This document shows, piece by piece, positions 1 to 64,000 of a DNA stretch of 64,000 bases. Each line of letters starts with the position of its first letter. The stretch's first letter is position 1. The position numbers were made by a program, and so were the translations under genes. The notes under the pieces are model-generated. The model was not told the origin of the DNA. It saw nothing but the letters and a program-made list of their open reading frames with translations, and searched no databases. The DNA comes from Sulfurimonas sp. (GTDB lineage: Bacteria; Campylobacterota; Campylobacteria; Campylobacterales; Sulfurimonadaceae). The stretch covers positions 186,001-250,000 of the forward strand of contig NZ_JAQTLY010000001.1 in the NCBI RefSeq assembly GCF_028714655.1. The letters run 5' to 3'.

Positions 1-941
1 AGGTGATTTTACGAGAGATTCGCCGCGGAGGACAGATATTTTATGTGCATAACTCCATAGACCATATGCCTATAAAGCAGGGTGAACTAAAAGCGATACT
101 GCCCGAACTTAGAGTTGTTATGCTTCACTCGAAAATCTCCGCAACCGATACCGAAAAAGAGCTTTTAAAGTTTGAAGCAGGCGAGTACGACCTTATGCTT
201 GCCACTTCCATCATCGAATCAGGCATCCATATGCCGCGGGTCAATACTATAATCGTTGACGGTGCAGATAGGTTTGGGATGGCGGATCTACATCAGCTCA
301 GAGGGCGTGTAGGGCGAGGGAGCGTTGAGGGGTTTGCCTACTTTGTGGTAAACGATAAAGAAGTTTTAACCGATGAGGCAAAAAAAAGACTTCTAGCGTT
401 AGAGTCAAACTCATATCTTGGAAGCGGTTCTGCTTTAGCGTACCATGACTTAGAGATAAGAGGCGGCGGAAACTTAGTCGGAGATGCTCAGAGCGGACAC
501 ATCAAAAACATCGGCTATTCGCTCTACTTAAGAATGTTAGAAGACGCCATAAAACTTTTAAGCAACCATGTCCAAGTAGAAAAGTTCAAAGTAGATATCA
601 AGCTTACCATTTCCGCTTATATATCAGATGAGGTAGTAAAAGAGGACAGACTTCGTCTTGATATTTACAGGCGTTTATCTGCTTGCCAAAAAGTAGTTGA
701 GATATACGAGATACAAGAAGAAGTGATAGACCGTTTCGGCGAGCTTGATACCCCAAGCAAGCAGTTTTTTGAACTGATGGTTATCAAGCTTTTATGTCTG
801 GAGAAAAAGATAAAAATCATCTCAAACTACGGACAAAACATAACGATTACGCATAGTGACGATAAAAAAATAACCATAAAATCCGACTCAAAAGATGACG
901 ACGACATCATAAAAGCAGTGCTTTTGTATTTGAGAGCGTGA
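1..941 (+). CDS. mfd: Transcription-repair coupling factor Mfd, C-terminal part
   Basis: The 3' end of a gene running in from the left edge; about 312 residues are visible and the frame is open from base 3. Mfd is a DNA translocase that removes RNA polymerase stalled at DNA damage and recruits UvrA. The visible part holds the end of the superfamily 2 helicase core: motif V (ATSIIESGIHMP, residues about 67-78) and motif VI (HQLRGRVGRG, 97-106). The C-terminal TRCF domain follows, with the conserved LEIRGGGNLVGDAQSGH stretch. The motif order and the domain after the helicase separate it from RecG. The N-terminal UvrB-like and polymerase-binding domains lie outside the window. Confidence 0.95.
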   Translation, partial: VILREIRRGGQIFYVHNSIDHMPIKQGELKAILPELRVVMLHSKISATDTEKELLKFEAGEYDLMLATSIIESGIHMPRVNTIIVDGADRFGMADLHQLRGRVGRGSVEGFAYFVVNDKEVLTDEAKKRLLALESNSYLGSGSALAYHDLEIRGGGNLVGDAQSGHIKNIGYSLYLRMLEDAIKLLSNHVQVEKFKVDIKLTISAYISDEVVKEDRLRLDIYRRLSACQKVVEIYEIQEEVIDRFGELDTPSKQFFELMVIKLLCLEKKIKIISNYGQNITITHSDDKKITIKSDSKDDDDIIKAVLLYLRA

Positions 942-993
942 GGGTTAAGAGTAAGAGTTTGAGATTCAAATATTAAAAAATTGCAAAATTATA

Positions 994-1027
994 TTGACAA
1001 CTATTATAGTAACAGGTATAATAGTTG
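994..1027 (+). promoter_or_regulatory. Consensus sigma-70 promoter overlapped by an 11-bp inverted repeat
   Basis: TTGACA at 994-999 and TATAAT at 1017-1022 are separated by exactly 17 bp, a full-consensus promoter reading into the AAA ATPase gene at 1052. A perfect inverted repeat CAACTATTATA (998-1008) / TATAATAGTTG (1017-1027), with an 8-bp centre, spans the space from the -35 end through the -10. A partial third half-site AACTATAAT follows at 1029-1037. This looks like an operator where a repressor would block polymerase. The repressor is unknown. Confidence 0.7.
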
Positions 1028-1051
1028 AAACTATAATGGAGAAAACTTTAA

Positions 1052-2164
1052 ATGAACAACCCGTTTTATTTTGGTAATGAAGTGTATAGTGATGATTTTT
1101 GTAATAGAGTTTATGAGCTGAGTGAGTTAAGGCGGGATGCTCTTAGCGGGCTAAATGTTCTTCTGTATGCTCCAAGAAGATTTGGTAAAACTTCACTGCT
1201 AAAAAAACTTCAAAATGATCTGCAACACGATGAAAATACCAAAGTGATTTTTTTTGATTGGTTTAGTGTTACGAGTGTAGAAGAGTTCATTGAGAAGTAT
1301 TTTCATGCTATCGTCTCTGCCTTTGAGAGCAAAAGTGACAAAGTGGTAAAGCTTTTTAAAGAGTTGCTCCAGATAAGACCAAATATAACTATGAAAATAT
1401 CCCAAGCAAATGATATAAGCTACGGACTTTCTTTTACAAAAAAAGAGCTTGAAGCGACATTTGAAGATATTATCAATCTGCCGTATCAATATGCTAAAAA
1501 AACACGCACAAAGGTTGTTGTAATATTTGATGAGTTTCAAGAGGTTGAGCAGTTTGATATAGAAAAAAAGTTAAGAACTATCATACAAACTCACTCAAGA
1601 GATGTGTCATATATCTTTAGCGGCAGCAAAAAATCGATTTTAAATAGTATGTTTAATGATAAGAACAGAGCCTTTTACAAATCCGTAAAACATAATATTA
1701 TTAAAGAGATTAAACTTGATGATTGGGTAGTTTTTGCAAACGAGAAATTTACCAAAACAGACAAATCAATAACAAATAAACAAATAGGGCGTATTTTTAA
1801 CATTACGGATGGATTTCCTTACTATATGCAACAGCTCTTATATTTGGTGTGGGACATTGCACAAAAAAGCGTTAAGGATGAGGACATTACAAAAGCGCTA
1901 GAATTAATGTACGAAAGAGAGTATGATTTATATGCTTACATATATAGTTCGCTTACGCCAAATCAAAAAATGGCACTAAAGTATATTGTAGAGTTTGACG
2001 GGAAAAATCTTTACTCCAATGATAATCTTGCGCAAACAACTCTAAGCGCTTCAACACTTAAGAGTACTTTGGAATCTTTAATGAAAAAAGATATTTGCGA
2101 TAGGCTGGGCGATAAATACTATCTTGTAGATCCATTTATGAGATATTGGTTAAAAGAGAAATAA
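1052..2164 (+). CDS. AAA-type ATPase with C-terminal winged-helix-like region
   Basis: A 370-residue P-loop ATPase resembling the archaeal-type/STAND-like ATPase_2 and AAA_16 families. Walker A is degenerate at its first position (APRRFGKTS, about residues 40-48, Ala for the usual Gly). Walker B is VVVIFDEFQEV (about 155-165), followed by a sensor-like strand ending in SGS. The C-terminal 90 residues look like a winged helix (SASTLKSTLESLMKKDICD). Genes of this kind are scattered in bacteria and archaea, often in accessory regions, and their substrates are mostly unknown. GGAG precedes the ATG by about 10 bases. It has its own consensus promoter with an operator-like palindrome, and ung starts 10 bp after its stop. 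Family confident, function unknown. Confidence 0.8.
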   Translation: MNNPFYFGNEVYSDDFCNRVYELSELRRDALSGLNVLLYAPRRFGKTSLLKKLQNDLQHDENTKVIFFDWFSVTSVEEFIEKYFHAIVSAFESKSDKVVKLFKELLQIRPNITMKISQANDISYGLSFTKKELEATFEDIINLPYQYAKKTRTKVVVIFDEFQEVEQFDIEKKLRTIIQTHSRDVSYIFSGSKKSILNSMFNDKNRAFYKSVKHNIIKEIKLDDWVVFANEKFTKTDKSITNKQIGRIFNITDGFPYYMQQLLYLVWDIAQKSVKDEDITKALELMYEREYDLYAYIYSSLTPNQKMALKYIVEFDGKNLYSNDNLAQTTLSASTLKSTLESLMKKDICDRLGDKYYLVDPFMRYWLKEK

Positions 2165-2174
2165 CGGAGGAAAG

Positions 2175-2846
2175 ATGATAGACCCTAAAATAGAAGAGAG
2201 TTGGAAAGCGGTGCTTTTTGATGAGTTTCAAAAGCCCTATTTTGAAGAGTTAAAGAGATTTTTGGTTGAAGAGAAGCAAAGACATACTATCTACCCGCAT
2301 GGTTCAAATATCTTTGCTGCATTTAACAACACTCCGTTTGATAATGTAAAAGTTGTGATTTTAGGGCAAGACCCATATCATGGAGCAAATCAGGCGCATG
2401 GGCTTGCATTTTCGGTAAATGAGGGAGTGCAGTTTCCTCCTTCGCTTCAAAATATCTTTAAAGAGCTTCGTGATGATATGGGTTGTGATATGCCAAAAAG
2501 TGGTAATCTCACAAGCTGGGCAAAAGAGGGAGTGTTTTTGCTAAATACTGTTTTAACGGTAAGAGCGGCAGAGGCAAATTCGCATAAAAGCAGAGGTTGG
2601 GAGATATTTACGGATGCGGTTATCAGACTTCTAAGTGAGAAAAAAGAGAATCTGGTTTTCATCTTATGGGGAAGTCCTGCAGGTGCAAAATCTTCGCTTA
2701 TCGATGCGAAAAAACATCTTATATTAAAATCACCACATCCCTCACCTCTCTCATCATATAGAGGGTTTTTCGGTTCAAAACCTTTTTCAAAAACAAATGA
2801 GTATCTTGCATCAAAAACGATAAGCCCCATTAAGTGGTGTCTTTGA
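2175..2846 (+). CDS. ung: Uracil-DNA glycosylase (family 1)
   Basis: Removes uracil from DNA as the first step of base-excision repair. At 223 residues it has the usual family length. Signatures are present in order: the water-activating motif GQDPYHG (Asp66 catalytic), the uracil-binding region (LLNTVLTVR), ILWGSPAG, and the DNA-intercalation loop HPSPLSSYRG with catalytic His188. A strong GGAGG at 2166-2170 sits 4 bases before the ATG. It lies 10 bp after the ATPase gene, so it is probably cotranscribed with it. No terminator is obvious downstream; a dispersed repeat follows. Confidence 0.96.
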   Translation: MIDPKIEESWKAVLFDEFQKPYFEELKRFLVEEKQRHTIYPHGSNIFAAFNNTPFDNVKVVILGQDPYHGANQAHGLAFSVNEGVQFPPSLQNIFKELRDDMGCDMPKSGNLTSWAKEGVFLLNTVLTVRAAEANSHKSRGWEIFTDAVIRLLSEKKENLVFILWGSPAGAKSSLIDAKKHLILKSPHPSPLSSYRGFFGSKPFSKTNEYLASKTISPIKWCL

Positions 2847-2884
2847 AGTTTACATAGTATTATAACCTCTGAATAATTATCGAA

Positions 2885-2973
2885 TTAGACCCTGAATGAC
2901 CAAAGGAAATACCCTTGCGGTACAAGTTCATGGTGACGGGCAGTTCATCATTCCAAGCTTGACTTGGAATCTA
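2885..2973. repeat. Dispersed CCTGAA/TTCCAA-type repeat, decayed copy
   Basis: Intergenic sequence with a degraded form of the element seen better at 20775 and 37517: GACCCTGAATGAC at its left and an inverted repeat ATTCCAAGCTTGACTTGGAAT at its right. The right half forms a hairpin with an ATTCCAAG/CTTGGAAT stem. No coding potential is seen in it. Confidence 0.55.
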
Positions 2974-3050
2974 GTTTATAATTTAATCAGAAGATTCTAT
3001 TAATTAAAATTTTGTATAATACTTTTAATCATACTATTCGGAGTACTATC

Positions 3051-3323
3051 ATGGTTGTTATGGCAAATGAGGTAAAGACAAAAGGGGTTTCTCTCTTTGA
3101 TTCGCTTCTTGAAAAAGCAGAGGAGGTTATCATCAATGTCAGAGGAAAAAACAAGTTTGTAGTTGTTGATATAGAGAGGTACAAAGAGCTTAGAGCGTTG
3201 GAGCTTGATAGAGCGTATCAGGATGCTATGAATGATATAAAAGAGGGAAGATATGAGGTTTTAAGCACAAAAGAGGACTTGGAAGCGTACTTTAAAGAGC
3301 TAGAACATGCGATACAAAATTAG
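3051..3323 (+). CDS. Phd/YefM-type antitoxin
   Basis: A 90-residue protein matching the Phd/YefM antitoxin pattern: an N-terminal domain with LFDSLLEKAEEVIINVRGKN and the typical strand KFVVVDIERYKELR, then an acidic helical tail (EDLEAYFKELE) that would wrap the toxin. The ATG at 3051 is chosen because GGAG at 3040-3043 stands 7 bases upstream; a second in-frame ATG at 3060 is possible. TATAAT at 3015-3020 is a likely -10. The gene overlaps the following toxin gene by 17 bp, the usual arrangement for translational coupling. Antitoxins of this family usually repress their own promoter. Confidence 0.85.
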   Translation: MVVMANEVKTKGVSLFDSLLEKAEEVIINVRGKNKFVVVDIERYKELRALELDRAYQDAMNDIKEGRYEVLSTKEDLEAYFKELEHAIQN

Positions 3324-3582
3324 CATAACGGATGATTTTAATAAAAAAGTTATTAAATTTTTAAAAAAACATCCAAACCTCTACTCTAAATTTACAAAAA
3401 GTATGTCGTTGCTTGCAGATAATCCTTTTCACCCATCTCTAAGGCTTCACAAACTTCAAGGACAACTTAGCGAGTACCACTCCGTCTCGATAGATTTAAG
3501 TTATAGAATGGTGATAGAGTTTATTATCAAAGAGAATGAAATCATACCTATCGACATCGGAACACACGATGAAGTATATTAA
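3307..3582 (+). CDS. RelE/ParE-superfamily toxin (YoeB/RelE-like)
   Basis: A 91-residue basic protein of the RelE/ParE fold. The usual core is present: an N-terminal helix pair (FNKKVIKFLKKHPNLYSKFTKSMSLL), then LHKLQGQLSEYHSVSIDLSYRMVIEF and the C-terminal strand IIPIDIGTHDEVY. The Arg of SYRMVIEF and the closing His/Tyr occupy positions that are catalytic in ribosome-dependent mRNA interferases. Its start lies inside the antitoxin gene, so the two are coupled. It appears intact. Whether it cuts mRNA (RelE/YoeB type) or poisons gyrase (ParE type) cannot be settled here; the sequence pattern favours the former. Confidence 0.85.
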   Translation: MRYKISITDDFNKKVIKFLKKHPNLYSKFTKSMSLLADNPFHPSLRLHKLQGQLSEYHSVSIDLSYRMVIEFIIKENEIIPIDIGTHDEVY

Positions 3583-3594
3583 GGAAATAATGAA

Positions 3595-4404
3595 GTGAGA
3601 ATAGCGTTTATAGGCGATATAGTAGGAAGTCATGGAAGAGATATGTTAAAAGTGCATCTCAAAAAAATCAGGCAAGAACACGACATAGATTTTGTAGTTG
3701 CAAACTATGAAAACGCTTCACACGGGTTTGGACTAACCGTAAAAAACGCAAATGAGATAGTCGGTTACGGTGTGGACTGCATGAGCGGGGGAAACCATAC
3801 TTGGGATAAAAAAGAGATCGAAGCGCTTTTTGATACGCATGAGATTTTAAGACCGCATAATTATCCCGACGAGGTAAAAGGTACGGGTTGTAAGGTGTAT
3901 GATGTGGCAGGAGAAAAACTTGCTGTCTTAAACCTTATGGGTCACTACTCTATGCCTTATGTGGACAACGCTTTTAGAGCGGCAAAGAGTACTGTTGAGG
4001 CTCTGCATGCTAATGGCGTAAAAAATATCTTTATAGATTTTCACGCTGAAGCCACAAGCGAAAAACGGGCTTTGTTAATGATGCTTCAAGGGAGCGTGAG
4101 CGGTATCATCGGGACACACACTCATGTAAGTACGGACGATTTTCAGATAGTCGAGGGGACTGCGTATCTGACGGACATCGGACTTACAGGATGCCGTGAC
4201 AACATTATCGGAATGGACAATGCCACACCGATAAAGCAGTTTTTAACAGGCATAAAAGGGCATTTCGATATCCCTAAAAAGTGTAAAAAAATTCTTCAAA
4301 TCGCGATTATGGATTTTATGGACGGAAAATGCGAGAGTGCGTTTAAGTTAAAAGTGTTTGATGATGGAGTGACGCTAAGAACAGATGCGTGGATAGAGAA
4401 TTAA
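3595..4404 (+). CDS. ymdB: YmdB-family metallophosphoesterase (TIGR00282)
   Basis: A 269-residue metallophosphoesterase of the YmdB family, members of which hydrolyse 2',3'-cyclic nucleotides. The metal-binding motifs appear in family order: GDIVGSHGRD (Asp8), ANYEN, GGNHTWD, FHAE and GTHTHVSTDD near residues 172-181. The start is GTG at 3595, behind AAGGAA at 3581-3586. An ATG at 3590 reads only ATG AAG TGA, so it cannot start this protein but could modulate initiation. It follows the toxin gene by 12 bp and may share its transcript. It ends overlapping the convergent gene by 4 bp. Confidence 0.9.
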   Translation: MRIAFIGDIVGSHGRDMLKVHLKKIRQEHDIDFVVANYENASHGFGLTVKNANEIVGYGVDCMSGGNHTWDKKEIEALFDTHEILRPHNYPDEVKGTGCKVYDVAGEKLAVLNLMGHYSMPYVDNAFRAAKSTVEALHANGVKNIFIDFHAEATSEKRALLMMLQGSVSGIIGTHTHVSTDDFQIVEGTAYLTDIGLTGCRDNIIGMDNATPIKQFLTGIKGHFDIPKKCKKILQIAIMDFMDGKCESAFKLKVFDDGVTLRTDAWIEN

Positions 4405-4859
4405 GCAGCGGTAACACGGTAATATTTATCATTTTCCAGATAGGTATTTACCATTGTGTGTCGCAGGCTTTTCTCTTTCGCCTCTTGAGCATCACGAGGC
4501 AGCTTCTCGTCTATTTTAGGCGTTTGGCTCAAAGTCAGAGACGGTTTTTTAAATAGTGAGAACATTTTTGTATTCTCTTCGTAGGCAATTTTTGCGTTAG
4601 TCAGAGTATTTAATTTTTTAAGCTCTTTACCGTTTTGATTTTGTAACTGCTCGTCTATCTTTTGGCGATTGTTAAAATATTTATAGTTTGTGACATAATC
4701 AACAGGAAAGCTTTTGTCTGTATAGGGCTTTAAAATAGCAGATTTTGAGAGTTCGCCGCTAAAAGAGTCTGCATCACCTTTAAAGTCTCTATCTCTATAA
4801 TTTTCACTCTTATTGGAGCTGTTCGTGCCGATATATGTATTATAGGAGGATACAAACAT
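4401..4859 (-). CDS. Hypothetical protein, 152 aa
   Basis: I do not recognise this protein. It is hydrophilic, rich in Asn, Lys and Ser, with no signal peptide or membrane segment. The N-terminus MFVSSYNTYIG and the polar, low-complexity middle suggest a mostly disordered or helical protein. AAGAAG precedes the ATG by about 5 bases. It is transcribed convergently with the ymdB gene (4-bp overlap at the stops) and divergently from the two-component system at 4972, so regulation by that system is possible but not shown. Confidence 0.6.
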   Translation of the reverse strand: MFVSSYNTYIGTNSSNKSENYRDRDFKGDADSFSGELSKSAILKPYTDKSFPVDYVTNYKYFNNRQKIDEQLQNQNGKELKKLNTLTNAKIAYEENTKMFSLFKKPSLTLSQTPKIDEKLPRDAQEAKEKSLRHTMVNTYLENDKYYRVTAA

Positions 4860-4971
4860 ATTGCTTCTTTAAAAATTATTTGCTCCTATTGTAAATCAAA
4901 TAGACTTTAAATGTAATTAAAATGAAATACTTTTAAGATACAATAATAAAAAAACAGGTTTGGAAGAGTTT

Positions 4972-5646
4972 ATGAATATAAAAATAGTCGTAGTGGAAGA
5001 TGAAGAAGATTTACTAGAGTTGCTAGAGTATAACCTATCAAAAGAGGGCTATGAGGTTGTAGGTTTTTTAAATACAAAAACAGTAGAACAGATGCTTATT
5101 GAAGAGGATATTGATCTGCTTATAATGGATAGAAATCTTCCCGGTGTTGAGGGAAGCGAGTTTGTTCAAACTCTTAGGAAGCAAGGGTTTATGACGCCGG
5201 TAATATATCTAAGTGCAAAAAATCTTGACTCAGAGGTTGAAGAAGGATTTTTAAGAGGCGGAGATGACTATATAACCAAACCTTTCAATATGAAAGAGCT
5301 GATATTGCGTGTTAAAGCACTTTTACGCAGAACCACAAAAAAGATAGAAGAGGGTACTCTCGTTCATAGAGACTTAGTTTTAGATAAAAATTCAAGAACG
5401 CTTAGTGTAGATGGTAAAAATGTTGATATCACAAAACTGGAATTCAATCTATTAAGCGAGTTTATTTTAAATAAAAATAGTGTACTAGACCGAGACTACC
5501 TGCTAGAAAATGTCTGGGAAGATTCACAAGAGTATCAGTACAGAACTGTAAATGTTGCGATAAATAGACTAAAAGAGAAGATAGATCCCGACAAAACAAA
5601 AGAGTACATCCAAACGGTTCGCGGTGTAGGTTATAAACTGTGCTAA
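4972..5646 (+). CDS. OmpR/PhoB-family response regulator
   Basis: A 224-residue two-domain regulator. The receiver domain has the acidic pocket VVEDEED, phospho-acceptor Asp53 (LLIMDRNLPG), the Thr/Ser position in YLSAKN, and Lys in YITKPF. The C-terminal half is a winged helix of the OmpR class ending RTVNVAINRLKEKIDP...YIQTVRGVGYKL. The ATG at 4972 is preferred, with GGAAGAG just upstream; a TTG at 4960 would add four residues. The sensor kinase gene starts inside its last codons, so the pair is translationally coupled. The signal is unknown. Confidence 0.93.
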   Translation: MNIKIVVVEDEEDLLELLEYNLSKEGYEVVGFLNTKTVEQMLIEEDIDLLIMDRNLPGVEGSEFVQTLRKQGFMTPVIYLSAKNLDSEVEEGFLRGGDDYITKPFNMKELILRVKALLRRTTKKIEEGTLVHRDLVLDKNSRTLSVDGKNVDITKLEFNLLSEFILNKNSVLDRDYLLENVWEDSQEYQYRTVNVAINRLKEKIDPDKTKEYIQTVRGVGYKLC

Positions 5647-7034
5647 AAATACATCAAATTTTTATATTAAAATTTTTACTGCTTTTTGGTACAGCTCTTT
5701 TTATAACATCAGTTATTAGTTATATAGCCTTAAAAAATATAATTATCGAACACAACAAAAATCATTTAAAACATGCGATAGAGTTTATGAAGATGGGTTT
5801 GGAAAATGTAGATAATTTAGATGATTATGCGGTAAAAGTACATAAAAATACCTCTTTAAGGGTAACTATTATCTCTGAAAGCGGAGCCGTTTTAGGTGAG
5901 TCGAGTGCAGATAAAAAAGAGATGGATAATCACTCTTCAAGATTTGAGGTTATGCAATCAAATATAGAAGATTACGGTGACATAACAAGATATTCAGATA
6001 CGGTCGGAGCTGATTTTTTGTATGTAGCAAAAAGGGTCTCTTATAAAAATGAGCGGATATATATAAGACTCTCAATGAGCTTAGCGCAAATTATGTATGA
6101 TTTTTACTCTTTATGGGTAAAGCTCTTTTTTGTTTTTACAGGCATATTTATCGTGGCGGCTTACACATCTAAAAAAATGAGTCAAAAGGTAGTTTACGAT
6201 ATCGCTCAAATTACAAACTATCTCGATGAGGTGTCAAACAAAAATTATAAAGCCGTTATAAAAACAAAGTATTTTTATGAGTTTTTACAGATTTCTCTGC
6301 TTTTGAAAAATTTAGTAAAAAAATTGAGTAAGAATGAGAAGAAAAAGATTAAAAATATGGCTAAACTAAGGCTTGTAAACAAGCAGAGAAACGATATTTT
6401 ATCTGCTCTTTCGCATGAGTTTAAAAACCCCGTAGCATCCATAATCGGATATGCGCAAACTATTCAAGAAGATAGCGATATGCCGCAAAGTATCCGTAGC
6501 AAATTTTTAAGCAAAATCAGCTCAAACGGTGAAAAAATATCAAAAATGCTCGACAGACTTGCACTTTCCGTGAAGCTTGAAAACGGTGATTTGACAATCA
6601 ATAAAAGCAAGTTTGATTTAAAACAGCTATGCAGTGAAGTTGCATCAAACCTTGCGTCAAAATATAAAGATAGAGAGATAGTCGTTCAAGTGGATGAGCT
6701 GATGCTCTTTAGCGATAAAACAATGTTGGAATTGGTGCTTATCAACTTAGTAGACAATGCTCTTAAGTACTCAAGAGGTAATGTTATTATAGAGTTTAAA
6801 GAGAAAAAAATTTCTGTAAAAGACAGCGGAATAGGTATAAAAGAGGAACATTTAGAAAAAATTACAAGCAAATTTTACAGAGTAGATAAAAATAGCTGGG
6901 ATAATTCTATGGGACTAGGCTTGGCGATGGTTAAGTACATATTAAAAGCGCTTGACTCTTCACTTGAGATAAAGTCGGAGTTTGGCAAAGGCTCGATATT
7001 TAGCTTTAGTATAAAGAGTATGTTAAAGAGTTAA
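5640..7034 (+). CDS. Membrane sensor histidine kinase
   Basis: A 464-residue orthodox kinase paired with the upstream regulator (7-bp overlap, GTG start). There are two membrane segments, about residues 8-30 and 159-178, enclosing a periplasmic sensor region of about 125 residues. The dimerisation helix has LSHEFKNPVASIIGYAQTI, with phospho-acceptor His about 259. The ATPase domain shows the N box (LVLINLVDNALKYS), G1 (VKDSGIGI) and G2 (GLGLAMVKYI). The general layout resembles PhoR/BaeS kinases. It ends 4 bp inside the convergent dnaX gene, so no terminator space exists between them. Confidence 0.93.
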   Translation: MLKIHQIFILKFLLLFGTALFITSVISYIALKNIIIEHNKNHLKHAIEFMKMGLENVDNLDDYAVKVHKNTSLRVTIISESGAVLGESSADKKEMDNHSSRFEVMQSNIEDYGDITRYSDTVGADFLYVAKRVSYKNERIYIRLSMSLAQIMYDFYSLWVKLFFVFTGIFIVAAYTSKKMSQKVVYDIAQITNYLDEVSNKNYKAVIKTKYFYEFLQISLLLKNLVKKLSKNEKKKIKNMAKLRLVNKQRNDILSALSHEFKNPVASIIGYAQTIQEDSDMPQSIRSKFLSKISSNGEKISKMLDRLALSVKLENGDLTINKSKFDLKQLCSEVASNLASKYKDREIVVQVDELMLFSDKTMLELVLINLVDNALKYSRGNVIIEFKEKKISVKDSGIGIKEEHLEKITSKFYRVDKNSWDNSMGLGLAMVKYILKALDSSLEIKSEFGKGSIFSFSIKSMLKS

Positions 7035-8740
7035 ATTTTTGATTGAACCGTTCTTCTAGTCGCTTCAAAAAGCTCTGTTGCTCTTTGAACCATCGGTTCT
7101 TCTAAAATTTTTGCACCGTCTATCTCTTTTGCCGAGTCGTTGTTATCGCAGCTGTTTATACAGCCGGCACTTGCGCCCACTTCAACATCCTCTATCATGG
7201 AAGATGACTGGGTATAAGGCATAACCGACTCTTCCAAGCTTTGGTTTTTATTCTGATTTATATCATTTTTTTTTTCTTCTGCTGCTTTTGTGCATGGCTC
7301 ATGTTTGATTTTTGTCTCAAACCCGAATATCTCCCGTACAAACTGTTTTATGACGGAGAAGCCGTGTGTCAGAACTTTTTTACACTCTTCGTCTGCACAG
7401 CTCTCCCAAGTCAGCGTAGCGTTTTCGTAGGAGATGAAATAGATACTCTTTTCAAAACAGCTTCCCAGCTCAAAATTTCTATCTTTGATTTTAGAAACAA
7501 GCTCTAAAAATATTTTTGTATGCGGATTTATTTCGTCTTGTATTTGAATATTTTGCTCATCATTAGGATAATCTGAAAATTCAGAAATGTTAGACTCAAA
7601 ATTGGTAAAATTGGAGTTTGTTTCTGTTTTATCGTTGGAGACAGTAGCGGCATATGAGACAGCAGGTCTATGAATCTCTTTTTGCAAAGATTCTATCATT
7701 TGGTCAACCTCTTTTATGCGCAGAGCCTCTATCATTTTGAAAAATATAAGAGATAATACAAAAGAGCCGTCGGCATTGATGCTAAAGAGATATTTTGCAT
7801 CGCTTAAAATTCTAAAAAATCTATCCAATACCAAAGTTGAAAAGAGTGCGTCCGAAGCGTACATTCTGTCTTTTAGGTAGGCTATAAGCTCGTCTACAAC
7901 CATCTCGGCTTCATAATCTTCCAGTATCTTTATAAGCTTGATGAGAGTTGCATAATCTTTTGAAAAAACTGCATTAAACAAGTCGCCTATAAACTTTGGA
8001 TCTACAAGACCGAGCATATCCGTAACGGTGCGGACATCGACATAATTTTTAGAGTAAATGATGGCTTGATCCAGTAGAGTAAGTGTGTCTCTAAGGCTTC
8101 CGCCTCCGCTTCTTGCAAGAATGTCCAGTGCTTCGGATTCATACCCGATTCCCTCAAGATTTAAAATGTGTGCCAAATGGTCTACTATTTTATTTGTGGC
8201 TATTGATTTAAATCTAAAGTGCTGCGTGCGGCTTAAAATAGTAGCAGGAAGTTTTAGAGGGTCGGTCGTTGCAAGTATAAACTTCACATACGACGGAGGC
8301 TCTTCAAGTGTTTTAAGAAGAGCATTAAAAGCCTCTTTTGTAAGCATATGAACTTCATCGATGATAAAAATCTTAAACCTAGCCGTTGTGGGTCTATACT
8401 TTGTCTGCTCTATCAAATCTCTGATGTCATCTATTTTTCTGGATGATGCCCCGTCCATCTCCACTATATCCATATGACGATTTTCAAGCGAGAGCAGACA
8501 GTTTTGGCAACTTTGGCACGGTTGGTGCGTCAAGCCTTTTTCACAGATAAGAGCTTTTGCAAAGATGCGTGCCGTAGAAGTTTTACCGCTTCCGCGAAGC
8601 CCTGAGAAAAGATAAGCGTGAGAAAGTCTGTTTGAGTCAAGTGCAAGCGAGAGAGTTTGAGAGATACTTTCTTGACCGATAAGCTCGTCAAAACTTTTTG
8701 GTCTATATTTTCGTGCTAAAACTTCTGAACTCTCTCTCAC
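7031..8740 (-). CDS. dnaX: DNA polymerase III subunit gamma/tau
   Basis: The clamp-loader ATPase subunit, 569 residues. The N-terminus VLARKYRPKSFDELIGQE is diagnostic. Walker A is GLRGSGKTS (residues 47-55), the zinc module is Cys66-Cys75-Cys78-Cys81, Walker B is IIDEVHML, and sensor 1 is ILATTDP with the SRTQHF arginine-finger motif after it. The region beyond about residue 370 is variable and polar, as in tau tails. I saw no clear slippery heptamer with a downstream stem, so a short gamma form is not claimed. It is convergent with the kinase gene at 7034. Confidence 0.95.
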   Translation of the reverse strand: MRESSEVLARKYRPKSFDELIGQESISQTLSLALDSNRLSHAYLFSGLRGSGKTSTARIFAKALICEKGLTHQPCQSCQNCLLSLENRHMDIVEMDGASSRKIDDIRDLIEQTKYRPTTARFKIFIIDEVHMLTKEAFNALLKTLEEPPSYVKFILATTDPLKLPATILSRTQHFRFKSIATNKIVDHLAHILNLEGIGYESEALDILARSGGGSLRDTLTLLDQAIIYSKNYVDVRTVTDMLGLVDPKFIGDLFNAVFSKDYATLIKLIKILEDYEAEMVVDELIAYLKDRMYASDALFSTLVLDRFFRILSDAKYLFSINADGSFVLSLIFFKMIEALRIKEVDQMIESLQKEIHRPAVSYAATVSNDKTETNSNFTNFESNISEFSDYPNDEQNIQIQDEINPHTKIFLELVSKIKDRNFELGSCFEKSIYFISYENATLTWESCADEECKKVLTHGFSVIKQFVREIFGFETKIKHEPCTKAAEEKKNDINQNKNQSLEESVMPYTQSSSMIEDVEVGASAGCINSCDNNDSAKEIDGAKILEEPMVQRATELFEATRRTVQSKI

Positions 8741-8872
8741 TCATACTCTCCATTTTTAGTTATGGAAATTTTAGCATTTATAGGGTTAAACTTTGATGAT
8801 TATTTTTTTATGAGTTAAGTGTCGTTTGTGATTTTATGGATTTTTAAAAGGCTAATTGACAAAACTTAGATA

Positions 8873-9123
8873 ATAGGTATGCGCAATAAAGAGGAGTTAA
8901 GAACTCTTCAAAAGAGCTTAAAACAATGGAATATAAAAACTATTTACATTAATGAAGAGATATCCTCAAGAGCGCTTTTTTTATGTAGAAGAGTCACTCT
9001 ATGCAGCTTGCATATTCACTCATAGCATCAACCTGCACACAAAATAGGATGATGCCTCTAACAGCTAATGACAAATATTACGAGATTGTAAAAGATTTGG
9101 ATATTGTTGTTTTTAGATCTTAG
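8873..9123 (+). pseudogene. Remnant of a VapC-type PIN-domain toxin gene
   Basis: The 408-bp gap between dnaX and waaF is not empty. From about 8873 one frame reads GMRNKEELRTLQKSL... INEEISSRAL, which matches the middle of VapC PIN toxins, and hits a stop at 9023. A second frame from 9019 reads LIASTCTQNRMMPLTANDKY, then EIVKDLDIVVFRS and TAG at 9121, which matches the VapC C-terminus. Between them a third frame gives FYVEESLYAA. The N-terminal third with the first catalytic Asp is missing and at least two frameshifts are present. It is a dead toxin gene; no antitoxin gene survives beside it. Confidence 0.75.
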
Positions 9124-9148
9124 CATAGAGTGAATATTATTTTAATGA

Positions 9149-10126
9149 TTAAATACTTAACTCTCTTACAGCCTCTATAACCTCTGATGCCTCTATGCTC
9201 TTCATACACTCATGATGCCCTAACGGACATTCTCTTTTAACACATGGCGAACACTCCAGATCATGTCGCACGATTCTACCTTTTTCATTCATCCATGGAT
9301 ATGTCTGTTTGTATTCTGTCGGTCCAATTATAGCTATTGTAGGAGTTTGATAAGCAGCGGCAATATGCATAGGTCCGCTATCATTTGTAAGCATTAGTGA
9401 ACACCCGCCGATATATGCACAAAGTTCTTTAACATTTGTCTTGCCTGCCAAGTTAATATAGTTTTTTACACCCAAAGATTTTAGATTTGACTCTATCTCA
9501 TTTGCAATGTCAATCTCGTTTGGAGCACCTAAGATTACTATATCAAACTTGTTGCTATACTCTTTTGCTACTTGTGCAAACCGCTCCGGATACCATCTTT
9601 TTGCAGAGCCATAAGCGGCGCCGCCATTGATGCCCATGGTAGGCTTATCAAATTTTTTTGCATCTATATGGAGTTTAAGATTTGATGTTTGTCCATTCCA
9701 AGAGGGTGTGTTAATCATCGCAAGTTGTGCATACTGTTGAGCTAGATGTTGTGTGTATTTTGATATTTTCGGCGTATGTGAGAGTAAAAACATAGAGTGC
9801 CACGATTTTTTAGCAATACAAATTACAGAACCTGTAAATTTTAAAAGCAGAGTTGAATGAATTTGATTTCTAAAAGTAATAGCAAAGTCAAATTTTCCTA
9901 ATTCACGGGCAAGTTTATAGGTAGCTAAGAGTCTGCTTGAGCTTTTTTTTGTCTCATCAACTACGGTTTTTTCACATTGAGGATGATACTTTATAGCTTC
10001 AATAGAGACATAACTTCCGACAAATGTAAACTTGGCATCAGGATAATGTTGTGATAAAAGTTCAATGGCAGGAGTCGCCATAACCGTATCCCCAAGCCAA
10101 TTAGGTAAAATTATTAATATTTTCAT
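9149..10126 (-). CDS. waaF: ADP-heptose:LPS heptosyltransferase II
   Basis: A GT9-family enzyme that adds the second heptose to the LPS inner core. At 325 residues it has normal length. It has the N-terminal MKILIILPNWLGDTVMATPA, the nucleotide-sugar loop GINGGAAYGSAKRWYPERFA, LTNDSGPMHIAAA and GPTEYKQTYPW, and the Cys-rich end LECSPCVKRECPLGHHECM typical of WaaF. The gene follows the membrane-anchored protein at 10135 by 8 bp on the same strand, so the two are probably cotranscribed. Confidence 0.92.
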   Translation of the reverse strand: MKILIILPNWLGDTVMATPAIELLSQHYPDAKFTFVGSYVSIEAIKYHPQCEKTVVDETKKSSSRLLATYKLARELGKFDFAITFRNQIHSTLLLKFTGSVICIAKKSWHSMFLLSHTPKISKYTQHLAQQYAQLAMINTPSWNGQTSNLKLHIDAKKFDKPTMGINGGAAYGSAKRWYPERFAQVAKEYSNKFDIVILGAPNEIDIANEIESNLKSLGVKNYINLAGKTNVKELCAYIGGCSLMLTNDSGPMHIAAAYQTPTIAIIGPTEYKQTYPWMNEKGRIVRHDLECSPCVKRECPLGHHECMKSIEASEVIEAVRELSI

Positions 10127-10134
10127 GGTTGTTA

Positions 10135-11394
10135 TTATACCGCCTCTTTTATGTAAATATATATTGGTGATGAACCTATGTTTATTTTTTCGCTTTTTAT
10201 TATCTCTCCATCACAAGAATAAACTTCAAAAATATCTTTATTTTTTATAGTTGTCGGTTTGAGCGACCAGTGGATTTGAAGAGGTTTTCTTCCGGCTAAA
10301 CATTGAAGCATATAGTAGCCTCTTTTTATATCTAGCTTTAAAAATTCTGCATTTTTTAGAGTGAGAACCATATATTTGTAGACTTCGTAGGCTTCTCTTT
10401 TTCGTAAACCCTCTCTGTTGTCCACAAGCCCGTAACCCGCTGCAATGAGCTGATGCCATGATACGGAATTGACTTGCCGTGATGCAAAAGCAAGAAGATA
10501 GTAGCGAAGCATATAGTCGGCGTAGAGTTTCTCGTCGACACACTCTTGCTCGCTTGTCGGGGCGTATGGAGCTGTTTTGGAAATGGGCCAGTTAGTCTCC
10601 GTGATGTGAAGTTCGTGCACACTTTTTGGACTAAGCCAAACCATAGCGGCAAGAAGTGCTATTTTATCAAGCAGGGTAAAGCCCATCTGCATATTTTCGG
10701 GTGCGCCGCGTCTGTCAACATAGAGAAGCGAAGATACTCCGTCGTAACGGTAGTCACAAAAGTTAAAAAGCGTATGTGCAGTGAAGTGATACTCAAAGTC
10801 TATAACGCCGCTGCCTATAAGTTTGATATGAGGGAATTTTGAAATCTTCAAATCATAAGCAACCTGATAAAAACTGCTGTACTCATCAACGCTGAAAAAT
10901 CCCCATTTTGCTCTGTTTATGGTTGAACCTATTTCAAAAATATCTACTTCTTCGCCGAGTGCGCTAAAAATAGTCTCTAAATCTTTTTGCAAACGAGATA
11001 AATCTTCTATATGTTCTCTGTCTTGAAGGATTTTAAGGGTTACTTTTTTATTTTGGCATAGAAGAATGAAATCTTTTAAAAGCGGGAGTTTTTCCATCTC
11101 CCAAAGTTTAAAGCGCAACAAAATCCTCTCCACGCCAAGTTCTTCTATCATACCAAGAGTTGCTTGCGGCTCTCTTTCAAAGTCAACGCCGATGCAGAAA
11201 AAATCGTTTGAGTTTATCTTTTTTCTTTTTACAAAAGGTATCAGCAAAAGCGAAATTGGTAATACAAAAATAGAGATAATAATAGTTTTAAGAAGTGAGC
11301 CAATCTGACTTTTTCTCATCTGCTTTTTATAGCTTTTATCTTGTAACGGATATGGTTGATCGGAATAATTATCCCAAATATATGGTTGTTTCAT
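10135..11394 (-). CDS. Membrane-anchored glycoside-hydrolase-like (TIM-barrel) protein
   Basis: A 419-residue protein with one membrane segment near residues 31-55 (LLKTIIISIFVLPISLLLIPF) followed by a large soluble domain. The domain resembles clan GH-A hydrolases: successive beta/alpha units (VERILLRFKLWE, VTLKIL, VDIFEIGSTINRAKWG) and a late strand HELHITETNWP, whose Glu would be in the nucleophile position. The expected general acid/base near EIGSTIN is not a clean Asn-Glu pair, so activity is uncertain. It is probably cotranscribed with waaF, suggesting a role in cell-surface polysaccharide metabolism. The fold assignment is an inference from motifs. Confidence 0.6.
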   Translation of the reverse strand: MKQPYIWDNYSDQPYPLQDKSYKKQMRKSQIGSLLKTIIISIFVLPISLLLIPFVKRKKINSNDFFCIGVDFEREPQATLGMIEELGVERILLRFKLWEMEKLPLLKDFILLCQNKKVTLKILQDREHIEDLSRLQKDLETIFSALGEEVDIFEIGSTINRAKWGFFSVDEYSSFYQVAYDLKISKFPHIKLIGSGVIDFEYHFTAHTLFNFCDYRYDGVSSLLYVDRRGAPENMQMGFTLLDKIALLAAMVWLSPKSVHELHITETNWPISKTAPYAPTSEQECVDEKLYADYMLRYYLLAFASRQVNSVSWHQLIAAGYGLVDNREGLRKREAYEVYKYMVLTLKNAEFLKLDIKRGYYMLQCLAGRKPLQIHWSLKPTTIKNKDIFEVYSCDGEIIKSEKINIGSSPIYIYIKEAV

Positions 11395-11452
11395 AAGGCG
11401 AATTATAGCCTTTTTGAGATAAAATGGTTCTATTTTTAAAAGAGGAGTTTTT

Positions 11453-11824
11453 GTGACACAATCTATAATAAAAAATTTATTGATACAAAAGTTGCAAACT
11501 CTTGCTAATGTTGAGTTCGCATATCTGTTTGGTTCTTATGCAGAGGATTTGCAAAAAGAGTCAAGCGATATAGATATTGCTGTTTTTTTAAATAAAACAG
11601 ATTTGGATTCGCAGCTGCAGTTAAACTATGAACTCTCAAAATTTCTAAAAAGAGATGTTGATTTATTACTGCTTAACAGTGCAAAAAATCTCTCTCTTTT
11701 AGAGGCAGTTTTAAAAAAAGGTGTTATTTTAAAAGATTGTGACAAGAGAGTTGATTTTGAGCTCAGAACCGGACATGATATATTGGATTACAAAGAGTTT
11801 AAAAGAAGTATAGATGCAGCGTAG
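11453..11824 (+). CDS. mntA: MntA-type minimal nucleotidyltransferase (antitoxin)
   Basis: A 123-residue nucleotidyltransferase with the exact MntA motif GS-X10-DXD (Gly27-Ser28, Asp39, Asp41). In characterised MntA/HepT pairs this enzyme AMPylates a tyrosine next to the HEPN active site and silences the toxin. The start is GTG at 11453, with GGAG at 11444-11447. The HEPN toxin gene begins inside its last codons (11-bp overlap). A C-terminal tail runs to residue 123 (RTGHDILDYKEFKRSIDAA). The pair sits between LPS genes, a typical cargo position. Confidence 0.88.
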   Translation: MTQSIIKNLLIQKLQTLANVEFAYLFGSYAEDLQKESSDIDIAVFLNKTDLDSQLQLNYELSKFLKRDVDLLLLNSAKNLSLLEAVLKKGVILKDCDKRVDFELRTGHDILDYKEFKRSIDAA

Positions 11825-12221
11825 AATTTTAAAAAAAATAGAAAAAATTAACTATTATTTAAATCTTTTGGATGATTATAAGGGTGATTGCAAAAATAGA
11901 TTTTTAAGTGACCCGATGTATGAGGGCGCACTTCTTCATTATCTCTATTTGGTAAGCGACGGCTCTATATCTTTAGCTGAAATGGTAATAAAATATAAAA
12001 ATTTTGAATCGGCACAGAGCTATTATGAAGCCATAGATATCTTGGGTGAAAACGGAGTTCTGCCAAGAGAATTTGCATATGATTTTGCAAAAATAGCATC
12101 ATTTAGAAATTTTTTGGCACATGATTATGAAAAGATAGATTACTTAGTTATTTGTGAAGATGTCTTAGCAAAGCTTGGTGATATAAGGAAATACCTCTCT
12201 TATATTCAAAAAGTTATTTAG
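11814..12221 (+). CDS. hepT: HEPN-domain toxin of HepT type (DUF86)
   Basis: A 135-residue all-helical HEPN protein. The RNase motif R-X4-H is intact: Arg98-Asn99-Phe-Leu-Ala-His103, followed by DYEKID, which holds the tyrosine position modified by MntA enzymes (RNxLAHxY). This is the expected partner for the nucleotidyltransferase upstream. In studied systems HepT is an RNase that cuts tRNA or mRNA and slows growth until AMPylated. Both genes appear intact, so the module is probably functional. The following glycosyltransferase begins 11 bp later and may be read from the same transcript. Confidence 0.88.
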   Translation: MQRRILKKIEKINYYLNLLDDYKGDCKNRFLSDPMYEGALLHYLYLVSDGSISLAEMVIKYKNFESAQSYYEAIDILGENGVLPREFAYDFAKIASFRNFLAHDYEKIDYLVICEDVLAKLGDIRKYLSYIQKVI

Positions 12222-12232
12222 AGAGAGAATTA

Positions 12233-13201
12233 ATGAACATTCTTGTAGTACGCACTGATAAATTGGGTGATTTTGTAACTGCTCTTCCTGCTATATATGT
12301 GTTAAAAAAGCATAACCCTCAAAACAGAGTTATCGTATGTGTTGCGCCTTTAAATAAAAGTTTGGCACAATCTTGTGACTTTATAGATGAGGTAATAGTC
12401 GATGAGGGTGGGAGTTTTTTGGGGTTTGTCGCGAAGTTAAGAGAAGCAAAAATAGATGCCTCGATAACTCTTTTTTCAAATACGCGTGTCGCTCTTGCTC
12501 AGTTTTTGGCAGGAATCCCAAAACGAATCGCACCTGCAACAAAAATAGCTCAAATCTTTTATACAAATAGAGTGGTGCAAAGACGAAGCGAAGTAAAAAT
12601 GGCGGAGTTTGAGTATAACCTAGAACTGACACGCGCTCTTTTTAGCGATATAAGTTTAGAGTATAAAAAACCGCTTTTAGAGTTTAACGATGCAAAGGAG
12701 ATTTATGGAGTTTTTTGTGCAAATAACGATATAACAAGAGAAATAATAGCTTTTCATGTGGGATTTGGCGGTTCAAGCGATGCAAACTGGTCTTTGGATG
12801 AGTATGAGATTTTAATCCGCGCGGTTGTAAAAGAGGATAAATATCAAGTTGTTTTAACCTTTGGTCCTGATGAGAAAAAGTTGTGCGAAGAGATGCAAAA
12901 CAGGCTCTTTGATGTAAATGCAGTTTTTTATCTCTCGCTTGAGGGGCTGGTATACTTTGCAAAGCTTATAAGCAATTTTAAGCTTTTTATATCCACTTCA
13001 ACAGGGACTTATCATATAGCCTCTTTGGTAGGAACACCGACAATGACTTTTTTTGCGGATAATCTTTTTGCAAGTTCTAAGCGATGGAAAAGCATTGGAG
13101 ATGAAAAACTGCAAAAGCATTTTATGATACCTTATGATAAAGAAAAAAGAGAAGAGTTGTTTGAAGAGGTTAAGAGAGAACTAACCGGACTTCTTTTATA
13201 A
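12233..13201 (+). CDS. Glycosyltransferase family 9 (heptosyltransferase-like)
   Basis: A 322-residue GT9 protein: N-terminal MNILVVRTDKLGDFVTALPA, a central HVGFGGSSDANWSLDEY, and STSTGTYHIASLVGTPTMTFF near the sugar-nucleotide site. It lacks the Cys-rich tail of WaaF and is less similar to WaaC, so it probably adds a different heptose or hexose to the LPS core. An RBS (AGAGAGAAT) precedes the ATG. It lies on the plus strand between two minus-strand LPS gene groups, directly behind the HepT gene. Confidence 0.82.
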   Translation: MNILVVRTDKLGDFVTALPAIYVLKKHNPQNRVIVCVAPLNKSLAQSCDFIDEVIVDEGGSFLGFVAKLREAKIDASITLFSNTRVALAQFLAGIPKRIAPATKIAQIFYTNRVVQRRSEVKMAEFEYNLELTRALFSDISLEYKKPLLEFNDAKEIYGVFCANNDITREIIAFHVGFGGSSDANWSLDEYEILIRAVVKEDKYQVVLTFGPDEKKLCEEMQNRLFDVNAVFYLSLEGLVYFAKLISNFKLFISTSTGTYHIASLVGTPTMTFFADNLFASSKRWKSIGDEKLQKHFMIPYDKEKREELFEEVKRELTGLLL

Positions 13202-13203
13202 CC

Positions 13204-13360
13204 TAGATTGCTTTGCTGAGATTGCCGCGCTTCGCTCGCAATGACAATGTGGTTCGTATACCGTCTCTTTCGCAATGACAATGTGGCTCATATACCGTCT
13301 CTCTCGCAATGATAATACGGCTCGTATGACTGTCATTGCGAACAAAGTGAAGCAATCTAA
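13204..13360. repeat. AGATTGC...GCAATCT dispersed element with 34-bp tandem units
   Basis: The element starts TAGATTGCTT and ends AAGCAATCTA, so its ends are inverted repeats. Inside, units beginning TCGCAATGA recur at 13236, 13270 and 13304, a period of exactly 34 bp, with only a few substitutions (for example GGTTCGTATACC versus GGCTCATATACC). It fills the gap between two convergent genes. It belongs to the same family as the elements at 27224, 32214, 32595, 52391, 53728 and 60646. Confidence 0.8.
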
Positions 13361-13387
13361 AAGAGGGTTATAGAAGTTTATTAAATT

Positions 13388-13945
13388 TTAATGCTCCCAG
13401 CTTATACCATCTTTTACCACTTTTGCAGGATTGCCCACTGCAACAGAGCCGTTAGGGATGGATTTTGTCAAAATGGAGCCTATACCTACGACGGAGTTTG
13501 CCCCAACTTCTACGCCTTTTAATATCGTTACATAGTCTGCTATCCAGACTTTATCTTTTAGCTTAATATCTTTAGCGCTATTTATAATTATTCCGTCTTG
13601 ATATATGGGATGCCCGTCGGATGTCATAAGCTTTGCGTTTCTGCTTAACATACACTCATCGCCGATGATTAAATGGATATTTTCTTCTTTTGCGGAAATA
13701 TAGCATCCATCGCCGATTATAGAGTTCTTACCTATGATAATTGAGCAGTTGTTTCCCACAATCTCAATAAAAGAGCCGTTTATTTTTACACCGCTTTTTA
13801 TATGCAGAGTATTGTTTTTGCCTTTGATAACTATTTTTGTTTTAGATATTTTTAGTGATTTGTTATCATCGACTAAGATTTTATTGTTTTGTCCATTTAC
13901 TCTAACTCTGTTTTTTAACTTTTGAAAAAATGTTAATTGATTCAT
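13388..13945 (-). CDS. Hexapeptide-repeat (left-handed beta-helix) acyltransferase
   Basis: A 185-residue protein with hexapeptide repeats from about residue 45 (IVGNNCSIIIGKNSIIGDGC) through VWIADYVTILKGVEVGANSVVGIGSILTKSIPNGSVAVGNPAKVV. The C-terminal half matches the LbetaH acetyltransferases (WcaF/CysE type), with a candidate catalytic His in TSDGHPIY. It is the last gene of a six-gene minus-strand LPS operon and overlaps the preceding GT2 gene by 4 bp, so it probably O-acetylates a core or O-antigen sugar. The acceptor cannot be told from sequence. Confidence 0.85.
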   Translation of the reverse strand: MNQLTFFQKLKNRVRVNGQNNKILVDDNKSLKISKTKIVIKGKNNTLHIKSGVKINGSFIEIVGNNCSIIIGKNSIIGDGCYISAKEENIHLIIGDECMLSRNAKLMTSDGHPIYQDGIIINSAKDIKLKDKVWIADYVTILKGVEVGANSVVGIGSILTKSIPNGSVAVGNPAKVVKDGISWEH

Positions 13946-14694
13946 TTTTGCTCTTTGTTTAGCTCATAGAGTTTTATGTATTTGTAAAAGTTTGTTGCCA
14001 TATGGGAAAATGCTATCACTAATCCAGCATAGCCGTCTAAAAAACCTCTTTTTATAAAGTAGGTTTTAAAAAATGAAAATAGACCGTTAAAAAAGGCTTT
14101 GCTTGGAGATGAGCTTTTTTTGCCTGCATTGTCGGCAGCAAATGCGCTTGAGTAGCGGTCAAGTTTTATGATAAAGTCCGTGATAGTTGCGTATGGATAG
14201 TGTTTTACATTTCCTTGTATCGGCACTGTGTTAAAACCTTTTTCAATCACTTTTTCATGCACTCTCTCTTGTGTAAATGCTGTTTTTGTTTTATTAAAGA
14301 GCCTGACTATGATGTCATCTCCCCAACAGTGCTTCACTTGTGTATTTTTATAGTAGTTTTCTCTTAGGATAGTGTATATATTTTTATCGTTTAGCTCTAC
14401 GGAGGTTAGATTTTTTATAAACTCATCCGATAAAACTTCATCCGCATCCAGTGAAAGTACCCAATCATTTTTTGCAAAACTGCAAGCCAGATTTTTTGTG
14501 CTGCCAAATCCCAAGAACTCGCCTTGAAAGATAGTAACATTTGGGTATTTTTTTGCAATCTCTAAAGTTTCATCTGTTGAGCCGTTGTCGTATAAAACAA
14601 CATTTTCAAAAGATTTTAGAGAGGCAAGGGTTGCATCTATGGTAGAGGCTCCGTTTTTTACGATAATTACGCATGAAATGTTTTTAATCGACAA
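13942..14694 (-). CDS. Glycosyltransferase family 2, WaaE/KdtX-like
   Basis: A 250-residue GT-A enzyme. N-terminal ISCVIIVKNGASTIDATLASL and VLYDNGSTDETLEIA form the nucleotide-binding part, WVLSLDADEVLSDEF contains the metal-binding DAD motif, and HCWGDDIIVRLFNK matches the WaaE-type LPS core glucosyltransferase pattern. The C-terminal KTYFIKRGFLDGYAGLVIAF is also typical of that group. The gene overlaps both neighbours in the LPS operon (11 and 4 bp). Donor and acceptor are inferred by family only. Confidence 0.85.
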   Translation of the reverse strand: MSIKNISCVIIVKNGASTIDATLASLKSFENVVLYDNGSTDETLEIAKKYPNVTIFQGEFLGFGSTKNLACSFAKNDWVLSLDADEVLSDEFIKNLTSVELNDKNIYTILRENYYKNTQVKHCWGDDIIVRLFNKTKTAFTQERVHEKVIEKGFNTVPIQGNVKHYPYATITDFIIKLDRYSSAFAADNAGKKSSSPSKAFFNGLFSFFKTYFIKRGFLDGYAGLVIAFSHMATNFYKYIKLYELNKEQK

Positions 14695-15418
14695 CTGCTT
14701 CTCCTCTCAACCTTTTTTTTGCATTTTTTCTATCTTTATGCGCTTGTGACTGTTTTAGCGCAATTTTTATACAACTATCTTCGTCGCCGTTTATCAGTTT
14801 GCAATACTCTTTTATAATTGTCTTTAAATCATCATCTTTTGCCCAGAGTTTGGAGAAATTTTTTAGTCTCTCTTCTAAGCCTAGAGGTTTAAACTCCATT
14901 CGGTTAATGTCTACTATTTTAAATATATAACTGCCGTTTTCCTCTTTTATCAAAATATTGCCCGGAGAGTAGTCAAGATGAAAAATACCTTTTTCATGAA
15001 GCATAAATGTAAACTGCGATAAAGCCTTAAAAACAGCTTCCCTATTCTCAAAACCGGCATCTAACAAAGGCTCTCTTATCGTAAAATCATATTTGAAATT
15101 TTCGCTCACAAAATAGCTCTCATTGATTAGACCGAATTTTCTAAACTCTATATATCCTATGGGTTTTGGTACAAAATCCTTTATTTTTATGCTGTTTTCA
15201 TACGACTTTTTTGCTTTTGAGTCTTTAAAAACCGTATAGACTATTTTGTTTATAGCGTTTGGTATTTTAAAAGATTTTACAACCAAACTCTCGTCCTCGA
15301 AATCGATAATTTTTATCTCGTTTCTTGCTTTGTGGATTGAGTCATTTGAGCTGTAAAAGCAGCTTTTAATATCTTTTATAAGTGCTTCGTATCTCTCGTT
15401 TATTGCTTTAAACTTCAT
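14684..15418 (-). CDS. LPS core sugar kinase-like protein (RIO/APH fold)
   Basis: A 244-residue protein of the LPS kinase group (KdkA/WaaP/InaA-like). The catalytic loop is FHLDYSPGNIL, with Asp and Asn in the right places, and the metal-binding aspartate falls in FKIVDINRMEF. An upstream lysine lies in ESLVVKSFK. In this position it would phosphorylate heptose or Kdo of the LPS core. It overlaps the ligase-like gene by 11 bp on one side and the GT2 gene by 11 bp on the other. The exact target is unknown. Confidence 0.78.
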   Translation of the reverse strand: MKFKAINERYEALIKDIKSCFYSSNDSIHKARNEIKIIDFEDESLVVKSFKIPNAINKIVYTVFKDSKAKKSYENSIKIKDFVPKPIGYIEFRKFGLINESYFVSENFKYDFTIREPLLDAGFENREAVFKALSQFTFMLHEKGIFHLDYSPGNILIKEENGSYIFKIVDINRMEFKPLGLEERLKNFSKLWAKDDDLKTIIKEYCKLINGDEDSCIKIALKQSQAHKDRKNAKKRLRGEAVVD

Positions 15419-16616
15419 TTTCTATCCTATATTGTGCTATAAAAATCCCTGCAAAAAGAGTAAAAAATGCAACTGAAAACTGTTCATGAAACATAGTTTC
15501 CACTAGACTTGAAACAGAGTAAACAGTAACAAAAATAACGGCTAAATTAGAATAAAACCTGTCGTGAATGTTGAGCTTTAAAAGGCTGTAGAATATCATA
15601 AGATAGAAAAATAGTCCAATCAACCCTAAATGAACCGCAGTTTGAATATAGAAATTATGGTAGCTTGGCATCTCTTTTAGGCACTCCATATTTTCATATT
15701 TTTTTGAAACTATATCTTTAAGAGTATCCATCTCGTTGGTTACACCGATGCCAAAGAGAGGATTATCTGAAAAAATTTCGCCTCCGATGCTCCAAACACC
15801 GATTCTAAGACCGATTGAGGTGCAGTAATTTTTATCATTGATGACTTTGTTTATATCAGACACGCCTATATCAAACCTTGCTTTAAAGTTAGGGCTGACT
15901 TGGTATGCCGCATAAAAAATAGATATAACTAAAAACAAGATGCCAAAAAAAGCTAAAATTTTATTTTTAATGTTTAAAAAGCCGACCATAAAAATAGATG
16001 CCGCAAATGCCGCCTGACCGGTTCTTCCTGCATTTATAAGAAGATTTATAGTTGTCGTTAGAAAAAAGAGAGAGTAAAATATTTTTATCTTTACGCTCTC
16101 TTCATAAAATATTTTATTTAAAAGAAGCAGCGATGTAAATGCCAAAAACATCGAGTATTGCGGATGATTCATAAATGGATTCGGAAATTCTACGGTTGCA
16201 TTTTTAAAACTCCACAGTTCAAAAAATACACCGTAAGAGATAAATTCGCTTATAAGCATACCGATTAAAAATGCGGAAAGTGCATACTCCAAATATTTTT
16301 TTTGTATAGTTGAAGCGACAACGGGTATAACTAAAAAGTACCAATATTTTCTTATGTAGTAGAAGCCGCTTTGTATATTATCAGACCAAAACAGGGATAG
16401 TATGCTAAAGGTGATAAAAGCTAAAAGATAGATAATAACTTTGTCGGATTTTAGAAAATCTATACTGTTTTTAAAATTATTCGTAAACAGCCAAAGAGTA
16501 AAAAGCAGAGCAGTCAGTATTGATATAGAGCTTCTTGAGATGGGTAATAAAAAAGCATATAAAACAAACATATAGTTTATATAGTCGTAGGTAGTGAGCT
16601 TTTTAATATTAATCAT
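15408..16616 (-). CDS. waaL: O-antigen ligase-like polytopic membrane protein
   Basis: A 402-residue protein with about ten to twelve membrane segments and a large periplasmic loop near residues 230-330. It has the O-antigen ligase (Wzy_C/WaaL) pattern: conserved NAGRTGQAAF and, in the loop, LFGIGVTNEMDTLKD and MPSYHNFYIQTAVHLGLIGL, where the His matches the catalytic loop of ligases. WaaL joins O-antigen to lipid A-core in the periplasm; Wzy polymerases look similar, but this gene's place among core enzymes favours a ligase. It overlaps neighbours by 4 and 11 bp. Confidence 0.82.
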   Translation of the reverse strand: MINIKKLTTYDYINYMFVLYAFLLPISRSSISILTALLFTLWLFTNNFKNSIDFLKSDKVIIYLLAFITFSILSLFWSDNIQSGFYYIRKYWYFLVIPVVASTIQKKYLEYALSAFLIGMLISEFISYGVFFELWSFKNATVEFPNPFMNHPQYSMFLAFTSLLLLNKIFYEESVKIKIFYSLFFLTTTINLLINAGRTGQAAFAASIFMVGFLNIKNKILAFFGILFLVISIFYAAYQVSPNFKARFDIGVSDINKVINDKNYCTSIGLRIGVWSIGGEIFSDNPLFGIGVTNEMDTLKDIVSKKYENMECLKEMPSYHNFYIQTAVHLGLIGLFFYLMIFYSLLKLNIHDRFYSNLAVIFVTVYSVSSLVETMFHEQFSVAFFTLFAGIFIAQYRIENEV

Positions 16617-17707
16617 TTTGCGTCATTAAGAATCGAGTTAAAAAACTTGTCAAACTTTTCTACGGTAGTTTTGTGAGACATCTTATTTTCAATGGTGTAG
16701 GCACAATTTTTTGAAAATTCTTGCAGTTTTTGGGGTGAGTTATAGAGTTCTATGATTTTTTTAGCTATTGCATCCGCATCTTTTATCGGAACTATAAAGC
16801 CGTTAAAACCGTCCTCTATGATCTCCGAATTTCCCTCAATTGCCGAAGCTATTACCGGTACATTCGCGGCTAATGCTTCAAGAATAACTCGCGGTAAGCC
16901 CTCTTTGCGGGTTGATGCTTGAACTAAAACGCTGCATGAGGCTATGATTTGCGGTGCATCGTTTCTAAATCCACTTAGATGAATTCTATCTTGCATACCG
17001 CAATTTTTTATCTCGGAGATATAAGGCTCTTGGGAGATATTTTCGCCTATTAGAATAATATGGATATTTTCAAATTTTGCCAACTCATAAGCAGCTTTTA
17101 ACAGATAAATAAGCCCTTTGTGCGGTCTGACATTTGCGACAAAAGCGATATTGAAGTTGTTTTTATTTGTCCCAAACTCTTCAAGATTTATCGGCTTTGT
17201 GTTATACCACGAAACTTCATGCCCTTTGTAGATAGTTTCAACCTTTTTTGACTGACAAAATATCTGGTTTTTTACATGCTTGCTAACGGCTTCGGAGACG
17301 CAAATAACACCGTCTACTCTCGGATTTAGCGCGTTTAGGTATGAACTCGGATCATGTCTGTAAAGTCCGCCTGTCGTTCCTCTGTAGGTTACGAGTTTTA
17401 CTTTGGTGCCTATGCAGGCAATGGCGGCATTTGAGATTGACTTTGAGTTTGTTGCATAGACAATGTCAATATTATATTTTTTTATAGCATCTCTTATTTT
17501 TTTGATGGTGTTTGGCGAAATCTTTTTTTTATAGCGGGTGTCTATAATTTTTATACCGTGTTCCCTAAACCTTGAAGCGTATGCACTGTTCTCTTCCGTC
17601 ATAATAGTTACATCGTAACCGAATTTTAGAAGTGAAATATATATTTCGGCTTCGGGTCTTACGCTATTGAATGAGCCGTCCGTGGCTGTTAGTACAAGAA
17701 GATTCAA
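16613..17707 (-). CDS. Glycosyltransferase family 4 (GT-B)
   Basis: A 364-residue GT-B enzyme. The C-terminal domain has the GT4 features NIAFVANVRPHKGLIYLLKA, IHLSGFRND, SCSVLVQASTRKEGLPRVILEALAANVPVIAS and EIIEDGFNGFIVP, with the E-x7-E motif in the KEGLPRVILEAL region. The N-terminal domain carries the acceptor site and is less conserved. It probably adds a sugar to the LPS core. Stops and starts overlap by 4 bp with both operon neighbours. The name of the sugar cannot be deduced. Confidence 0.87.
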   Translation of the reverse strand: MNLLVLTATDGSFNSVRPEAEIYISLLKFGYDVTIMTEENSAYASRFREHGIKIIDTRYKKKISPNTIKKIRDAIKKYNIDIVYATNSKSISNAAIACIGTKVKLVTYRGTTGGLYRHDPSSYLNALNPRVDGVICVSEAVSKHVKNQIFCQSKKVETIYKGHEVSWYNTKPINLEEFGTNKNNFNIAFVANVRPHKGLIYLLKAAYELAKFENIHIILIGENISQEPYISEIKNCGMQDRIHLSGFRNDAPQIIASCSVLVQASTRKEGLPRVILEALAANVPVIASAIEGNSEIIEDGFNGFIVPIKDADAIAKKIIELYNSPQKLQEFSKNCAYTIENKMSHKTTVEKFDKFFNSILNDAK

Positions 17708-18684
17708 TTTAGAAGTTCCTTTGCTGTTTTTATGATTTCGTCGGCTTCTATCTCACAAATAGAGAAGTCGTTTTTATTCAGTTTGTAGTGATTTACAACG
17801 CTTGGAGATTTTACGACTCTGTTTATGGGTGTGACATAGACACGGTTTATCGGAGTCGGACCGAATATGGTGATGGATGGCACATTTAACCCCCATGCCA
17901 TATGAGTCGGTCCCGTATCGTTTCCTATAAGCAAAGAACATTTTGAGATAACGAATTTTAGCTCATCCAGCGAGCCGCGAGGCAGTATATGTAAATACTC
18001 TGATTGTTCCTGCATCCAAAGAGCTTTTTTATGCTCCTCTTCGCTTCCCCAAACTATATAAGTCTTAGTTTTTAATGCTTCGGCAATCTCTACAAACTTC
18101 TCTTTTGGATAGTTTCTGCTCTCCCAAGTTGAGCCGATGACAAACAGGTTAAAAATTTCGCTTAGTCCCTCTACGGATGAAGAAGAGAACAAAAACTTCT
18201 CTTTGTTTATGATTTTTTCGCTTGTTATCTTTATGCCGAGCGGTTCGCAGATGACGGTTGCATTTCTATCAATCGTGTTGGCATCATAAGCTATGTGGAC
18301 TTTTTTGTTGTAAAAGAGTGAAGCAATACCCTCGCGAATCGACTCACTATCAAAACCTGCAATGATTTTTGCTCCTATAATTCTGGCTACGATGGCGGAT
18401 TTTAAAAGTCCTTGCGCATCTATGACGATATCGTAGTTGTTTCTCGAATAATTTTTTAAAATTTTATATTGCGTAAAAATTTCGCTCTTTTTCTTTTTTA
18501 TGGATTTTAGGTTTATCGGCAAAATATTGTCTATATGCGGATTATTCTCAAGAACACCGGCAAAACTGCTCTCAACTACCCAGTCTATCACGGCATCGGG
18601 AAACTCTTTTTTTATGAACTGAAGTGCAACCATCGCGTGAATGATGTCGCCCATTGCAGATAATTTTACTATGCATATTTTCAT
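17704..18684 (-). CDS. waaC: LPS heptosyltransferase I
   Basis: First gene of the minus-strand LPS operon. The 326-residue GT9 enzyme transfers the first heptose from ADP-heptose to Kdo. It has MKICIVKLSAMGDIIHAMVAL (WaaC-type N-terminus), DIVIDAQGLLKSAIVARIIGA, the donor loop VIGSTWESRNYPKEKF and LLIGNDTGPTHMAWGLNVP, then ITIFGPTPINR. These distinguish WaaC from WaaF. The intergenic region of about 100 bp to the divergent exporter gene at 18783 must hold promoters for both directions. Confidence 0.92.
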   Translation of the reverse strand: MKICIVKLSAMGDIIHAMVALQFIKKEFPDAVIDWVVESSFAGVLENNPHIDNILPINLKSIKKKKSEIFTQYKILKNYSRNNYDIVIDAQGLLKSAIVARIIGAKIIAGFDSESIREGIASLFYNKKVHIAYDANTIDRNATVICEPLGIKITSEKIINKEKFLFSSSSVEGLSEIFNLFVIGSTWESRNYPKEKFVEIAEALKTKTYIVWGSEEEHKKALWMQEQSEYLHILPRGSLDELKFVISKCSLLIGNDTGPTHMAWGLNVPSITIFGPTPINRVYVTPINRVVKSPSVVNHYKLNKNDFSICEIEADEIIKTAKELLN

Positions 18685-18782
18685 AAGCAGATTTTACAAA
18701 AAAAATGATGAAAATTAGCCAATAATGAAATATTTTTATTTTTTAGATAAAATTCACTCCAAATTTAGAGTCGGGATAATTA

Positions 18783-20492
18783 TTGAAAAAAATTTTAAAA
18801 CGCTATATGCCATTTATAAAAGAGTATAAGTTACAATATTTTTTAGTTCTCATCGGCATTATCTTAACTGTAGGTGCGACAACTGCAACGGCTCACATTA
18901 TGAAGCCGCTTATGGATGATATGTTTATAGAAAAAAAAGAGGAGATGCTTTACTATATCCCTCTCGGGCTTGTGGGAATATACTTTTTTAAATCACTCGG
19001 CAGGTATGTGCAGTCTGTTTTTATGAACTATATCGGTCAGCATATTATGACAAGATTTCGCGAAATGCTCTTAGAGAAAATCATCAACCTTGATATGGCG
19101 TTTTTATACCTAAATCGCAGCGGCGAGCTGATTTCCAGAGTTACTAACGATATAGACAGAATCAGATATTTTGTCTCAAATATGCTGCCGGAGCTTTTTC
19201 GCGAGAGCCTAACCGTTATCGCGCTTCTGGGTTATGTTATATATCTAAATCCGGTACTTGCCTTTTACTCTCTTATCGTCCTTCCCGTAGCTGTTTATCC
19301 GATTTTACTAATCGGTAAAAAGCTTAAAAAATATTCGCGCCGCTCTCAAGAGAAAAATGCGGATGTTCTCAGCAGGCTTACCGAAGTTTTCAACAGCAGC
19401 GAAATCATAAAAGCAAATGCGACGCAAAAGTTTGAATTAGGGCGTTTTAGCGTTCAAAACTGGCAGTTTTTCAAGATAAATATGAAGTCCGTTTATGTAG
19501 GAGATATAGTTTCTCCTTTGATGGAAATAGTCGGTGCGATGGGGCTTGCGGCGGTTATTTTTGTGGGTGGGAGAGAAGTCTATAACGGCAATATGAGCGT
19601 GGGTGAGTTTACGGCTTTTATAACTGCAATCGGACTTGTTTTTCAGCCGATTCGCCGTATAGGTTCAATTTATTCAAAGATTCAAGATGCCGTGGCTGCA
19701 AGCGAGAGAGTCTTTGAAATGCTTGATATGCAAAATAAAATTGTTGACGGGGATAAAGTTTTAGAAGAGGATATCAAGCATATAGAGTTTAAAAATGTAA
19801 AACTAAAATATGATGACTCTTATGCTTTAGATGATGTAAGCGTAGATATTAAAGAGGGTCAAAAGATTGCTCTTGTGGGAGACAGCGGCGGCGGGAAAAG
19901 TACATTTATAAATATGCTTCTTCGTTTTTATGACCCACATAACGGTGAAATACTCGTAAACGGCACAAATATAAAAGAGTTTACGCAAGACTCCCTAAAA
20001 GATCATATCTCTTTGGTGACGCAAAGAATTTATATTTTTCAAGATACTCTTGCGGCAAATGTCGCATACGGACAGGAGATTGATGAAGCAAGAGTTAAAA
20101 ATGCGCTTGTTTTGGCAGATGCGTGGAGTTTTGTAGAGTCGCTGGAAGATGGAATAGAGACAAAAATGGAGGAGTTCGGTTCAAACCTTTCAGGCGGACA
20201 GAGGCAAAGAGTGGCAATCGCCAGAGCAATATACAAAGATGCCTCTTTGATACTTTTTGATGAAGCGACATCGGCACTGGATAATGAGAGTGAAAAGAGG
20301 ATTCAGTCCGCTTTAGATGAGTACACAAAAGATAAAATTACTATAACGATTGCTCATAGGCTCAGCACGATAGAGCATGCGGATAAGATTTTGGTTATGC
20401 AAAAGGGCAGGATTATAGCAAGCGGAAAGCATAGCGAACTTTTAGAGAGTTGCGAAGTTTATCAAAGATTAGCGGGAAAACTTAAAGCTTAG
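18783..20492 (+). CDS. msbA: MsbA-like ABC exporter (lipid A/LPS flippase)
   Basis: A 569-residue half-transporter: six membrane segments in residues about 20-310 and an ATPase domain after about 335. It has Walker A GDSGGGKST, the Q loop (VTQRIYIF), signature LSGGQRQRVAIARA, Walker B LILFDEATSALD and switch His (IAHRLSTIEH). Length and features fit MsbA, which flips lipid A-core across the inner membrane as a dimer. The related PglK exporter of N-glycosylation has the same build; location beside the LPS operon favours MsbA. The TTG start at 18783 lies behind GAGTCGGG. Confidence 0.88.
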   Translation: MKKILKRYMPFIKEYKLQYFLVLIGIILTVGATTATAHIMKPLMDDMFIEKKEEMLYYIPLGLVGIYFFKSLGRYVQSVFMNYIGQHIMTRFREMLLEKIINLDMAFLYLNRSGELISRVTNDIDRIRYFVSNMLPELFRESLTVIALLGYVIYLNPVLAFYSLIVLPVAVYPILLIGKKLKKYSRRSQEKNADVLSRLTEVFNSSEIIKANATQKFELGRFSVQNWQFFKINMKSVYVGDIVSPLMEIVGAMGLAAVIFVGGREVYNGNMSVGEFTAFITAIGLVFQPIRRIGSIYSKIQDAVAASERVFEMLDMQNKIVDGDKVLEEDIKHIEFKNVKLKYDDSYALDDVSVDIKEGQKIALVGDSGGGKSTFINMLLRFYDPHNGEILVNGTNIKEFTQDSLKDHISLVTQRIYIFQDTLAANVAYGQEIDEARVKNALVLADAWSFVESLEDGIETKMEEFGSNLSGGQRQRVAIARAIYKDASLILFDEATSALDNESEKRIQSALDEYTKDKITITIAHRLSTIEHADKILVMQKGRIIASGKHSELLESCEVYQRLAGKLKA

Positions 20493-20496
20493 GAGG

Positions 20497-20516
20497 AGGC
20501 ACTCTAAAGAGTGCCT
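20497..20516. terminator. 9-bp-stem hairpin between msbA and the small peptide gene
   Basis: AGGCACTCT (20497-20505) and AGAGTGCCT (20508-20516) form a perfect stem with a 2-base gap. It lies 4 bp after the msbA stop and, on the other strand, 3 bp after the stop of the small peptide ORF. Neither side has a clean T run, so it may be a processing or stability hairpin rather than a true terminator. A GCTTAGG/CCTAAGC outer pair on the minus strand extends it. Confidence 0.5.
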
Positions 20517-20519
20517 AAG

Positions 20520-20579
20520 CTAACATAACCGACTTGCAAAAATGCAAAGTAGAGTTATTGTGAGTATCAGCTTTTCCAT
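20520..20579 (-). CDS. Candidate 19-aa hydrophobic type I toxin-like peptide
   Basis: ATG at 20579 opens a 20-codon frame giving MEKLILTITLLCIFASRLC, a single hydrophobic helix with a basic residue at each end. A strong Shine-Dalgarno (AGGAGGAG, 20594-20587) lies 7 bases upstream, which is rare for chance ORFs this short. The last residues Ala-Ser-Arg-Leu-Cys match the end of the peptide at 60859 (Ala-Glu-Arg-Leu-Tyr). Size and composition are like Ibs and other type I toxins that damage the inner membrane. It lies downstream of a strong promoter and a structured, terminated leader (20681-20612). No homologue was searched; the call rests on sequence pattern. Confidence 0.6.
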   Translation of the reverse strand: MEKLILTITLLCIFASRLC

Positions 20580-20611
20580 TTAAGGACTCCTCCTGTTGGT
20601 TTTTGGAGGGC

Positions 20612-20681
20612 AAAAAAAAAGGTTGAGGCTCATGACTTCCCCAACCTTTGCCGCTCCGTTAAACCAACAAGCGATACTCAC
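20612..20681 (-). ncRNA. Terminated leader RNA complementary to the peptide translation start
   Basis: A transcript from the promoter at 20716-20688 would start near 20681 with GUGAGUAUC. It meets an intrinsic terminator: stem AAGGTTGGGG (20648-20639) with CCTCAACCTT (20628-20619), then nine T (20620-20612). The leader's 5' bases (20682-20673) are complementary over 10 bp to codons 4-7 of the peptide ORF (20559-20568). Bases 20669-20661 are complementary over 9 bp to 20602-20594, next to the Shine-Dalgarno. The RNA could therefore act as an antitoxin in cis or in trans. It lacks SRP and 6S signatures. Confidence 0.55.
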
Positions 20682-20687
20682 AGAAAA

Positions 20688-20716
20688 ATTATAACATAAA
20701 AGGTAAACTTTATCAA
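20688..20716 (-). promoter_or_regulatory. Near-consensus sigma-70 promoter for the leader/peptide transcript
   Basis: On the minus strand TTGATA (20716-20711) and TATAAT (20693-20688) are spaced by 17 bp, one base from full consensus. The predicted start is about 7 bases on, near 20681, exactly at the beginning of the sequence complementary to the peptide ORF. No other gene is within reach of this promoter on that strand except the small peptide ORF. Confidence 0.72.
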
Positions 20717-20774
20717 TATTTCAACACTTTTTAGAGATAATCGCTTTAATAAAAACTTCTGATTAACTCATAAA

Positions 20775-20843
20775 CTAGATTCCGTGCTTGACACGGAATG
20801 ACGGAAAGTTGGTCATCCTGAACTTGATTCAGGATCTAACTAG
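20775..20843. repeat. Dispersed CCTGAA/TTCCAA-type repeat
   Basis: Two adjacent hairpins: ATTCCGTG-CTTGA-CACGGAAT (20779-20799) and ATCCTGAA-CTTGA-TTCAGGAT (20814-20834). CTAGAT begins the unit and ATCTAACTAGAT closes it. The same pair of hairpins with other stem bases occurs at 2885, 37517 and 38121, where the loop CTTGA or its complement is conserved. It sits in front of hemN and holds no coding sequence. Confidence 0.75.
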
Positions 20844-20880
20844 ATAATCGTTCGAAGCTTTATAAAGCGTAAGGATAAAT

Positions 20881-22248
20881 ATGTTAGATTTTGCAAAATT
20901 TACAAAGTACTCAAAACCGGGACCTCGTTATACAAGTTACCCTACGGCGTTAGAGTTTAGCGATACATTCGGGTATGACGAGTATATAAAAAAGTTAGAA
21001 CAACAAGACCCGTCTCGCCCCCTTAGCCTATACTTTCATCTCCCTTTTTGTAAAAATGCATGCTATTTTTGCGGTTGTAATGTCGTCTTTACCTCAAAAG
21101 AGGATAAGATGGTTCGCTACATCGACTACTTAAAAAGAGAGTTAAAAATACTCGCTTCGTATGTAAACTGCTCTCGTAGTGTGATTCAGATGCATTTTGG
21201 CGGAGGAACTCCTACTTTTTTCAATGCCCCGCAATTAGAAGAAGTTATAAAAGAGATTAAATCTTTTTTCCCAAATTTTGTAAAGGATGCCGAGATTAGC
21301 TGCGAGATTGACCCTCGCCATATAAACGAAGATCAGATGAGAGTATTAAGCCAAAACGGTTTTAACCGCGTGAGCTTCGGTTTGCAGGATTTTAACGAAA
21401 AAGTTCAAACTGCCGTTCACAGAATCCAGCCTTACGCTATCACGAAAGAAGCGATGGATTTGGCTAGAAAATATGGTATGCATTCAGTCAATGTCGACCT
21501 TATTTACGGACTTCCGTTTCAAAATTTAGAGACTTTTAAAGAGACTCTTGAGCTAGCCCTTACGCTCAATCCTGACAGATTTGCGGTATTTAACTACGCG
21601 CATGTGCCTTGGATGAAAAAGACTATGCGTAAAATCGATGAGACGACTCTTCCTCTGCCTGACGAGAAGCTCCGTATCATGCAGCATACCATTAACTTTT
21701 TAACTTCCCACGGGTATAAAATGATAGGGATGGATCACTTCGCAAAGCCGGAGGATGAACTTTTCAAGGCGATAGAAAAAGGCGAACTGCATAGAAATTT
21801 TCAAGGCTATACTACAAAAGGCGGGGCTGATTTGGTAGGCGTGGGGCTTACTTCCATCGGTGAGGGAGTAGACTACTACGCTCAAAACACAAAAGAGATG
21901 AGAGAATATGAAGAGGCGATTGATGCCGGCAAACTTCCGTTTGAGCGCGGGATTGCACTAAATCAAGATGACAAGATAAGACAATTCGTAATTATGGAGC
22001 TTATGAGCAACTTCAAGCTTGATATAAAAAGGTTTGAAAAACTCTTTGGCGTTGAGTTTAAAACATATTTTGCGGATGCGATAGAAGCGTTAAAACCTTT
22101 TGAGGATGATGAACTCTTAACGATAAGCGATGATTTTATAGAGTGCAGCCAAACAGGGACGCTGCTTATTAGAAATATTGCGATGCCTTTTGATGCATAT
22201 ATGAAAAAACATGCCGCAAACGCAAAAACATTCTCTAAAACGGTTTGA
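20881..22248 (+). CDS. hemN: Oxygen-independent coproporphyrinogen III oxidase
   Basis: A 455-residue radical-SAM enzyme that decarboxylates two propionate side chains to make protoporphyrinogen IX without oxygen. The iron-sulfur motif is CX3CX2CXC: Cys57, Cys61, Cys64, with Cys66 following (FCKNACYFCGC). Further HemN features are MHFGGGTPTF, EIDPRH, RVSFGLQDFN, VDLIYGLP and the C-terminal HemN domain. HemN-like proteins such as HemW lack the fourth Cys and this length, so it is likely a true HemN. Its TGA stop overlaps the ATG of the next gene, so the two are coupled. Confidence 0.93.
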   Translation: MLDFAKFTKYSKPGPRYTSYPTALEFSDTFGYDEYIKKLEQQDPSRPLSLYFHLPFCKNACYFCGCNVVFTSKEDKMVRYIDYLKRELKILASYVNCSRSVIQMHFGGGTPTFFNAPQLEEVIKEIKSFFPNFVKDAEISCEIDPRHINEDQMRVLSQNGFNRVSFGLQDFNEKVQTAVHRIQPYAITKEAMDLARKYGMHSVNVDLIYGLPFQNLETFKETLELALTLNPDRFAVFNYAHVPWMKKTMRKIDETTLPLPDEKLRIMQHTINFLTSHGYKMIGMDHFAKPEDELFKAIEKGELHRNFQGYTTKGGADLVGVGLTSIGEGVDYYAQNTKEMREYEEAIDAGKLPFERGIALNQDDKIRQFVIMELMSNFKLDIKRFEKLFGVEFKTYFADAIEALKPFEDDELLTISDDFIECSQTGTLLIRNIAMPFDAYMKKHAANAKTFSKTV

Positions 22249-23534
22249 TGATGAGTAAAACAGCACAAGAAATTTTTAACTTCGGTGCCACGACTGATGA
22301 GTGTATAAAGTGCGGAAAGTGTATACCCGTTTGTACTATTCACAATGTCAATGCAGATGAGGTTACTTCTCCGCGCGGTTTTTTAGATCTTTTGGGAGCG
22401 TACCAGAGAGGCAATTTAGAGTTAGACTTAAATGCAAAAGCTATCTTTGAGAGCTGTTTTTTATGTACGGCGTGCGTTGAAGTTTGCCCAAAATCACTTC
22501 CTACCGATATGGTTATAGAGCAGGTTCGTGCAGATATAGGCAAAAAATTCGGTATCGCTTGGTACAAAAAAGTGTTTTTCCTGCTTCTTCGCCACCGCTG
22601 GCTTAACGATATAGCATTTAAACTCGGCTGGGTATTTCAGACATGCGGGTTTAAGATTCAAGCCGATATCGACTCTATGAGTTCTCGTTTCAATCTGCCG
22701 ATGTTAAGAGCGGACAGACTGCTGCCTAGTCTTAGAAAAACATCGTTTTTAAACTCACATCCAGAAAATATCAGTAACGGCGGCAAAAGAAAAGTCGCTA
22801 TTTTTATCGGCTGTTTGGGTAACTACAACTATGTAAATGTCGGAAACTCGCTCTTAGAGATATTGGAGCATTTAGGCATTGACGCATTCTTGGCAAAAGA
22901 TCAAAAGTGTTGCTCCGCACCTGCTTACTTTACGGGGGATTTTGACACGGTTGACTACAACGCAAAGTTTAACATAGAGTATTTTGAGAGCTTTAGCAAA
23001 GATGTTGAGGCTATCATAGTTCCCGAAGCTACATGTTCGGCGATGCTAAAAATCGACTATGAACACTACTTTCATGACCAACCGGAGTGGAGGGCAAGAG
23101 CGGTTGCCCTAAAGGACAAAATCTTTATGGCAACCGAGTGGCTGCAGCACCATACACAGCTTGAGCAGCTTTTGGCGTCAAAGAAAAAAGATACGAAGAT
23201 AGTCACATATCACGACCCGTGCCATGCAAGAAAAATGCAGGGAATCCACAAAGAACCGCGAAATCTTATAAGTCAAAATTACGGTTTAGTTGAGATGAGC
23301 GATCCGAACAGCTGTTGCGGATTCGGTGGTGTAACGATGCAGAGTGAGAAGTACCACTTTGCAAAAGCTGCAGGTATCCCAAAAGCGGATATGATTAAAA
23401 AAACAGGTGCCGACTTCGTCAGTTCGGAGTGCAGCGCATGTCGTATGCAGATAAACGCTTCTATGAATTATGTAGAAGCACCTCAGATTTTTAAAAATCC
23501 AATCGAGCTTATCGCCGATGCGTTGAGAAATTAG
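22248..23534 (+). CDS. CCG-domain 4Fe-4S protein (GlcF/LutA/GlpC-like)
   Basis: About 428 residues with two ferredoxin-type clusters at the N-terminus (CIKCGKCIPVC and CFLCTACVEVCPKSLP). Two CCG (cysteine-rich) domains follow: KCCSAPAYFTGD, then CHARKMQG and SCCGFGGVT, with SECSACRMQI at the end. This build occurs in electron-transfer subunits of glycolate, lactate and glycerol-3-phosphate oxidases and in HdrB/D-like proteins. No flavin oxidase partner is next to it. The ATG at 22248 overlaps the hemN stop (ATGA type), so cotranscription is likely. The electron donor is unknown. Confidence 0.85.
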   Translation: MMSKTAQEIFNFGATTDECIKCGKCIPVCTIHNVNADEVTSPRGFLDLLGAYQRGNLELDLNAKAIFESCFLCTACVEVCPKSLPTDMVIEQVRADIGKKFGIAWYKKVFFLLLRHRWLNDIAFKLGWVFQTCGFKIQADIDSMSSRFNLPMLRADRLLPSLRKTSFLNSHPENISNGGKRKVAIFIGCLGNYNYVNVGNSLLEILEHLGIDAFLAKDQKCCSAPAYFTGDFDTVDYNAKFNIEYFESFSKDVEAIIVPEATCSAMLKIDYEHYFHDQPEWRARAVALKDKIFMATEWLQHHTQLEQLLASKKKDTKIVTYHDPCHARKMQGIHKEPRNLISQNYGLVEMSDPNSCCGFGGVTMQSEKYHFAKAAGIPKADMIKKTGADFVSSECSACRMQINASMNYVEAPQIFKNPIELIADALRN

Positions 23535-23539
23535 TCCAA

Positions 23540-24355
23540 ATGTCTGCATGGAATAGAATATACGAGACATTTGACCCGATAGCTTTTACTTTTTTCATAC
23601 CCGTTCATTGGTATGGACTTATGTATGTTCTGGCACTGCTAACCGCGCTTTATCTAGGAAAATATTTTATCAAAAAAGATAATTTGGATTTCAAAGGCAA
23701 AGAGATAGATGCTTATTTTATCTATGTAGAAATCGGTGTTATTTTGGGTGCCAGACTTGGCTATATTCTTTTTTACGATATGCAGACGCTCTACTATCTA
23801 TCTCATCCGTGGCAGATATTTAACCCGTTTGTAAACGGCGAGTTTGTCGGTATTCGCGGTATGAGTTATCACGGCGCGGTTTTGGGCTTTTTGATAAGTA
23901 CATATATGTACTCTAAAAAACATAAAATCGAGTTTGGCAAGATTATGGATTTGGTCGCTATCAGCGTACCCCTTGCATTTGTTTTCGGACGCATAGGAAA
24001 CTTTTTAAATCAAGAGTTAATCGGACGCGAAACAGATGCGCCTTGGGGTATCTTGGTAGACGGCGTACTTCGTCATCCGTCACAGCTTTATGAAGCGGTT
24101 TTAGAGGGTTTTGGAGTCTTTTTAGTTGTCTACATCTACAAAAAATATCAAAAATTCAGCGGAGAGTTGATTTTAGTTTACGGAACAAGTTACGGACTTT
24201 TTCGTGCAATAGCCGAGATTTGGCGTGCACCCGATGTTCAGATAGGGTATGTTTGCTGTAATGCGATAACTCAAGGGCAGGTTATGAGCTTGGCGATGAG
24301 TTTGGTAGGAATCGTTGCATGGTTCTATTTTAAAAGCAGAAGCGTGAAGATTTAA
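23540..24355 (+). CDS. lgt: Prolipoprotein diacylglyceryl transferase
   Basis: An inner-membrane enzyme that attaches diacylglycerol to the lipobox Cys of lipoproteins. At 271 residues with seven membrane segments it matches Lgt. The signature GRIGNFLNQELIGRETDAPWG holds the essential Arg and Asn; YHGAVLGF (catalytic His/Gly region) and HPSQLYEAVLEG are also present. The window encodes several of its likely substrates (lipoproteins at 42368-45069). It starts 5 bp after the CCG protein and is probably in the same transcript. Confidence 0.94.
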   Translation: MSAWNRIYETFDPIAFTFFIPVHWYGLMYVLALLTALYLGKYFIKKDNLDFKGKEIDAYFIYVEIGVILGARLGYILFYDMQTLYYLSHPWQIFNPFVNGEFVGIRGMSYHGAVLGFLISTYMYSKKHKIEFGKIMDLVAISVPLAFVFGRIGNFLNQELIGRETDAPWGILVDGVLRHPSQLYEAVLEGFGVFLVVYIYKKYQKFSGELILVYGTSYGLFRAIAEIWRAPDVQIGYVCCNAITQGQVMSLAMSLVGIVAWFYFKSRSVKI

Positions 24356-24577
24356 ACTTTTTTGTTATTGCTGTTGTGTGTGAATGATATCAAAATAACT
24401 TATTATGAAAATATGTGACAATAAAATTATAAATTCAATTTGAGATAACTTGATATAACCTAAAATTAACATTTCTTTGACTATAATGACCTGCTTTAAT
24501 AATAAATTTTTTCTATAAATATAGTATTTGAGAAATAATTTTATTCTTTTTTAAACATTGATAAATTAAGGGCGTTT

Positions 24578-25180
24578 GTGGAACAGTTATTTCTTGATTG
24601 GCTTAAAGAATATGGTTATGTAGTTCTTTTTGCTTGGAGTATTTTAGAGGGTGAGCTTGGGCTTATTATGGCGGGTATTATGTCTCATACGGGAGATATG
24701 TTTTTACCGTTTGCGATATTTGTCGGGGGACTAGGCGGTTTTGCGGGAGATCAGATTTACTTTTATATCGGAAGATTCAATAAAAAATATATTCATAATA
24801 AGATTCGCTCACAGCGCACAAAATTTGCACTGGCGCATCTGCTGCTTAAAAAATACGGTTGGCCGATTATTTTTGTTCAGCGATATATGTATGGAATGCG
24901 CACCGTTATTCCTATGGCAATCGGGATAACGAAATATTCAAGCCGTCAATTTGCTATAATTAATTTTATCAGTGCGCTTGCTTGGTCTTCTATCACGATT
25001 ATTCCGGCTTACTTTTACGGAGATGAACTTTTAGATCTTGTTAAATGGATTAAAGCTCATTGGTATTTTGCGATACCGCTCATTATTTTGGTTGTTACTA
25101 CATTGCTCTATAATTTAAACAAGTTTGAGAAAAATCTTATACAGAAGCGCCATGAACGCAGAAATTCGGTAGAAAAATAA
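24578..25180 (+). CDS. DedA-family membrane protein
   Basis: A 200-residue DedA/SNARE-associated (VTT) protein: about five membrane segments, with the family motif region FVGGLGGFAGDQIYFYIGR and the re-entrant FVQRYMYGMRTVIPMAIGI, containing the conserved Arg. DedA proteins work as undecaprenyl-phosphate or phospholipid flippases and in envelope stress. The start is GTG at 24578. The 222-bp gap upstream is AT-rich, with a TATAAT at about 24482 but no clear -35. Confidence 0.86.
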   Translation: MEQLFLDWLKEYGYVVLFAWSILEGELGLIMAGIMSHTGDMFLPFAIFVGGLGGFAGDQIYFYIGRFNKKYIHNKIRSQRTKFALAHLLLKKYGWPIIFVQRYMYGMRTVIPMAIGITKYSSRQFAIINFISALAWSSITIIPAYFYGDELLDLVKWIKAHWYFAIPLIILVVTTLLYNLNKFEKNLIQKRHERRNSVEK

Positions 25181-25196
25181 AAAAAAGTAGGTAAAA

Positions 25197-26492
25197 ATGT
25201 CATTTGAAAAATTAGGAGTAATTAAACAACTTCTTAACGCCGTAAAAGATTTAGGCTATGAAAAACCTACCACCATACAAACAAGAGCGATTCCTTTAGT
25301 TTTGGCAAAAAGTGATATTTTTGCGACAGCTCAAACGGGAACGGGTAAAACTGCCGCATTTGGACTTCCTATGCTTCAGCGTCTTAGAAATGTACCCTCC
25401 GATGGCAGAGTAATAAGAGGGCTTATTATCTCTCCTACACGAGAATTATCTATCCAAATATATGAAGATTTGCAAAACTATGCAAAAAATATGAGCCTAA
25501 ATATCGCTGTTTTTGTCGGCGGAAAAGATCTTGAGACTCAGCAGAGGATTTTAAAAGAGGGTGTAGATATAATCATAGCAACACCGGGCAGAGTGATGGA
25601 GCATGTAGAGAAGGGTTTAGATCTTTCGCATGTTGAGATTTTTGTCCTTGATGAAGCAGATAGAATGTTAGATATGGGTTTTATGAAAGAGATAAGAAAA
25701 ATCCATCCTCTTTTGCCCAAGAGACACCAAACGCTTCTCTTCTCTGCCACATACAGCGACAAGGTAAGAAAACTCTCAAAACTCATCCTTACAAAACCGG
25801 AGTTTATAGAAACATCTAAAAAGAACTCAACCGTAGACACCATCAATCAAGTGGTTTATTTGGTAGATACCGACAAAAAAGCGGCACTTTTGGCATATAT
25901 AATCGGTTCAAGAAATTTTAGACAAGTTCTGGTTTTTACCAGAACAAAAGCAAGCGCGGATGAGTTGGTGCTTGAGCTTAAAAAAGACGGGCTTAAGTGC
26001 GGAATTATCCACGGTGATAAAACTCAGGCGAATCGCTTAAAAACCCTAAATGAGTTTAAAGAGGGCAAAATAAAAGTTCTTGTTGCTACCGACATCGCTT
26101 CAAGAGGTTTGGATATAGAAGAACTGCCGTTTGTAATCAACTATGAACTTCCCTCAATCCCTGAAGACTATGTTCACAGAGTAGGGCGAACAGGACGCGC
26201 AGGGCGAGACGGTATGGCTATAAGTTTGATTGATGTTTATGAAAAGTATGACATAAAGGATGTAGAGAGACTTATCGGGATGAAAATCCCTCAAGAGGTC
26301 GTAAAAGGTTTTGAGCCTGATCCTACTATCCGCAGAAAAGATCAAGAAGAGCTAAAGCTAAAGAGCGAGCATAAAAAAGTAGAAGCAAAAAGAGTAAGAA
26401 AACCTTACAAGAAGCCTGAAGCGGCTAAAAAAGATGCCTCATATAAAAAACCGGTAACAACGAAAAAAAGAAAAACGACAAAACGAGATTAG
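25197..26492 (+). CDS. rhlE: DEAD-box RNA helicase, RhlE-like
   Basis: A 431-residue ATP-dependent RNA helicase. All core motifs appear: the Q motif (GYEKPTTIQTRAIP), AQTGTGKTAAF, PTRELSIQ, TPGRVMEH, DEADRMLDMGF, SATYS, ATDIASRGLDI and HRVGRTGRAGRDG. The DEADRMLDMGF form points to the RhlE/RhlB group. The C-terminus past about 380 is Lys/Arg-rich and would bind RNA without specificity. It is 16 bp after dedA and 6 bp before the pseudouridine synthase, so two RNA-acting genes are in one unit. Confidence 0.93.
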   Translation: MSFEKLGVIKQLLNAVKDLGYEKPTTIQTRAIPLVLAKSDIFATAQTGTGKTAAFGLPMLQRLRNVPSDGRVIRGLIISPTRELSIQIYEDLQNYAKNMSLNIAVFVGGKDLETQQRILKEGVDIIIATPGRVMEHVEKGLDLSHVEIFVLDEADRMLDMGFMKEIRKIHPLLPKRHQTLLFSATYSDKVRKLSKLILTKPEFIETSKKNSTVDTINQVVYLVDTDKKAALLAYIIGSRNFRQVLVFTRTKASADELVLELKKDGLKCGIIHGDKTQANRLKTLNEFKEGKIKVLVATDIASRGLDIEELPFVINYELPSIPEDYVHRVGRTGRAGRDGMAISLIDVYEKYDIKDVERLIGMKIPQEVVKGFEPDPTIRRKDQEELKLKSEHKKVEAKRVRKPYKKPEAAKKDASYKKPVTTKKRKTTKRD

Positions 26493-26498
26493 CAGATA

Positions 26499-27206
26499 TT
26501 GTTAGAGATTTTATATAGAGATGAGTTTTTAGTAGCCATAAATAAGCCTAGCGGACTTTTAGTTCACCGCTCACCTATTGACAGGCATGAAACGGAGTTT
26601 GCGGTGCAGATTCTTCGCGATCAGATAGGGCAGTTTGTATATCCCGTCCACCGTTTAGACAAGCCTACTTCGGGAGTTTTGCTTTTCGCACTTGACAAAG
26701 AGAGTGCAAGGCTTATGGGTGAGCAGTTTATGTCAAGAGAGAGCAAAAAAAGCTATATTGCCGTTGTTCGCGGTTATGCTGATGAGAGCGGTGTTATAGA
26801 GCATGCTTTGGTTGAGAAGCTTGATAAAATTGCAGACAAGAGCGCATCAAAAAACAGAGAAGCTCAAGAGGCAACAACGGAGTATGAGACTTTAGCAACC
26901 GTTGAGCTTCCATTTGCCGTGGGAAAATATGACAAAACCCGCTATTCGCTAGTAAAACTTCACCCGCTGACAGGACGAAAACATCAGCTTCGCCGCCATA
27001 TGAAACATATATCTCATCATATTTTGGGAGATACGAAGTACGGCAGAGGCGAACATAATATTTTTATAAGAGAGCGGTTCGGGTGTCACAGGATGCTTTT
27101 GCACGCACAAGAGCTTCAAATCAGACATCCGCATACAAACGAGATGTTAAGTATCCAAGCACCGCTTGACGATACATTTAAGGCTATATGCAAATTGTTT
27201 AATTAA
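26499..27206 (+). CDS. truC: RluA-family pseudouridine synthase, TruC-like
   Basis: A 235-residue pseudouridine synthase. The catalytic motif HRLDKPTSGVLLFA contains the essential Asp; KPSGLLVHRSPIDRHE and HPLTGRKHQLRRHMKHI match E. coli TruC, which modifies U65 of tRNA(Ile) and tRNA(Asp), more closely than the RluC/D enzymes. No S4 domain is present. The start is TTG at 26499 with a weak Shine-Dalgarno; no earlier start is possible because the upstream gene ends 6 bp before. Target assignment is by similarity only. Confidence 0.85.
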   Translation: MLEILYRDEFLVAINKPSGLLVHRSPIDRHETEFAVQILRDQIGQFVYPVHRLDKPTSGVLLFALDKESARLMGEQFMSRESKKSYIAVVRGYADESGVIEHALVEKLDKIADKSASKNREAQEATTEYETLATVELPFAVGKYDKTRYSLVKLHPLTGRKHQLRRHMKHISHHILGDTKYGRGEHNIFIRERFGCHRMLLHAQELQIRHPHTNEMLSIQAPLDDTFKAICKLFN

Positions 27207-27223
27207 ATATTCCAAACAAAGAG

Positions 27224-27354
27224 AGATTGCTTTGTCGCTTCCGCTTCTCTCAATGACGGAAGAATGTATTTTATGACAATTAACCGTCACTGCGAGGAGT
27301 GAAACGACGCGGCAGTCTCTCTCTTGCGTCATTGCGAGCGAAGCGCGGCAATCT
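27224..27354. repeat. AGATTGC...GCAATCT dispersed element
   Basis: AGATTGCTTTGTCGC at the left and GCGAAGCGCGGCAATCT at the right end form terminal inverted repeats, with CAATGAC and GTCATTG boxes inside. It occupies most of the gap between the TruC-like gene and the next gene. The same family as at 13204. Confidence 0.78.
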
Positions 27355-27425
27355 TATCTTGATAATATCAAAAATTTTAATTGCTATATTTGATATAATC
27401 ACGCTAATTTTACATAGGAGTTACA

Positions 27426-27869
27426 GTGGAAGCAATCTACCCGTTGGCAAATATTATACATCTGATTTTAGGAATCATATTTTTAGGTTATGTTTTTAGC
27501 GATGTCGTCTTGATTTCGTCATTAAAAGAGAAGTTCAATCCGCAAACAAACAAAGAGATAAACCAAACTCTGGGAGCAAAAAGTTTTAAAATTTTCCCTC
27601 TCTCACTTTTAGTTATCGTTCTAACCGGCGGTATGATGATGTCAAAATATATAAATTCAAATGCCGGTCTTTTTGAAACGACTTTACAAAAGCTGCTAGT
27701 TCTCAAAATAGTTCTAGCTTTAATCATAGTTCTTGGAGTTCTTTACAACCTCTATACTAAAATAACAAAAAAACCAAAGCATCCGTTTATGCAAGATCAT
27801 TTCCATAAACTTGTTTTGGTTTTAGGTTTTTTCATAGTAGTTCTTGCAAAAATGATGTTTGTTCTTTAA
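27426..27869 (+). CDS. Small polytopic membrane protein (CopD/DUF2269-like)
   Basis: A 147-residue protein with four predicted membrane helices: residues about 5-30, 58-78, 90-113 and 126-146. It starts with GTG at 27426 behind AGGAG at 27416-27420. His12 (ANIIHLILG) and His125 (HFHKLVLVLG) lie at membrane edges as in CopD-type and YtfE-neighbour heme or metal membrane proteins. The protein at 56810 has a similar pattern (IHTIHIFSVF...). Function unknown; perhaps a heme- or copper-related membrane protein. Confidence 0.62.
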   Translation: MEAIYPLANIIHLILGIIFLGYVFSDVVLISSLKEKFNPQTNKEINQTLGAKSFKIFPLSLLVIVLTGGMMMSKYINSNAGLFETTLQKLLVLKIVLALIIVLGVLYNLYTKITKKPKHPFMQDHFHKLVLVLGFFIVVLAKMMFVL

Positions 27870-27881
27870 CTAAATTTACAC

Positions 27882-28020
27882 GCTAAATGAGCAATACACA
27901 AAAGTGAGGGTACGCGCCCATTTAGCTACGCTAGCCGCTGTGGCACAAAACTGCTTTAGCTGTTTCTTTAGAAAAGCTTGCCTCTTATGAGGCAGAAAAG
28001 TTTTTGCAGTTCTGCAAAAA
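27882..28020. terminator. Hairpin-rich intergenic region between convergent genes
   Basis: The convergent gap holds GCTAAATG (27882-27889) with CATTTAGC (27919-27926), TGCCTC-TTAT-GAGGCA near 27980-27995, and a perfect stem TTTTTGCA (28001-28008) / TGCAAAAA (28013-28020) with a 4-base loop. The last has a T run on one side and an A run on the other, so it fits a bidirectional terminator for the plus gene ending at 27869 and the minus gene ending at 28026. Confidence 0.6.
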
Positions 28021-28025
28021 TAAAT

Positions 28026-29168
28026 CTACTGATTTTTAGAGATCAGCGACATCATTTGCGAAAATATCGAACCGATTTGTGCTTGCAAAGAGGGCTTTTC
28101 CTCATCTTTTGCGCTAGAGAGCTTTGCTTCAAGCGATTTTAAAAGCTTTTGCAGTTTCTCCAATGTTTTATCCATAGAATCGTCGCTCTCTTGAGATTCG
28201 GTTTTATAGGAGTTGATGCCTTGGAGTTTTTTTAAACTCTCATTTGCAGAGGTAAGCAATTTCGTCTCATTGCTGCTCTCTTTTGAGACTGCCAAATCTA
28301 TCTGAGAAATGACGCCTGCTTTCCCATTCTCAAAGAGAAAAAAGCTGCTCTTTCTCATAGCACCGAGCTGCTCGTTAGAGAGAGTTTTAAGCTCAAAAGG
28401 AGTTGAGATATCTCCTAAAAATATAGCTCCGATACCAACTTCGCCCAGAGCAATCAGTTTATCTTCTCCTTGGCTTTTTTTCCAGATTCTAAGTTTGTTA
28501 AAAATCTTATCGTTCTCGTCAATCCAACCGTTTTTATCATCATCGTAAGCTCTAAGCTCCTCAAAACCGTTTGAGCTTTTTGCGCCGAATAGTTCGCTTC
28601 CGTTGTCTATGATATTATTGCTGTTTTTATCCAGTGCCAAAAAAGCGCTGTTTGCTCCAAGCATAGAGATTTGATCTTCTTCTCCGTCGCTGTCTATATC
28701 AAAAGCAAAAGTTTTTGAGCCAAGTGAGGGAAATGAGCCGCTTAGTTCCAATATGATGGGATCTTGCAGAGTTTTTGTATCATTTAAGCTGATATTTGTC
28801 TGTTGCATAAAACTTCGCGAGAGTGAAACATTGAGTTCAAATGCAATCTCCCTGTCGGCAGTTTTAACATAAGCGGTTGTTTGAAAACTGAGCGCTTCAG
28901 CTTCGATATAAGTCGAACTGAGTTCAAACCTGTCGCTATTTTCTATCCTATCGCTTATGTTCTTTAGCAGAGATGCGCTCAAATCTTTTATAATGCCGTT
29001 TTCATCTTTTAGATTAATGGAGTCCAAACCGCCCACAATGGGAGCTTTTGTGGACTCGCCGCTTTTAAAACTCTCTTTAGTGTCGGTTGTACCCGATGCT
29101 TGAAGCGAGATGCCTTTATAGCTGAAATGTTCCATATTCATAAAAACACTATATCCGTCAACCCTCAT
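28026..29168 (-). CDS. Calcium-binding-loop protein, hemolysin-type region-like
   Basis: A 380-residue protein with no signal peptide. The centre (about residues 155-230) holds EF-hand-like loops: FDIDSDGEEDQIS, LDKNSNNIIDNGSELF and YDDDKNGWIDENDKIFNKLRIW. This is the arrangement often annotated as a hemolysin-type calcium-binding or VCBS-associated region in marine bacteria. The N-terminus is Ser/Thr-rich and the C-terminus (about 310-375) is a likely coiled coil (LEKLQKLLKSLEAKLSSAKDEEK). Such proteins are often exported by type I systems or sit near flagella, but no transporter is adjacent. Role unknown. Confidence 0.6.
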   Translation of the reverse strand: MRVDGYSVFMNMEHFSYKGISLQASGTTDTKESFKSGESTKAPIVGGLDSINLKDENGIIKDLSASLLKNISDRIENSDRFELSSTYIEAEALSFQTTAYVKTADREIAFELNVSLSRSFMQQTNISLNDTKTLQDPIILELSGSFPSLGSKTFAFDIDSDGEEDQISMLGANSAFLALDKNSNNIIDNGSELFGAKSSNGFEELRAYDDDKNGWIDENDKIFNKLRIWKKSQGEDKLIALGEVGIGAIFLGDISTPFELKTLSNEQLGAMRKSSFFLFENGKAGVISQIDLAVSKESSNETKLLTSANESLKKLQGINSYKTESQESDDSMDKTLEKLQKLLKSLEAKLSSAKDEEKPSLQAQIGSIFSQMMSLISKNQ

Positions 29169-29234
29169 AATATCCTCCTTGATATTAGATGTTTATCTAA
29201 TACAAAATCGGAAATATATCGTTACTGTTTAGAG

Positions 29235-30767
29235 TTAACACTCTGCAACTGTAACACGGTTGCGTCCTTTTTCTTTGCTCTCATATAGTGCATCATCTGC
29301 TTGTTTAAGCAGTTTATCTCCGCTTAAGGATATGTCCGGCGTACAGCATGCAGCCCCGAAACTCATTGTCACAAACGGAGCTGCTTTTGAGGTTGAGTGT
29401 TCAATCCACAGTTTAGCGACATTCTCTCTTGCCTGTTCCGCCAATTTTTTGACTTCCTCAGGTGGCGTTGAGGGCAGTAGTATAACAAACTCTTCTCCGC
29501 CGTAGCGGGCAACGATATCTATGGCACGGCTAAATGTCGACTTTAATGCATCGGAGACTTGTTTGATTACTGCATCTCCTTTTTGGTGACCGTAGGTGTC
29601 GTTATATAGTTTAAAATGGTCGATATCACACATAATGATGGATAAGATATTGCCTGTTCGTTTAGTTCTTTCTATCTCTCTGGCAAATACTTCGTTAAAA
29701 TAACGGCGATTGTAAAGACCGCTGAGTCCGTCGACGGTTGCAAGAGTATCAAGAAGATGATTTTTCTCTTTAAGCTCGGCTAAAATCGCCATTTTATGAG
29801 TTACATCACGATTGGCTACGCGCACTCCCATATATGTTCCGTCATAATTGTATACAGGTCGGCATATATGATCTATGTAAACAATATCGCCGTCTTTGCG
29901 AACAATGCGAAATTCAACCTCTTGCGCATCCTCTTCGGGACGATTTGGCAAGTGTGCTTCATAGACATGTTGCTGCCATATAGGGATATCCTCAGGATAG
30001 ATGATATTGGCTAAGAGAGACGGATTTTGCATAAACTCTTTTTGAGTGTAACCCGTAACTCTTTGTACGGATGGAGAGACAAAAATAATATTTTTATCCA
30101 TTCCGACCCAATACTCCCAGTCATGCGTCCAGTTTGCCACAATGCGGTATTTCTCTTCATTCTCTTGCAGTGCCGCGGCAAACTCCTCAAGCGGACGGAT
30201 AACTTGCCTTGGAATAAGGTAAAAACCGTTAAAGAGTGCGATAAAGAGAAGCAAGGAACCAAAGAACAGCATCATAGCAAGAAGTGTGTACTCTGCTTCT
30301 TTTTCTCTTTTATTAAAGTACTCGTTTAACTCATTCATTCTGCCCTCAAGAGTATCGGTGTAGACTTTAACCGCTTCAAGTGCCGCTTTGGTATCTTCAA
30401 GGCGATTTTCAGTGTTGTATGAAACCGCACTTATGAGTTTTTTGTAGAGCTGTTCATAACTGTCAAATAAAGAGGCGGTGTTATACATATCGTTTTTTTC
30501 AATCAGCAATATATCATCATGAATTTGATTTGAGATATTAACTGCTTCTAAAAATCCCTCTTCGCTTCCCAAAAAGGTGGCATTTAGCGTTGATGAGACC
30601 ATTCTTTCTATTTTTTTGGTTAACTCTTGGGTATGTTTATGGGCTTGAAGCATCTCGGATAGAGAGTGGTGTAAAAAAGTATACATCACTAAAAAGGTTA
30701 ATACGGTAATAATGCTTGTTATGAGTGTAGGCATCCAAAGGGTGCAAAAAGAGCATTTTAGTTTCAT
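29235..30767 (-). CDS. Membrane diguanylate cyclase with PAS domain
   Basis: A 510-residue cyclase making c-di-GMP. Two membrane helices (about 12-34 and 168-190) frame a helical periplasmic region. A PAS domain follows at about 205-325, with the PAC motif RIVRKDGDIVYIDHI. The GGDEF domain has the catalytic YGGEEFVILLP, and five residues upstream a full inhibitory I-site (RAID), so feedback inhibition is likely. The ATG overlaps the stop of the phosphate-binding-like gene (4 bp), coupling the two. That pairing suggests the periplasmic protein supplies the signal. Confidence 0.9.
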   Translation of the reverse strand: MKLKCSFCTLWMPTLITSIITVLTFLVMYTFLHHSLSEMLQAHKHTQELTKKIERMVSSTLNATFLGSEEGFLEAVNISNQIHDDILLIEKNDMYNTASLFDSYEQLYKKLISAVSYNTENRLEDTKAALEAVKVYTDTLEGRMNELNEYFNKREKEAEYTLLAMMLFFGSLLLFIALFNGFYLIPRQVIRPLEEFAAALQENEEKYRIVANWTHDWEYWVGMDKNIIFVSPSVQRVTGYTQKEFMQNPSLLANIIYPEDIPIWQQHVYEAHLPNRPEEDAQEVEFRIVRKDGDIVYIDHICRPVYNYDGTYMGVRVANRDVTHKMAILAELKEKNHLLDTLATVDGLSGLYNRRYFNEVFAREIERTKRTGNILSIIMCDIDHFKLYNDTYGHQKGDAVIKQVSDALKSTFSRAIDIVARYGGEEFVILLPSTPPEEVKKLAEQARENVAKLWIEHSTSKAAPFVTMSFGAACCTPDISLSGDKLLKQADDALYESKEKGRNRVTVAEC

Positions 30768-31594
30768 CGATCCACCGCCACAAAACCAAGTTCTTCAACG
30801 GCTTTTTGAAAAGCGTCGTTTTTTATCCATTTAGCGAACTGCTCGACTTTGGGATTGTCTATCTGCCATAGAAGATTTAACTCTCTTTTAATCGGATAAG
30901 TTCCGTTTTTGATACTCTCGTTTGAGGGATAAATATTGTCAACGGTACTGATGCGAATCGGATAGCCCATTGCGATATAGCGTTCTGCTTCTGCATGTGA
31001 AACAATGGCGATTGAGCCTTTAAGTCCCGCAACCCAAAGCAGAGTGTTTATGTTAGACTCCGCTTCCCATGCATCGGATCTTATGAGTTTTGTTTCAGGC
31101 GGCAGATTTTTACGCTTTGGACTTTTTAAACCGCTGTAATCTTCAAAAACATTTAAAGTTGCTCTATCTGTTTTTCTTGAAATGACGATTAGATTTGGAC
31201 ATTCGCATCCTACATCTTTCCACTTTTTTACGGATCCGTCATAAATCCCGATAAGCTCATTTTTTGTTAGGTTCTTTATATTTTGGTTTTTGTTGTAGAT
31301 TATCGCTACCGCATCTATGGCAATGGTCATATAAGCAAAGCGGCTCTTCTCTTCTTCGGTCAGATTTCGCGCAACCATAGCAATCTGGCTTCTGCCGTCA
31401 ACGACTTTTTCAATGCCGGACTCAGTCCCGCCTCCCTCTACAAGCAGAGGCTCTTTTGTCTCTTTATAGTAAGCATCTGCGATTTTTTCTATAATCGGCT
31501 GAATCGTCGTAGCTCCGCTAAGTCGCAATGTGCTTGAAGTGACTGACTCGGCGTTTAAAAAAACGCCAAAAAGCAAAACGAAAAGAATCTTCAA
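30764..31594 (-). CDS. PstS-like periplasmic substrate-binding protein
   Basis: A 276-residue protein with an N-terminal signal peptide (MKILFVLLFGVFLNAES) and a PBP fold of the phosphate-binding class: LRLSGATTIQPIIEKIADAY, VEGGGTESGIEKVVDGRSQIAMVAR, then IYDGSVKKWKDVG. In PstS the SGAT and GSxxG loops hold phosphate. No PstCAB permease genes lie near it. Instead its stop overlaps the start of a PAS-GGDEF diguanylate cyclase with a periplasmic region. A sensory rather than transport role is therefore likely, but this is inference. Confidence 0.8.
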   Translation of the reverse strand: MKILFVLLFGVFLNAESVTSSTLRLSGATTIQPIIEKIADAYYKETKEPLLVEGGGTESGIEKVVDGRSQIAMVARNLTEEEKSRFAYMTIAIDAVAIIYNKNQNIKNLTKNELIGIYDGSVKKWKDVGCECPNLIVISRKTDRATLNVFEDYSGLKSPKRKNLPPETKLIRSDAWEAESNINTLLWVAGLKGSIAIVSHAEAERYIAMGYPIRISTVDNIYPSNESIKNGTYPIKRELNLLWQIDNPKVEQFAKWIKNDAFQKAVEELGFVAVDR

Positions 31595-31598
31595 TTGT

Positions 31599-32108
31599 TT
31601 ATCTAGCCTCTTTTATAGCATCAAGCGCAGCTTCATAGTTTGGCTCGCTTGTGACCTCTTTTACTATCTCTTTATAGACGATAGTTCCGCTTCTATCAAC
31701 CACAAAAACGGCTCTGGCACTTAGACCTTTGAGTTTGTTGTCGTCCATCAAAACGCCGTAAGCTTTGCTTACACTCTTGTCTAGGTAGTCGCTTGCAACG
31801 GTTAAGTTTTCAATTCCGCTAGTTGTGCAAAATCGCTCTGATGCAAACGGCAAGTCCATAGAGACAACTGTTGTCTCACAGATATCAAGATTGTTTACAT
31901 CTTCGTTAAAGCGTCTTGTCTCGGCTGCACAAGTGTCCGTATCTAGTGAGGGAACTGTAACGATTAGTTGGATTTTATCTTTTGCACCGCCAATCTCTAC
32001 GCTTTTTAAGTCTGTTCCGACCGCGCTTACAATCGGTGCTTTATCGCCTACGCCTACTGCATCACCCGCTAAATTTACTACCGAACCTTTAAACATAGTT
32101 GTTTGCAT
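31599..32108 (-). CDS. tpx: Thiol peroxidase (atypical 2-Cys peroxiredoxin)
   Basis: A 169-residue Tpx that reduces peroxides with thioredoxin. Peroxidatic Cys60 (PSLDTDTCAAETRRF) and resolving Cys94 (FASERFCTTSG) have the spacing of Tpx. LPFA and GLSARAVFVVDRSG are also conserved. GGAG lies before the ATG and a TATGAT-like -10 about 25 bases further upstream. It is 4 bp before the PstS-like gene, so transcripts may continue into the c-di-GMP pair. Confidence 0.94.
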   Translation of the reverse strand: MQTTMFKGSVVNLAGDAVGVGDKAPIVSAVGTDLKSVEIGGAKDKIQLIVTVPSLDTDTCAAETRRFNEDVNNLDICETTVVSMDLPFASERFCTTSGIENLTVASDYLDKSVSKAYGVLMDDNKLKGLSARAVFVVDRSGTIVYKEIVKEVTSEPNYEAALDAIKEAR

Positions 32109-32213
32109 ATATACTCCTTTTTATTTATGTTATCATAAAATTTATGTAAGTTGTCTTTTACCGCTCTGTTTTTGATTATAATTGCAAAAATTTAAATATA
32201 TTAAATCAGGGGT

Positions 32214-32328
32214 AGATTGCCGCGCCTCTTGCAGAGGCTCGCAATGACGCTTATCAAAGTTGCAGAGACTATCAATGACAGTCATTGCGAGAAGCGAAGC
32301 GACGAAGCAATCTCTATCTGTTCAGAAA
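32214..32328. repeat. AGATTGC...GCAATCT element, left copy of a flanking pair
   Basis: The unit runs AGATTGCCGCGCC... to GACGAAGCAATCTCTATC and TGTTCAGAA. Its first 36 bases are identical to the copy beginning at 32595, and its last 40 differ from it at about two places. The two copies are in the same direction, 381 bp apart, on either side of one small gene. Confidence 0.82.
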
Positions 32329-32348
32329 ATTTAACAATAAGTTGATAT

Positions 32349-32585
32349 ATGCAAAATCCTTTTGAATCCGGTCACATAAAAAATTATATACTTCTTTATG
32401 TCAGCGTAGTCGTTATTATGATACTCTTTTTTATGGCTACGACGCTTTTTCATGATGTAAAAGATGTTGAGCAAAAAGTGTTTAGTATGGAAGCAAACGG
32501 TACAAAACAAGAAGATAAAAGAGACTCAAATAAAGAGCAGGAGAGTTTAAAGGATAAGTTTAAACTTATGGAGAAAAGTTATTAA
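32349..32585 (+). CDS. Small single-pass membrane protein, 78 aa
   Basis: I do not recognise this protein. It has one membrane helix (about residues 13-33, ILLYVSVVVIMILFFMATTLF) and a charged, probably coiled-coil C-terminal half (QEDKRDSNKEQESLKDKFKLMEK). The upstream bases AATAAGTTGATAT contain no strong Shine-Dalgarno. It is bracketed by two direct copies of a dispersed repeat, which suggests it was moved or duplicated as a unit, or that the repeats invaded both gaps. Confidence 0.55.
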   Translation: MQNPFESGHIKNYILLYVSVVVIMILFFMATTLFHDVKDVEQKVFSMEANGTKQEDKRDSNKEQESLKDKFKLMEKSY

Positions 32586-32594
32586 CTGAATTTT

Positions 32595-32718
32595 AGATTG
32601 CCGCGCCTCTTGCAGAGGCTCGCAATGACGAACATGGCGATTATTAAGTTGCATGGGTTCACAAATAACTGTCATTGCGAGAAGCAAAGCGACGAAGCAA
32701 TCTCTATTTGTTCAGAAT
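32595..32718. repeat. AGATTGC...GCAATCT element, right copy of a flanking pair
   Basis: Direct repeat of the element at 32214 with a different 40-bp centre. It ends 3 bp before the stop of the exbD gene on the minus strand, so it lies in the 3' untranslated region of the exbBD operon and could provide a stem there. Confidence 0.82.
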
Positions 32719-32720
32719 GT

Positions 32721-33116
32721 TCAATTTTCTTTTGTAATTATGTAGAGTTGTTCGTGATTTAGGCGTTTTAAGATGTCCATTACGCTTACGAAGTCTTGAA
32801 ACTTTGACTCTTTGTCGCTTCTAAGAACAACCGTTTGATCTTTTGGGATTGCGGAGAGTTTAGCTTCAAGCGTCTTTAGATCTACCTTCTCTTTTTCGAT
32901 GAACAGCTCGCCTTTGCTGTTTACATAGACGGTTATCTCTTTTTTACTATCCTCTTTTTTAGACGCTTTTGCCTCAGGAAGTTCAATCGGGATGATTCCT
33001 TGGTTTATAAAAGTGGCGGTTGTTAAAACCATAACCAAAAGTACAAGCATAATATCGATAAACGGAACGACATTTATCTCGTCAAATCTTTTTTTGGGTT
33101 TTTTAAATTTCGGCAT
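32721..33116 (-). CDS. exbD: ExbD/TolR-family biopolymer transport protein
   Basis: A 131-residue protein with one N-terminal membrane helix holding the essential Asp (INVVPFIDIMLVLLVMVL) and a periplasmic domain with VVLRSDKESKFQDFVSVMDIL. It works with ExbB and a TonB/TolA-like partner to use proton motive force for outer-membrane transport. It is last in a six-gene minus-strand operon and 6 bp after exbB. No TonB gene is in the window. Confidence 0.9.
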   Translation of the reverse strand: MPKFKKPKKRFDEINVVPFIDIMLVLLVMVLTTATFINQGIIPIELPEAKASKKEDSKKEITVYVNSKGELFIEKEKVDLKTLEAKLSAIPKDQTVVLRSDKESKFQDFVSVMDILKRLNHEQLYIITKEN

Positions 33117-33122
33117 ATCGGC

Positions 33123-33572
33123 TTACTTGCTCTGTTTGTCTTGTTTGATATCAAAAACAGTTAATATTTTTTCAACTTTGCGAAGTAAAAGTGTGTACAC
33201 AACGATAGCAGGCATCGCAACGATTAGTCCCATTGCAGTTGCTTTTAGTGCCATAGCAAGACCTAACATAATTTTTTTGGCGTCAACCGCTCCCGTATCT
33301 CCCATTGTATAAAAAGCAAGCATAATCCCGATAACGGTTCCTAAAAGACCTACATACGGAGCATTTGAGCCGATAACGCTTATGACGCTTATATTGTCGG
33401 TCAAATCCATCTCCAATTTATCTCTGTTGTCATAATCATCAACGCGAACAGTGCTATAAAACATCATTCTCTCTATAAACAACCAAAGAGTAACGATACT
33501 CATAAGGATAAGAAGTCCCATGACTCCGTAATCTAGCGCAATCTCTGCGTATGATAAAACATTTTTTTCCAC
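33123..33572 (-). CDS. exbB: ExbB/TolQ-family proton channel protein
   Basis: A 149-residue MotA/TolQ/ExbB-type protein with three membrane helices. The family core is VIGSNAPYVGLLGTVIGIMLAFYTMG and LAMALKATAMGLIVAMPAIVVYTLL. At 149 residues it is shorter than the E. coli ExbB (about 240), as often seen in this phylum. The GTG start at 33572 shares its G with the TAG stop of the sensor kinase, so the pair is coupled to the two-component genes. Confidence 0.9.
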   Translation of the reverse strand: MEKNVLSYAEIALDYGVMGLLILMSIVTLWLFIERMMFYSTVRVDDYDNRDKLEMDLTDNISVISVIGSNAPYVGLLGTVIGIMLAFYTMGDTGAVDAKKIMLGLAMALKATAMGLIVAMPAIVVYTLLLRKVEKILTVFDIKQDKQSK

Positions 33573-34402
33573 TAACTTTCCTTAAATTTTAATATAACGG
33601 TCGTGCCGACATCGGGTTTAGATTTTAACTTTAACAAGATTTTATTCGTATCACAAAATCTTTTCACCATACCAAGACCTATGCCAAAGCCTCTCATATT
33701 TTGGTTGCTCTGATAGTAGTCGTCAAAGATTTTTAAAAGTTCCACTTCATCTATACCGCAGCCGTAATCACTTACTCCAAGCGTAAAGTTTTGCAATTTT
33801 ATATCAATTTTGTGAATGTTTAGTGAATATTTTACAGCATTATCTATAAGATTGTCAATTACTTTTGATAAGCCCACTTTATCATTGTTGATTTGCGTCG
33901 GAGTTAGTTCAAGATTAAACTCGACATTGGGAAATATCTGTTTAAAAAAATCGACCCTCTCTCTTAGGAGTTCATCAAGATATATGATCTCATATTTTAC
34001 GCTTGAACTTTGCAGTTTTATCATATAGTCAAGTTCGTTGTATCTCTGTTTTAGCATTTCGCAAGCACTCTCTATCCTTGCGATTCTTTTTAAATCTTTA
34101 TCGTTTGGAAGATTTTTTTTAAGCATATGAATATTTGCCATAATCGTGCTGATAGGAAGATTTAGCTCATGAAGAGTCTCTTTTGATAGGTTTTGAAGAT
34201 TTGTTACATATTCAAATAGAGGATCTATGGAGAGTTTGGCGATAATAATTCCCGCAAAAGCAACTAAAATAAAGAGAATAAGCAGCAGTAACAAAGTATT
34301 TTGTATCTGCACGACCGTTACAAAATAGTACAGAACCGTCAAGATGGAGACAGCCGTAACCATATAGTATATAAAAATAATAATACGAAGATTACGAAAC
34401 AA
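33572..34402 (-). CDS. Small sensor histidine kinase
   Basis: A 276-residue kinase with two adjacent membrane helices (about 5-28 and 32-52) and almost no periplasmic loop, so it probably senses a membrane or intracellular signal. The His box is LHELNLPISTIMANIHML, an NLP form with the usual His lacking the typical HELRTP context. The ATPase domain is complete: VIDNLIDNAVKYS, GVSDYGCGID and GFGIGLGMVKRFC. It overlaps its regulator gene by 11 bp (TTG start at 34402). Confidence 0.88.
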   Translation of the reverse strand: MFRNLRIIIFIYYMVTAVSILTVLYYFVTVVQIQNTLLLLLILFILVAFAGIIIAKLSIDPLFEYVTNLQNLSKETLHELNLPISTIMANIHMLKKNLPNDKDLKRIARIESACEMLKQRYNELDYMIKLQSSSVKYEIIYLDELLRERVDFFKQIFPNVEFNLELTPTQINNDKVGLSKVIDNLIDNAVKYSLNIHKIDIKLQNFTLGVSDYGCGIDEVELLKIFDDYYQSNQNMRGFGIGLGMVKRFCDTNKILLKLKSKPDVGTTVILKFKES

Positions 34403-35045
34403 GTTTATACCCGATGCCGCGTATATTTTCTATGTTTATCTGCGGTACCAACTGCTTTATGCGGTTTATGTAAACTCTTAGCGCGCCGTCACTTCCGCCC
34501 TCACCGCTGCTCCATAATTCATCTAAGATTAGCTCTTTTGGAACGGTATTGTTTGTATGTTTCATCAGCAAAGCAAGAAGGTCATACTCTTTTTTTGAGA
34601 GGTCAAGCTCTTTCTTGTCATATAAGATACGCTTATGAATATCATCGTTGCAAAGCAAGCCTATACATTCTACGGTATCCGGTTTTGTTCTTTTTAAAAG
34701 CGCTTTTATGCGAAGCAGCAGCTCATCAATATCAAATGGTTTTGTTAAAAAATCATCCGCGCCGCTAGTAAAACTTTTTTTGAGCATCTCTTTATCTTTA
34801 TGGGATGTTAAAAAAATAGCAGGAGTGTTGTCGCTTGAGTCTCTTAACTCTTTAAGCAGAGTCGTTCCGTCTATGAGAGGTACATTTATATCAAGAAGAT
34901 AGAGGTCAAATTTTTGCAAATATGTTTTATCAAGCGCACTCTGCCCATTTGGAGAGTGCGTGACTTCAAAACCGTTATCTTCCAGTAAATCCACAAGAGT
35001 ATCTGCAAAAAGCAGATCATCTTCAAGCAGTAAAATTTTATTCAA
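34392..35045 (-). CDS. OmpR-family response regulator
   Basis: A 217-residue regulator. Receiver: LLLEDDLLF, Asp about 51 (LYLLDINVPL), TSH, and LTKPFD. The C-terminal winged helix ends in GALRVYINRIKQLVPQINIENIRGIGYKL. The TTG start at 35045 overlaps the pyrC stop by 8 bp, so translation is coupled to pyrimidine synthesis upstream. The cognate kinase follows directly. Confidence 0.92.
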   Translation of the reverse strand: MNKILLLEDDLLFADTLVDLLEDNGFEVTHSPNGQSALDKTYLQKFDLYLLDINVPLIDGTTLLKELRDSSDNTPAIFLTSHKDKEMLKKSFTSGADDFLTKPFDIDELLLRIKALLKRTKPDTVECIGLLCNDDIHKRILYDKKELDLSKKEYDLLALLMKHTNNTVPKELILDELWSSGEGGSDGALRVYINRIKQLVPQINIENIRGIGYKLVS

Positions 35046-36045
35046 CGCTTTGTATTGCCCAGTTAATTACTTGGTTCGCATACATAGGAACAACATTTCC
35101 GTAAGTTGCAGGTACGACAAAAGGTCGTTTTTCTAAGATAACTTCTTTAAATTCAGGACAAAGTTTATAGATACTTTGCGCATTATCGCTTACAAAGGCT
35201 TGAAGGTTGTCTAACTTATCGTACTGCTCAAAAATCTCACACAGAAGCTGAAGTGCAATCGGAGCGCTAAACACTCCTGCTGCACATCCTGCACACTCTT
35301 TTTTCTCTTTTGAGTGAGGTGCGGAGTCTGAGCCGAACATTACCTTCGGGTGAGCTTCGAGTGCTACGCCAAGAAGCGCATCCAAATCTTCGGGTCTTTT
35401 TGCGATAGGTTTGCAGAAGTTATGAGGCATCATCATTCCGCCGACCACATCATCAAGCGTGAAAAGCAGATGGTGAACGGTTATGGTTGCGTAAAGATTT
35501 TTGTATTTATCCAGCATATCAACCGCCGCTTTGGTGGTAATATGCTCCATAATGATTTTTAAATCGGGAAACTCTTTTGCCAAAAGTTCATAAATAGTCA
35601 TAAATTCCGCTTCTCTGTCCATAACAAAACCGTTTGTCTCTCCGTGAACACATAGAGGAATTTCGAGTACGCTCATAGCTTCTAGCGTTTCTCTCATCGC
35701 TTCAATATCAAAAGATGAAACGCCGCTCTCAGAGTTTGTAGTAATTCCCGCAGGGTAGAGCTTGATAGCTGTAATGTGCTCCGCAACGCTTGCTAAAAAT
35801 CTTTTGTCGTAATTTTTATAAAAAAGAGTCATATACGGTTCAAAATAGTCGTTTGGAACGGCAGCTCTTATGCGTGCTTTATATGCTTTTACATCTTCAA
35901 GAGTCTCAATCGGCGGTACAAGATTTGGCATAATAATCCCACCGCTGAAACTGTACGCGCTAAGAGGTGCAACTGTCTCAAGCATAACTCCGTCACGAAG
36001 ATGAAGATGCATATCCAGAGGCATTAAAAGAGTATGGGTTTTCAT
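35038..36045 (-). CDS. pyrC: Dihydroorotase (class II, PyrC type)
   Basis: A 335-residue enzyme that interconverts carbamoyl-aspartate and dihydroorotate in pyrimidine synthesis. Metal ligands are in MHLHLRDG, KLYPAG (carboxylated Lys), CVHGE, ITTKAAV and GSDSAPHSKEKKE; these fit the E. coli PyrC type. It lies 2 bp after the phosphohexomutase and overlaps the response regulator by 8 bp, in the middle of a six-gene operon. Confidence 0.94.
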   Translation of the reverse strand: MKTHTLLMPLDMHLHLRDGVMLETVAPLSAYSFSGGIIMPNLVPPIETLEDVKAYKARIRAAVPNDYFEPYMTLFYKNYDKRFLASVAEHITAIKLYPAGITTNSESGVSSFDIEAMRETLEAMSVLEIPLCVHGETNGFVMDREAEFMTIYELLAKEFPDLKIIMEHITTKAAVDMLDKYKNLYATITVHHLLFTLDDVVGGMMMPHNFCKPIAKRPEDLDALLGVALEAHPKVMFGSDSAPHSKEKKECAGCAAGVFSAPIALQLLCEIFEQYDKLDNLQAFVSDNAQSIYKLCPEFKEVILEKRPFVVPATYGNVVPMYANQVINWAIQSVE

Positions 36046-36047
36046 TT

Positions 36048-37406
36048 TTACAGGCTCTCTTTAGCTTGAAGTATCAAGTCGTTTATAGCTTTTTCGTAGA
36101 GTTTTGCCTCTTCTTGCGAAGTAGCTTCAAAACGAGTTACAAGCACAGGCGTTGTGTTTGATGCGCGAACAAGTCCCCATCCATGATCAAAGTTTATACG
36201 CACGCCGTCAACGGCTATGATATTTTTTATAGTCGGAAAAGAAGCAGGAGGGGTTTTTAGAAGCTCTTTTACTTTATCTATGATTTTAAATTTCTCAGAC
36301 TCTGTTGTGTGAACTTTTATCTCTTCCGTTGAAAAAACTTGTGGAAGTTTTGCAAGTTCGGCGTCAAGGTCTATGCCGTCGTGGACAAGCTCTAACATTC
36401 TAAGAGTTGCATAGATGGCATCGTCATAACCGAAGTAACGGTTTTTGAAAAATACATGTCCGCTCACTTCACAGGCAAGGTCAGCATTTGTTTCTTGCAT
36501 CTTTACTTTTAGGTTTGAGTGTCCCGTTTTGTACATTATAGCTTTTGCGCCGCGCTTCTCCAGTTCATCATACATAACTTGTGAGCATTTTACTTCCCCG
36601 ACGACCGTCGGTTTATCCATCTTCATTGCATATAAAAGAGCCATCATATCGCCCTTTATATTGTTTTTATGCGTCAATACCGCGATTCTGTCGGCATCAC
36701 CGTCATAAGCAAAAGCAATGTCGCCGTCTGTCGCTAAGAGTTTTTTGATATCTTCTAAGTTATGCTCATCCGAAGGGTCTGGATGGTGGTTTGGAAAAGT
36801 TCCGTCAGGGTCTATGTAAAGTCCTTTTGCGTTAAGCTTTAGTGCGCCAAAAATTCTCTCCGTAACAACACCTGCAACACCGTTTCCGCAATCATAAACG
36901 ATGCGTGTCGGCATAGCTTTTAGGTGTTGAAATTCGCTCACTAAAAAATCAACATAGCGAGTAAGAGCGTCTATCTTGGTAACTTCTCTAGCAACTTTTG
37001 CAGGAAAATCCATAGCTTCACACTCACGACCGAGAGCGTAAATCTGCTCACCGAAAAACGGAGCTTTGTTTATAGTGATTTTAAAGCCGTTGTATTCGCT
37101 CGGGTTGTGCGAACCCGTAATCATAATAGAAGCAGAAGGTATAACACCGTTAAATTCGTTGTAGTTGCAGAAGTAGTTTACCGGAGTAGGAACAAGCCCC
37201 ATATCCAAAACTTTCTTTCCGCCTGCATTTAGCCCGTGAACAAGATACTCAAAGAGAATAGGAGAGTGGCTTCTTGCATCGTAACCGACTGCTACAAATT
37301 TGCCCTCTATTTTTGAAGCCAAAGCATACCCTATGCGAACGACGCTTTGTTCATTTAACTCTTTTTCGAAAATCCCTCTGATGTCATACTCTCTATAAAT
37401 GCTCAC
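36048..37406 (-). CDS. manB: Phosphomannomutase/phosphoglucomutase
   Basis: A 452-residue alpha-D-phosphohexomutase. It has the phosphoserine loop MITGSHNPSEYNGFK, metal loop AYDGDADRI, sugar loop CEVSGHVFFKNRYFGYDD, and the phosphate-binding end RASNTTPVLVTRFEA. The AlgC/ManB subgroup interconverts hexose-1- and -6-phosphates for LPS and GDP-mannose. It is the first gene of the minus-strand operon. The 286-bp region upstream is filled partly by repeats. Confidence 0.92.
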   Translation of the reverse strand: MSIYREYDIRGIFEKELNEQSVVRIGYALASKIEGKFVAVGYDARSHSPILFEYLVHGLNAGGKKVLDMGLVPTPVNYFCNYNEFNGVIPSASIMITGSHNPSEYNGFKITINKAPFFGEQIYALGRECEAMDFPAKVAREVTKIDALTRYVDFLVSEFQHLKAMPTRIVYDCGNGVAGVVTERIFGALKLNAKGLYIDPDGTFPNHHPDPSDEHNLEDIKKLLATDGDIAFAYDGDADRIAVLTHKNNIKGDMMALLYAMKMDKPTVVGEVKCSQVMYDELEKRGAKAIMYKTGHSNLKVKMQETNADLACEVSGHVFFKNRYFGYDDAIYATLRMLELVHDGIDLDAELAKLPQVFSTEEIKVHTTESEKFKIIDKVKELLKTPPASFPTIKNIIAVDGVRINFDHGWGLVRASNTTPVLVTRFEATSQEEAKLYEKAINDLILQAKESL

Positions 37407-37516
37407 TTTTTACACCTTAAATAATTTTATAAATGTTATTTTACAATAAATAAGCAGATAAGTTCCAAATTTTTTAATACGCTTTTTATACTCTAATGGA
37501 TAGAATTTTTAAAAAT

Positions 37517-37655
37517 AGATTCCAAATCAAGTTTGGAATGACGAGGTTGACAAGTTTGGAATGACGAGGTTGACAAGTTTGGAATGATAAAGTTGTCAAG
37601 TTTGGAATGGTAAGATTTCTGAGTTTTCGTCATCCTGAACTTGATTCAGGATCTT
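37517..37655. repeat. Dispersed CCTGAA/TTCCAA repeat with four 23-bp tandem units
   Basis: AGATTCCAAATC opens the element. AAGTTTGGAATG then recurs at 37529, 37552, 37575 and 37598, a fixed 23-bp period, with intervening GACGAGGTTGAC that decays in the last unit. It ends with the hairpin ATCCTGAA-CTTGA-TTCAGGAT, the same as at 20814. Its end enters the region before the gene at 37694. Confidence 0.8.
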
Positions 37656-37693
37656 TGGGTTGCGAGAATTCTAATATAATTTTTTGGAAAAGT

Positions 37694-38107
37694 ATGGGTG
37701 AAAATATAATAAACAGATTTAATGTTTTAGTAAAAAAAACATATTATATTTATAAACGATTCGGTATTGAATCTACATTTGTTCTGCTTTATCATAAAGA
37801 GCCTATAAGTGTCGTCGACTTGTCGAAATTCGTTAGACTCTCGGATCACCTTATAGAGGTTGACGAGAATCACTACTTCATTATTTTTGAATTTACTTCT
37901 CAAGAAAATGCATATAAAGCATCACAAAATATTATCCACAGCTTAGATAAACATTTCAATAGCTGTATGGGGTGTTTTATTGCTATTGACTCTTTCGATG
38001 TTGCCAAATCTCCGCAAAATGTTTTAAACAGACTTAAGCAGATTCTGATCCAAGTGCGTAAAAACCCGTGTGTCAGGGTTGAAGTTGAAGATATACTAGA
38101 TAGATGA
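37694..38107 (+). CDS. Hypothetical protein, 137 aa (possibly a degenerate GGDEF fold)
   Basis: The ATG at 37694 is chosen because GGAAAA lies just upstream; the frame is open further, but that part encodes repeat-derived residues such as HPELDSGS. The protein has the strand-helix order of a GGDEF domain without its catalytic motif (HLIEVDENHYFIIFEFTSQENAYKASQNIIHSLDKHF in place of the GGEEF hairpin). This could mean a catalytically dead c-di-GMP-type domain. The similarity is by eye and weak. It stands alone between two repeats. Confidence 0.55.
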   Translation: MGENIINRFNVLVKKTYYIYKRFGIESTFVLLYHKEPISVVDLSKFVRLSDHLIEVDENHYFIIFEFTSQENAYKASQNIIHSLDKHFNSCMGCFIAIDSFDVAKSPQNVLNRLKQILIQVRKNPCVRVEVEDILDR

Positions 38108-38120
38108 AGAGATTTATGAG

Positions 38121-38154
38121 CTTCCGTCACCCTGAATCAAGTTCAGGGTCTGGT
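38121..38154. repeat. Dispersed CCTGAA hairpin
   Basis: ACCCTGAA-TCAAG-TTCAGGGT forms a hairpin preceded by CCGTC, the single-hairpin form of the element at 20775 and 37517. It lies between the 137-aa gene and the convergent carboxylase gene and could end both transcripts. Confidence 0.65.
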
Positions 38155-38166
38155 TTCGCAAGAAGT

Positions 38167-39618
38167 CTAATGTCTAGTGATTAACTTATGCTCTTTAATT
38201 TTCTTTATAAGATTAGCTATAAATGAAGTTTTTTCTTCCTCTTTTGCTATTGATTTTGTAGCTTTTAGGTTGAAAAGTTCCATTTTTTTATCAAGATAAC
38301 TTGTATCTAGTTTTCCTGCGATAAAATCAGCATCTTTTACGATTTCTCTATGAAGAGACAAGTTTGTAGTAACTCCGTCGATGTAAAATTCATCTAAAGC
38401 TCTTGAAGCTTTTTTAACGGCACCTTCCCAGTCAAGCGCCCAAACGATAAGTTTTCCTACCATTGAGTCATAGTTTGGAGGGATTGTATATCCGGCATAC
38501 GCACTTGAGTCGATTCTTACCCCTGGACCGCCCGGAGTGATGTAGTTTGTGATAGTTCCAACTGATGGCATAAAGTTGTTTTGAGGATTTTCAGCGTTGA
38601 TTCTAAACTCGATAGCATATCCGCGGAATTTAATCTCTTCTTGTAAAAATTTCAGCTTATCGCCCTCTGCGATTTCTATCATTCTTTGGATAATATCTAT
38701 CCCGGAGATAATCTCGGTTACAGGATGCTCAACTTGAACCCTTGTATTCATCTCTATGAAGTAGATATTGTCATCCGGATCAAGCAGATACTCCACCGTT
38801 CCAACGCTCTCATAGCCTAGTTTTAGCATAGCTTTTGTTGAGATTCTGTAAAGCTCTTTTCTTGCTTCAGGGCTTAGTCTAGGAGATGGAGCGATTTCGA
38901 TTACTTTTTGGTGTCTTCTTTGAATCGAACAATCTCTCTCGCCCAAGTGTACGACATTTCCGTATTTATCTGCAACTATTTGGATTTCGATATGTCTTGG
39001 ATTTTCTACATATTTCTCGATGAAAACTTCACCTTTTCCAAAATATTTTATCGCTTCATTTGTTGCGGACTCAAACATTTCATTAAAAAGATTTGCGCTT
39101 TTAACGATTCTCATACCTCTTCCGCCGCCGCCAAAAGCAGCTTTTATGATAACAGGAAAGCCTATTTGCGTAGCAACTCTTGCTCCCTCTGCTTTATCTA
39201 TAACCGGCTCATCCGTTCCTTCTAAAACAGGTACGCCGATTTCACGCATTGCAACTTTTGAAGCCATTTTATCGCCAAAAAGTGCGATGTGTGCCGGTTT
39301 TGGACCGATAAAAATAAGTCCTTTATCTTCACAAGCCTGTGCAAACTCTGCATTTTCAGATAAGAAGCCATATCCGGGGTGGATAGCATCACAACCTGCT
39401 TTGAGTGCCAAAGTGATAATTCTGTCGTAGTCAAGATAGGCTTGTAGAGCATCTCCCATAATCGGATAACACTCATCAGCTTTTTTTACCCAGATTCCCT
39501 CTAAATCAACTTCAGAGAAAATAGCTACGCTTTTTACATCCAATTCTTTACAAGCTCTAATAATTCTTAGAGCTATTTCGCCTCTGTTTGCAACCAGTAT
39601 CTTGGTAATTTTTTTCAT
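38167..39618 (-). CDS. Biotin carboxylase subunit, PycA-like
   Basis: A 483-residue ATP-grasp biotin carboxylase. It has KILVANRGEIALRIIRACKEL, the glycine-rich loop AAFGGGGRGMR, the HIEIQIVADKYGNVVHLGERDCSIQRRHQKVIEIAPSP core, and EMNTRVQVEHPVTE. It is about 35 residues longer than typical AccC, with a C-terminal extension. In this phylum such a form is usually the A subunit of pyruvate carboxylase (Cj1037-type) or of 2-oxoglutarate carboxylase in reductive-TCA organisms, rather than AccC. The biotin-carrying partner is not in the window, so substrate is open. Confidence 0.85.
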   Translation of the reverse strand: MKKITKILVANRGEIALRIIRACKELDVKSVAIFSEVDLEGIWVKKADECYPIMGDALQAYLDYDRIITLALKAGCDAIHPGYGFLSENAEFAQACEDKGLIFIGPKPAHIALFGDKMASKVAMREIGVPVLEGTDEPVIDKAEGARVATQIGFPVIIKAAFGGGGRGMRIVKSANLFNEMFESATNEAIKYFGKGEVFIEKYVENPRHIEIQIVADKYGNVVHLGERDCSIQRRHQKVIEIAPSPRLSPEARKELYRISTKAMLKLGYESVGTVEYLLDPDDNIYFIEMNTRVQVEHPVTEIISGIDIIQRMIEIAEGDKLKFLQEEIKFRGYAIEFRINAENPQNNFMPSVGTITNYITPGGPGVRIDSSAYAGYTIPPNYDSMVGKLIVWALDWEGAVKKASRALDEFYIDGVTTNLSLHREIVKDADFIAGKLDTSYLDKKMELFNLKATKSIAKEEEKTSFIANLIKKIKEHKLITRH

Positions 39619-39724
39619 GCCTAAACCTTGTGGGAAAATTTTACTAAGATTTTATACTTTTTTTAAAATAATTTCTTCACTATTTATGCGCAAAAAGTTA
39701 TCTATTTTTGCTAAAATACAGATT

Positions 39725-40600
39725 ATGAAAAAAAATACACTGCAAAAAAGAGTGCAAATTGCAAACGACATTATGTATTATGTATACACGCACATTGACA
39801 CAAATATCAATATGGACGAACTTAGCACCGATTTGGAAATCTCCAAATTTCATATGCATAGAATTTTTAAAGATGTTTTTGGAAAAAATATTTATGAGAG
39901 CATAAAATCCATAAGGCTTCAAAAAGCGTCAAATCTGCTTCTTACCAATAAGTTTTCAACAATAAGCGATGTTGCAAATATTTGCGGTTACAGCTCTCAA
40001 ACCTCTTTTATCCGCGTTTTTAAAGAGCGGTTTGAAATGACGCCTAAAGCGTGGAAAAACGGCGGTTATAAAGAGTACTCACAGCATATCATAGAGCAGT
40101 CGCCAAAAGCAAAAAAATCAACCGCAAAATTTGACCATTTAGAGCCGACCATCGTAAAAATGCCGCTGATAGAGAGCTACTATATAAGACACAGCGGATA
40201 CAATGCACAGATAAAGCAAACATGGCAAAAACTTCAAACTTGGATATTTGGCAATAATATTACGGAATTTAATCAGATTGCTCTTTTTCACGACAACCCG
40301 ACCGTAACAGAGCTTCACGAGTGTCAATATGTAGCATGTGTGGTTGTAGAAAACGGCTTAAATATCCAAAGCGACAGGCTGCCGAAGTTTAATATCTCCG
40401 ACGGCATTTACGCTAAGTTTGATTTGGTAGGAGAACAGGGAGATATGCTTAAGTTTATTCAGTGGGTTTATCATGAATGGCTCCCCAAAAGCGAATACGA
40501 AACCACCACAAAACCGCCGTATGTAATCTATAAAAAAAACAATTATCTTTCGCAAGACGGCAGATTTGATATAAGTTTTTATCTCTCTATAAAGTTTTAG
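39725..40600 (+). CDS. AraC-family regulator with GyrI-like effector domain
   Basis: About 291 residues. Two helix-turn-helix motifs at the N-terminus (MDELSTDLEISKFHMHRIFKDVFG and ISDVANICGYSSQTSFIRVFKERFEMTPKAW) form the AraC DNA-binding domain. The C-terminal 160 residues (IVKMPLIESYYIRHSGYNAQIKQTWQKL) match the GyrI-like small-molecule-binding domain, as in SbmC- and Rob-type proteins. The ATG at 39725 is preferred, but no strong Shine-Dalgarno separates it from an ATG at 39686. It is divergent from the carboxylase gene, 106 bp away. Confidence 0.85.
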   Translation: MKKNTLQKRVQIANDIMYYVYTHIDTNINMDELSTDLEISKFHMHRIFKDVFGKNIYESIKSIRLQKASNLLLTNKFSTISDVANICGYSSQTSFIRVFKERFEMTPKAWKNGGYKEYSQHIIEQSPKAKKSTAKFDHLEPTIVKMPLIESYYIRHSGYNAQIKQTWQKLQTWIFGNNITEFNQIALFHDNPTVTELHECQYVACVVVENGLNIQSDRLPKFNISDGIYAKFDLVGEQGDMLKFIQWVYHEWLPKSEYETTTKPPYVIYKKNNYLSQDGRFDISFYLSIKF

Positions 40601-40636
40601 GTATTTAAAAAACTATTAGACTTCTCTATCAATTCA

Positions 40637-41047
40637 TCAAATGTTATATACCCAGTTATCAATCCTCAACTCTTTGACTCTTTTGAACTCTTTTGTGTTG
40701 TTTGTGACCAATGTCATATTGCATGAGAGCGCATGGGCTGCTATCATCATATCAAGCCCTCCTATGATTTGCCCTCTTTTTTCTAAATCTGCTCTTATTT
40801 TTCCATAGGCAGCAGATGCTTTTATATCGTACTCTAGGATATCGAACGGTTTGAGAAAATGCTCTAATGCCAAGAGATTTTTTTCCATATACTCACTTTT
40901 ATAAACACCGTAATATAGCTCACTAACCGTAATGCTTGAGAGAACTAAATCGCCTACATCAAACTCTTTAAGCTTTTCTCTGACATTTTGAGGCTTATTT
41001 TTGATAATATAGATACAGATGTTGGTATCTAGCATCTGTTTTTTCAA
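40637..41047 (-). CDS. vapC: VapC-family PIN-domain ribonuclease toxin
   Basis: A 136-residue PIN toxin. The acidic residues are in LDTNICIYIIK (Asp7), TVSELYYGV (Glu near 44) and GGLDMMIAAHA (Asp near 99), with LVTNNTKEFKRV at the end, where the last Asp of the usual TxDxxF is Asn. VapC toxins cut initiator tRNA or rRNA. The TTG at 41047 overlaps the antitoxin gene by 4 bp; an ATG four codons later is possible. The module appears intact. Confidence 0.9.
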   Translation of the reverse strand: MKKQMLDTNICIYIIKNKPQNVREKLKEFDVGDLVLSSITVSELYYGVYKSEYMEKNLLALEHFLKPFDILEYDIKASAAYGKIRADLEKRGQIIGGLDMMIAAHALSCNMTLVTNNTKEFKRVKELRIDNWVYNI

Positions 41048-41283
41048 AATAAGTTCTCTCTTTTTTGAGTCGGTTGCACTCTTTCTTGCATAAAATCGTC
41101 CGAAAACTCATCAAGTCTGTCAAACATATGCTCCCACACACTTTTGTCGTTTTTTGGCATCAAAATCACGCCATCTTCAACCCTCTTTATGAAAAGCTCT
41201 TCTTGGTTTTCAAACCTAAACTCTTTTGGCAATCTCACAGCTTGGCTTTGACCATTTTTAAACAGTTTTGCGACAGCGCTCAT
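41044..41283 (-). CDS. vapB: VapB-family antitoxin (AbrB fold)
   Basis: A 79-residue protein with the swapped-hairpin AbrB/VapB DNA-binding domain (AVAKLFKNGQSQAVRLPKEFRF) and a C-terminal arm that would bind VapC. GGAGAA precedes the ATG. It has a consensus promoter whose -10 overlaps a perfect palindrome (41313-41322), the expected site for VapBC autorepression. Confidence 0.9.
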   Translation of the reverse strand: MSAVAKLFKNGQSQAVRLPKEFRFENQEELFIKRVEDGVILMPKNDKSVWEHMFDRLDEFSDDFMQERVQPTQKRENLF

Positions 41284-41312
41284 GACATTCTCCTGTTAAA
41301 TATATATTTTAA

Positions 41313-41341
41313 AGTATATACTATTATTTTCGTTTTGTCAA
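41313..41341 (-). promoter_or_regulatory. VapBC promoter with palindromic operator
   Basis: On the minus strand TTGACA (41341-41336) and TATACT (41318-41313) have a 17-bp spacer. AGTATATACT (41313-41322) is a perfect 10-bp palindrome covering the -10. This fits a VapB-bound autoregulatory operator. The next module's promoter lies on the other strand only about 40 bp away. Confidence 0.75.
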
Positions 41342-41376
41342 CTAACCTTTTTAATAATTTTTATTTCAAATTTTTC

Positions 41377-41392
41377 TTGTGCTATAACACAA
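41377..41392 (+). promoter_or_regulatory. Palindromic operator over a -10 element for the addiction module
   Basis: TTGTGCTATAACACAA is a near-perfect 16-bp palindrome (TTGTG-n-TATA-n-CACAA) that contains a TATAAC -10 preceded by TG. It lies 9 bp before GGAG and 21 bp before the antitoxin ATG at 41413. The position suits an autoregulatory site for the antitoxin. It differs in sequence from the vapBC operator. Confidence 0.6.
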
Positions 41393-41412
41393 CCAAAAAA
41401 GGAGTTTATATC

Positions 41413-41640
41413 ATGCTAGAAGCTTTAGATTTGCATAAAATGAGTATTTCAGATAAGTTTTTGATGATGGAAGAGTTGTGGGAAGATTTGAGTCAAAATG
41501 CTTCTGCAAATGGTTTTTCACCTCAGTGGCACTATGACGAACTTATGAAAAGAGAGAGAAAAGTCCAAGATGGAGAGCTTAAGTTTTCCGCTCTATCTGA
41601 AGCAAAAAAGAGACTAAAAAACTCCATTCATGAAAATTGA
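41413..41640 (+). CDS. Addiction-module component (RelB/StbD-like antitoxin, TIGR02574 type)
   Basis: A 75-residue helical protein with the family pattern LSISDKFLMMEELWEDLSQ (here KMSISDKFLMMEELWEDL) and a positively charged middle RERKVQDGELKFSALSEAKKRL. It is the antitoxin for the ParE-like protein encoded just downstream. GGAG at 41401-41404 lies 8 bases before the ATG at 41413. A longer open frame upstream lies opposite vapB and was not taken. The toxin gene starts in its last codons (11-bp overlap). Confidence 0.85.
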   Translation: MLEALDLHKMSISDKFLMMEELWEDLSQNASANGFSPQWHYDELMKRERKVQDGELKFSALSEAKKRLKNSIHEN

Positions 41641-41917
41641 AATTTTAGATGAAGCAGAAAACGACATTTTAAACGGCATGCAGTTTTATGAGGCACAAAG
41701 TAGGGATCTCGGAACTTATTTTTTAGATTCTATCTTGTACGACATTGACTCTTTGTATTTGTATGCAGCAATTCATCTCAAGGTAAATGGCTACTACAGA
41801 CTCCTCTCAAAATGATTTCCCTTTGCTATCTACTACAAACTAAAAGAAGATATAGTTTATATTTATGCCGTTTTAGATTGCAGACAAAATCCAAATAAAC
41901 TGCTCAAAAGATTGTAG
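41630..41917 (+). pseudogene. ParE/RelE-type toxin gene broken by one in-frame TGA
   Basis: The frame opens with MKIEILDEAENDILNGMQFYEAQSRDLGTYFLDSI and stops at TGA, 41813-41815. The same frame then continues FPFAIYYKLKEDI and VYIYAVLDCRQNPNKLLKRL to TAG at 41917, exactly the rest of a ParE/RelE toxin. Family members have SKRFPFAIYY here, so AGA or CGA (Arg) has become TGA. It is a single nonsense mutation in an otherwise intact, recently lost toxin of 95 codons. The antitoxin gene remains intact. Confidence 0.85.
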
Positions 41918-41943
41918 TTAGTAGTTATCGCAATTTTTGGGCT

Positions 41944-42140
41944 TTACTTTTTCACCTTAAACTTCTCTTTTAGCTCTTTAAGTTCGCTAAGATTTTTCTC
42001 CGACTTCTCTATCAACTCATCAAACGCTAAGTCTTTCATAACTGTTTTGTAGAGGTTTGGTTTGTATTTTCCCAATTATAAAGTGTTGTTCTATCTATTC
42101 CTAAGTAACCAGGTTGTTTTGAAAAAGATTTTGACAGTAT
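41944..42140 (-). pseudogene. Frameshifted paralogue of the 64-aa HTH gene at 45310
   Basis: On the minus strand two frames join into a protein parallel to the one at 45310. The first reads SKQPGYLGIDRTTLYNWE. The second reads KYKPNLYKTVMKDLAFDELIEKS, then EKNLSELKELKEKFKVKK and TAA at 41944. In the intact gene the sequence is DIDPRTLRNWRKDKPFLYATIIKGLAFDEIVEAQK. A single base lost in an A run after the Trp-Glu codons explains the shift. No clear start codon was found at the right end. Confidence 0.75.
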
Positions 42141-42242
42141 ATAAATAATAGTTTTATGGATTTTTCATTTTTTGATGATTTATGAATTTATTGTGTTGTC
42201 TAAGGTAAATAAAAAATAAATTTTTAGTCAGTATTTATAGCA

Positions 42243-42309
42243 GCAACAATATATATTAATTTCAACAATAATTAATACATATATTGTTGAAATTAATATA
42301 TATTGTTGC
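42243..42309. repeat. 28-bp perfect inverted repeat
   Basis: The left arm, 42243-42270, starts GCAACAATATATATTAAT. The right arm, 42282-42309, is its exact reverse complement and ends ATTAATATATATTGTTGC; an 11-base centre separates them. It lies 59 bp before the first lipoprotein gene, downstream of two dead genes. There is no T run as for a terminator. It could be an operator pair, a cruciform or mobile-element ends. Each arm contains CAACAAT twice. Confidence 0.8.
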
Positions 42310-42367
42310 AAATTAATTAGATTTATTTAAGATTGTTTTAGATAGTATTTTGTTCTTGGAGGTTAAC

Positions 42368-43318
42368 ATGAAGAAGTATTTAAATTTTGTTATGGGAAGT
42401 TGCTTGGTATTTATGGTTGCAGGTTGCGGTGTGTCAACGCCAAATATTGTAAAAGTAGAAAAACCCACAAGTGCTCAACCACAAGTATCTATGGTTCAAC
42501 AAGAGCCTGAATTAAAACGAAAAGTAGCTATTGCAAGATTTGGCAATGAAGCACAATATGGAAAATCAGCTCTTTTTGGTGTAAATAGTGATTATGTCGC
42601 AGAGAAACAGGCAACAGATATTTTATCAGCAAAACTTGCACAATCTGGAAAGTTTATTTTACTTGAGCGTAGTGATATTGATATTGTCAATAAAGAAATA
42701 AATACATTCAATTTGCAATTACTTCAAATTGGTTCAGATTATTTGATTGTTGGTTCTGTTACAGAGTTTGGTCGCAAAAATATGTCCGATACTGGAGCTT
42801 TTTCACGCTCTAAAACACAGATAGCATATGCAAAGGTGAGTGTACGACTCATAGATGTTAAAACGGGACAAGTGGTTTTTGCACAAGAGGGAAGCGGTGA
42901 AGCTTTAAGTGAAGCTGGAACATCATTTGGACTTGGTAAACATGTTGGGTATGATTCTACGCTAAACGATAAGGCAATTTCAGCAGCAATCTCGAGTGTT
43001 GTAGATGGAATTATGGAAAATTTACTTAACAAACCTTGGCGCTCTTATGTGCTTTCAGTGGAAGATGGAAATGCAATTATTGCCGGTGGTGCAAAACAAG
43101 GGTTGCATATTGGAGATAGTTTTGATATTTATCAAAATGGTAAAAGTATCAAAAATCCACAAACAGGAATGATGATAGAATTGCCAGGAGTTAAAGTTGC
43201 TACAGTAAAAGTTATTAGTCAATTTGGTAGTACTTATACTGATGAGGGCTCTGTTTGTCAAGTTGTAAATGGTAATTTGAATGCTGCTTCGATAAAGGAT
43301 TTATATGTTCAAAAATAA
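42368..43318 (+). CDS. CsgG-family outer-membrane lipoprotein
   Basis: A 316-residue lipoprotein with lipobox VAGC (signal peptidase II cut before Cys20). The domain has the CsgG/HfaB pattern: KVAIARFGNEAQYGKSALFGV, ATDILSAKLAQSGKFILLERSDIDIV, YLIVGSVTEFGRK and VRLIDVKTGQVVFAQEGSGEA. CsgG proteins form secretion pores or, like LpoB, regulate envelope enzymes. GGAGG at 42358 sets the ATG at 42368. It heads a four-gene lipoprotein operon with DUF4810 and DUF799 proteins, a set I know from Neisseria and Vibrio. Confidence 0.87.
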   Translation: MKKYLNFVMGSCLVFMVAGCGVSTPNIVKVEKPTSAQPQVSMVQQEPELKRKVAIARFGNEAQYGKSALFGVNSDYVAEKQATDILSAKLAQSGKFILLERSDIDIVNKEINTFNLQLLQIGSDYLIVGSVTEFGRKNMSDTGAFSRSKTQIAYAKVSVRLIDVKTGQVVFAQEGSGEALSEAGTSFGLGKHVGYDSTLNDKAISAAISSVVDGIMENLLNKPWRSYVLSVEDGNAIIAGGAKQGLHIGDSFDIYQNGKSIKNPQTGMMIELPGVKVATVKVISQFGSTYTDEGSVCQVVNGNLNAASIKDLYVQK

Positions 43319-43655
43319 TATTAAATTATTAATACTTGTGATAGCAATATTTTTTTCAGGTTGCGGTTATAAAGAAGCTATACACCAAACCAGAGATGTT
43401 GCATATTTAAAATTTGAGAAAGGTACTTTTAAAGACTACGCTATAACTGTAAATGACAAGTATACATTCAAGCTTGATTCATGCGTAAGAGATCCAGAAG
43501 CAAAAGAAGTGATGGAATGCCATGATAGCAATAATGTTTATGAGGTTACAAGCGGAAGTGTAAAAATATCTGTTGTTGACAATAAAGGAAATTTAATTAT
43601 GGATAAAACTGTTTATATTGGCTCAACTAATACTGTTGTGATGGAATTGCCATGA
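43305..43655 (+). CDS. Small lipoprotein of the CsgG operon
   Basis: A 116-residue lipoprotein: signal helix NIKLLILVIAIFFSGC with lipobox FSGC. The mature part is rich in beta strands (YAITVNDKYTFKLDSC, VYEVTSGSVKISVVDNKGNLIMDKTVYIG) with two further Cys (CVRDPEAKEVMEC) that may form a disulfide. I do not recognise the family. It overlaps the CsgG gene by 14 bp and the DUF4810 gene by 4 bp. Confidence 0.7.
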   Translation: MFKNNIKLLILVIAIFFSGCGYKEAIHQTRDVAYLKFEKGTFKDYAITVNDKYTFKLDSCVRDPEAKEVMECHDSNNVYEVTSGSVKISVVDNKGNLIMDKTVYIGSTNTVVMELP

Positions 43656-44020
43656 AAGAAGCAATAAAATATTTAATAGTGCCCACAATGGGAATATTTT
43701 TACTTAGTGGATGTGTAGAACAACCAAAGCCTTTGTATAACTGGGGCAATTATGTTGCAAGTACAGGTGAGTACACTATAAAAGGTCATGAAAAAGAGGT
43801 GCGTGAAAAGCATTCAGCAGAGCTGAAAAATATGATAGAAGAGTCTCAATCCAAAGATATGAGAGTTCCTCCTGGAATTTATGCAGAATATGGACAGGTG
43901 CTGTTTGAATCCGGTCAGTCATCAGAAGCTAAAAAGTATTTTCTTCTTGAGAAAAATACTTATCCTGAGTCAACTATATTTATTGACAGAGTAATTAAAA
44001 AACTTTATGGAGATAATTAA
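43652..44020 (+). CDS. DUF4810-type lipoprotein
   Basis: A 122-residue lipoprotein, lipobox LSGC, matching DUF4810: CVEQPKPLYNWGNYVASTGEYT near the mature N-terminus and VPPGIYAEYGQVLFESGQSSEAKKYFLLEKNTYPES. The YNWG-Y pattern and the tail with a tetratricopeptide-like helix pair are typical. It lies between CsgG and DUF799 members, as in other genomes, and overlaps both neighbours by 1-4 bp. The three probably act as one outer-membrane complex. Confidence 0.82.
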   Translation: MKEAIKYLIVPTMGIFLLSGCVEQPKPLYNWGNYVASTGEYTIKGHEKEVREKHSAELKNMIEESQSKDMRVPPGIYAEYGQVLFESGQSSEAKKYFLLEKNTYPESTIFIDRVIKKLYGDN

Positions 44021-45069
44021 TGAGTAGAATAGTTTTTACATCTAGCATATTTGCGGTAGCTTTATTATTATTTACGGGCTGTGCGCCAAAAGTTTCTAAA
44101 ATTACTTTAGGTGATTATTATCCAAAAGTTTATGCAAGCAGCACAAAATCAATTTTGGTATTACCGGCGAAAAATACTACCACATCAGTAGATGCTACGG
44201 ATCATTTCCGTTACACCATAACCAAACCGCTTGCAGAGAAAGGCTATTATATTTATCCAGTACACCTAGTAGACTCTTTTCTTAAAAGTGAAAATTTATC
44301 AGATGCTAATATAATTCATAGTATACCTGTTTCAAAACTAAAGGATATTTTTGCACCGGATGCTATTTTATATGTTGATATTAATTCGTGGGATACGGGC
44401 TACACTGTAATGACTAGTCATGTAGATGTTGGTTTATCATTTTCATTAATTGATGCTAATACAGAAGAAGAGTTATGGCAAAGCAATGCATATGCTTACT
44501 CATACGAAGGATTAGATGGTAATAATGGATTGGCTGGTCTAATAGTTTCTGCTATTACAACTGCATTAAATACAGCAACTGATTATACAAAATTAGCTGG
44601 TGTTGCAAATAATGCAGGTGTCTCACTGCTTCCTGCCGGTGGATATAATCCACAATATAAAAAAGACAAAGATTTAACATTGACATTTTTTGATATTGCT
44701 AGATTAGAAGATAGTAGATTATATATAAGTGAGTATTTTATATATGGAAATAAACAAGAAGGTAAAGTTGCTTTAACTGCGAATAGAAGGGCAAAAGGAT
44801 ACTTTGCATTTCCCGTAACTGATATGAATTGGTTTGCACATAACGGTTATTCAAATTATTATATTACACAAGAAATTAAAGGAAAAAAATATTTGAGAAA
44901 TCGTTTTTTTCTTTATGAAAACAATCGCCCGTTTTTACTTATAGAAGGAAAGAAAGTATTTGTTCAAACCGAGACGGATGGAACAATTCCTTTTAGTGAA
45001 GAAGGAAGTAGATTTTATTTTAATATTGAAAAAATTATTGAACTTAAATTGCCGGAAAATAAATTTTGA
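44020..45069 (+). CDS. DUF799/GNA1162-type lipoprotein with C-terminal extension
   Basis: A 349-residue lipoprotein, lipobox FTGC. Residues 45-215 match DUF799 (GNA1162 family): SILVLPAKNTTTSVDATDHFRYTITKPLAEKGYYIYPV, PDAILYVDINSWDTGY and GLSFSLIDANTEEELWQSNAYAY. The last 130 residues (TLTFFDIARLEDSRLYISEYF onward) exceed the usual family length of about 215-220, so a second, unidentified domain may be fused on. Its stop is followed by a long hairpin terminator near 45161. Confidence 0.8.
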   Translation: MSRIVFTSSIFAVALLLFTGCAPKVSKITLGDYYPKVYASSTKSILVLPAKNTTTSVDATDHFRYTITKPLAEKGYYIYPVHLVDSFLKSENLSDANIIHSIPVSKLKDIFAPDAILYVDINSWDTGYTVMTSHVDVGLSFSLIDANTEEELWQSNAYAYSYEGLDGNNGLAGLIVSAITTALNTATDYTKLAGVANNAGVSLLPAGGYNPQYKKDKDLTLTFFDIARLEDSRLYISEYFIYGNKQEGKVALTANRRAKGYFAFPVTDMNWFAHNGYSNYYITQEIKGKKYLRNRFFLYENNRPFLLIEGKKVFVQTETDGTIPFSEEGSRFYFNIEKIIELKLPENKF

Positions 45070-45160
45070 CAATATTCTTTCAAATAGACTAAATCCCATT
45101 TTTTGTTCAATTAATATTTCGTTCCCACGGTTTGAGAGACTGTGAAAGAATCTCAAAAAA

Positions 45161-45205
45161 AACAATTTCAAAGAGTACCTCAAACTCTCTTTGAAATTTG
45201 TTTTA
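45161..45205 (+). terminator. Long hairpin terminator of the lipoprotein operon
   Basis: AACAATTTCAAAGAG (45161-45175) pairs with CTCTTTGAAATTTGTT (45187-45202) with one bulged T, followed by TT on the plus strand and preceded by an A run that serves the other strand. A shorter hairpin TTTGAGA/TCTCAAA (45131-45157) stands just before it. The structure probably ends the operon at 45069 and any transcript leaving 45310 leftward. Confidence 0.72.
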
Positions 45206-45309
45206 CATTAAGTGTGAGATTTTTTAAAGGGGTCGAATTCGATTCATTTAAAAATGAAGCCGCCAACTCTTAAGAAGTTAGCAGGTAAATAAACTTATAT
45301 GTAAGAAAA

Positions 45310-45504
45310 TTATTTTGAGTCGCCGTATTTCTTCTGCAACTCTTTTACTTTTTCATAACTCTCTTTTTGCGCTTCTACAATTTCATCAAACGCTAAGCCT
45401 TTTATAATTGTTGCATACAAAAAAGGCTTATCTTTACGCCAATTTCTTAATGTTCTAGGGTCAATATCAAAAAGTCTTGCCATATCTTGCTGTGTTAGTT
45501 TCAT
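45310..45504 (-). CDS. Small helix-turn-helix protein, 64 aa
   Basis: A 64-residue protein with an N-terminal HTH (LTQQDMARLFDIDPRTLRNWRKDKP) and a coiled, charged C-terminus (DEIVEAQKESYEKVKELQKKYG). The HTH resembles MerR- or transposase-associated HTH_29/Xre-like units that recognise DNA as small accessory regulators. A broken paralogue lies at 41944-42140, on the same strand, on the other side of the lipoprotein operon. Together they suggest this region was duplicated or that the operon inserted between the two copies. Confidence 0.68.
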   Translation of the reverse strand: MKLTQQDMARLFDIDPRTLRNWRKDKPFLYATIIKGLAFDEIVEAQKESYEKVKELQKKYGDSK

Positions 45505-45708
45505 TCAAAAACTTTACACAAAAAAATATTCTAAAAAAATTCGGAATTATTTGTATGTAATTTATTTCTAAATAGGAATTATATGTGTATAATAAAAATT
45601 ATTTTAGGAATTAAATTCCCAATAAACTTAAAATATAAGAAACAATAGAACTTTAAAAGTAATTCTACATACATTAGAGTTGCTAAGAAAAGTAAGGAAA
45701 AAGACTTA

Positions 45709-46434
45709 ATGATAAAAAAATACTTCAAAAGTGATGATTTCAGAAAATTGAAATTAAAATTTAGACAATTAATTGGAACAGAACCAAAATTTTCCAAAGA
45801 TGTAAATCTGCAAACAGAAAATTTCTCAGGATGGCATCTTGTCTCAAGTATGGTCAATGAAAATGATATAGTTTATTCTATAGGTATTTGTGATGATATA
45901 GGATTTGATTTATCTATAATAGAAAATAAAAAAGTGCAATTATTCGCATTTGATCCGACACCATATTCGATTAAATGGATTAACAGCCAAAAATTACCTG
46001 AAAGATTTCATTTTTTCCCTTGGGCAGCTTCAGGAGAAGACGGAAAGTTTTTTCTCTATCCAAGAATAGACAAAAAAGGGGAAAAATCAGAAATTATGTA
46101 CACTTTTCACACACAAGATGAAAATCGAGAGGACGGTGTTATTGTTGATGCATTTACGGTTGAATCAATGATGAAAAAATTAGAGCATACAAAAATTGAT
46201 CTGCTAAAAATTGATATTGAGGGTGCTGAATATGCACTTTTAGACACCTTTCTTACCTCTTCATTAAGACCAAAACAATTGCTTGTTGAATTTCATCATC
46301 GTTTTAAAGGAATCGGAAAGCAAAAAACAATTGATGTTGTTAACCGCTTAAAAAAAGAGGGCTATTTGATAGCGCATATATCAATAACCGGCAGAGAATT
46401 AAGTTTTGTGCATAAAAACGAAATCAATTTATAA
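45709..46434 (+). CDS. FkbM-family SAM-dependent methyltransferase
   Basis: A 241-residue methyltransferase. SAM-binding features: DIVYSIGICDDIGFDLSII (motif I, with Ile-Cys in place of the usual Val-Gly-Ala), VQLFAFDPTPYSIKW, and HFFPWAASGEDGKFFLY. The FkbM core is LLKIDIEGAEYALLDTF, followed by LLVEFHHR. Such enzymes often O-methylate surface sugars. AAGGAAAAAG precedes the ATG. It ends 6 bp inside the AbiEii-like gene of the opposite strand. Confidence 0.85.
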   Translation: MIKKYFKSDDFRKLKLKFRQLIGTEPKFSKDVNLQTENFSGWHLVSSMVNENDIVYSIGICDDIGFDLSIIENKKVQLFAFDPTPYSIKWINSQKLPERFHFFPWAASGEDGKFFLYPRIDKKGEKSEIMYTFHTQDENREDGVIVDAFTVESMMKKLEHTKIDLLKIDIEGAEYALLDTFLTSSLRPKQLLVEFHHRFKGIGKQKTIDVVNRLKKEGYLIAHISITGRELSFVHKNEINL

Positions 46435-46704
46435 AAAATCACTCACGATTAAGTTTGACTCTATCTCGACGCTAAGGTCAAACTTAGTCGTGAGTGCTTG
46501 TTTTATCTTTTTTATGGCAAAACTGTATCTTGGGGAGTTATTAGTAAAAAAGTCTAAATTATCCGAATATCTTTTTTCTTGATAAAATCTGCTAAGACAA
46601 GTACCGCCCGTTAGATAAAAAATATTTTCAACACTAAAAACCACACCTAAAACTTCATCTTGAAGCTCATAGAGTTTTTGATAACTAAAACCTATGCTAT
46701 CCAT
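46429..46704 (-). CDS. AbiEii/AbiGii-like nucleotidyltransferase, C-terminally short
   Basis: A 91-residue protein that has only the front of an AbiEii-type nucleotidyltransferase: IFYLTGGTCLSRFYQEKRYSDNLDFFTN, where GG and RYS-x-DLDFF are the hallmark. Asn stands for the usual first Asp of the DxD (DNLDFF). Family members are about 230-300 residues, so two thirds are missing. The stop lies 6 bp inside the FkbM gene, so the 3' part was probably lost when the neighbour arrived. Likely inactive or a remnant. Confidence 0.7.
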   Translation of the reverse strand: MDSIGFSYQKLYELQDEVLGVVFSVENIFYLTGGTCLSRFYQEKRYSDNLDFFTNNSPRYSFAIKKIKQALTTKFDLSVEIESNLIVSDFL

Positions 46705-47000
46705 TTCAACTCATCTATCAAGAGAGGTTTGTCAAAAAAATAGACCTCTGCCATATTTTTTCGTCTAAAAGCAAAGTCGCCGTTAAATTGGGGTACTTTG
46801 TAATTTTCCAAAAGAAGTTTTAAGTCATCTTGGCTAAATATAGTCAAATCAGAAAAAGGCTTGGTATTATTAAGTAAAATTTTTGCAAATAAAAATGATT
46901 TTTTTTGCAAATCGCTACCCTCTGCTATGGCTTTTATGTCTTGGACTTCAAGCCTCATATCCAAAAAACAGTCTTTGAGTATTCTTTGATAATCTAACAT
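46692..47000 (-). CDS. Hypothetical protein linked to the AbiEii-like gene
   Basis: A 102-residue soluble protein, overlapping the AbiEii-like gene by 13 bp and upstream of it, as antitoxin genes are. Its sequence (LLNNTKPFSDLTIFSQDDLKLLLENYKV and RKNMAEVYFFDKPLLIDELKWIA) does not show an HTH, so it is not a standard AbiEi. I do not recognise the family. It probably is the partner of the nucleotidyltransferase in a two-gene accessory unit. Confidence 0.6.
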   Translation of the reverse strand: MLDYQRILKDCFLDMRLEVQDIKAIAEGSDLQKKSFLFAKILLNNTKPFSDLTIFSQDDLKLLLENYKVPQFNGDFAFRRKNMAEVYFFDKPLLIDELKWIA

Positions 47001-47145
47001 TTTTACCGCCTTTTATAGTGCGATGTTAACATATTTTTATTCAAAAATCAGCTTCTTTGCCAAATTTAATTGCAAACCAAAAAACACGGTATAAGCCTCA
47101 AATAACTCTCTTATGCTATTATTATAAAAAAATTAAAGAGATAGT

Positions 47146-49707
47146 ATGAGCAAAGTAGAAACTATTTATCTAAAAGATTATAAAGCACCGGAATTTACCG
47201 TCAAAACTTGTGATTTGGTTTTTGAACTATTTGAAGAGTATACGCAGGTTACAAATCTTATGCACATTATAAAAGCAGATAAAGACTCTAAAGATTTGGT
47301 GTTAAACAGCGTTGATTTGGAACTTATAGAGATGTATTTGGATGATGTAAAACTTAATGAAGATAGATATGCCATCGAAAAAGAGCATTTGAGAGTTTTA
47401 GATGTAGGCGATGAGTTCAAACTTATCATCATTAACAAAATTTATCCGCAGCTAAACAGCGAACTTGAGGGGCTTTACAAGTCCGGAACTATCTTTTGTA
47501 CGCAAAACGAGCCTGAGGGTTTTAGAAGAATTACTCCATATATAGACCGTCCCGATGTTATGGCGATCTTTAGAACAACCCTTGTGGCGGATAGGGAGAG
47601 ATACCCGATTTTGCTTAGCAACGGAAACAGAGAGACAAATTTTAAACTTGATGATAAAAGACACGGTGCCACTTGGTTTGACCCGCATCCAAAACCGTCA
47701 TATCTTTTTGCGCTTGTTGCGGGAAATTTGGGAGTCATACAAGACAAGTTCGTGACAAAGAGCGGTAAGTACGCAAGGCTTTATATCTATACCGATAAAG
47801 GCAATGAGTCTAAGTGCTTCCATGCGATGAAGTCGCTTAAAGAGTCGATGAAGTGGGATGAAGCCGTTTACGGCAGAGAGTATGATTTGGACCTTTATAA
47901 TATCGTTGCGGTCGATAGTTTTAACATGGGAGCGATGGAGAATAAGGGGCTGAATATTTTTAATTCTGCTTATGTCCTAGCAGATGAAGATACGGCAACC
48001 GACGGCAACTTTATGGCGATTCAAAGCGTTATAGCGCATGAATATTTTCATAACTGGACGGGAAACCGCATCACTTGCCGTGACTGGTTTCAACTCACGC
48101 TAAAAGAGGGTTTGACCGTATTTCGCGACCAATGTTTCTCGGCTGATTTAAACTCAAAAGAGGTTAAACGAATAGAGGATGTCAGAGCTTTGCGGGAGCG
48201 GCAGTTCGTCGAAGACGGCTCTCCTATGGCTCATCCGATTCAGCCTGATTCGTATATGGCTATAAATAACTTTTATACGGCAACTGTTTATGAAAAAGGT
48301 GCCGAAGTTATCCGTATGATATATACTCTTTTGGGTGAAGAAAGATACCGCAAGGCAACGGATTTGTACTTTGATACTTTTGACTCTCAAGCGGTGCGAA
48401 CGGATGATTTTTTATGGGCGATGAGTAAGGCAGGCGGAGTAGATTTGGAGCAGTTTAAGAGGTGGTACCATCAGTCGGGTACGCCAAAACTCCGAGTTGA
48501 GGAGAAGTTTGAAGAGGGCAAATACACTCTTACGCTTACACAAATAGTGCCAAATGCCGTAGACGGCAGCAAGCAAAAACCGTACTATTTTCCGCTAAAA
48601 ATAGCGCTTTTAGACGAGAGCGGCAGAGAGATAGAGGAAAAAATATTAATAGTTTCAAAAGAGAGCGAAGATTTTATTTTTAAAACTTCATCAAAGCCTG
48701 TTTTGTCGATAAACAGGGATTTTTCGGCTCCTATTATAGTTGAACAAGCGCAAAATAACTATGCTTTTTTAATGAAGCATGACAAAAACAGCTTTGTAAG
48801 ATATGAGTCGGCTCAATCTTTTGGTATTGCGACGATAGAAGCTTTGATGAGGGGCGAGACGATAGATGAAGAGTTTGTGAAGGCTTACGGACATATACTA
48901 GGCAGCGAACTGGATCTCTCTTTCAAAGCGCTTCTTTTGGAACTGCCGAGTGTAACGGCACTGATGCAAAGACAAGAAGAAGTTGATTTTGAGCCTATTT
49001 ATGAGGCTAAAGAGAAGCTGGAAAAACATTTAGCCGCTGTTTTTAAAGATAAACTCTTAGAGATTTACACTCAAAACCACAAGCCTTTATGCAAAGAGCT
49101 TGATGCAAAAAGTATGGGTGAGAGAAGCATAAAAAACCGCTGTTTAAAACTTCTCTCGGCTTTAAAGAGTGATGAGGTTATCACTATAGCAAATGCACAG
49201 TATAACGACTCTATAACTATGACGGACAGGGTGGCGGCGCTTGATATCTTAGAAAATACCGCACCGCTTCATGCCAAAATCTCACAAGAACATTTTTACA
49301 AAAGATACAAAAATGATACTTTGGTAATGAACAAATACTTTTCGCTCTTGGCCTCTTCGCAAAGAGAGGGAGTATTGGAGCGAGTTGTAGCACTTCAAAA
49401 TGATGATGCGTACAATGAGCTGGTACCGAACTTGGTTCGCTCTTTGATAGGTTCGTTTTCAAGAAATTACAAATACTTTCACACAAAAGAGGGTTTTGGG
49501 TATAAGTTTGTAGCGGATAAGATTATTGATATAGATAAGATAAATCCGCAGATGGCTTCAGGACTTGCGGGTGCATTTAAAACATATGAAAAATTAAACA
49601 GTGTTAATAAAAAACTGATGAGAGCAGAACTAAAGAGGGTTATGTCTGAGCCGTCAATCTCAAAAAATGTTTATGAAATTGTCAGTAAAATCATAAAAAT
49701 ATCATAA
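47146..49707 (+). CDS. pepN: Aminopeptidase N (M1 family)
   Basis: An 853-residue zinc aminopeptidase. It has GAMENKGLNIFN (substrate N-terminus binding) and HEYFHNWTGNRIT with the zinc ligands HEXXH and the downstream Glu (KEGLTVFRDQ). The VEKGAEVIRMIYTLLG-type tyrosine region (TVYEKGAEVIRM) is also present. Length fits the E. coli PepN (870). It cuts N-terminal residues from peptides in the cytoplasm. ATG is preceded by AAAGAGATAGT. The hybrid kinase gene follows 17 bp after. Confidence 0.95.
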   Translation: MSKVETIYLKDYKAPEFTVKTCDLVFELFEEYTQVTNLMHIIKADKDSKDLVLNSVDLELIEMYLDDVKLNEDRYAIEKEHLRVLDVGDEFKLIIINKIYPQLNSELEGLYKSGTIFCTQNEPEGFRRITPYIDRPDVMAIFRTTLVADRERYPILLSNGNRETNFKLDDKRHGATWFDPHPKPSYLFALVAGNLGVIQDKFVTKSGKYARLYIYTDKGNESKCFHAMKSLKESMKWDEAVYGREYDLDLYNIVAVDSFNMGAMENKGLNIFNSAYVLADEDTATDGNFMAIQSVIAHEYFHNWTGNRITCRDWFQLTLKEGLTVFRDQCFSADLNSKEVKRIEDVRALRERQFVEDGSPMAHPIQPDSYMAINNFYTATVYEKGAEVIRMIYTLLGEERYRKATDLYFDTFDSQAVRTDDFLWAMSKAGGVDLEQFKRWYHQSGTPKLRVEEKFEEGKYTLTLTQIVPNAVDGSKQKPYYFPLKIALLDESGREIEEKILIVSKESEDFIFKTSSKPVLSINRDFSAPIIVEQAQNNYAFLMKHDKNSFVRYESAQSFGIATIEALMRGETIDEEFVKAYGHILGSELDLSFKALLLELPSVTALMQRQEEVDFEPIYEAKEKLEKHLAAVFKDKLLEIYTQNHKPLCKELDAKSMGERSIKNRCLKLLSALKSDEVITIANAQYNDSITMTDRVAALDILENTAPLHAKISQEHFYKRYKNDTLVMNKYFSLLASSQREGVLERVVALQNDDAYNELVPNLVRSLIGSFSRNYKYFHTKEGFGYKFVADKIIDIDKINPQMASGLAGAFKTYEKLNSVNKKLMRAELKRVMSEPSISKNVYEIVSKIIKIS

Positions 49708-49724
49708 TTTACGGATAAATAAAA

Positions 49725-52379
49725 ATGGAAAGAAAAGTACCGATTCTTGTAAAAAACAGAGATATTTTTATGTCGGCAAAAGAGATTATTCTCCTACAGT
49801 GGGTATCGTATGAATCTCCTCAAGAGATACTAAAAGTTCATAATATAGATAAAAAACAGTTTTTGGATGATTATGCAGGCGGTGTATTTGACTATTTTAT
49901 AGGAGTAATATCCGGTAGAGTAGAAATCGGAGATTGCCCAATTATGCAAAATCTTCTAATCTATCTAAAAGACAGAGATATCAGAGCGGATGAACTCTTT
50001 GAGATATGCAGTCATTTTAGGAAGTCAATGATTGATTTTACATACGATGTAAAGCTAAATTCAAAAGCAATTTTCGATGAGATATCTTTTTTGTTTGATC
50101 AAAATTTTCGTGGGGTCTTAAGGCACTACACCGATACTATCTTTCAAAAAGAGCAAGAGATAAATCGACATGTAAAGCTTTTAAGTGAGTATCAAAAAGC
50201 ATTAGATGAGAGTTCTATCATCTCTAAAACGGATATGGACGGCAAAATAACCTATGTAAACGACAAGTATATAAAATTGAGCGGTTACAGTGCGGATGAG
50301 CTAATAGGGAGTAAGCATAGCATATTTAAACATGAAGATATGCCTCAGGAATATTTTGATGATTTATGGTTTCAGCTTAAACATGCAGATGTTTTTCGTG
50401 GAACGATTAAAAATAACAAGAAAGACGGAGACTATTTTTATGTTGATGTAACTATTGTAAAGATAACGGATCCTTACGATAATTCGATTGAGTATATATC
50501 CATAGCAAACGATGTTACGAAATTGGTAGATGCAAGACTTGAAGCACAAAAAGCATCAAGAGCAAAAGAGTACTTCTTGTCAAATATGTCACACGAGATA
50601 AGAACTCCTCTAAATGCGATACTTGGCTTTGTAAATCTACTTATAGATAAAGATGTCTCAAAACAGCATCGAAAATATTTAGAGATTATTTTAAACAGCG
50701 GGGAAAATTTACTTAGTATTATTAACGATATTTTGGATTTTTCAAAACTAAGAAGCGGTGAGTTTACTATTGAGCCGAAAATATTTTCGATTCATGAAGA
50801 GATAAGTCACGCGTTGGAGTTATTTGTTGCTTCGGCAAATTCAAGAGATATAACTATTACCTCATTTATAGACCCGAAGATTCCAAAAGAGCTATATGCC
50901 GATGCTCTTAGAATAAAGCAGATACTATCGAATTTTTTAAGCAACGCCATAAAATTTACAAAAACGGGCGGTCATATACATGTAGAAGTTACCTGCGATA
51001 ATGAAATTCTAAAAGTCAGCGTAAGCGATAACGGGGTCGGTATCGCAAAAGAGGATTTGAAAAATATATTTTCTGCTTTTACTCAGGCAAATCATGAGGG
51101 CATTGAAAATTATGAGGGTACGGGTTTGGGACTCTCAATATGTCATCAGCTCTCAAAACATATGGGCGGAGATATATTTGTAAAATCGACGCTCGGCGAG
51201 GGGAGTACATTTTGGATTGAGATTCCGGTTGAGATTCATAGCAAAGAGTGCAAAATCTTTAACGATATTGACGAGATCAAAGCGCTAAAAATCGTTTTAT
51301 ATCTAAAAGACGGTACTCCTAACTACAAAACCGAGTCATTTTTAAAATATGCAAAAGTATTTAATACAGAGATAGATGTGGTAGAGAGCCTTGATAAAGA
51401 GTATGATATAGCCATAGTTTTAGAAGAGGATATCGATGATAAAATCAGAGAAAAGATATTGGATTCAAATGAAAAATATATTATTCTAGCAAGTAAACCG
51501 GATGACAAGTATGAAAAATATTTTCACATATCTTCTGTATATTTTCCGCTTTACTGCTCAAAAATAAAAAGCGCTTTTGATGAACTTTTTCATCCTGAGC
51601 TTTTTTGTCCTTACAGAGTAGACGGAGGTAAAAAATTCTCCGGACATATTCTTATAGCCGAAGACAATATAGCAAATCAAGAGTTGATTAAGATATTGCT
51701 TGACAAGTACGGGCTTACTTATGATTTGGCTACAAACGGACTTGAAGCGGTAAACCTTTATAAGAAAAATAATTATGATTTGATTTTGATGGATGAACAG
51801 ATGCCTGTAATGGACGGAAATGCAGCCGTGCAGGCAATCATAAAGTATGAGAAAGAGAAAGGATTAAGACACACTCCGGTTTCTGCTTTGACCGCAAATG
51901 TAATCAAAGGTGCAAAAGAGAGAGGGCTTCAAAGCGGTTTTGACTCATTTTTGGGAAAACCTATCGTTATAAAAGAGCTGGAAAGGGTCTTTTTTAATTA
52001 TCTAAAAATTACCAAAGAGAGTATCGGTACGCCAAATAGTTCCGATACTAAATGCAATATAGAAGGTTTGGATTGTGAAAAACTGACTCAGGAATTAATG
52101 CTAAGCGGTGAAGAGTTGAGAATGCTTGTGGAACTTTTTATTAAAAAGATGCAAATACAGATTCCTGAACTGCAGAATGCTATCGAACTAAGAGATTATA
52201 AAAAGATAGCACTTGTCTCTCACAGCATAAAAGGTTCAAGCGGCAACTTTAGACTTGAAGAGATACAAGAAGAGAGCGCAAAGATGGAAGGTATGGCTAA
52301 AAATAAAGATAGCAAATACAAATATGAAGCAGCGTTCGAGAAGATAAAAGATAGAGTAGCAAAGATAAAAATTGTTTAG
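49725..52379 (+). CDS. Hybrid sensor kinase: PAS-HisKA-ATPase-REC-Hpt
   Basis: An 884-residue cytosolic hybrid kinase with no membrane segment. Residues 1-140 are an unknown helical sensor-like domain, followed by a short coiled coil. PAS is at about 150-270 (SIISKTDMDGKITYVNDKYIKLSGY). HisKA has NMSHEIRTPLNAILGF (His290). ATPase motifs are SNFLSNAIKFT, VSDNGVGI and GTGLGLSICHQL. The receiver has Asp about 689 (LILMDEQMPVMDG), and the C-terminal Hpt has LVSHSIKGSSGN (His about 832). This gives a full phosphorelay in one chain; the output partner is unknown. Confidence 0.93.
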   Translation: MERKVPILVKNRDIFMSAKEIILLQWVSYESPQEILKVHNIDKKQFLDDYAGGVFDYFIGVISGRVEIGDCPIMQNLLIYLKDRDIRADELFEICSHFRKSMIDFTYDVKLNSKAIFDEISFLFDQNFRGVLRHYTDTIFQKEQEINRHVKLLSEYQKALDESSIISKTDMDGKITYVNDKYIKLSGYSADELIGSKHSIFKHEDMPQEYFDDLWFQLKHADVFRGTIKNNKKDGDYFYVDVTIVKITDPYDNSIEYISIANDVTKLVDARLEAQKASRAKEYFLSNMSHEIRTPLNAILGFVNLLIDKDVSKQHRKYLEIILNSGENLLSIINDILDFSKLRSGEFTIEPKIFSIHEEISHALELFVASANSRDITITSFIDPKIPKELYADALRIKQILSNFLSNAIKFTKTGGHIHVEVTCDNEILKVSVSDNGVGIAKEDLKNIFSAFTQANHEGIENYEGTGLGLSICHQLSKHMGGDIFVKSTLGEGSTFWIEIPVEIHSKECKIFNDIDEIKALKIVLYLKDGTPNYKTESFLKYAKVFNTEIDVVESLDKEYDIAIVLEEDIDDKIREKILDSNEKYIILASKPDDKYEKYFHISSVYFPLYCSKIKSAFDELFHPELFCPYRVDGGKKFSGHILIAEDNIANQELIKILLDKYGLTYDLATNGLEAVNLYKKNNYDLILMDEQMPVMDGNAAVQAIIKYEKEKGLRHTPVSALTANVIKGAKERGLQSGFDSFLGKPIVIKELERVFFNYLKITKESIGTPNSSDTKCNIEGLDCEKLTQELMLSGEELRMLVELFIKKMQIQIPELQNAIELRDYKKIALVSHSIKGSSGNFRLEEIQEESAKMEGMAKNKDSKYKYEAAFEKIKDRVAKIKIV

Positions 52380-52390
52380 TCTATAAAGAG

Positions 52391-52457
52391 AGATTGCCGC
52401 GCTTTGCTCGCAATGACAGTGCGGCTCTCCGTCATTGAGAGCAAAGCGCGGCAATCT
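52391..52457. repeat. AGATTGC...GCAATCT element, compact palindromic copy
   Basis: A 67-bp copy of the family whose halves (AGATTGCCGCGCTTTGCTCG and CAAAGCGCGGCAATCT) form a near-perfect stem of about 27 bp. It lies 12 bp after the hybrid kinase and 8 bp before the convergent DUF445 gene, so both transcripts would end in or near it. Confidence 0.8.
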
Positions 52458-52464
52458 CAATAAG

Positions 52465-53175
52465 TTAAAATAGAAATGCGCTAACCAAACCGATTAATCC
52501 CCCAAAAACCCCGCCCCAGACTACGAGCCATGAAAGATGTTCGTTGATAAGTTTATAAACCATCTCTTTTACCATAAGCGGGGTTAGTTCGCCGAGTCTT
52601 GAGTCTATGATACTTTCTATTGAATCAATCATATCATCGTTTAATGATGAGCTTTTGAGATGTTTTTGCAGAGTGTCGTTGAACTTTTCGCTCTCTACTA
52701 TCTGTATGACTGCGCTTTTCATTTTTATGGTAAAGGGTTCTCTGAGATTTTCAAGTATGCTCGCTCCGCCGAACATTCCAAGCATTCCTCCAAAAGATGA
52801 CTCCATAACGGTTTTGCTTAGTGCATCAAAAGCGGGCGAGAAGTCAGTCTCTTCTACGACGGGAGCCAAATCCATCCTTTTTTCTTCACTTTCAAAGAAA
52901 TTTTCTATCTGCTCTTGTGTAAAAAATTGAGTCATCATAAGATTTTTTATGGACTCTTTGAAAGCTTCAAATCTTAGCGGTATTACTCCTGAACCGTAAA
53001 GGAACGGAACTTTCTCAAACAGCATATGAATAGCAAGCTGATTTGTAACGGAGCCTGAGAGTGCAAATAGCCCTGTGTAAAGAAGCAGAGAACCGATATG
53101 ACTCTCAAATGCAAAAGATATAAAAACAAGCAGGGCGGAGATTGCATTTGTTAAAAAAGTTTTTGACAGTGTCAA
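52465..53175 (-). CDS. DUF445-family membrane protein
   Basis: A 236-residue protein with the DUF445 pattern: two N-terminal helices (residues 10-48), then GSVTNQLAIHMLFEKVPFLYGSGVIPLRFEAFK, a long helical stretch (residues 85-205) and a final helix LSWLVVWGGVFGGLIGLVSAF. The family has no settled function; members sit in the inner membrane. It is divergent from the gene at 53254. Confidence 0.82.
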   Translation of the reverse strand: MTLSKTFLTNAISALLVFISFAFESHIGSLLLYTGLFALSGSVTNQLAIHMLFEKVPFLYGSGVIPLRFEAFKESIKNLMMTQFFTQEQIENFFESEEKRMDLAPVVEETDFSPAFDALSKTVMESSFGGMLGMFGGASILENLREPFTIKMKSAVIQIVESEKFNDTLQKHLKSSSLNDDMIDSIESIIDSRLGELTPLMVKEMVYKLINEHLSWLVVWGGVFGGLIGLVSAFLF

Positions 53176-53253
53176 TATAAACTCCTTGAAGTAAAAGCAA
53201 AATTATACTAAAAAGAACTTATAATGGCACAAATAATATGAAATGGGTATTTT

Positions 53254-53727
53254 ATGAAGCAAGAGAGTTATAATCTTTTTAGAAGTGCGGATATACAAAC
53301 GATTTTACAAACATTGGATAGCGAGTTAAAAAGCAGAAACGAGTCCCCTTTTTGGAGAGACAGAGTCGTTCCTTTTAGTGAGGCGATTTTGAGCGTTTTG
53401 GTTCCGCTTAGAGATGCAGAGATGCTTTTTAACCCTGAGGGCGTCGCCGTGAGTGAACTTACTCCGGAGCTTTTTTTTAGATGGAGTGATTTTGTAAGTT
53501 TAAAAACTCTGGCTTTTACGATTCAAAAATCAAATGAGGTGAGAGTTTTACTTAGAACCAAGCTTGACGATGCGGTATGTAAAAATTACAAAAGCATAGA
53601 TTTGAAGATATTGGGTGATTATCTGGCAAAAAACAGTGTCAATCTTGATAATGAAGCTTTGGACTTTCCCATTTCAAACTATAACTTGCATCAGGGTGTG
53701 AGCAATGTTATAAAGTCGCTTTTGTAG
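53254..53727 (+). CDS. Hypothetical protein, 157 aa
   Basis: I do not recognise this gene. The protein is soluble and helical, with a conserved-looking core SPFWRDRVVPFSEAILSVLVPLRDAEMLFNPEG and ELTPELFFRWSDFVSLKTLAF. It has no signal peptide. An AT-rich leader with GGGTATTTT precedes the ATG. It stands alone between a divergent DUF445 gene and a repeat. Confidence 0.55.
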   Translation: MKQESYNLFRSADIQTILQTLDSELKSRNESPFWRDRVVPFSEAILSVLVPLRDAEMLFNPEGVAVSELTPELFFRWSDFVSLKTLAFTIQKSNEVRVLLRTKLDDAVCKNYKSIDLKILGDYLAKNSVNLDNEALDFPISNYNLHQGVSNVIKSLL

Positions 53728-53850
53728 AGAGCCAAGAGAGGACTGCTGCGTTGCTGTGCCCCTCGCAATGACAAAATTTCGTTATTGAAATTGGCGTGTT
53801 TGTCATTGAGATTGCCGCGCTTTGCTCGCAATGACAAGCGAAGCAATCTA
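53728..53850. repeat. AGATTGC...GCAATCT element, degenerate double copy
   Basis: The left half (CTGCTGCGTTGC...CTCGCAATGACAAA) is degraded. The right half, from AGATTGCCGCGCTTTGCTCG to CGAAGCAATCT, is a good short copy. It fills the gap between the convergent 157-aa and rhodanese genes. Confidence 0.75.
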
Positions 53851-53863
53851 GTTAATTTGAAGT

Positions 53864-54262
53864 TTAATTCGCCTGATACGGCAAAATAGGCAATTTTAGC
53901 TGTTTTGCGTAAACGATGCCGCTCTTTATATTTATAACATCATAATTCATTTTTTGCGATAAAAAAGGTGCCAAAATCTTAGTTCTGCTTCCCGTTCTGC
54001 AAATAATAGCAAAAGGTTTTTTTGTATCTACCGCACTGTTTAGTTTTTGTAAAAAATCATTCAAATCATACTTCCCTTTTTCATCAAAAAGCATAATCGG
54101 TATAGAGCCTTGCAAAAGTCCCGTCTCTTTCCATTCGGATGGTGTTCTAATGTCTACGATAGGCATTTTTGAATCAATCAAGGCTTGCGAAGCTTCCTCA
54201 TCTTTAACGGCGGCAAAAAGCAAAGTAGATAAAAACAAAAACGATAATAAAATTTTTTTCAA
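53864..54262 (-). CDS. Periplasmic rhodanese-domain protein
   Basis: A 132-residue protein with a cleavable-looking signal (MKKILLSFLFLSTLLFAAV) and one rhodanese domain: PIVDIRTPSEWKETGLLQGSI, then the active-site loop ICRTGSRTK, with Cys at about residue 90 and Arg/Gly/Ser around it. Rhodaneses carry sulfane sulfur. In a sulfur-oxidising relative this may be linked to periplasmic sulfur, but nothing next to it shows that. Confidence 0.82.
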   Translation of the reverse strand: MKKILLSFLFLSTLLFAAVKDEEASQALIDSKMPIVDIRTPSEWKETGLLQGSIPIMLFDEKGKYDLNDFLQKLNSAVDTKKPFAIICRTGSRTKILAPFLSQKMNYDVINIKSGIVYAKQLKLPILPYQAN

Positions 54263-54315
54263 TAGGGTTCTCCATGCTAAATAATATACTTTGTAATCTC
54301 TCGTATTTTATGCGA

Positions 54316-54358
54316 GTAGCTTTAGGGGGTTGCAAGGGACAAGTTTGTCCCTGCCACT
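54316..54358 (+). repeat. Hairpin repeat, family 3, copy 1
   Basis: GTAGCTTTAGGGGGTTGC, then AGGGACAA-GT-TTGTCCCT (stem), then GCCAC. The same sequence, reverse complemented and with another stem core, lies at 59919-59958. The two copies bracket 5.6 kb in opposite orientation. Confidence 0.75.
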
Positions 54359-54441
54359 ATGGATGGGCTCTGCTCATCAATAGTGTTTAACAACAGTAAT
54401 TAATTGTATAATTATACTAACAAATAAATAATAGGTAAAAA

Positions 54442-54810
54442 ATGGCATCACAAAAAGCGGTTGATAATGCAAACAGATTGCGATATATTAGAGCGTTGGA
54501 GCGATTTCATAAGAGCATAATCGGGTATTTGTCCGGTAATCCCGAGATAACGATTGACGGGTATAACAAAAAGATAGAATCCAATCTAAAAATTTTACAA
54601 AGAGTTGATGAGATATCGCTTTACAAGGGCGATCTGCAAGATTTGCAAAAACTTGTTAAAAAGATGATTGCTTTTAAAGAGAGCAGCAAAGATATAGGCG
54701 AGATTAAAGATGAGATTTTATATGCCTCAAATCAACTTGATAAAACAAAAAATGCAAGACGCTATAAAAAAGATAAGCACTCCCAGTCAATATATAGTGA
54801 TTGGGAGTAG
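54442..54810 (+). CDS. Hypothetical protein, 122 aa
   Basis: I do not recognise this family. It is a small, highly charged helical protein with a hydrophobic N-terminal half (YIRALERFHKSIIGYLSGNPEITIDGYNKKI) and a Lys-rich tail. The pattern could fit a small regulator or scaffold. It is convergent with the chemoreceptor gene and begins 80 bp after the family 3 repeat. Confidence 0.5.
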   Translation: MASQKAVDNANRLRYIRALERFHKSIIGYLSGNPEITIDGYNKKIESNLKILQRVDEISLYKGDLQDLQKLVKKMIAFKESSKDIGEIKDEILYASNQLDKTKNARRYKKDKHSQSIYSDWE

Positions 54811-54827
54811 GACGGCAGATGATGAGT

Positions 54828-56723
54828 CTATTTAGACTCTTTGAGCATACTGTCTAAGAGGTTAAACAGCTCTGAAGAAGCATTTTCCATAGCATCGAAA
54901 TTGTTTATAATTACGCTATCGTTTGCGAGTGTATCTTCTTGCGGATTTTTACTTAAAAATAGAAGATTTTGGTTTGCATTTTTGTGAACCACTTCATGCG
55001 GAGTAGCTATTCTTGCGTATGATGAAGTTTCATTAAATCTTCTTTTCCCTTCTCCTTCATACCAAACACCTAAATCGCACTGATGAGTATTTTGCTGTTC
55101 AAACATTTTTAGTGATATTATGGAGTTGTAAACACGAGATTTATAGAGTATATGCTCAAGTTTTGCAAGAACTATAAAGATGCTGTTTTCCATTGCGTAT
55201 GAGTAGTTAACCATTTTTGAAGAGTTATCGCTTAATTCGATAAGAGTATCTTCAAATCCGCTTATCTTTTGCGTTGAACCTTCTACCGTGCTTTTCATAA
55301 TATCGGAACTTGTCTGAATCTCACTCATATCTTGTTGAAGAGATTTGATAGAGATAGATATTTCACCGGTTGCTTTATGCGTTCTCTCGGCAAGCTTTCT
55401 TACTTCATCCGCAACAACGGCAAATCCTCTTCCGTGTTCTCCTGCACGCGCAGCTTCAATTGCCGCATTTAGTGCAAGAAGATTTGTCTGATCCGCAATA
55501 TCCGTGATAAGCTGTATAACGGATGTAATCTCGTTTGCCTGATTTGCTATCTCGCTTATGCTATTATTATTTATGCTAACTTGTTCGTTTAGTGCATTTA
55601 GCTCATTTACGATTTCAGTTATATCGTTGCGGGAGTTGTTTGCCGACTCTGAAGACTCTTTTGTCGCATTCGTAATTGTTTTTAAGTCGTTTATATTTGC
55701 GCTTAAATCGGAGATAATTAAAGAGAGAGATTCCGTAACACCTACGCTTCTTGTGCTGATTTTTGAGTTAAAGACATCCCTTTGTGCTTTGGCATTTTGT
55801 TCTTTCATAAACTCTATACTCTGTTTTACGCTCTCTATAGCTTTGACGAATTCTCCGTCCATTCCGTTGGAGGAGATTTGATGGGTAAATATACCCTTTG
55901 ACGCATCGGTAATAGCAGTGTTTATCTCATTTATCAAATCTTCCGTATGATTTATGAGTTGAGAAAGAGCTCTGCCCATAATTCCAAGCTCCGTCTCATC
56001 GTTTAGGGTGCTTGATTTATGGCTAAAATCACCTTTTGCCACATAAGTGATGAGGGATGTAAACTGATTGATTCCCGTCGTTATAGATTTTCTGATGATT
56101 GTCGCTAAAATAAGTACGACAATCCCGATTGTTATACCAACAATGAGAGCTAAATATTTGAAAAAATTTATTTCAGACCCAAGATTTGTTGAGTCTTTTT
56201 CCAGCTCTTTTGATTTTAAATCAACCAGTTTTTTAAACGAATCTCTTGATGCATTTGCAAACGGAGTCAGCTCTTTTGAGTAGTTGCCGTATATTTCGTC
56301 TTTGTTGTTTTTGATTGCTTGCGGATTGATTGATTTCATCATTTTTAAAGTACTGTTTAAAAAGAGCATTGTTGAGTTTTTAGCTTCGCTTACCATATTA
56401 AACGACGGATCATTTTTCATAAGAGTCTCTAGCGAATTAAAATGATCTTCAATCTTTTTAATCGTACCTTCAAGGTTTGCTATATTTTTATCATAATCGC
56501 CGCCAAGCATAATATCTCTTGATAGTCTGCTTGTGTAGTTGAGATTTTTCTCTATCTCAAGGGTTGTCAAACCGCCTATCATAGAACTCTTATGCAGGCG
56601 GTTATAGTTTGACTCGATATGATTCATTGTTAAAAATATAGAGACGGCAGCAACAAAAAATGAGAGCGTTATCATACCTACAAGGTAATTCATTTTTTTG
56701 TGGATAGTTAGATTTTGAAACAT
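54828..56723 (-). CDS. Methyl-accepting chemotaxis protein with C-terminal CZB domain
   Basis: A 631-residue chemoreceptor. Two membrane helices (about 11-34 and 187-210) enclose a helical periplasmic sensor domain; a HAMP domain follows. The signalling tip [38 protein letters not shown] is present. The last about 90 residues form a chemoreceptor zinc-binding (CZB) domain: [26 protein letters not shown] and [14 protein letters not shown], with His-Cys-His zinc ligands. CZB receptors sense zinc or hypochlorous acid. Its downstream end meets the 54442 gene convergently. Confidence 0.93.
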
Positions 56724-56809
56724 TAAAATACCTTATATAAAAAAGTGCAATAATATTATCACAATTTAGATGTTTTTTTTTTAAAATTACTCTAAATTGT
56801 AAAATTTTT

Positions 56810-57226
56810 TTACAGATACATAAATTGAGAGAGTAAAATAATCACAACAACCAAGCTAAATGGAAAAAAGTGACTCTTAAAAACCCATGGGTTTATTTTA
56901 AACAGTTTTTGATTTATGCCTCTTAACCCTAGCCATGAACCCAAAAAAGCTTTAAAAAGCAGAAGTGTTTGAAAGTATGAGAGCATACCGTTTTCTATTT
57001 CCCCAAAAATTTGAGAGATTAGGTAGAGTCCGCTTGCAACCGCAACCATAAGAGCATACGGAACTACTTTTCTGACATGCATCATAATAGCTTCTCTTGC
57101 TTTTTTATGCTCTTCATCATTTAGGGTTTGATTCATTTTAGATAAAAAGAGGACATCTACAAATAAAAATCCGCCGTATATAAAAACCGAGAATATATGA
57201 ATGGTGTGAATTAAAGTGTAAGTGAT
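56810..57226 (-). CDS. Small membrane protein with an uncertain start
   Basis: From the ATG at 57136 a 108-residue protein reads MNQTLNDEEHKKAREAIMMH and three membrane helices, resembling the CopD/DUF2269-like protein at 27426. Upstream, the same frame stays open and encodes a convincing first membrane helix (ITYTLIHTIHIFSVFIYGGF, LFVDVLFLSK) back to 57226, but no ATG, GTG or TTG begins it. An AAGG lies 7 bases before an ATC at 57226-57224, and an ATG one frame off lies between. Either ATC/ATT starts it or a base was lost after the start. The proper N-terminus is unresolved. Confidence 0.6.
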   Translation of the reverse strand: MTYTLIHTIHIFSVFIYGGFLFVDVLFLSKMNQTLNDEEHKKAREAIMMHVRKVVPYALMVAVASGLYLISQIFGEIENGMLSYFQTLLLFKAFLGSWLGLRGINQKLFKINPWVFKSHFFPFSLVVVIILLSQFMYL

Positions 57227-57362
57227 GACATATCCTTTTTTTTATGAATTTTAACATATAACATGGTTAACATTTTTGTTTTATATCAAATAACCGTATA
57301 TTTAGACTTTTTAGATAAAATCACAAGCTAAATACCAAAATTTAATACAAAGAATAAATAGT

Positions 57363-57980
57363 ATGCAAAATACAAAAGCAAGATCGAATATTTACGCACT
57401 CATATCTCGTGTTTTACTTCAAGAGTTGGATGAAGATATGCTAAATGTAATCAAAAACGATGAGAATATTTTGGATTTCTTCCCGACTTTAAAGGAGTGG
57501 GAGCTTTTTGATAAAGAGAGCAATAGCAAACTCTTAGAAGAGCATCTTAATCCTGATTTTGTAAATTTATCACTCTTGCATCTTATCCCTTATGAGACAT
57601 TTTACACAAGAGAAGATCAAAAGATTGAAACCGGCGGAGCAAATCCTGTAACCGATATGTACAGTGCATATAATTTTATGGTTGATTATGAAGCTGCCCG
57701 TACGGTATCTTCTGATCATATCGGCATTGAGTTGGAGTTTATGCACCATTTGGCGGAAGCTGAATTAAAAGCGCTTGAAGATGATAACATTGAAGCGGTA
57801 ATCGAACTTAGAAAAGTTCAACAAGAGTTTTTAAACAAACATCTTCTAAGGTGGGCGCCTATGTACCTTATAAATGCAAAATATGAAGCTAGAACACCGC
57901 TTTATTACGATGTTGCCGATATGGCTTTGGAGTTTATATTAAGCGACAACGAATATCTTGCCAAAGAGCTAAGTGCGTAG
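57363..57980 (+). CDS. TorD-family molybdoenzyme chaperone
   Basis: A 205-residue helical TorD/DmsD-like chaperone. The signature region is LIPYETFYTREDQKIETGGANPVTDMYSAYNFM, and the E-F-M-H motif is IELEFMHHLAEAE. Proteins of this family guide folding and export of molybdenum/tungsten oxidoreductases such as formate dehydrogenase. It is followed by a 4Fe-4S protein and an AroE-like protein in one operon, with a 0-bp gap to the next gene. No molybdoenzyme gene is in the window. Confidence 0.88.
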   Translation: MQNTKARSNIYALISRVLLQELDEDMLNVIKNDENILDFFPTLKEWELFDKESNSKLLEEHLNPDFVNLSLLHLIPYETFYTREDQKIETGGANPVTDMYSAYNFMVDYEAARTVSSDHIGIELEFMHHLAEAELKALEDDNIEAVIELRKVQQEFLNKHLLRWAPMYLINAKYEARTPLYYDVADMALEFILSDNEYLAKELSA

Positions 57981-59087
57981 ATGATACAGCTTAAAGCCAG
58001 CCGTTGTGTTCGTTTGCTTTCAAAGGAGAGCGAGTGCAACAGATGTGAAGTTATCTGCCCGACCGAGGCAATAGTCATAGCAAACAATCCTCTTCCCGCA
58101 ATCAATTTTTCAATATGTGTGGGATGTGGTGCCTGCGATGCTCTCTGCCCGAATGAAGCACTCTCTTTGGATGAATTTAATCCGACGGATTTCTTCTTCA
58201 ACTTTATGCAAGAGAGTGAGAATCTTATCTCATGCAGAAAAAATGTACCTTGCATTGCAGCGTTAAATATTGAAAACATTATCTCAATCGCTCTTCTTAA
58301 AAAAGAGACGGTTTTTGATATGGGGCATTGTAACGAGTGCAGCATTGCACATAAATGCAAACCGCAGATTGAGAGAAACTATGAAGAGGCTTCATATATG
58401 CTCCAAGCTATGATGAGCGATTCCATCATAAAGCTTGAAAATGTAAAGTATGAAGAGCCAAAAGAGATTAAAGAGAGCAGCAGAAGAGAATTTTTCAGCA
58501 AAGTAAATTTGGCAAATGTCGCTAAAACAAAATTGCAGTTTGAAAAAGAGGTTCAAAAAGCGACAGACGAATTGGTAGAACATACGCTGCAAAACAGTGA
58601 TATCGCACTCTTAAAACAAAAGCGCATAACGGATAGAAGAAAGCTTTTTTTTACGGCAATCAGACGCACGAAGAAACCGTCGCAGTTTCATATAGTAGAA
58701 GCGGATGAGATGACATTTACATCTATGAAACTGCTTGACGGCGATAAATGCACCGCCTGTCAGATGTGCTATAGAGTTTGCCCTAGCGGCGCGCTTACTT
58801 CGGATATCAAAAACTCTAAAATAGATTTTGATCCGTTTTTATGTATAAAGTGCAATACTTGTCACGATGTTTGCGAGAGCGATGCGATTACGCTATCTCC
58901 GACTTATAATGTAAAAGAGTTTTTTGAGCCTGAGGTTCATAATCTTATAAAATTCAGTGTAAGAAGATGTGACGAGTGCAGCGTGATTTTTAGCTCAAAC
59001 TCAAACGATAGACTCTGCTACAGATGTAAAGCAGAAGATGAAGAAGCAAAAGAACTTTGGGGTATAAAAGGGGATAGTAGCATATGA
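57981..59087 (+). CDS. Multi-cluster 4Fe-4S protein (formate-dehydrogenase-accessory type)
   Basis: A 368-residue protein with four ferredoxin-type Cys groups: CNRCEVICPTEAI, CVGCGACDALCPNEA near the N-terminus, then CTACQMCYRVCPSGAL and CIKCNTCHDVCESDAI, and a Cys-rich C-terminal CDECSVIF...CYRCK knuckle. The centre has CRKNVPC and CNECSIAHKC. It likely carries electrons or supports Fe-S assembly for a molybdoenzyme. It begins one base after the TorD-like gene and overlaps the next by 4 bp. Confidence 0.85.
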   Translation: MIQLKASRCVRLLSKESECNRCEVICPTEAIVIANNPLPAINFSICVGCGACDALCPNEALSLDEFNPTDFFFNFMQESENLISCRKNVPCIAALNIENIISIALLKKETVFDMGHCNECSIAHKCKPQIERNYEEASYMLQAMMSDSIIKLENVKYEEPKEIKESSRREFFSKVNLANVAKTKLQFEKEVQKATDELVEHTLQNSDIALLKQKRITDRRKLFFTAIRRTKKPSQFHIVEADEMTFTSMKLLDGDKCTACQMCYRVCPSGALTSDIKNSKIDFDPFLCIKCNTCHDVCESDAITLSPTYNVKEFFEPEVHNLIKFSVRRCDECSVIFSSNSNDRLCYRCKAEDEEAKELWGIKGDSSI

Positions 59088-59881
59088 TGAACAACGGCAA
59101 TGAGATATCTCACCACACGAAGCTTTACGGTTTTATAGGCGAGAGTGCAGGGCAGAGCAGTATGTCTGCAACGCTGAACAGGCTTTTTAAAGCAAACAAT
59201 AAAGATGCGATGATGATTCCTATGAACATACGCGAAGATGATTTTTACTTTACCGCGATAAATATGAAAAAGTCGCATGTAAACGGTGCGCTAATCTCGG
59301 GCGAATATGTAAAAAATATGGTAGAGATTTTAGATGATTCATCGGAAGTCGTTAAAATGTCGGGTATGTGCGATATCGTCTTAAGAGAGGGGCAAAAGTT
59401 GATAGGCGATGTAGTTACGCCGCTTGCTATGATAAAGTTTTTAAAAAACAGAGGCGTAAAAAAAGTAGCTCTTATCGGAACGGGCGCTTATGCCAAAGCA
59501 TTTTGCTGCCTTGCAGATGGTTTTGAGATAAGTTATTTTTATGATGATTTAGAGAAATTAATGAGGTTTACCGTTGATATGAAAGTAGACAATGCAGATA
59601 TCAACCGTATAGCCGAGGGTATGGATGTAGATTTTTCTGCGTATGATACGGTTGTCGATTTTTCAGATTTGGATACCTTAGGCATGGTAAAAAGACTTGG
59701 CGGTATAAATTTGGATATGAAGAGCAAAAATGAGTTCTCATCCCTTAAAGCAAGAGCATATGAACTCGGAGCCGTTTATGGCAGTTTTGATGATATGTTA
59801 GATGAGTTAAGCGGTGAAGTTTTTGGGTTTTTAAAAGAGAAAAAACACCTAGAATATGATAAAAGCGATATGAGGTTTTAA
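59084..59881 (+). CDS. Shikimate-dehydrogenase-like (AroE-fold) protein
   Basis: A 265-residue protein whose N-terminus (KLYGFIGESAGQSSMSATLNRLFKANNKDAMMIPMNIREDD) and Rossmann part (VVTPLAMIKFLKNRGVKKVALIGTGAYAKAFCC) recall AroE/YdiB. In true AroE the substrate Lys and Asp lie in the NVTxPxK and xDG motifs; here VNGALISG and IGDVVTPLAM replace them, so shikimate activity is doubtful. It overlaps the Fe-S gene by 4 bp in an accessory operon, so it may have a redox-accessory role. Confidence 0.72.
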   Translation: MMNNGNEISHHTKLYGFIGESAGQSSMSATLNRLFKANNKDAMMIPMNIREDDFYFTAINMKKSHVNGALISGEYVKNMVEILDDSSEVVKMSGMCDIVLREGQKLIGDVVTPLAMIKFLKNRGVKKVALIGTGAYAKAFCCLADGFEISYFYDDLEKLMRFTVDMKVDNADINRIAEGMDVDFSAYDTVVDFSDLDTLGMVKRLGGINLDMKSKNEFSSLKARAYELGAVYGSFDDMLDELSGEVFGFLKEKKHLEYDKSDMRF

Positions 59882-59892
59882 TTTATGTTATG

Positions 59893-59972
59893 CACAAATA
59901 GGAACAAAGTCCCTATTTGTGGCAGGGACACAAGTGTCCCTGCAACCCCCTAAAGCTACCCGCATATGCGGG
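59893..59972. repeat. Three stacked hairpins, containing family 3 repeat copy 2
   Basis: First a 10-bp stem CACAAATAGG (59893-59902)/CCTATTTGTG (59912-59921); second GCAGGGACAC/GTGTCCCTGC (59923-59944); third CCCGCATATGCGGG (59959-59972). Bases 59919-59958 are the reverse complement of the element at 54316. The first stem may end the AroE-like transcript. Confidence 0.75.
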
Positions 59973-60016
59973 AGAGTAAGAGGTCAAATTTTAATTCAAA
60001 TTAAGGAATATATAGT

Positions 60017-60511
60017 ATGAACCAACATGATTTAAGTGATTTAAGAGCAGAGTTTGATAAGTTTGTAAAAAACAGTTGTTCGACCGACGATTGCAATACT
60101 AATGACGGCGGAGATAAAGAGGATGAAGAGCCTGTTCCTCAGTTTGTGGATGCACTTAAGAGCAAGCTTTTAGCGCCAGCAATCAGCGGAGTTTATCTCT
60201 CAAGACTCGATATAAAGCGAATTGCAGAGAGCATCGGCGAATCTCTGCCTATAAAAGAGAGAGCAAATATGGTTAAAGCTCTTTTTAGACATACAACAAA
60301 AAAAGAGTATTTAGAAGAAGCTTTCGGTGAAATAAACAAACATATAAACGGTCGTATTTTAATTTATCAAGAGCTTGGTGAAGCATTTCCGGCTTCTAAA
60401 TCAATCTTTGACGATTATACCGACAAAGCTAAAAAAACTATGAAGATGTTTGAGCAGATTATAGAGGATTTTGAGGAGATAGAGCCATCAGAAGACCCTC
60501 TCTTCATTTGA
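60017..60511 (+). CDS. Hypothetical protein of the TorD block, 164 aa
   Basis: I do not recognise this family with certainty. The first 40 residues are acidic and Cys-containing (CSTDDCNTNDGGDKEDEE), and the rest is helical (ISGVYLSRLDIKRIAESIGESLPIKERANMVKALFRHTT). The position after TorD, Fe-S and AroE-like genes is like that of small accessory proteins in Campylobacter formate-dehydrogenase loci. AAGGAATATATAGT precedes the ATG. Function unknown. Confidence 0.6.
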   Translation: MNQHDLSDLRAEFDKFVKNSCSTDDCNTNDGGDKEDEEPVPQFVDALKSKLLAPAISGVYLSRLDIKRIAESIGESLPIKERANMVKALFRHTTKKEYLEEAFGEINKHINGRILIYQELGEAFPASKSIFDDYTDKAKKTMKMFEQIIEDFEEIEPSEDPLFI

Positions 60512-60645
60512 TTTTTTTGCGTAAGTAACTAGAATTAAAATAGCAACGCATTTTCTGCGTTGTTGCGTTCGTCAGATACTACAGTATCCTTCCTCACACA
60601 CGCCTTGAAACTGCATCACTCTTTTAATTCACTCAAAAATTATTA

Positions 60646-60736
60646 AGATTGCCGCGTTTGTCATTGCGAGCGAAGCGCGGCAATCTCTCTATCCAATACT
60701 GCCGCGTCACTCCGTTTCTTGCAGTGACTCTCTTTC
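60646..60736. repeat. AGATTGC...GCAATCT dispersed element
   Basis: AGATTGCCGCGTTTGTCATT to CGAAGCGCGGCAATCT is a compact copy, followed by a degraded half (CTGCCGCGTCACTCC). Before it, 60512-60645 has only a GCAACGCA...TGCGTTG hairpin (near 60551-60570), probably a terminator for the gene ending at 60511, and no coding sequence. Confidence 0.75.
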
Positions 60737-60767
60737 ATAAAACAATCAGATAAAAAAATATTTTAGT

Positions 60768-60773
60768 TATAAT
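60768..60773 (+). promoter_or_regulatory. -10 element for the second small peptide transcript
   Basis: TATAAT at 60768-60773 preceded by TTTTAGT. The -35 region is weak (no TTGACA-like hexamer at 16-18 bp). The predicted start is near 60780, giving an untranslated leader of about 80 bases before the peptide ATG. The same TATAAT-based start is seen in the related locus at 20693. Confidence 0.55.
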
Positions 60774-60858
60774 TTCAGTTCTAGTCGGCGGTTATGATGT
60801 TTTGATTGTATTGTGAGGTGTAAGGTGGGACAGGGTCAGCCTTTAACAAGGAGTAACA

Positions 60859-60915
60859 ATGCGTCTCATCGTAATTGTTATGATTGTTTTGCTTTTGGCA
60901 GAACGATTATATTAA
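60859..60915 (+). CDS. Candidate 18-aa hydrophobic type I toxin-like peptide
   Basis: ATG at 60859 gives MRLIVIVMIVLLLAERLY, then TAA. Size and composition are close to the Ibs type I toxins of E. coli (18-19 residues, one Leu/Ile/Val helix). AAGGAG (60848-60853) lies 5 bases before the ATG. The peptide shares the pattern (K/R)LI...A-x-R-L-(C/Y)-stop with the peptide at 20520-20579. The leader is structured; UGGGACA (60826-60832) is complementary to UGUCCCA (60945-60951) after the stop, so 5' and 3' ends can pair. An antisense promoter faces it at 60966. Confidence 0.6.
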   Translation: MRLIVIVMIVLLLAERLY

Positions 60916-60921
60916 AAGCTT

Positions 60922-60943
60922 ATAGAGAGTTCCCGCTCTCTAT
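60922..60943. terminator. 8-bp-stem hairpin after the second peptide gene
   Basis: ATAGAGAG (60922-60929) and CTCTCTAT (60936-60943) with loop TTCCCG. On the plus strand it is followed by TTTG; on the minus strand by AAGCTTTT. It can serve as a terminator in both directions and lies 6 bases after the peptide stop, as the hairpin in the first locus does. Confidence 0.6.
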
Positions 60944-60960
60944 TTGTCCCAACTAGTAAA

Positions 60961-60966
60961 ATTATA
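60961..60966 (-). promoter_or_regulatory. -10 for a candidate antisense RNA opposite the small peptide gene
   Basis: TATAAT on the minus strand (60966-60961) preceded by TGTGT. A transcript would start near 60954, read AGTTGGGACAAATAGAGAG and could stop at the hairpin 60943-60922 or continue through the peptide gene. No convincing -35 is seen, so activity is uncertain. If real, this RNA is complementary to the 3' end of the peptide mRNA. Confidence 0.45.
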
Positions 60967-61024
60967 ACACAGAAATTTAAACTTTAGTGTGTAATTTTTA
61001 ATTCGCTCGGCACAATTTAAAACT

Positions 61025-61531
61025 TTAGATTAAGTTTTGAAACTGCAAGTATCCCTGCCAAATAAGAGCACTTAAAATTCCCGCTGCAAAACCTGCAACG
61101 ATATCATCTGCCATAACACCGACTCCGCCTTTGGCTTCACGGTCAAGTCTTCCTATAATAGAGGGTTTTTTTATGTCGAAATATCTAAAAAGCGCAAAAG
61201 AGAGTAAGCTTTGAACTAAAAAACCGTTTTGAAAATCGGTTACTTCGCTTAAACTTACGCTTATCGCCGGTGCAACGCTTAGCGCAAACCACATTCCGGC
61301 TAGTTCGTCTATAACTATTCGGTTATCGTCGTGTATGCCGCTTGAGGCTTCATATTTGTTTATCTCGCGGATTGCTATTATTGAGATCAAAAGTGTTGCT
61401 AAAAATAGAGTTTGTGCATCAAAATAGATAAGTATCAACATTCCAAGAGGAAGCGAAACAAGAGTTCCGACAGTTCCGGGAGCTTTTGGAGTTAGTCCGC
61501 TGTAACCTAGCGTTATAAAAAACCAGTTCAT
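61025..61531 (-). CDS. pgpA: Phosphatidylglycerophosphatase A
   Basis: A 168-residue membrane phosphatase that makes phosphatidylglycerol from its phosphate. Signature residues: the N-terminal TLGYSGLTPKAPGTVGTLVSLP, IVIDELAGMWFA and DIKKPSIIGRLDREAKGGVGVMADDIVAGFAAG with the acidic active site. This gene order (ispDF, regulator, sat-like, pgpA) matches what I recall of Campylobacter jejuni Cj1607-Cj1610. A 146-bp hairpin-rich gap separates it from the sat-like gene. Confidence 0.93.
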   Translation of the reverse strand: MNWFFITLGYSGLTPKAPGTVGTLVSLPLGMLILIYFDAQTLFLATLLISIIAIREINKYEASSGIHDDNRIVIDELAGMWFALSVAPAISVSLSEVTDFQNGFLVQSLLSFALFRYFDIKKPSIIGRLDREAKGGVGVMADDIVAGFAAGILSALIWQGYLQFQNLI

Positions 61532-61592
61532 TTATTTCCTTGTTGTAAAAATAGAAGATGATAACTTTGTAAACGGTTCTAAAAATCAAAAA

Positions 61593-61651
61593 GATAAAAC
61601 AGGATGTTTTATCGATTTTTAGCCTCGGAAAAATTACACGGATGTAATTTT
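61593..61651 (+). repeat. Two hairpins with GGA in the loop
   Basis: GATAAAACA-GGA-TGTTTTATC (61593-61613), flanked by AAAAATC/GATTTTT, and AAAATTACA-CGGA-TGTAATTTT (61630-61651). On the plus strand each loop shows ACA(C)GGATGT; the second equals the CsrA consensus ACANGGANGU. Genes on both sides read from the minus strand, so a plus-strand RNA here would be separate. Transcription is unknown. Confidence 0.6.
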
Positions 61652-61677
61652 GAGAATGAGTTTACAGAGTTTTCATC

Positions 61678-62868
61678 TTATGTAAGTGATGTTGTTTGAT
61701 AAAGTTTCATCAACTCTAAGTAAAAATCATTCTCCGTATGCTCTTCTAAAAGCCCCTCAATCGGTAGGACATCGTAGTAGAGTCTTTCAAGATTTTTAAA
61801 TCTATTAGGATGGAGTTTTGATAAAATAACAGCTGAAATCTCTTTTCTCATAAGTATCGTAGGCGGCAAAATACCAAGCTCTAAAAGTTCTAAAATAGAA
61901 CTTGAATGATAAGATATCTGATGATGCTGCCCGTGAGGACAGGTGTTTTTGCTAACAAGCGTCGTACATTTATCGCAATAGACATATTCGCTCGTAACGG
62001 CAATTTCTATATCTATTCCGACTACTTTATCAATAATGGATTTGTTTGAATTACAGTCGTAAAACATACCTAAACCTGCATGGTTTCGCCCGATGGTAAG
62101 TTTATCGCAACCGTAATTTTTTGCAACGACGGCGTCAATAATTATCTCGTTGTATCCGGCAAAAAGATAGCTGTTTTCAAGAGGTACGATAACTACATGG
62201 TTTTTTGTTAAAAAATTGTTTATAAAAAAATCAAGCGCCTTTTTTCTTATCTCGTATGATAGATTTGATTCCGTATACGGTTTTAGCAAAAAGATAACAA
62301 GCAGATCCGTATTTTCGAGCGTTTGGCGGATCAGTTTTTCATGAGCGCGATGCAGGGGATTTGCTCCCATTACAAGTGCAGTCGTATGTTTTGCGTCAAT
62401 AAGATTTTTTGCATCCGAGATAATTTGCTTGTTCATATTGCTTGATTTGTTTAATAGCGTATATTCGCCGCTTACTGCCAATGAACCGATTCGCTTTAGC
62501 GTTGCCATAACACCGGGATGAGAGATGTCATCGGTTCCGTAAATTTGTCTTATCCTTTGATTTGGATCTATGTTAAAAACTTCATCAACGGTTAAAGTAG
62601 CAAAAGGCTCTTTCTCAAAAAGAATCGTAATCTCTTCACCCTTTTTAAGAGAGTCCAATACTTCTAAATTTCTTTTTCCCGACGGCGCCAAGATGAAAGG
62701 AAATGGAAAAGACTTTCCGTCAATAAGTCCTGTTTCTAGGACGCTTTTACTCTGCTCTTCATTCATAAGCGATGTAACGGGAGAGAGTAAACCGTCTTTT
62801 AAAAGTTCAAGTGCCGATGCCGCTTCTTTATCTATAAGAAGAGTTTTATTTTTTCTTAACAATGTCAT
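61678..62868 (-). CDS. ATP-sulfurylase-like protein (Cj1609 type)
   Basis: A 396-residue protein built like sulfate adenylyltransferase. The nucleotide site has HRAHE in ALVMGANPLHRAHEKLI, where the family has QTRNPxHRAHE, so the Gln and Arg that bind sulfate are replaced. GRDHAGxG is present as GRNHAGLG. Cys-X2-Cys and Cys-X3-His pairs (CDKCTTLVSKNTCPHGQHH) remain in the C-terminal part, as in many bacterial Sat proteins. Loss of the first Arg argues against normal activity. It overlaps the HP1021-type regulator gene by 23 bp. Confidence 0.8.
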   Translation of the reverse strand: MTLLRKNKTLLIDKEAASALELLKDGLLSPVTSLMNEEQSKSVLETGLIDGKSFPFPFILAPSGKRNLEVLDSLKKGEEITILFEKEPFATLTVDEVFNIDPNQRIRQIYGTDDISHPGVMATLKRIGSLAVSGEYTLLNKSSNMNKQIISDAKNLIDAKHTTALVMGANPLHRAHEKLIRQTLENTDLLVIFLLKPYTESNLSYEIRKKALDFFINNFLTKNHVVIVPLENSYLFAGYNEIIIDAVVAKNYGCDKLTIGRNHAGLGMFYDCNSNKSIIDKVVGIDIEIAVTSEYVYCDKCTTLVSKNTCPHGQHHQISYHSSSILELLELGILPPTILMRKEISAVILSKLHPNRFKNLERLYYDVLPIEGLLEEHTENDFYLELMKLYQTTSLT

Positions 62869-63745
62869 ACTTCTTTCGTTTTTCCCATAAACTTTTTCGG
62901 CTTATTCCAAGTTTTTTTGATAATTCGGTATCAGGAAATTTGTGTTGATAGTTTAAAACTATATATTTTACATAATCTTCTATAGGAAGGATTTCGCCTT
63001 GATCAAAGATATTGCTCTCGCTCTTAATTTCGATGACTTCATACTCGTCGTCTTCGATTTTGTCCGTACTGCAAATAATGGCTTTTTTATTTTCTAGCAG
63101 TGCATATAGAGCTTTTCTTTCGCTTTTTTTAAGAATCTGAAGATCTATGATGTAAATAAGCGAATTTTCCGTAATCGATTCTATCTCACTCATCGCCTTT
63201 ATATCGCTAAGTGTTATAAAATGCAGCGGCAAATTTTTCTTTTTTGCATATTCAAACGCAAAAGAGTCTGCATGTTTTTGGTATGGAGATGATATAAAGA
63301 GAGGAAATTCCAAGCCTTCAAAGTTATGTTCGCCCACAAGAGATGAGAATGTGTGCGTTAGATACTTGTCGTATGCTTCGTTTCTCTTTTTTAATTTTTC
63401 ATAATCTTGATAGTGATTTATTTTTCTAATTAACTCTTCAATCATAAACGGTTTTAAAATATAATCTTTCGCACCAGCAAAGAGCGGTTTTGAAACAGTA
63501 TCGTTACTAATATACGAAACCATTAAAATAATAATAGATTTTTTAAATGTTTCTATAATAGGGCTGAAATCTTGCCCATTTATGTTAGTTGAGAGTAGAA
63601 CAACATCGTAAATATTGCTCTTTATAGCATCTCTCGTTGATGTACACATTTCGCAGATATGACCTAACTCGCTTAATTTTGTAGCGATACTTTGCGCCAA
63701 ATAAACTTCGTTCTCTATAATTAATATTCTCAATTTCTCATCCAA
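62846..63745 (-). CDS. HP1021/Cj1608-type orphan atypical response regulator
   Basis: A 299-residue regulator: receiver fold at 1-125, middle domain, C-terminal Fis-like HTH (ELSKKLGISRKSLWEKRKKYDI). In the receiver the phospho-acceptor position is Ser52 (DVVLLSTNING) where Asp is normal, while IIEN and LKPF remain. The middle (LEFPLFISSPYQKHADSFAFEYAKKK) resembles a reduced AAA or pseudo-receiver region. I know HP1021 of Helicobacter as such a protein, acting at oriC and in redox response. The TTG start at 63745 overlaps ispDF by 16 bp. Confidence 0.88.
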   Translation of the reverse strand: MDEKLRILIIENEVYLAQSIATKLSELGHICEMCTSTRDAIKSNIYDVVLLSTNINGQDFSPIIETFKKSIIILMVSYISNDTVSKPLFAGAKDYILKPFMIEELIRKINHYQDYEKLKKRNEAYDKYLTHTFSSLVGEHNFEGLEFPLFISSPYQKHADSFAFEYAKKKNLPLHFITLSDIKAMSEIESITENSLIYIIDLQILKKSERKALYALLENKKAIICSTDKIEDDEYEVIEIKSESNIFDQGEILPIEDYVKYIVLNYQHKFPDTELSKKLGISRKSLWEKRKKYDIVKKK

Positions 63746-64000
63746 TCAAAATATTTTAAATTTGCATTCGCAATTACCGCGACACCCTCACCTCTGCCTA
63801 TAAAGCCCAGTTTTTCAGTTGTTGTAGCTTTTATATTTACTCTTTGGCTCTCTATGTTTAAGATAGCGCTGAGAGTTTTTCTCATCGGTAGTTTGTAGTT
63901 GCCCACTCTTGGTTTTTCTGCCGCTATGGTTAAATCTACATTTACTATAACAAAGCCAAAGTGGCGAAGCTTGGTTGCGACTCTCTTTAGCAGCTCTTTA
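63730..64000 (-). CDS. ispDF: IspDF/IspF C-terminal part (MECDP synthase)
   Basis: The visible 89 residues are the end of 2-C-methyl-D-erythritol 2,4-cyclodiphosphate synthase: KELLKRVATKLRHFGFVIVN, VDLTIAAEKPRVGNY, VNIKATTTEKLGFIGRGEGVAVIA and the final FDWMRN. The KATTTEKLGFIGRGEG loop is diagnostic. In Campylobacterota this domain is usually fused to IspD as IspDF; the left (N-terminal) part lies beyond the window. The stop overlaps the downstream regulator by 16 bp. Confidence 0.93.
   Translation of the reverse strand, partial: KELLKRVATKLRHFGFVIVNVDLTIAAEKPRVGNYKLPMRKTLSAILNIESQRVNIKATTTEKLGFIGRGEGVAVIANANLKYFDWMRN

Follow-up and report, generated by a model that had tools for sequence, protein, structure and literature searches.

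Among the intergenic sequences of the 64,000-nucleotide stretch of Sulfurimonas sp. DNA analysed here (the window), one short unit belongs to a real peptide-and-RNA family that is apparently undescribed. Its most probable way of working is that of a type I toxin held under a self-made lock, the toxin role being a prediction. In the window it is represented by a 19-codon open reading frame (ORF) on the minus strand, running from 20579 to 20520 and reading MEKLILTITLLCIFASRLC before its stop codon. Each single sign of this ORF is weak, and the ORF alone is no better than chance; we judge it real because 100 distinct intact copies are conserved within the bacterial family. A reading of the window made from its sequence only had proposed a genuine gene for a peptide of a size that gene callers miss, and those copies bear it out.

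The unit in the window

The elements on which the sequence-only reading had relied are all present as it described them: the 19-codon ORF (20520–20579, minus strand, as are all features given below), the Shine-Dalgarno (SD) sequence AGGAGGAG (20587–20594) exactly 7 nt before the ATG, a near-consensus promoter, and a hairpin after the stop. The promoter (20688–20716) consists of TTGATA (20716–20711), a 17-nt spacer and an extended -10 element TATAAT (20693–20688), with 11 of 12 matches to consensus, and the RNA probably starts at about 20682. A promoter scan alone is weak, finding one promoter-like site against 1.4 in shuffled sequence. The post-stop hairpin, GGCACTC-TTTA-GAGTGCC, is evident in both sequence and predicted fold at 20498–20515. 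That first reading did not see the long leader, its hairpin with a run of nine T (T9), the helix formed by the ORF and the RNA 5' end, or the anti-SD.

Together these features make up a minus-strand unit of approximately 220 nt, of which the ORF is the 3' part, situated between two genes that we take, from the ORF list, to be msbA (ending at 20492) and a hemN-like gene (starting at 20881). The ORF had been placed opposite msbA; the two are indeed convergent, but there is no overlap between their frames: the ORF lies about 27 nt past the msbA stop codon, and it is the tail of the unit that reaches into that stop codon. The fold of the whole unit has a z-score of -7.1 (0 of 200 shuffles as low), and the opposite strand scores -6.4, which is what inverted repeats would lead one to expect. 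The interval between the unit and hemN contains another two inverted repeats (20779–20860), CCGTG..CACGG and CCTGAA..TTCAGG, which are missing in the short msbA-hemN gaps of relatives.

Distribution of the family

A DNA search found the unit three times in this genome, as the window copy and two copies on another contig, and produced matches in 9 of 60 sampled genomes of the genus, the matches L015 and L016 covering a flank only. The exact leader pattern was present in 21 of 135 genus genomes, while its reversed control gave 0 matches. An ORF pattern occurred in 28 of the 135, i.e. patchily, with 4 of its 60 matches due to chance; its 23 matches that were not previously known comprised 18 intact units with a T9 leader, one remnant and the four chance matches. 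A covariance model built from 42 copies (R1) matched 53 of 228 genomes of the bacterial family, in 7 of 18 genera, at E<=0.01 with decayed copies counted in, and 15 of 397 phylum genomes at E<=0.001. A second model (R2) matched 23 of 398 genomes of the order at E<=0.01. Some R1 and R2 matches are weak, with a recognisable ORF in 11 of 18 distinct loci viewed outside the bacterial family; at L196 and L197 the model matched the wrong strand and the other strand reads properly. The unit occurs in Sulfurimonas, in the second main genus Sulfuricurvum (e.g. Sulfuricurvum sp. STC_37, G558), and in relatives.

Copies were collected with a generic caller. Its requirements were a T run of 7 or more, a hairpin, an SD and a hydrophobic ORF of 14–22 codons; it drops identical cores, and it prescribes only ranges for peptide length and T count, leaving the values 19 and 9 free to emerge. 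It returned 106 distinct copies, 100 of them intact copies within the bacterial family, and among these the peptide has 19 residues in 100 of 100 and the tract is T9 in 99 and T8 in one. Dropping every 19-residue copy more than 90% identical to one already kept left a non-redundant set of 89 from 103. Disrupted copies, tallied by hand, number 19; L018 was left out as chance, L163/L164 (the same as L021/L020) were counted once, and the tally does not include L104, L192 or the weakest R1 hits. An exact-eight-T pattern had four matches on genome contigs, three of them decayed copies and one due to chance.

In other collections, the leader pattern had 0 matches in IMG/VR, and one 401-base query had no credible match among plasmids and phages; a 50-base plasmid hit of 82% within a Bosea calcium-binding protein gene was taken as chance. 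Rfam gave 0 matches at gathering score across the whole window, and in the locus at E<=5 only sub-threshold matches, none of them credible.

Insertion sites and decay

The msbA locus has a match in 30 genomes, and it was viewed in 19 other than this one. In 13 of the 19, msbA stands beside hemN without the unit, across gaps of 38–185 nt, and the only genome found with a unit at this site, Sulfurimonas indica NW8N (G065), has a T8 tract and an ORF decayed to 9 codons. Comparison of these sites indicates a discrete unit of approximately 220 bp with empty sites in relatives. The unit carries no transposase and its neighbours are mostly core genes. Prophage or mobile-element cargo was rejected as a rule, since only 3 of 94 neighbour proteins scanned (from 168 counted neighbour ORFs) match phage integrase.

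Genes for MoeA or PTPS recur beside units in several genomes of the genus (7–9 of 94 neighbours), which points either to one old site held in common or to a favoured target. Locus L158 (3201 bases) contains a unit whose leader and SD are parted by a small element with inverted ends; a repeat of CCTCCTAAAAC apparently flanks this element, and the ORF of the unit is decayed. At L057 (minus strand, ~3062) the ORF is cleanly gone between two AAGGGG stretches, those of the SD and the 3' hairpin, leaving a remnant of leader and tail with T7. Units also occur close together: two different tandem units lie 327 nt apart at L195 (~1125–1660), and two lie approximately 310 nt apart on contig 26 of G065.

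The peptide

There are 59 distinct peptides among the first 62 copies, a set pre-filtered for K/R3, L10, C12 and A/T15; residue counts come from the unfiltered 89 non-redundant copies, in which L10 is found in 89, C12 in 87, A15 in 81, and P16 and F14 in 80 each. The C-terminal motif A-x-R-L-(C/Y), which the window peptide had suggested as a search pattern, is not that of the family, where 80 of 89 non-redundant copies have proline at position 16 and 71 have M or L at position 17; the window copy is a divergent member. The gene had also been staked on the frame surviving in relatives that keep the surrounding DNA. The outcome is mixed: in G065, the one genome found to share the site, the frame is decayed, but elsewhere it is conserved, with a pN/pS of 0.48 for the whole ORF and 0.39 for codons 9–19 across the 89 copies. 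Outside the bacterial family the peptides have diverged, yet the design is kept; for example, MWRLLLIILLLCLLTKKLY is preceded by T9, MQQLLLIVILLMFVITKLH and MGNLIVIIVLLMLIITKLY by T7, and MRRALLLLLLIAIFFAIKAY, which has 20 residues, by T9, the extremes being 14 residues at L196 and 22 residues with a GTG start at L221. Across the order, length and hydrophobic pattern are kept while sequence changes.

The proposed likeness to Ibs holds in that the family peptides are hydrophobic and, at 19 residues, fall within the 18–19 of the Ibs description, but it does not extend to the Pfam Ibs profile. PF13956 scored over its cut-off in 0 of 12 genomes, against 1 of 14 control genomes, and the present genome yielded none even at E<=10. 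A Pfam search with four 20-residue members, the 19-residue peptides being below the tool minimum, gave no real match.

RNA structure and covariation

Three helices join the leader to sequences at or beyond the T tract. In P1 the RNA 5' end (TGTGAGTATC, 20673–20682) pairs with codons 4–7 of the ORF (GATACTCACA, 20568–20559), as both folding and covariation indicate. P2 pairs CTTGTTGGTTT (20661–20671) with 20602–20592, a stretch that reaches from just ahead of the SD into its first bases, and P3 pairs GGAGCGGCAAA (20647–20657) with TTTGCCCTCC (20614–20605), overlapping the last three T of T9. Folding also predicts a hairpin inside the ORF, TTGCA-TTTT-TGCAA (20534–20547), with GTGCA/TGCAC stems in most copies. 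At the 3' end, CTCCTCCT (20491–20498) is a perfect complement of the SD. In the window copy the predicted energies are -15.9 kcal/mol for P1, -13.9 for P2 and -16.1 for SD/anti-SD. P1 and the SD/anti-SD pairing cross, and therefore must form a pseudoknot or alternate.

In the consensus structure of 42 sequences 95.0% of cells are paired. Changes on both sides affect 178 cells, compared with 54.7 ± 7.7 after shuffling (0 of 500 as high) and 18–22 in slid structures. Both-side changes affect 9 of the 10 pairs of P1, some with all four Watson-Crick types; P3 is nearly invariant within the 42 sequences and changes from GGC:GCC to GAC:GTC outside them. Each copy's own strands were also set against those of other copies (89 copies, 10000 permutations, kinship ignored), and for every pairing tested 0 of 10000 permutations reached the observed value. 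Own and foreign means were -13.9 and -5.3 kcal/mol for P1, -10.4 and -3.4 for P2, -6.4 and -3.8 for the stop hairpin, -13.7 and -11.7 for the SD with the 3' end, and -5.5 and -5.0 for the ORF hairpin, the gap being small in the last two because their sequences vary little.

Predicted openness of the SD averages 0.14 in the full RNA across the family and 0.43 without leader and 3' end. The window copy behaves in the opposite way, at 0.46 in full and 0.16–0.21 without leader, the value with both leader and 3' end removed being 0.21. As a family, these units show one trait of a type I toxin-antitoxin system, a small hydrophobic peptide ORF under translational silencing, the latter as predicted from covariation.

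The probable leader terminator and the nine-T tract

The leader hairpin (20621–20646), seen in the fold and across the family, has a palindromic apical loop UCAUGA (20635–20630) and is followed by exactly nine T (20612–20620). Its mean energy over 89 copies is -17.0 kcal/mol; it is absent from the list of our terminator scan, which allows loops of 3–8. Hairpin and tract are likely to act together as an intrinsic terminator upstream of the ORF. At the same loci the commonest long run is T7 (287 of 446 runs of at least 7), and 86 of 94 T9 runs lie inside units. T9 is kept in 99 of 100 intact copies and 11 of 19 disrupted ones (p 8e-7), the eight deviants all being shorter and none longer. A tract that curbed read-through into a harmful gene should indeed be retained for as long as the ORF works; the simple decay of dead copies would also account for the difference.

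The hairpin tip is a six-base palindrome in 80 of 89 copies, as against a mean of 19.7 and a maximum of 32 for shuffled tips (2000 shuffles), although common ancestry makes the independent events fewer than the copies. The palindromes are TAATTA (51), TCATGA (18), TTCGAA (8), TGATCA (2) and TTATAA (1); they differ from one another by matching changes, and the loop is too small for such pairs to form within itself. The simplest reading of the tip would be a loop-loop contact between two RNAs, and another a palindrome-binding protein.

Proposed mode of action

We think it reasonably probable that the unit is a self-silencing gene for a membrane-active peptide, which works like a type I toxin. 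A single promoter would produce an RNA with a strong leader hairpin and nine U, and, given that hairpin and tract, most transcripts would stop there as a leader RNA of approximately 70 nt. The covariation suggests that read-through RNA would fold with its ribosome-binding site between two helices, one joining the 5' end to codons 4–7 and the other joining the leader to the sequence before the SD, and that the SD could also pair with the RNA 3' end. Peptide would then be made only after processing or unfolding had removed these locks. By analogy with IbsC-like peptides, the 19-residue hydrophobic product would probably enter the inner membrane and halt growth. The earlier suggestion of a type I toxin-like family is thus upheld as regards multi-copy 19-residue hydrophobic peptides in one bacterial order and a typical RNA anatomy, its toxic function being predicted.

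The antitoxin and alternative readings

Conservation fades approximately 60 nt after the stop codon and 30 nt before the -10 element, and the flanks beyond are without conservation; a cis antitoxin must therefore lie inside the unit. One candidate is an antisense RNA starting near the start codon and silencing the mRNA, as in a classical type I pair like aapA/IsoA. The aapA mRNA, as presented in the available text of its description (PMC6733600), shares the logic of long-range pairing, several anti-SD stretches and a sequestered SD, and 19 of the 31 copies with peptides of the N/S class have an antisense -10-like hexamer over their start codon, so that antisense RNA is possible in that class. 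The same hexamer is found in only 1 of 55 copies of the D/E class, to which the window copy belongs, and in 0 of 3 others. No antisense -10 position exceeds 33% of the 86 copies used (from 100), that maximum falling on the sense -10 itself with 23% at the start codon, whereas the sense -10 (at least 5 of 6 matches) is present in 85% against a median of 8% over positions. By eye, no T tract to end an antisense RNA was seen. Hence we regard a classical pair as rather unlikely. Read-through from a convergent neighbour was rejected as a universal source of antisense: the 3' neighbour, often no more than 65 nt away, is convergent in 51, co-directional in 29 and far in 4 of the 84 copies that have a neighbour.

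Since no antisense promoter is conserved, the terminated leader RNA becomes the candidate antitoxin of the self-silencing gene. All three helices P1, P2 and P3 have their 5' strands in this RNA, and the computed net pairing with the leaderless mRNA is -24.3 kcal/mol for a copy's own leader and -7.9 for a foreign one, the own leader being stronger in 89 of 89. From 0.43 without leader and 3' end, mean predicted SD openness returns to 0.30 once the own leader is added, but only to 0.41 with a foreign one. We tentatively raise the possibility of a one-promoter type I system in which the T9-terminated leader would act as antitoxin and re-lock leaderless toxin mRNA in trans, and in which the palindromic loop may pair two leaders. 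It is similarly speculative that toxin and antitoxin would differ only in whether polymerase passes T9, with the T count setting their ratio. Special orthogonality of co-resident copies was rejected, as computed cross-talk is -7.8 kcal/mol within and -7.7 between genomes; pairs close to cognate number 6 of 150 in the same genome and 235 of 10356 between genomes. In these models, the SD openness of the window copy and the equal cross-talk of co-residents count against the leader as antitoxin.

That the RNA lock might instead guard a peptide used for signalling, or one that regulates as a small membrane protein, is suggested by the conserved Cys12 and F-A-P, which exceed the needs of a generic hydrophobic helix. 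A toxin better fits the several translation locks, the spread in many copies, the frequency of decay and the positions next to core genes of unrelated function, and we consider this alternative improbable. Least probable is a gene for a regulatory leader sRNA with the peptide as a minor or harmless by-product: the highly conserved terminator hairpin, palindromic loop and T9, and the ORF-less leaders persisting among the 19 disrupted copies, would suit it, but T9 is kept less often once the ORF is lost and both the pN/pS and the order-wide constancy of peptide length and hydrophobic pattern speak for the peptide.

Comparison with known systems

We found no description of the family in the titles and opening lines of abstracts listed for toxin-antitoxin systems and small RNAs of Sulfurimonas, for type I toxins of Epsilonproteobacteria and Arcobacter, and for leader or premature-termination antitoxins, in a collection that lacks most subscription journals. 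The family adds peptides invisible to gene callers to a group whose type I system, in the literature available, is aapA/IsoA, and supplies about 100 naturally occurring versions of a single RNA switch, whose covariation is unusually clear. Two questions become open to test: whether one promoter can, through attenuation, give rise to both a toxin and its antitoxin, and what keeps a homopolymer at exactly nine T. Helicobacter belongs to the same bacterial order as the hosts of the unit.

Nearest in logic is aapA/IsoA of Helicobacter pylori, with a small membrane peptide whose full-length mRNA, in the portions of the reports available, is inert through long-distance pairing and has its SD masked by anti-SD stretches (PMC6733600, PMC8309996). 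AapA1 has 30 amino acids (PMC8309996, in part), compared with 19 here; in the present family the partner of the 5' end is the ORF and that of the 3' end is the SD, and there is a probable leader terminator with a fixed T9 and a palindromic loop, and no conserved antisense promoter. Nearest in peptide size is ibs/Sib of Escherichia coli, IbsC being a hydrophobic peptide that likewise has 19 amino acids according to the same partial text (PMC8309996). The family differs in having no PF13956 match, in its conserved Cys12 and Pro16, and in pairing with its own leader, not with a conserved antisense gene. In hok/Sok, the hok mRNA is activated by processing and the Hok peptide is larger than 19 residues. 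As in our units, the hok mRNA is inactive by folding, with its SD sequestered by a downstream anti-SD, to follow the available text of PMC6733600; the family described here departs from it in its smaller peptide, in the probable terminator placed inside its leader, and in having no conserved antisense gene.

Follow-up and report, generated by a model that had tools for sequence, protein, structure and literature searches.

In the present study, a cassette of approximately 210 bp (about 20493-20704, minus strand) was identified in the window, the whole 64-kb stretch of Sulfurimonas DNA that was analysed. The cassette is probably a toxin-antitoxin-like element in which an antitoxin RNA and a toxin mRNA would be made from one promoter on the same strand, with silencing in trans. 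Its structure, namely a promoter, a terminator and nested pairings, is close to certain, and this layout, the covariation of the pairings and the gain of the cassette at its present site can be documented at the level of sequence. Reading the window directly, the order on the minus strand is a sigma-70 promoter, a leader, a U9 terminator, a Shine-Dalgarno sequence (SD), an AUG and a hydrophobic ORF of 19 codons. The cassette is flanked by an ABC-transporter-like gene, the 3' end of which lies at 20492, and by a hemN-like gene starting at 20881, both named from our reading of the ORFs. Its features are as follows.

20688-20716, minus strand: sigma-70 promoter TTGATA-17-TGTTATAAT, matching the consensus at 11 of 12 positions (-35 TTGATA, 17-nt spacer, extended -10 TGT-TATAAT)
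20612-20681, minus strand: terminated leader RNA of about 70 nt, putative antitoxin RNA, kept as a unit in relatives; predicted transcription start at G20681
20673-20681, minus strand: 5' arm of the outer helix, GUGAGUAUC, starting at the predicted first transcribed base (pairing and covariation)
20661-20671, minus strand: 5' arm of stem 2 (predicted fold; G-U pairs on the minus strand in relatives)
20649-20657, minus strand: 5' arm of stem 3, GGAG-C-GGCA (predicted fold and alignment of relatives)
20618-20649, minus strand: terminator hairpin with loop AAGUCAUGAG, which holds the palindrome UCAUGA (20635-20630); the stem covaries
20612-20620, minus strand: U9 tract of the terminator
20605-20612, minus strand: 3' arm of stem 3, UGCCCUCC, transcribed only on readthrough (predicted fold)
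20592-20602, minus strand: 3' arm of stem 2, extending into the SD (predicted fold, cognate pairing)
20587-20594, minus strand: SD AGGAGGAG, which can pair with 20491-20498
20520-20579, minus strand: ORF of the 19-aa hydrophobic peptide MEKLILTITLLCIFASRLC, putative toxin, with its AUG at 20579
20560-20568, minus strand: 3' arm of the outer helix, GAUACUCAC, inside codons 4-7 and in the loop of ORF hairpin 1
20546-20574, minus strand: ORF hairpin 1, AAAG/CUUU in the window member, with covarying pairs in relatives
20535-20547, minus strand: ORF hairpin 2, UUGCA/UGCAA in the window member
20498-20515, minus strand: 3' hairpin past the stop codon
20491-20498, minus strand: anti-SD CUCCUCCU, read by eye in the window member

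The initial annotation had described a U9 terminator ending at 20612 and two nested pairings between the leader and the region of the translation start. The U9 tract was seen at 20620-20612 when the minus strand was read directly; a simple terminator scan (loops of 3-8 bases) had overlooked this terminator, the loop of which has 10 bases. The outer pairing, described as ten bases long, holds for nine (20681-20673 with 20568-20560), and the tenth, at A20559, would need U20682, which lies before the predicted start. The 9-base block of the second pairing is perfectly complementary as described, UGUUGGUUU (20669-20661) with AAACCAACA (20602-20594), and lies within an 11-bp stem 2. The two pairings are indeed nested and flank the SD (20594-20587) and the AUG (20579). 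They enclose the terminator hairpin and stem 3 (GGAG.GGCA/UGCCCUCC), a third helix around the terminator which, like the hairpins inside the ORF and the 3' anti-SD, is additional to the earlier description. The 192-nt minus strand folds at -77.3 kcal/mol compared with -47.7 (sd 4.2) for shuffled sequences (z = -7.0; none of 200 as good), and the 70-nt leader by itself gives z = -2.0. A leader ORF (GTG at 20681, 33 aa) was given no weight, as several relatives have no GTG at that place.

The cassette belongs to a family. With blastn, two further copies turned up in the genome of the window, and 12 of 99 genomes gave matches, several of them by chance; the long matches share the cassette layout, and the early matches L010, L011, L013 and L014 were discarded as chance. 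Further searches used a covariance model built from ten members (R1), an ORF-half model (R2) and a leader-half model (R3); these models detect near relatives only. Searched by itself, R3 gave matches in 28 of the 135 genus genomes (Sulfurimonas/Sulfuricurvum), and this count is used herein, since the R1 tally of 39/135 includes 11 genomes with a best E of only 0.001-0.01, which were left out. At E 0.01, weak matches included, a genome holds up to nine R1 matches. Pattern matches (39) came from Sulfurimonas, Sulfuricurvum and other Campylobacterales, one being labelled Arcobacter, and diverged members occur outside the own family in a further three families (f4, f9 and f19) of the same order. 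Among 397 genomes across the phylum, matches at E 1e-4 were confined to this order, and one of them (G359, f14) is chance by sequence. After removal of identical copies, 83 distinct elements were examined in the order, 72 with the ORF and 11 without, the latter including L050 and L107 (no start codon) and L057 (a 14-codon ORF). L058 was retained in the counts despite weak helices, L042, L109 and L115 show no U-run in the place searched, and L055 was left out because the inspected stretch missed its match. The weak model matches L059 and L060-L065 were dropped, as the stretches inspected show no cassette layout.

No match was found in phages and plasmids searched with one member as query. The string U9GCCCUCC is carried by 10 viral contigs, and none of the 10 matches the model. 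Rfam 15 gave no match at the gathering score in the window or in eight loci; one match to a Vibrio sRNA model was rejected as chance (18.7 bits, 80 needed). A literature search, which most subscription papers lay outside, found no paper describing this cassette family. The isolate Sulfurimonas indica NW8N carries two intact tandem cassettes about 310 bp apart with different arms. In addition, L043, L098, L100 and L102 form a subfamily in which the third helix is rebuilt (GGGGCUG/CAGUCCC) and an extra stretch follows U9, and this subfamily occupies the same queD-moeA site as ordinary members.

Several lines of evidence indicate that the outer helix and stem 2 are under selection as judged from covariation. 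First, in 43 members from the genus, the 5' arm pairs with its own codons 4-10 at -14.3 kcal/mol compared with -5.9 for non-cognate partners, the cognate partner being the best in 32/43 and among the top three in 43/43. For stem 2 the values are -15.5 and -6.7 kcal/mol, with the cognate partner best in 24/43 and among the top three in 37/43. None of 5000 permutations of partners reached the cognate mean for either pairing, in a test that ignores the relatedness of members. Second, the outer helix at ORF positions +12 to +19 comprises 552 cells, of which 538 hold Watson-Crick pairs, 5 hold G-U pairs and 9 are unpaired; this count covers 69 of the 72 members, leaving out three with helices below 7 bp, and takes the longest helix as the register, which favours Watson-Crick pairs. 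The outer helix is thereby nearly free of G-U pairs (5/552), unlike stem 2, and the choice of register may contribute to this. Third, the codon second positions +13 and +16 are U in nearly all members, and neighbouring positions show up to four pair types, which indicates that the coding function and the RNA pairing are maintained jointly. The prospect that relatives would break the stems without compensation was thus examined with the opposite outcome, and dozens of relatives, through conservation and covariation, support the one-promoter layout of the initial annotation, a terminated short RNA plus a self-masked readthrough mRNA.

Diverged families also have long outer helices of different sequence, e.g. 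13 bp in L050, which has no in-frame ATG, and 16 bp in L052. Imperfect members exist as well: the outer helix is weak in L051 and L058, and in L107 it is gone, together with the start codon. When 16 diverged members were compared with one another, the cognate partner was the best for only 6 (outer arm) and 14 (stem 2/3). Among paralogues of one genome (58 members), the cognate sum is -29.7 compared with -12.2 kcal/mol for the others, and only 4 of 124 pairs come within 5 kcal/mol, suggesting that such paralogues are mostly insulated from one another.

Masking of the translation start also appears to involve the ORF and the 3' end. In RNAalifold of the 3' halves, ORF hairpin 1 is AUAAGC/GCUUAU in most relatives with 97% of cells paired, and its +9/+26 pair is CG in 34, AT in 13, TA in 6 and TG in 4 of 65; its 16-nt loop is the target of the leader 5' end (codons 4-7). 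ORF hairpin 2 is GUGCA/UGCAC in relatives, 94% paired, with changes from C-G to U-A (RNAalifold and pair counts). At the 3' end, the SD classes covary with their partners in 64 members, GGGAG with CUCCC, GGGGG with CCCCC and part of GGGGA with UCCCC, and cognate SD/anti-SD pairs reach -10.8 compared with -9.0 kcal/mol for non-cognate pairs (none of 5000 permutations). The window member lies outside this pattern count, its pairing of AGGAGGAG with CUCCUCCU being read by eye. Past the anti-SD, no U-tract terminator is visible.

The promoter and the strand were considered in all members with the ORF. A -10 box matching at least 5 of 6 positions lies upstream in 72/72 members (and in 48/48 of an earlier set), and no separate sense promoter is conserved between leader and ORF, no internal -10 being common to more than 6/72. 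The first paired base follows the -10 by 5-7 nt in 64/72, which implies that the 5' end of the RNA itself is probably sealed in pairing. In type I systems, the available text of PMC12390103 places the antitoxin RNA under its own promoter on the opposite strand, in agreement with the initial annotation, which remarked that antitoxins of ordinary type I systems are encoded on the other strand. An ordinary type I module here, with an opposite-strand antisense RNA as antitoxin and the leader structure secondary, is very unlikely. It would have a precedent in the same phylum, since Helicobacter has aapA/IsoA with an overlapping antisense antitoxin and 5'-3' pairing of the mRNA (PMC6733600, PMC8322730, in the portions available), and an antisense TAAAAT hexamer lies over the start codon in 22/72 members. 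However, this hexamer, which is the best antisense -10 by promoter prediction and arises because the spacer is T-rich, is absent in 50/72 and never follows TGn. Antisense -10-like sites occur in 29 of 44 members, fewer than the 36.8 expected from shuffles, and stem 2, which has its G-U pairs on the minus (sense) strand, is more stable than its complement in 41/43. The outer helix lacks such a G-U bias (the sense strand is better in 15, equal in 7 and worse in 21 of 43 members) and thus does not by itself tell which strand is RNA. As no antisense -10 box is conserved in or near the ORF among the 72 members, an opposite-strand antitoxin was rejected.

In relatives the peptide has 19-22 aa, with length and hydrophobic pattern kept, and a Pfam scan of four peptides of 20-22 aa gave no match of weight. 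The U-run is exactly nine in 69/72 elements with the ORF compared with 5/11 without it (Fisher p = 9e-5, related copies not being independent), the other ORF-less elements having runs of 8 (two) or 7 (four). This suggests that the U9 of the terminator belongs to the ORF and that the U-run relaxes once the ORF is lost. Even diverged members rich in GC have a run of exactly nine U, and some length variation would be expected of a terminator. The terminator loop holds a 6-nt palindrome in 74 of 83 elements, of at least four kinds (UAAUUA, UCAUGA, UUCGAA and GUUAAC), so two RNAs with the same loop, such as the short RNA and the mRNA, could kiss, and the palindromes suggest kissing or dimerisation.

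The two halves of the cassette are also lost unequally. Among 67 ORF-half (R2) matches in the 135 genus genomes, 63 have the leader, and the other four comprise two start-codon-less remnants, one insertion-split element in which the ORF is truncated and one match by chance; a leaderless ORF that is intact and translatable was found in 0/67. Conversely, 7 of 70 leader halves (R3, sense) have no adjacent ORF-half match, the insertion-split element among them. Lone leaders without lone intact ORFs fit a dangerous ORF, whether silenced in cis or in trans, but the excess is small (7 compared with 0) and could include ordinary decay. The split element (L103/L176, G131 contig C55, about 2900-3100) is interrupted by a MITE-like insert of about 150 bp with near-perfect 18-bp inverted ends (ACGGTTGATTCATACAAA...).

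The cassette has been gained at the window site, as comparison of neighbouring loci indicates. The ABC-hemN spacer lacks the cassette in five near relatives (L182, L184, L185, L187 and L188), in which the distance to a hemN motif is 108-120 nt compared with 433 in the window (21 of 22 loci parsed). The surplus in the window includes the cassette and a dispersed-looking repeat, and the -35 of the window cassette falls in sequence also present in some cassette-less relatives. That repeat, at 20779-20850 between the cassette and hemN, is an inverted repeat of ATTCCGTGTCAAGCACGGAAT followed by TGGTCATCCTGAACTTGATTCAGGATCT, and several relatives have spacers too short for it. In L095 the ORF is cut to nine codons and is followed by a similar convergent gene, as judged by eye. 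Other copies occupy many different sites; one site, between queD-like and moeA-like genes (names by our own reading), is common to eight loci. Such gain and loss at many sites, together with the persistence of leader-only copies, would also be expected if selection acted on the short RNA, or on a miniature mobile element through its DNA hairpin, with the peptide vestigial or non-toxic or the ORF otherwise used, e.g. as a small membrane regulator. We consider this improbable, marginally more so than an antisense antitoxin, because the length and hydrophobic pattern of the ORF are kept, U is nearly always found at +13 and +16 along with leader covariation, the SD and anti-SD are maintained, the G-U bias marks stem 2 as RNA, and the U-run relaxes on loss of the ORF.

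Herein, we propose a mechanism for the cassette as a toxin-antitoxin-like element. Most transcripts would stop at the U9 terminator, yielding an RNA of about 70 nt with a free 5' arm of about 30 nt, and leaky readthrough would yield an mRNA for a membrane-type peptide of 19 aa. This mRNA would be silent from birth, as its own 5' arm would pair with the pre-SD stretch and codons 4-7, around the SD, so that a ribosome would be unable to load during transcription, and the completed 3' end could then pair with the SD. Translation of the peptide could follow if processing took away the 5' arm and the 3' end. The short RNA, which would be abundant and carries the sequence of the lost arm, would then rebind the loop with codons 4-7 and the pre-SD stretch and silence the mRNA in trans. 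Because the primary mRNA always carries the cis arm, a trans role requires the processing step, which is only assumed. The existence and ratio of the two RNAs, the toxicity of the peptide, the processing and the action in trans are what we infer.

A self-masked mRNA acting in cis only, kept silent by its arm and 3' end, with the terminator lowering its amount and the short RNA as a by-product, is rather unlikely. Every pairing can form in cis, the arm is present on every primary mRNA, and covariation is equally expected and cannot separate cis from trans pairing. In addition, SD sequestration of the primary transcript is described as a characteristic trait of mRNAs for type I toxins (PMC6733600, in the portion available). 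However, masking would need neither palindromic terminator loops (74/83) nor a target displayed on a hairpin nor leader-only remnants, although no single one of these settles the matter. We favour a trans role of the short RNA in our proposed cassette because of the displayed target loop and the palindromic loops, which do not amount to proof. We further suggest, tentatively and at somewhat less than an even chance, that the family is a distinct class of RNA-controlled toxin-antitoxin systems. In this class a leader cut short by termination, the 5' end of the toxin's own mRNA, would act as the antitoxin, with promoter and strand shared by both RNAs, and a fixed U9 terminator would set the dose. 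Recognition would rely on a palindromic kissing loop and a nearly G-U-free helix reaching into the toxin codons, paralogues would be insulated by their own arms, and the class would span at least four families of one order.

Several known systems share parts of this design. Transcription attenuators also have a promoter-proximal intrinsic terminator in a structured leader; the cassette differs in that its predicted fold has no competing antiterminator, stems 2 and 3 closing downstream of, and together with, the terminator hairpin. Ibs of ibs/Sib is a small toxin under RNA control, and folding of the hok mRNA is likewise known. The hok/Sok and tisB/IstR-1 systems are similar in having small toxins under RNA control (PMC4147584, available text), but the antitoxins of all three systems come from their own promoters, opposite or divergent. 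In aapA/IsoA of Helicobacter, a member of the Campylobacterota, the accessible text of PMC6733600 and PMC8322730 describes a tiny hydrophobic peptide in several chromosomal copies and an inert primary mRNA in which long-distance 5'-3' pairing hides the SD, co-transcriptional masking being needed. AapA1 has 30 aa and is countered by a cis-overlapping antisense RNA, whereas the peptide of the cassette has 19-22 aa, its candidate antitoxin is the terminated 5' leader, and no conserved antisense -10 indicates an antisense RNA overlapping the toxin gene.

Type III systems such as ToxIN resemble the cassette in layout, a single transcription unit with the antitoxin RNA first, a Rho-independent terminator and the toxin made by minority readthrough (PMC4147584, PMC8860590, in the portions available), and the terminator halts about 90% of toxIN transcripts according to part of PMC4147584. 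In the cassette, the promoter (72/72), the candidate antitoxin leader, the U-tract before the ORF and the putative toxin likewise form one unit. However, ToxI is a repeat array that binds the ToxN RNase protein, and the toxin of type III is a ToxN-like RNase, whereas the cassette leader has no tandem repeat by eye and is complementary to the mRNA, and the toxin candidate is a membrane-type peptide of 19 aa. With respect to type I systems, the complementarity of antitoxin RNA to toxin mRNA is present, as the leader pairs on both sides of the ribosome-binding site and covaries, and a non-translatable primary transcript with a masked SD is indicated by the predicted fold and the SD/anti-SD covariation. 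Yet no conserved promoter for an antitoxin is predicted on the opposite strand among the 72 members, in which the only conserved promoter, by prediction, is the shared one. In our best reading, the cassette works most like type I with the layout of type III, and we file it under neither.

If this proposal is true, an RNA antitoxin needs neither a gene on the opposite strand nor a promoter of its own, and one promoter and one leaky terminator would encode both partners in about 200 bp. The type I mode of RNA acting on mRNA would be joined to the type III layout, in which the terminator sets the ratio, and one short sequence would serve simultaneously as coding sequence and as the target of an antisense RNA. 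Searches for type I systems that rely on antisense RNAs, e.g. the overlap-based one described in the available text of PMC12390103, would miss such loci. Moreover, the family would offer many natural, mutually insulated RNA pairs for study.

What the first reader, a model, noticed from the sequence alone, without database searches (positions are those of the whole stretch)
60768..60966. A second, related small-peptide locus with 5'-3' pairing and a facing promoter
MRLIVIVMIVLLLAERLY at 60859-60915 aligns without gaps to residues 2-19 of the peptide at 20520-20579, sharing Leu-Ile near the start and Ala-x-Arg-Leu at the end. The leader UGGGACA can pair with UGUCCCA after the stop, as in known type I toxin mRNAs whose ends pair. 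A minus-strand TATAAT faces the gene and could give an antisense RNA. Two dispersed members in one 64-kb window suggest a multi-copy family in the genome.
Basis: partly seen in the sequence, partly recalled or inferred. Interest (0 to 1): 0.75.

Follow-up and report, generated by a model that had tools for sequence, protein, structure and literature searches.

The report
New Sulfurimonas/Sulfurovum type I toxin-antitoxin family
The tiny gene encodes an 18-residue membrane peptide inside a repeated ~200-bp element, found in many copies in the bacteria Sulfurimonas and Sulfurovum, whose messenger RNA is folded shut end to end and faced by an antisense promoter, so it is very probably a new family of RNA-silenced self-toxin genes.

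Summary
The ORF, the complementary 5'/3' blocks and the minus-strand TATAAT are real. DNA and RNA-model searches turned the single locus into a family. There are three copies in this genome. Strong matches occur in 27 of 135 Sulfurimonas genomes and in Sulfurovum (up to 12 copies, some in tandem), and nowhere else among 397 genomes of the phylum. In 64 intact copies the ORF encodes 18-20 residues, hydrophobic core, ending [RK]x[YF], with purifying selection in frame. Over 52 non-redundant copies the mRNA fold covaries strongly (159 double-changed cells against 57 in shuffles). Its 5' end CUAGUUGG pairs with its 3' end CCAACUAG, its start codon is sequestered, and a 3' hairpin is maintained. 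An antisense -10 at near-fixed spacing is perfect TATAAT in 61 of 63. It works like H. pylori aapA/IsoA and encodes an Ibs-like peptide, but matches neither family by the features tested. Toxicity and both transcripts remain untested. Several copies sit beside a RAYT transposase, a lead on how they spread.

The parts
60768..60773 (+). sense -10 TATAAT (toxin mRNA promoter); predicted start near 60779-60781
   Evidence: sequence; a 5- or 6-of-6 match in 51 of 63 members, most often (37 of 63) at one spacing from the core
60781..60788 (+). 5' end CUAGUCGG, pairs with 60949-60956 (long-distance interaction; one C-A mismatch in this copy)
   Evidence: covariation UA:27/CG:21 and CG:27/UA:16 at two of its pairs; whole structure 0/500 shuffles; 86% paired against 14-36% when slid
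60789..60796 (+). CGGUUAUG, pairs with the codon 4-7 region of the ORF (60870-60877)
   Evidence: consensus fold of 52 members
60808..60813 (+). GUAUUG, pairs with CAAUGC (60857-60862) and so buries the start codon
   Evidence: codon-2 position covaries GC:37/UA:6
60825..60840 (+). near-invariant leader block GTGGGACAGGGTYAGC of unknown role
60840..60853 (+). CCUU (60840-60843) facing AAGG of the Shine-Dalgarno AAGGAG (60848-60853): local SD-masking hairpin
   Evidence: folds in the 12 members printed
60859..60915 (+). toxin-like ORF, MRLIVIVMIVLLLAERLY, 18 aa
   Evidence: 64 intact copies of 18-20 aa; second codon position fixed as T in the core; pN/pS 0.53 in frame against 0.77 and 1.62 in the other frames
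60922..60943 (+). 3' hairpin AUAGAGAG-uucccg-CUCUCUAU
   Evidence: all six pairs of its outer helix have compensatory changes
60945..60951 (+). UGUCCCA, complementary to leader UGGGACA (60826-60832)
   Evidence: nearly invariant, no compensation on the mRNA; UGCCCCA in 9 of 64
60949..60956 (+). 3' partner CCAACUAG of the 5' end
60961..60966 (-). antisense -10 TATAAT (extended TGTTATAAT), predicted start near 60953-60956
   Evidence: 6/6 TATAAT in 61 of 63 members, 5/6 in 2, hexamer at 10-12 nt by the count; 4 of 63 perfect in shuffles
60820..60955 (-). predicted antisense RNA (antitoxin); extent inferred, covers ORF, SD and leader
   Evidence: promoter position; antisense fold closes by UUGGGACA:UGUCCCA; the 3' end is not shown

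Best explanation
This is a type I toxin-antitoxin module of a new family in Sulfurimonas and Sulfurovum. A weaker plus-strand promoter makes a ~175-nt mRNA whose 5' end pairs with its 3' end. In that closed form the start codon lies in a helix and the SD faces a local anti-SD, so the full-length mRNA is not translated. An antisense RNA from the stronger, facing promoter covers the 3' end, ORF, SD and leader, anneals to the mRNA and keeps it silent or has it degraded. When antisense supply stops, or the 3' end is trimmed, the remaining mRNA opens and makes a single-helix membrane peptide that damages the cell's own membrane. Shown here: the family, coding selection, conserved and covarying mRNA structure, both -10 elements. 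Inferred: both transcripts, silencing by annealing, activation by trimming, toxicity.
For: Family and copy number. Peptide conservation with purifying selection. Covarying mRNA fold; G-U/A-C asymmetry favours the plus-strand RNA as the folded molecule in the 3' hairpin (65 against 11), the end helix (28 against 11) and the start-codon helix (73 against 4, inflated by the frequent U-G at the start codon). Antisense -10 at near-fixed spacing. Tandem same-strand copies (G415:C16, G084:C45, G156:C22). Absence from syntenic relatives in an otherwise conserved gene neighbourhood. Mechanistic precedent in H. pylori aapA/IsoA: 5'-3' LDI, SD-masking hairpins, 3' trimming (PMC6733600).
Against: No transcript, toxicity or antisense repression data exist here. 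No canonical terminator was found on either strand and the sigma-70 scan (needs a -35) finds nothing, so RNA ends are guesses. Family members are related, which inflates covariation counts. No match to a curated toxin family.
Confidence: 0.85

Rival explanations
1. A structured regulatory RNA with a short membrane peptide that is a benign regulator or leader peptide rather than a toxin.
For: Nothing here tests toxicity; the RNA fold is the best supported feature.
Against: Dispersed and tandem multi-copy insertion without a fixed downstream gene in the loci looked at, and a -10 within one base of the consensus on the antisense strand of every intact copy measured, are hard to explain for an attenuator or a housekeeping peptide.
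Confidence: 0.1
2. A nucleotide-level mobile repeat (REP/MITE-like): the inverted ends CTAGTTGG..CCAACTAG with their -10 sequences are transposase sites and the ORF is a passenger.
For: Ends form an inverted repeat; several copies are adjacent to a RAYT gene (Y1_Tnp) within REP-rich stretches.
Against: Coding selection in frame, G-U-biased covariation of internal helices that only an RNA needs, most copies not near a RAYT. It is compatible with a toxin-antitoxin that also hitch-hikes.
Confidence: 0.04
3. Chance: a short hydrophobic ORF with incidental complementarity.
For: Short hydrophobic ORFs and TATAAT are common in AT-rich DNA.
Against: 64 intact copies with the same anatomy; model E-values down to 1e-41 (the five copies the model was built from match by construction, the others do not).
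Confidence: 0.01

Closest known systems
aapA/IsoA type I toxin-antitoxin of Helicobacter pylori
   Same: Same phylum; several chromosomal copies; 5'-3' long-distance interaction of the toxin mRNA, SD-masking hairpins, cis-antisense RNA (PMC6733600).
   Different: AapA is 30 aa (PMC6733600, PMC8309996) with indispensable C-terminal Lys-Arg (PMC10537873 abstract); here 18-20 aa ending [RK]x[YF]. Here the antisense -10 lies beyond the 3' end of the gene, not in the ORF, and the antisense RNA would span the whole gene (IsoA3 is 80 nt, PMC6733600). No strong model hit outside Sulfurimonas and one other family among 397 genomes of the phylum.
Ibs/Sib (ibsC/SibC) of Escherichia coli
   Same: 19-aa single-helix hydrophobic toxin held down by an RNA antitoxin (PMC8309996); dispersed repeats with the antisense RNA opposite the gene (from memory).
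   Different: No Pfam Ibs_toxin match in this genome or in the 20-aa homologues; no Rfam match; different C terminus (from memory); no similar DNA in E. coli genomes.
The 20.5-kb peptide family of the same window
   Same: 19-aa hydrophobic peptide, structured leader, multi-copy in Sulfurimonas.
   Different: Different peptide consensus, leader and fold; no covariance-model match.

Membership tests
Type I toxin-antitoxin (general) | short hydrophobic peptide ORF under coding selection | tested here: met
Type I toxin-antitoxin (general) | antisense RNA encoded opposite the toxin mRNA | tested here: inconclusive
   antisense -10 conserved in all members counted; the RNA itself is not shown
Type I toxin-antitoxin (general) | peptide is toxic and the antisense RNA neutralises it | not testable with these tools
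   needs expression experiments
aapA/IsoA | 5'-3' long-distance interaction in the toxin mRNA | tested here: met
   (by covariation, not by probing)
aapA/IsoA | AapA peptide (about 30 aa, C-terminal Lys-Arg) | tested here: not met
   18-20 aa, ends [RK]x[YF]
aapA/IsoA | activation by 3'-end trimming | not testable with these tools
   inferred by analogy only
Ibs/Sib | Pfam PF13956 Ibs_toxin match | tested here: not met
Ibs/Sib | match to an RNA family of Rfam (Sib RNA included, if held) | tested here: not met

The most novel reading that the evidence does not exclude
A toxin-antitoxin element that spreads with a RAYT/REP system: the ~200-bp element, with inverted, promoter-bearing ends, lies beside RAYT genes at repeated spacings (about 155 bp upstream of the gene in two genomes, about 50-70 bp downstream in four loci), so that a domesticated transposase and a self-silenced toxin maintain each other. 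In addition the same 3' block is used twice: in the mRNA it pairs with the mRNA's own 5' end, while in the antisense RNA its complement pairs with the complement of the leader.
Probability: 0.15. Interest if true: 0.75.

Novelty: new member of a known kind. Interest (0 to 1): 0.55.

Why it matters
[quoted passage not shown] The library searched had no paper on one in Sulfurimonas or Sulfurovum. This family comes with enough natural sequence variation to support the mRNA structure by covariation. It suggests that end-to-end mRNA closure, known from H. pylori, is also used by unrelated peptides in free-living relatives. It gives a ready covariance model for annotation.

Tried and rejected
Pfam and NCBIfam scans of the peptide (22-aa and 20-aa forms): no family. 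Rfam at both thresholds: none (SNORD47 at E 0.34 is chance). Plasmids, phages, viral contigs, E. coli genomes: none. Kinship of the two window peptides: rejected. Precise insertion borders at the window site: relatives lack the element between the same two genes, but intergenic divergence hides the exact junction. The first try at the flank comparison failed on a naming bug. Structure prediction was not run: the peptide is below the 30-aa limit.

Full report
Observation. The 18-codon ORF (60859-60915), its SD, the two complementary blocks UGGGACA/UGUCCCA and a minus-strand TATAAT at 60966-60961 are all in the sequence. The plus-strand RNA 60779-60966 folds at -59.6 kcal/mol against -40.4 for shuffles, z -4.45, none of 200 as low.

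Family. A DNA search of the window's own genome gives two more copies, 87% and 76% identical over essentially the whole 203 bp, and copies in two further genomes of the genus. A covariance model built from these five finds strong matches (E < 1e-20) in 27 of 135 genomes of the genus. In a draw of 397 genomes from 68 genera of the phylum the only other strong matches are in two genomes of one other family. Within that family copies number up to 12 in one genome. Nothing appears in viral contigs, plasmids or phages. Tandem same-strand copies occur (G415:C16 three within 800 bp; G084:C45; G156:C22).

Peptide. 64 intact copies encode 18-20 aa. The last residue is Tyr in 62 and Phe in 2, and the last three are mostly RLY, KAY or KVY; mean hydropathy of residues 4-14 averages 3.7. 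The second codon position is T in practically every sequence through the core while first and third positions vary. pN/pS is 0.53 in frame (19-aa set) and 0.77 and 1.62 in the other two frames. This is selection for a hydrophobic helix.

RNA structure. On 52 non-redundant copies a structure of four helices has 90.0% of cells paired, 159 cells with changes on both sides (shuffles 57, 0/500) and a covariation score of 0.398 (shuffles 0.226; slid versions 0.05-0.12). The helices are (i) the mRNA 5' end with its 3' end (UA:27/CG:21 and CG:27/UA:16 at single pairs), (ii) GUAUUG with CAAUGC, which buries the start codon and covaries with codon 2, and (iii-iv) the 3' hairpin. The consensus fold adds the pairing of 5' CGRUUAUG with the codon 4-7 region and a hairpin in the second half of the ORF with compensatory changes. 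That may explain why the AATTGTTAT stretch is nearly fixed even at third positions. G-U exceeds A-C on the plus strand (28:11 end helix; 73:4 start-codon helix, which includes a frequent U-G at the start codon; 65:11 for the 3' hairpin folds), so the plus-strand RNA is the folded molecule. Since the copies are related, shuffle counts are not probabilities; the slid controls and the strand asymmetry are the safer arguments.

UGGGACA:UGUCCCA is nearly invariant and shows no compensatory change. In nine copies the 3' block is UGCCCCA: an A-C clash on the mRNA, but a G-U pair if the antisense RNA pairs its own 5' end with the complement of the leader. One copy shows the reverse. A fold of the antisense strand closes through exactly this pairing. 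I therefore assign this inverted repeat to the antisense RNA, with moderate confidence; the nine copies lie in three genomes of one family, so few independent events may be involved.

Antisense. The facing -10 is perfect in 61 of 63 copies and 5/6 in two, always 10-12 nt from the core; shuffles give 4 perfect of 63. The sense -10 is weaker (24 perfect, 27 at 5/6). The imbalance fits an antitoxin RNA made in excess.

Context. In relatives the gene pair around the window copy (164-aa ORF and pgpA) is kept without the element; in G021, for example, about 37 bp stand where the window has about 388. The element is thus an accessory insertion. Just upstream lies a REP-like repeat with about 40 matches in the genome. 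In seven other loci an intact or decayed RAYT gene (Y1_Tnp) lies about 50 to 560 bp from a family member, with GGTGTCAGGCAC repeats around most of them.

Mechanism. By analogy with aapA/IsoA, where full-length mRNA is inert through a 5'-3' interaction and becomes active after 3' trimming (PMC6733600), I propose closed full-length mRNA, local SD masking by CCUU:AAGG while it is being made, annealing to the antisense RNA, and a membrane-active peptide when silencing fails. The structural steps are supported by sequence evolution; transcription, silencing and toxicity are inferred.

Classification. It works like aapA/IsoA and encodes an Ibs-like peptide. It is not filed in either family because the peptide features tested were not met. 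It is a new family of a known kind. No paper in the library searched mentions a type I toxin together with Sulfurimonas, or a toxin-antitoxin with antisense RNA together with Sulfurovum; T1TAdb itself could not be queried, so prior listing there is not excluded.

Noticed in passing
window 20500-20690 (-): A separate multi-copy family: 19-aa peptide M[DEN]KLxxTxLLMCIFAPLLx, very stable fold (z -6.8), an internal terminator-like hairpin with T9, SD AGGAGGAG complementary to CTCCTCCT downstream; matches in 28 of 135 Sulfurimonas genomes, 3 places in this one.
   Followed up: partly
L003:208-960, L080:2047-2790, L085, L040, L079, L086, L067: RAYT transposase genes (Y1_Tnp), intact or decayed, directly beside members of the toxin family, in one case flanked by them on both sides, most with GGTGTCAGGCAC repeats.
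   Followed up: partly
L093:1379-1506, L094:1448-1579, L096:1448-1579: A third 18-aa peptide family (MKLFIVLMVLIVLAERLY, MNFILIVVVLMVLARPLY) with GTG start, another leader, a 3' hairpin and a -10-like TACAAT on the opposite strand.
   Followed up: no
window 60646-60690: REP-like GTCATTGCGAGCGAAGCGCGGCAATCTC repeat, about 40 matches in the genome.
   Followed up: no
window 60565-60630: About 66 bp, 98% identical in two other Sulfurimonas genomes where the neighbouring coding DNA is only 76-77% identical; two more places in this genome match the stretch 60533-60630.
   Followed up: no
L056:1501-1646, L054:850-954, L055:1501-1614, L108:1666-1805: Decayed copies; L056 keeps both ends but has lost leader and ORF.
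   Followed up: no
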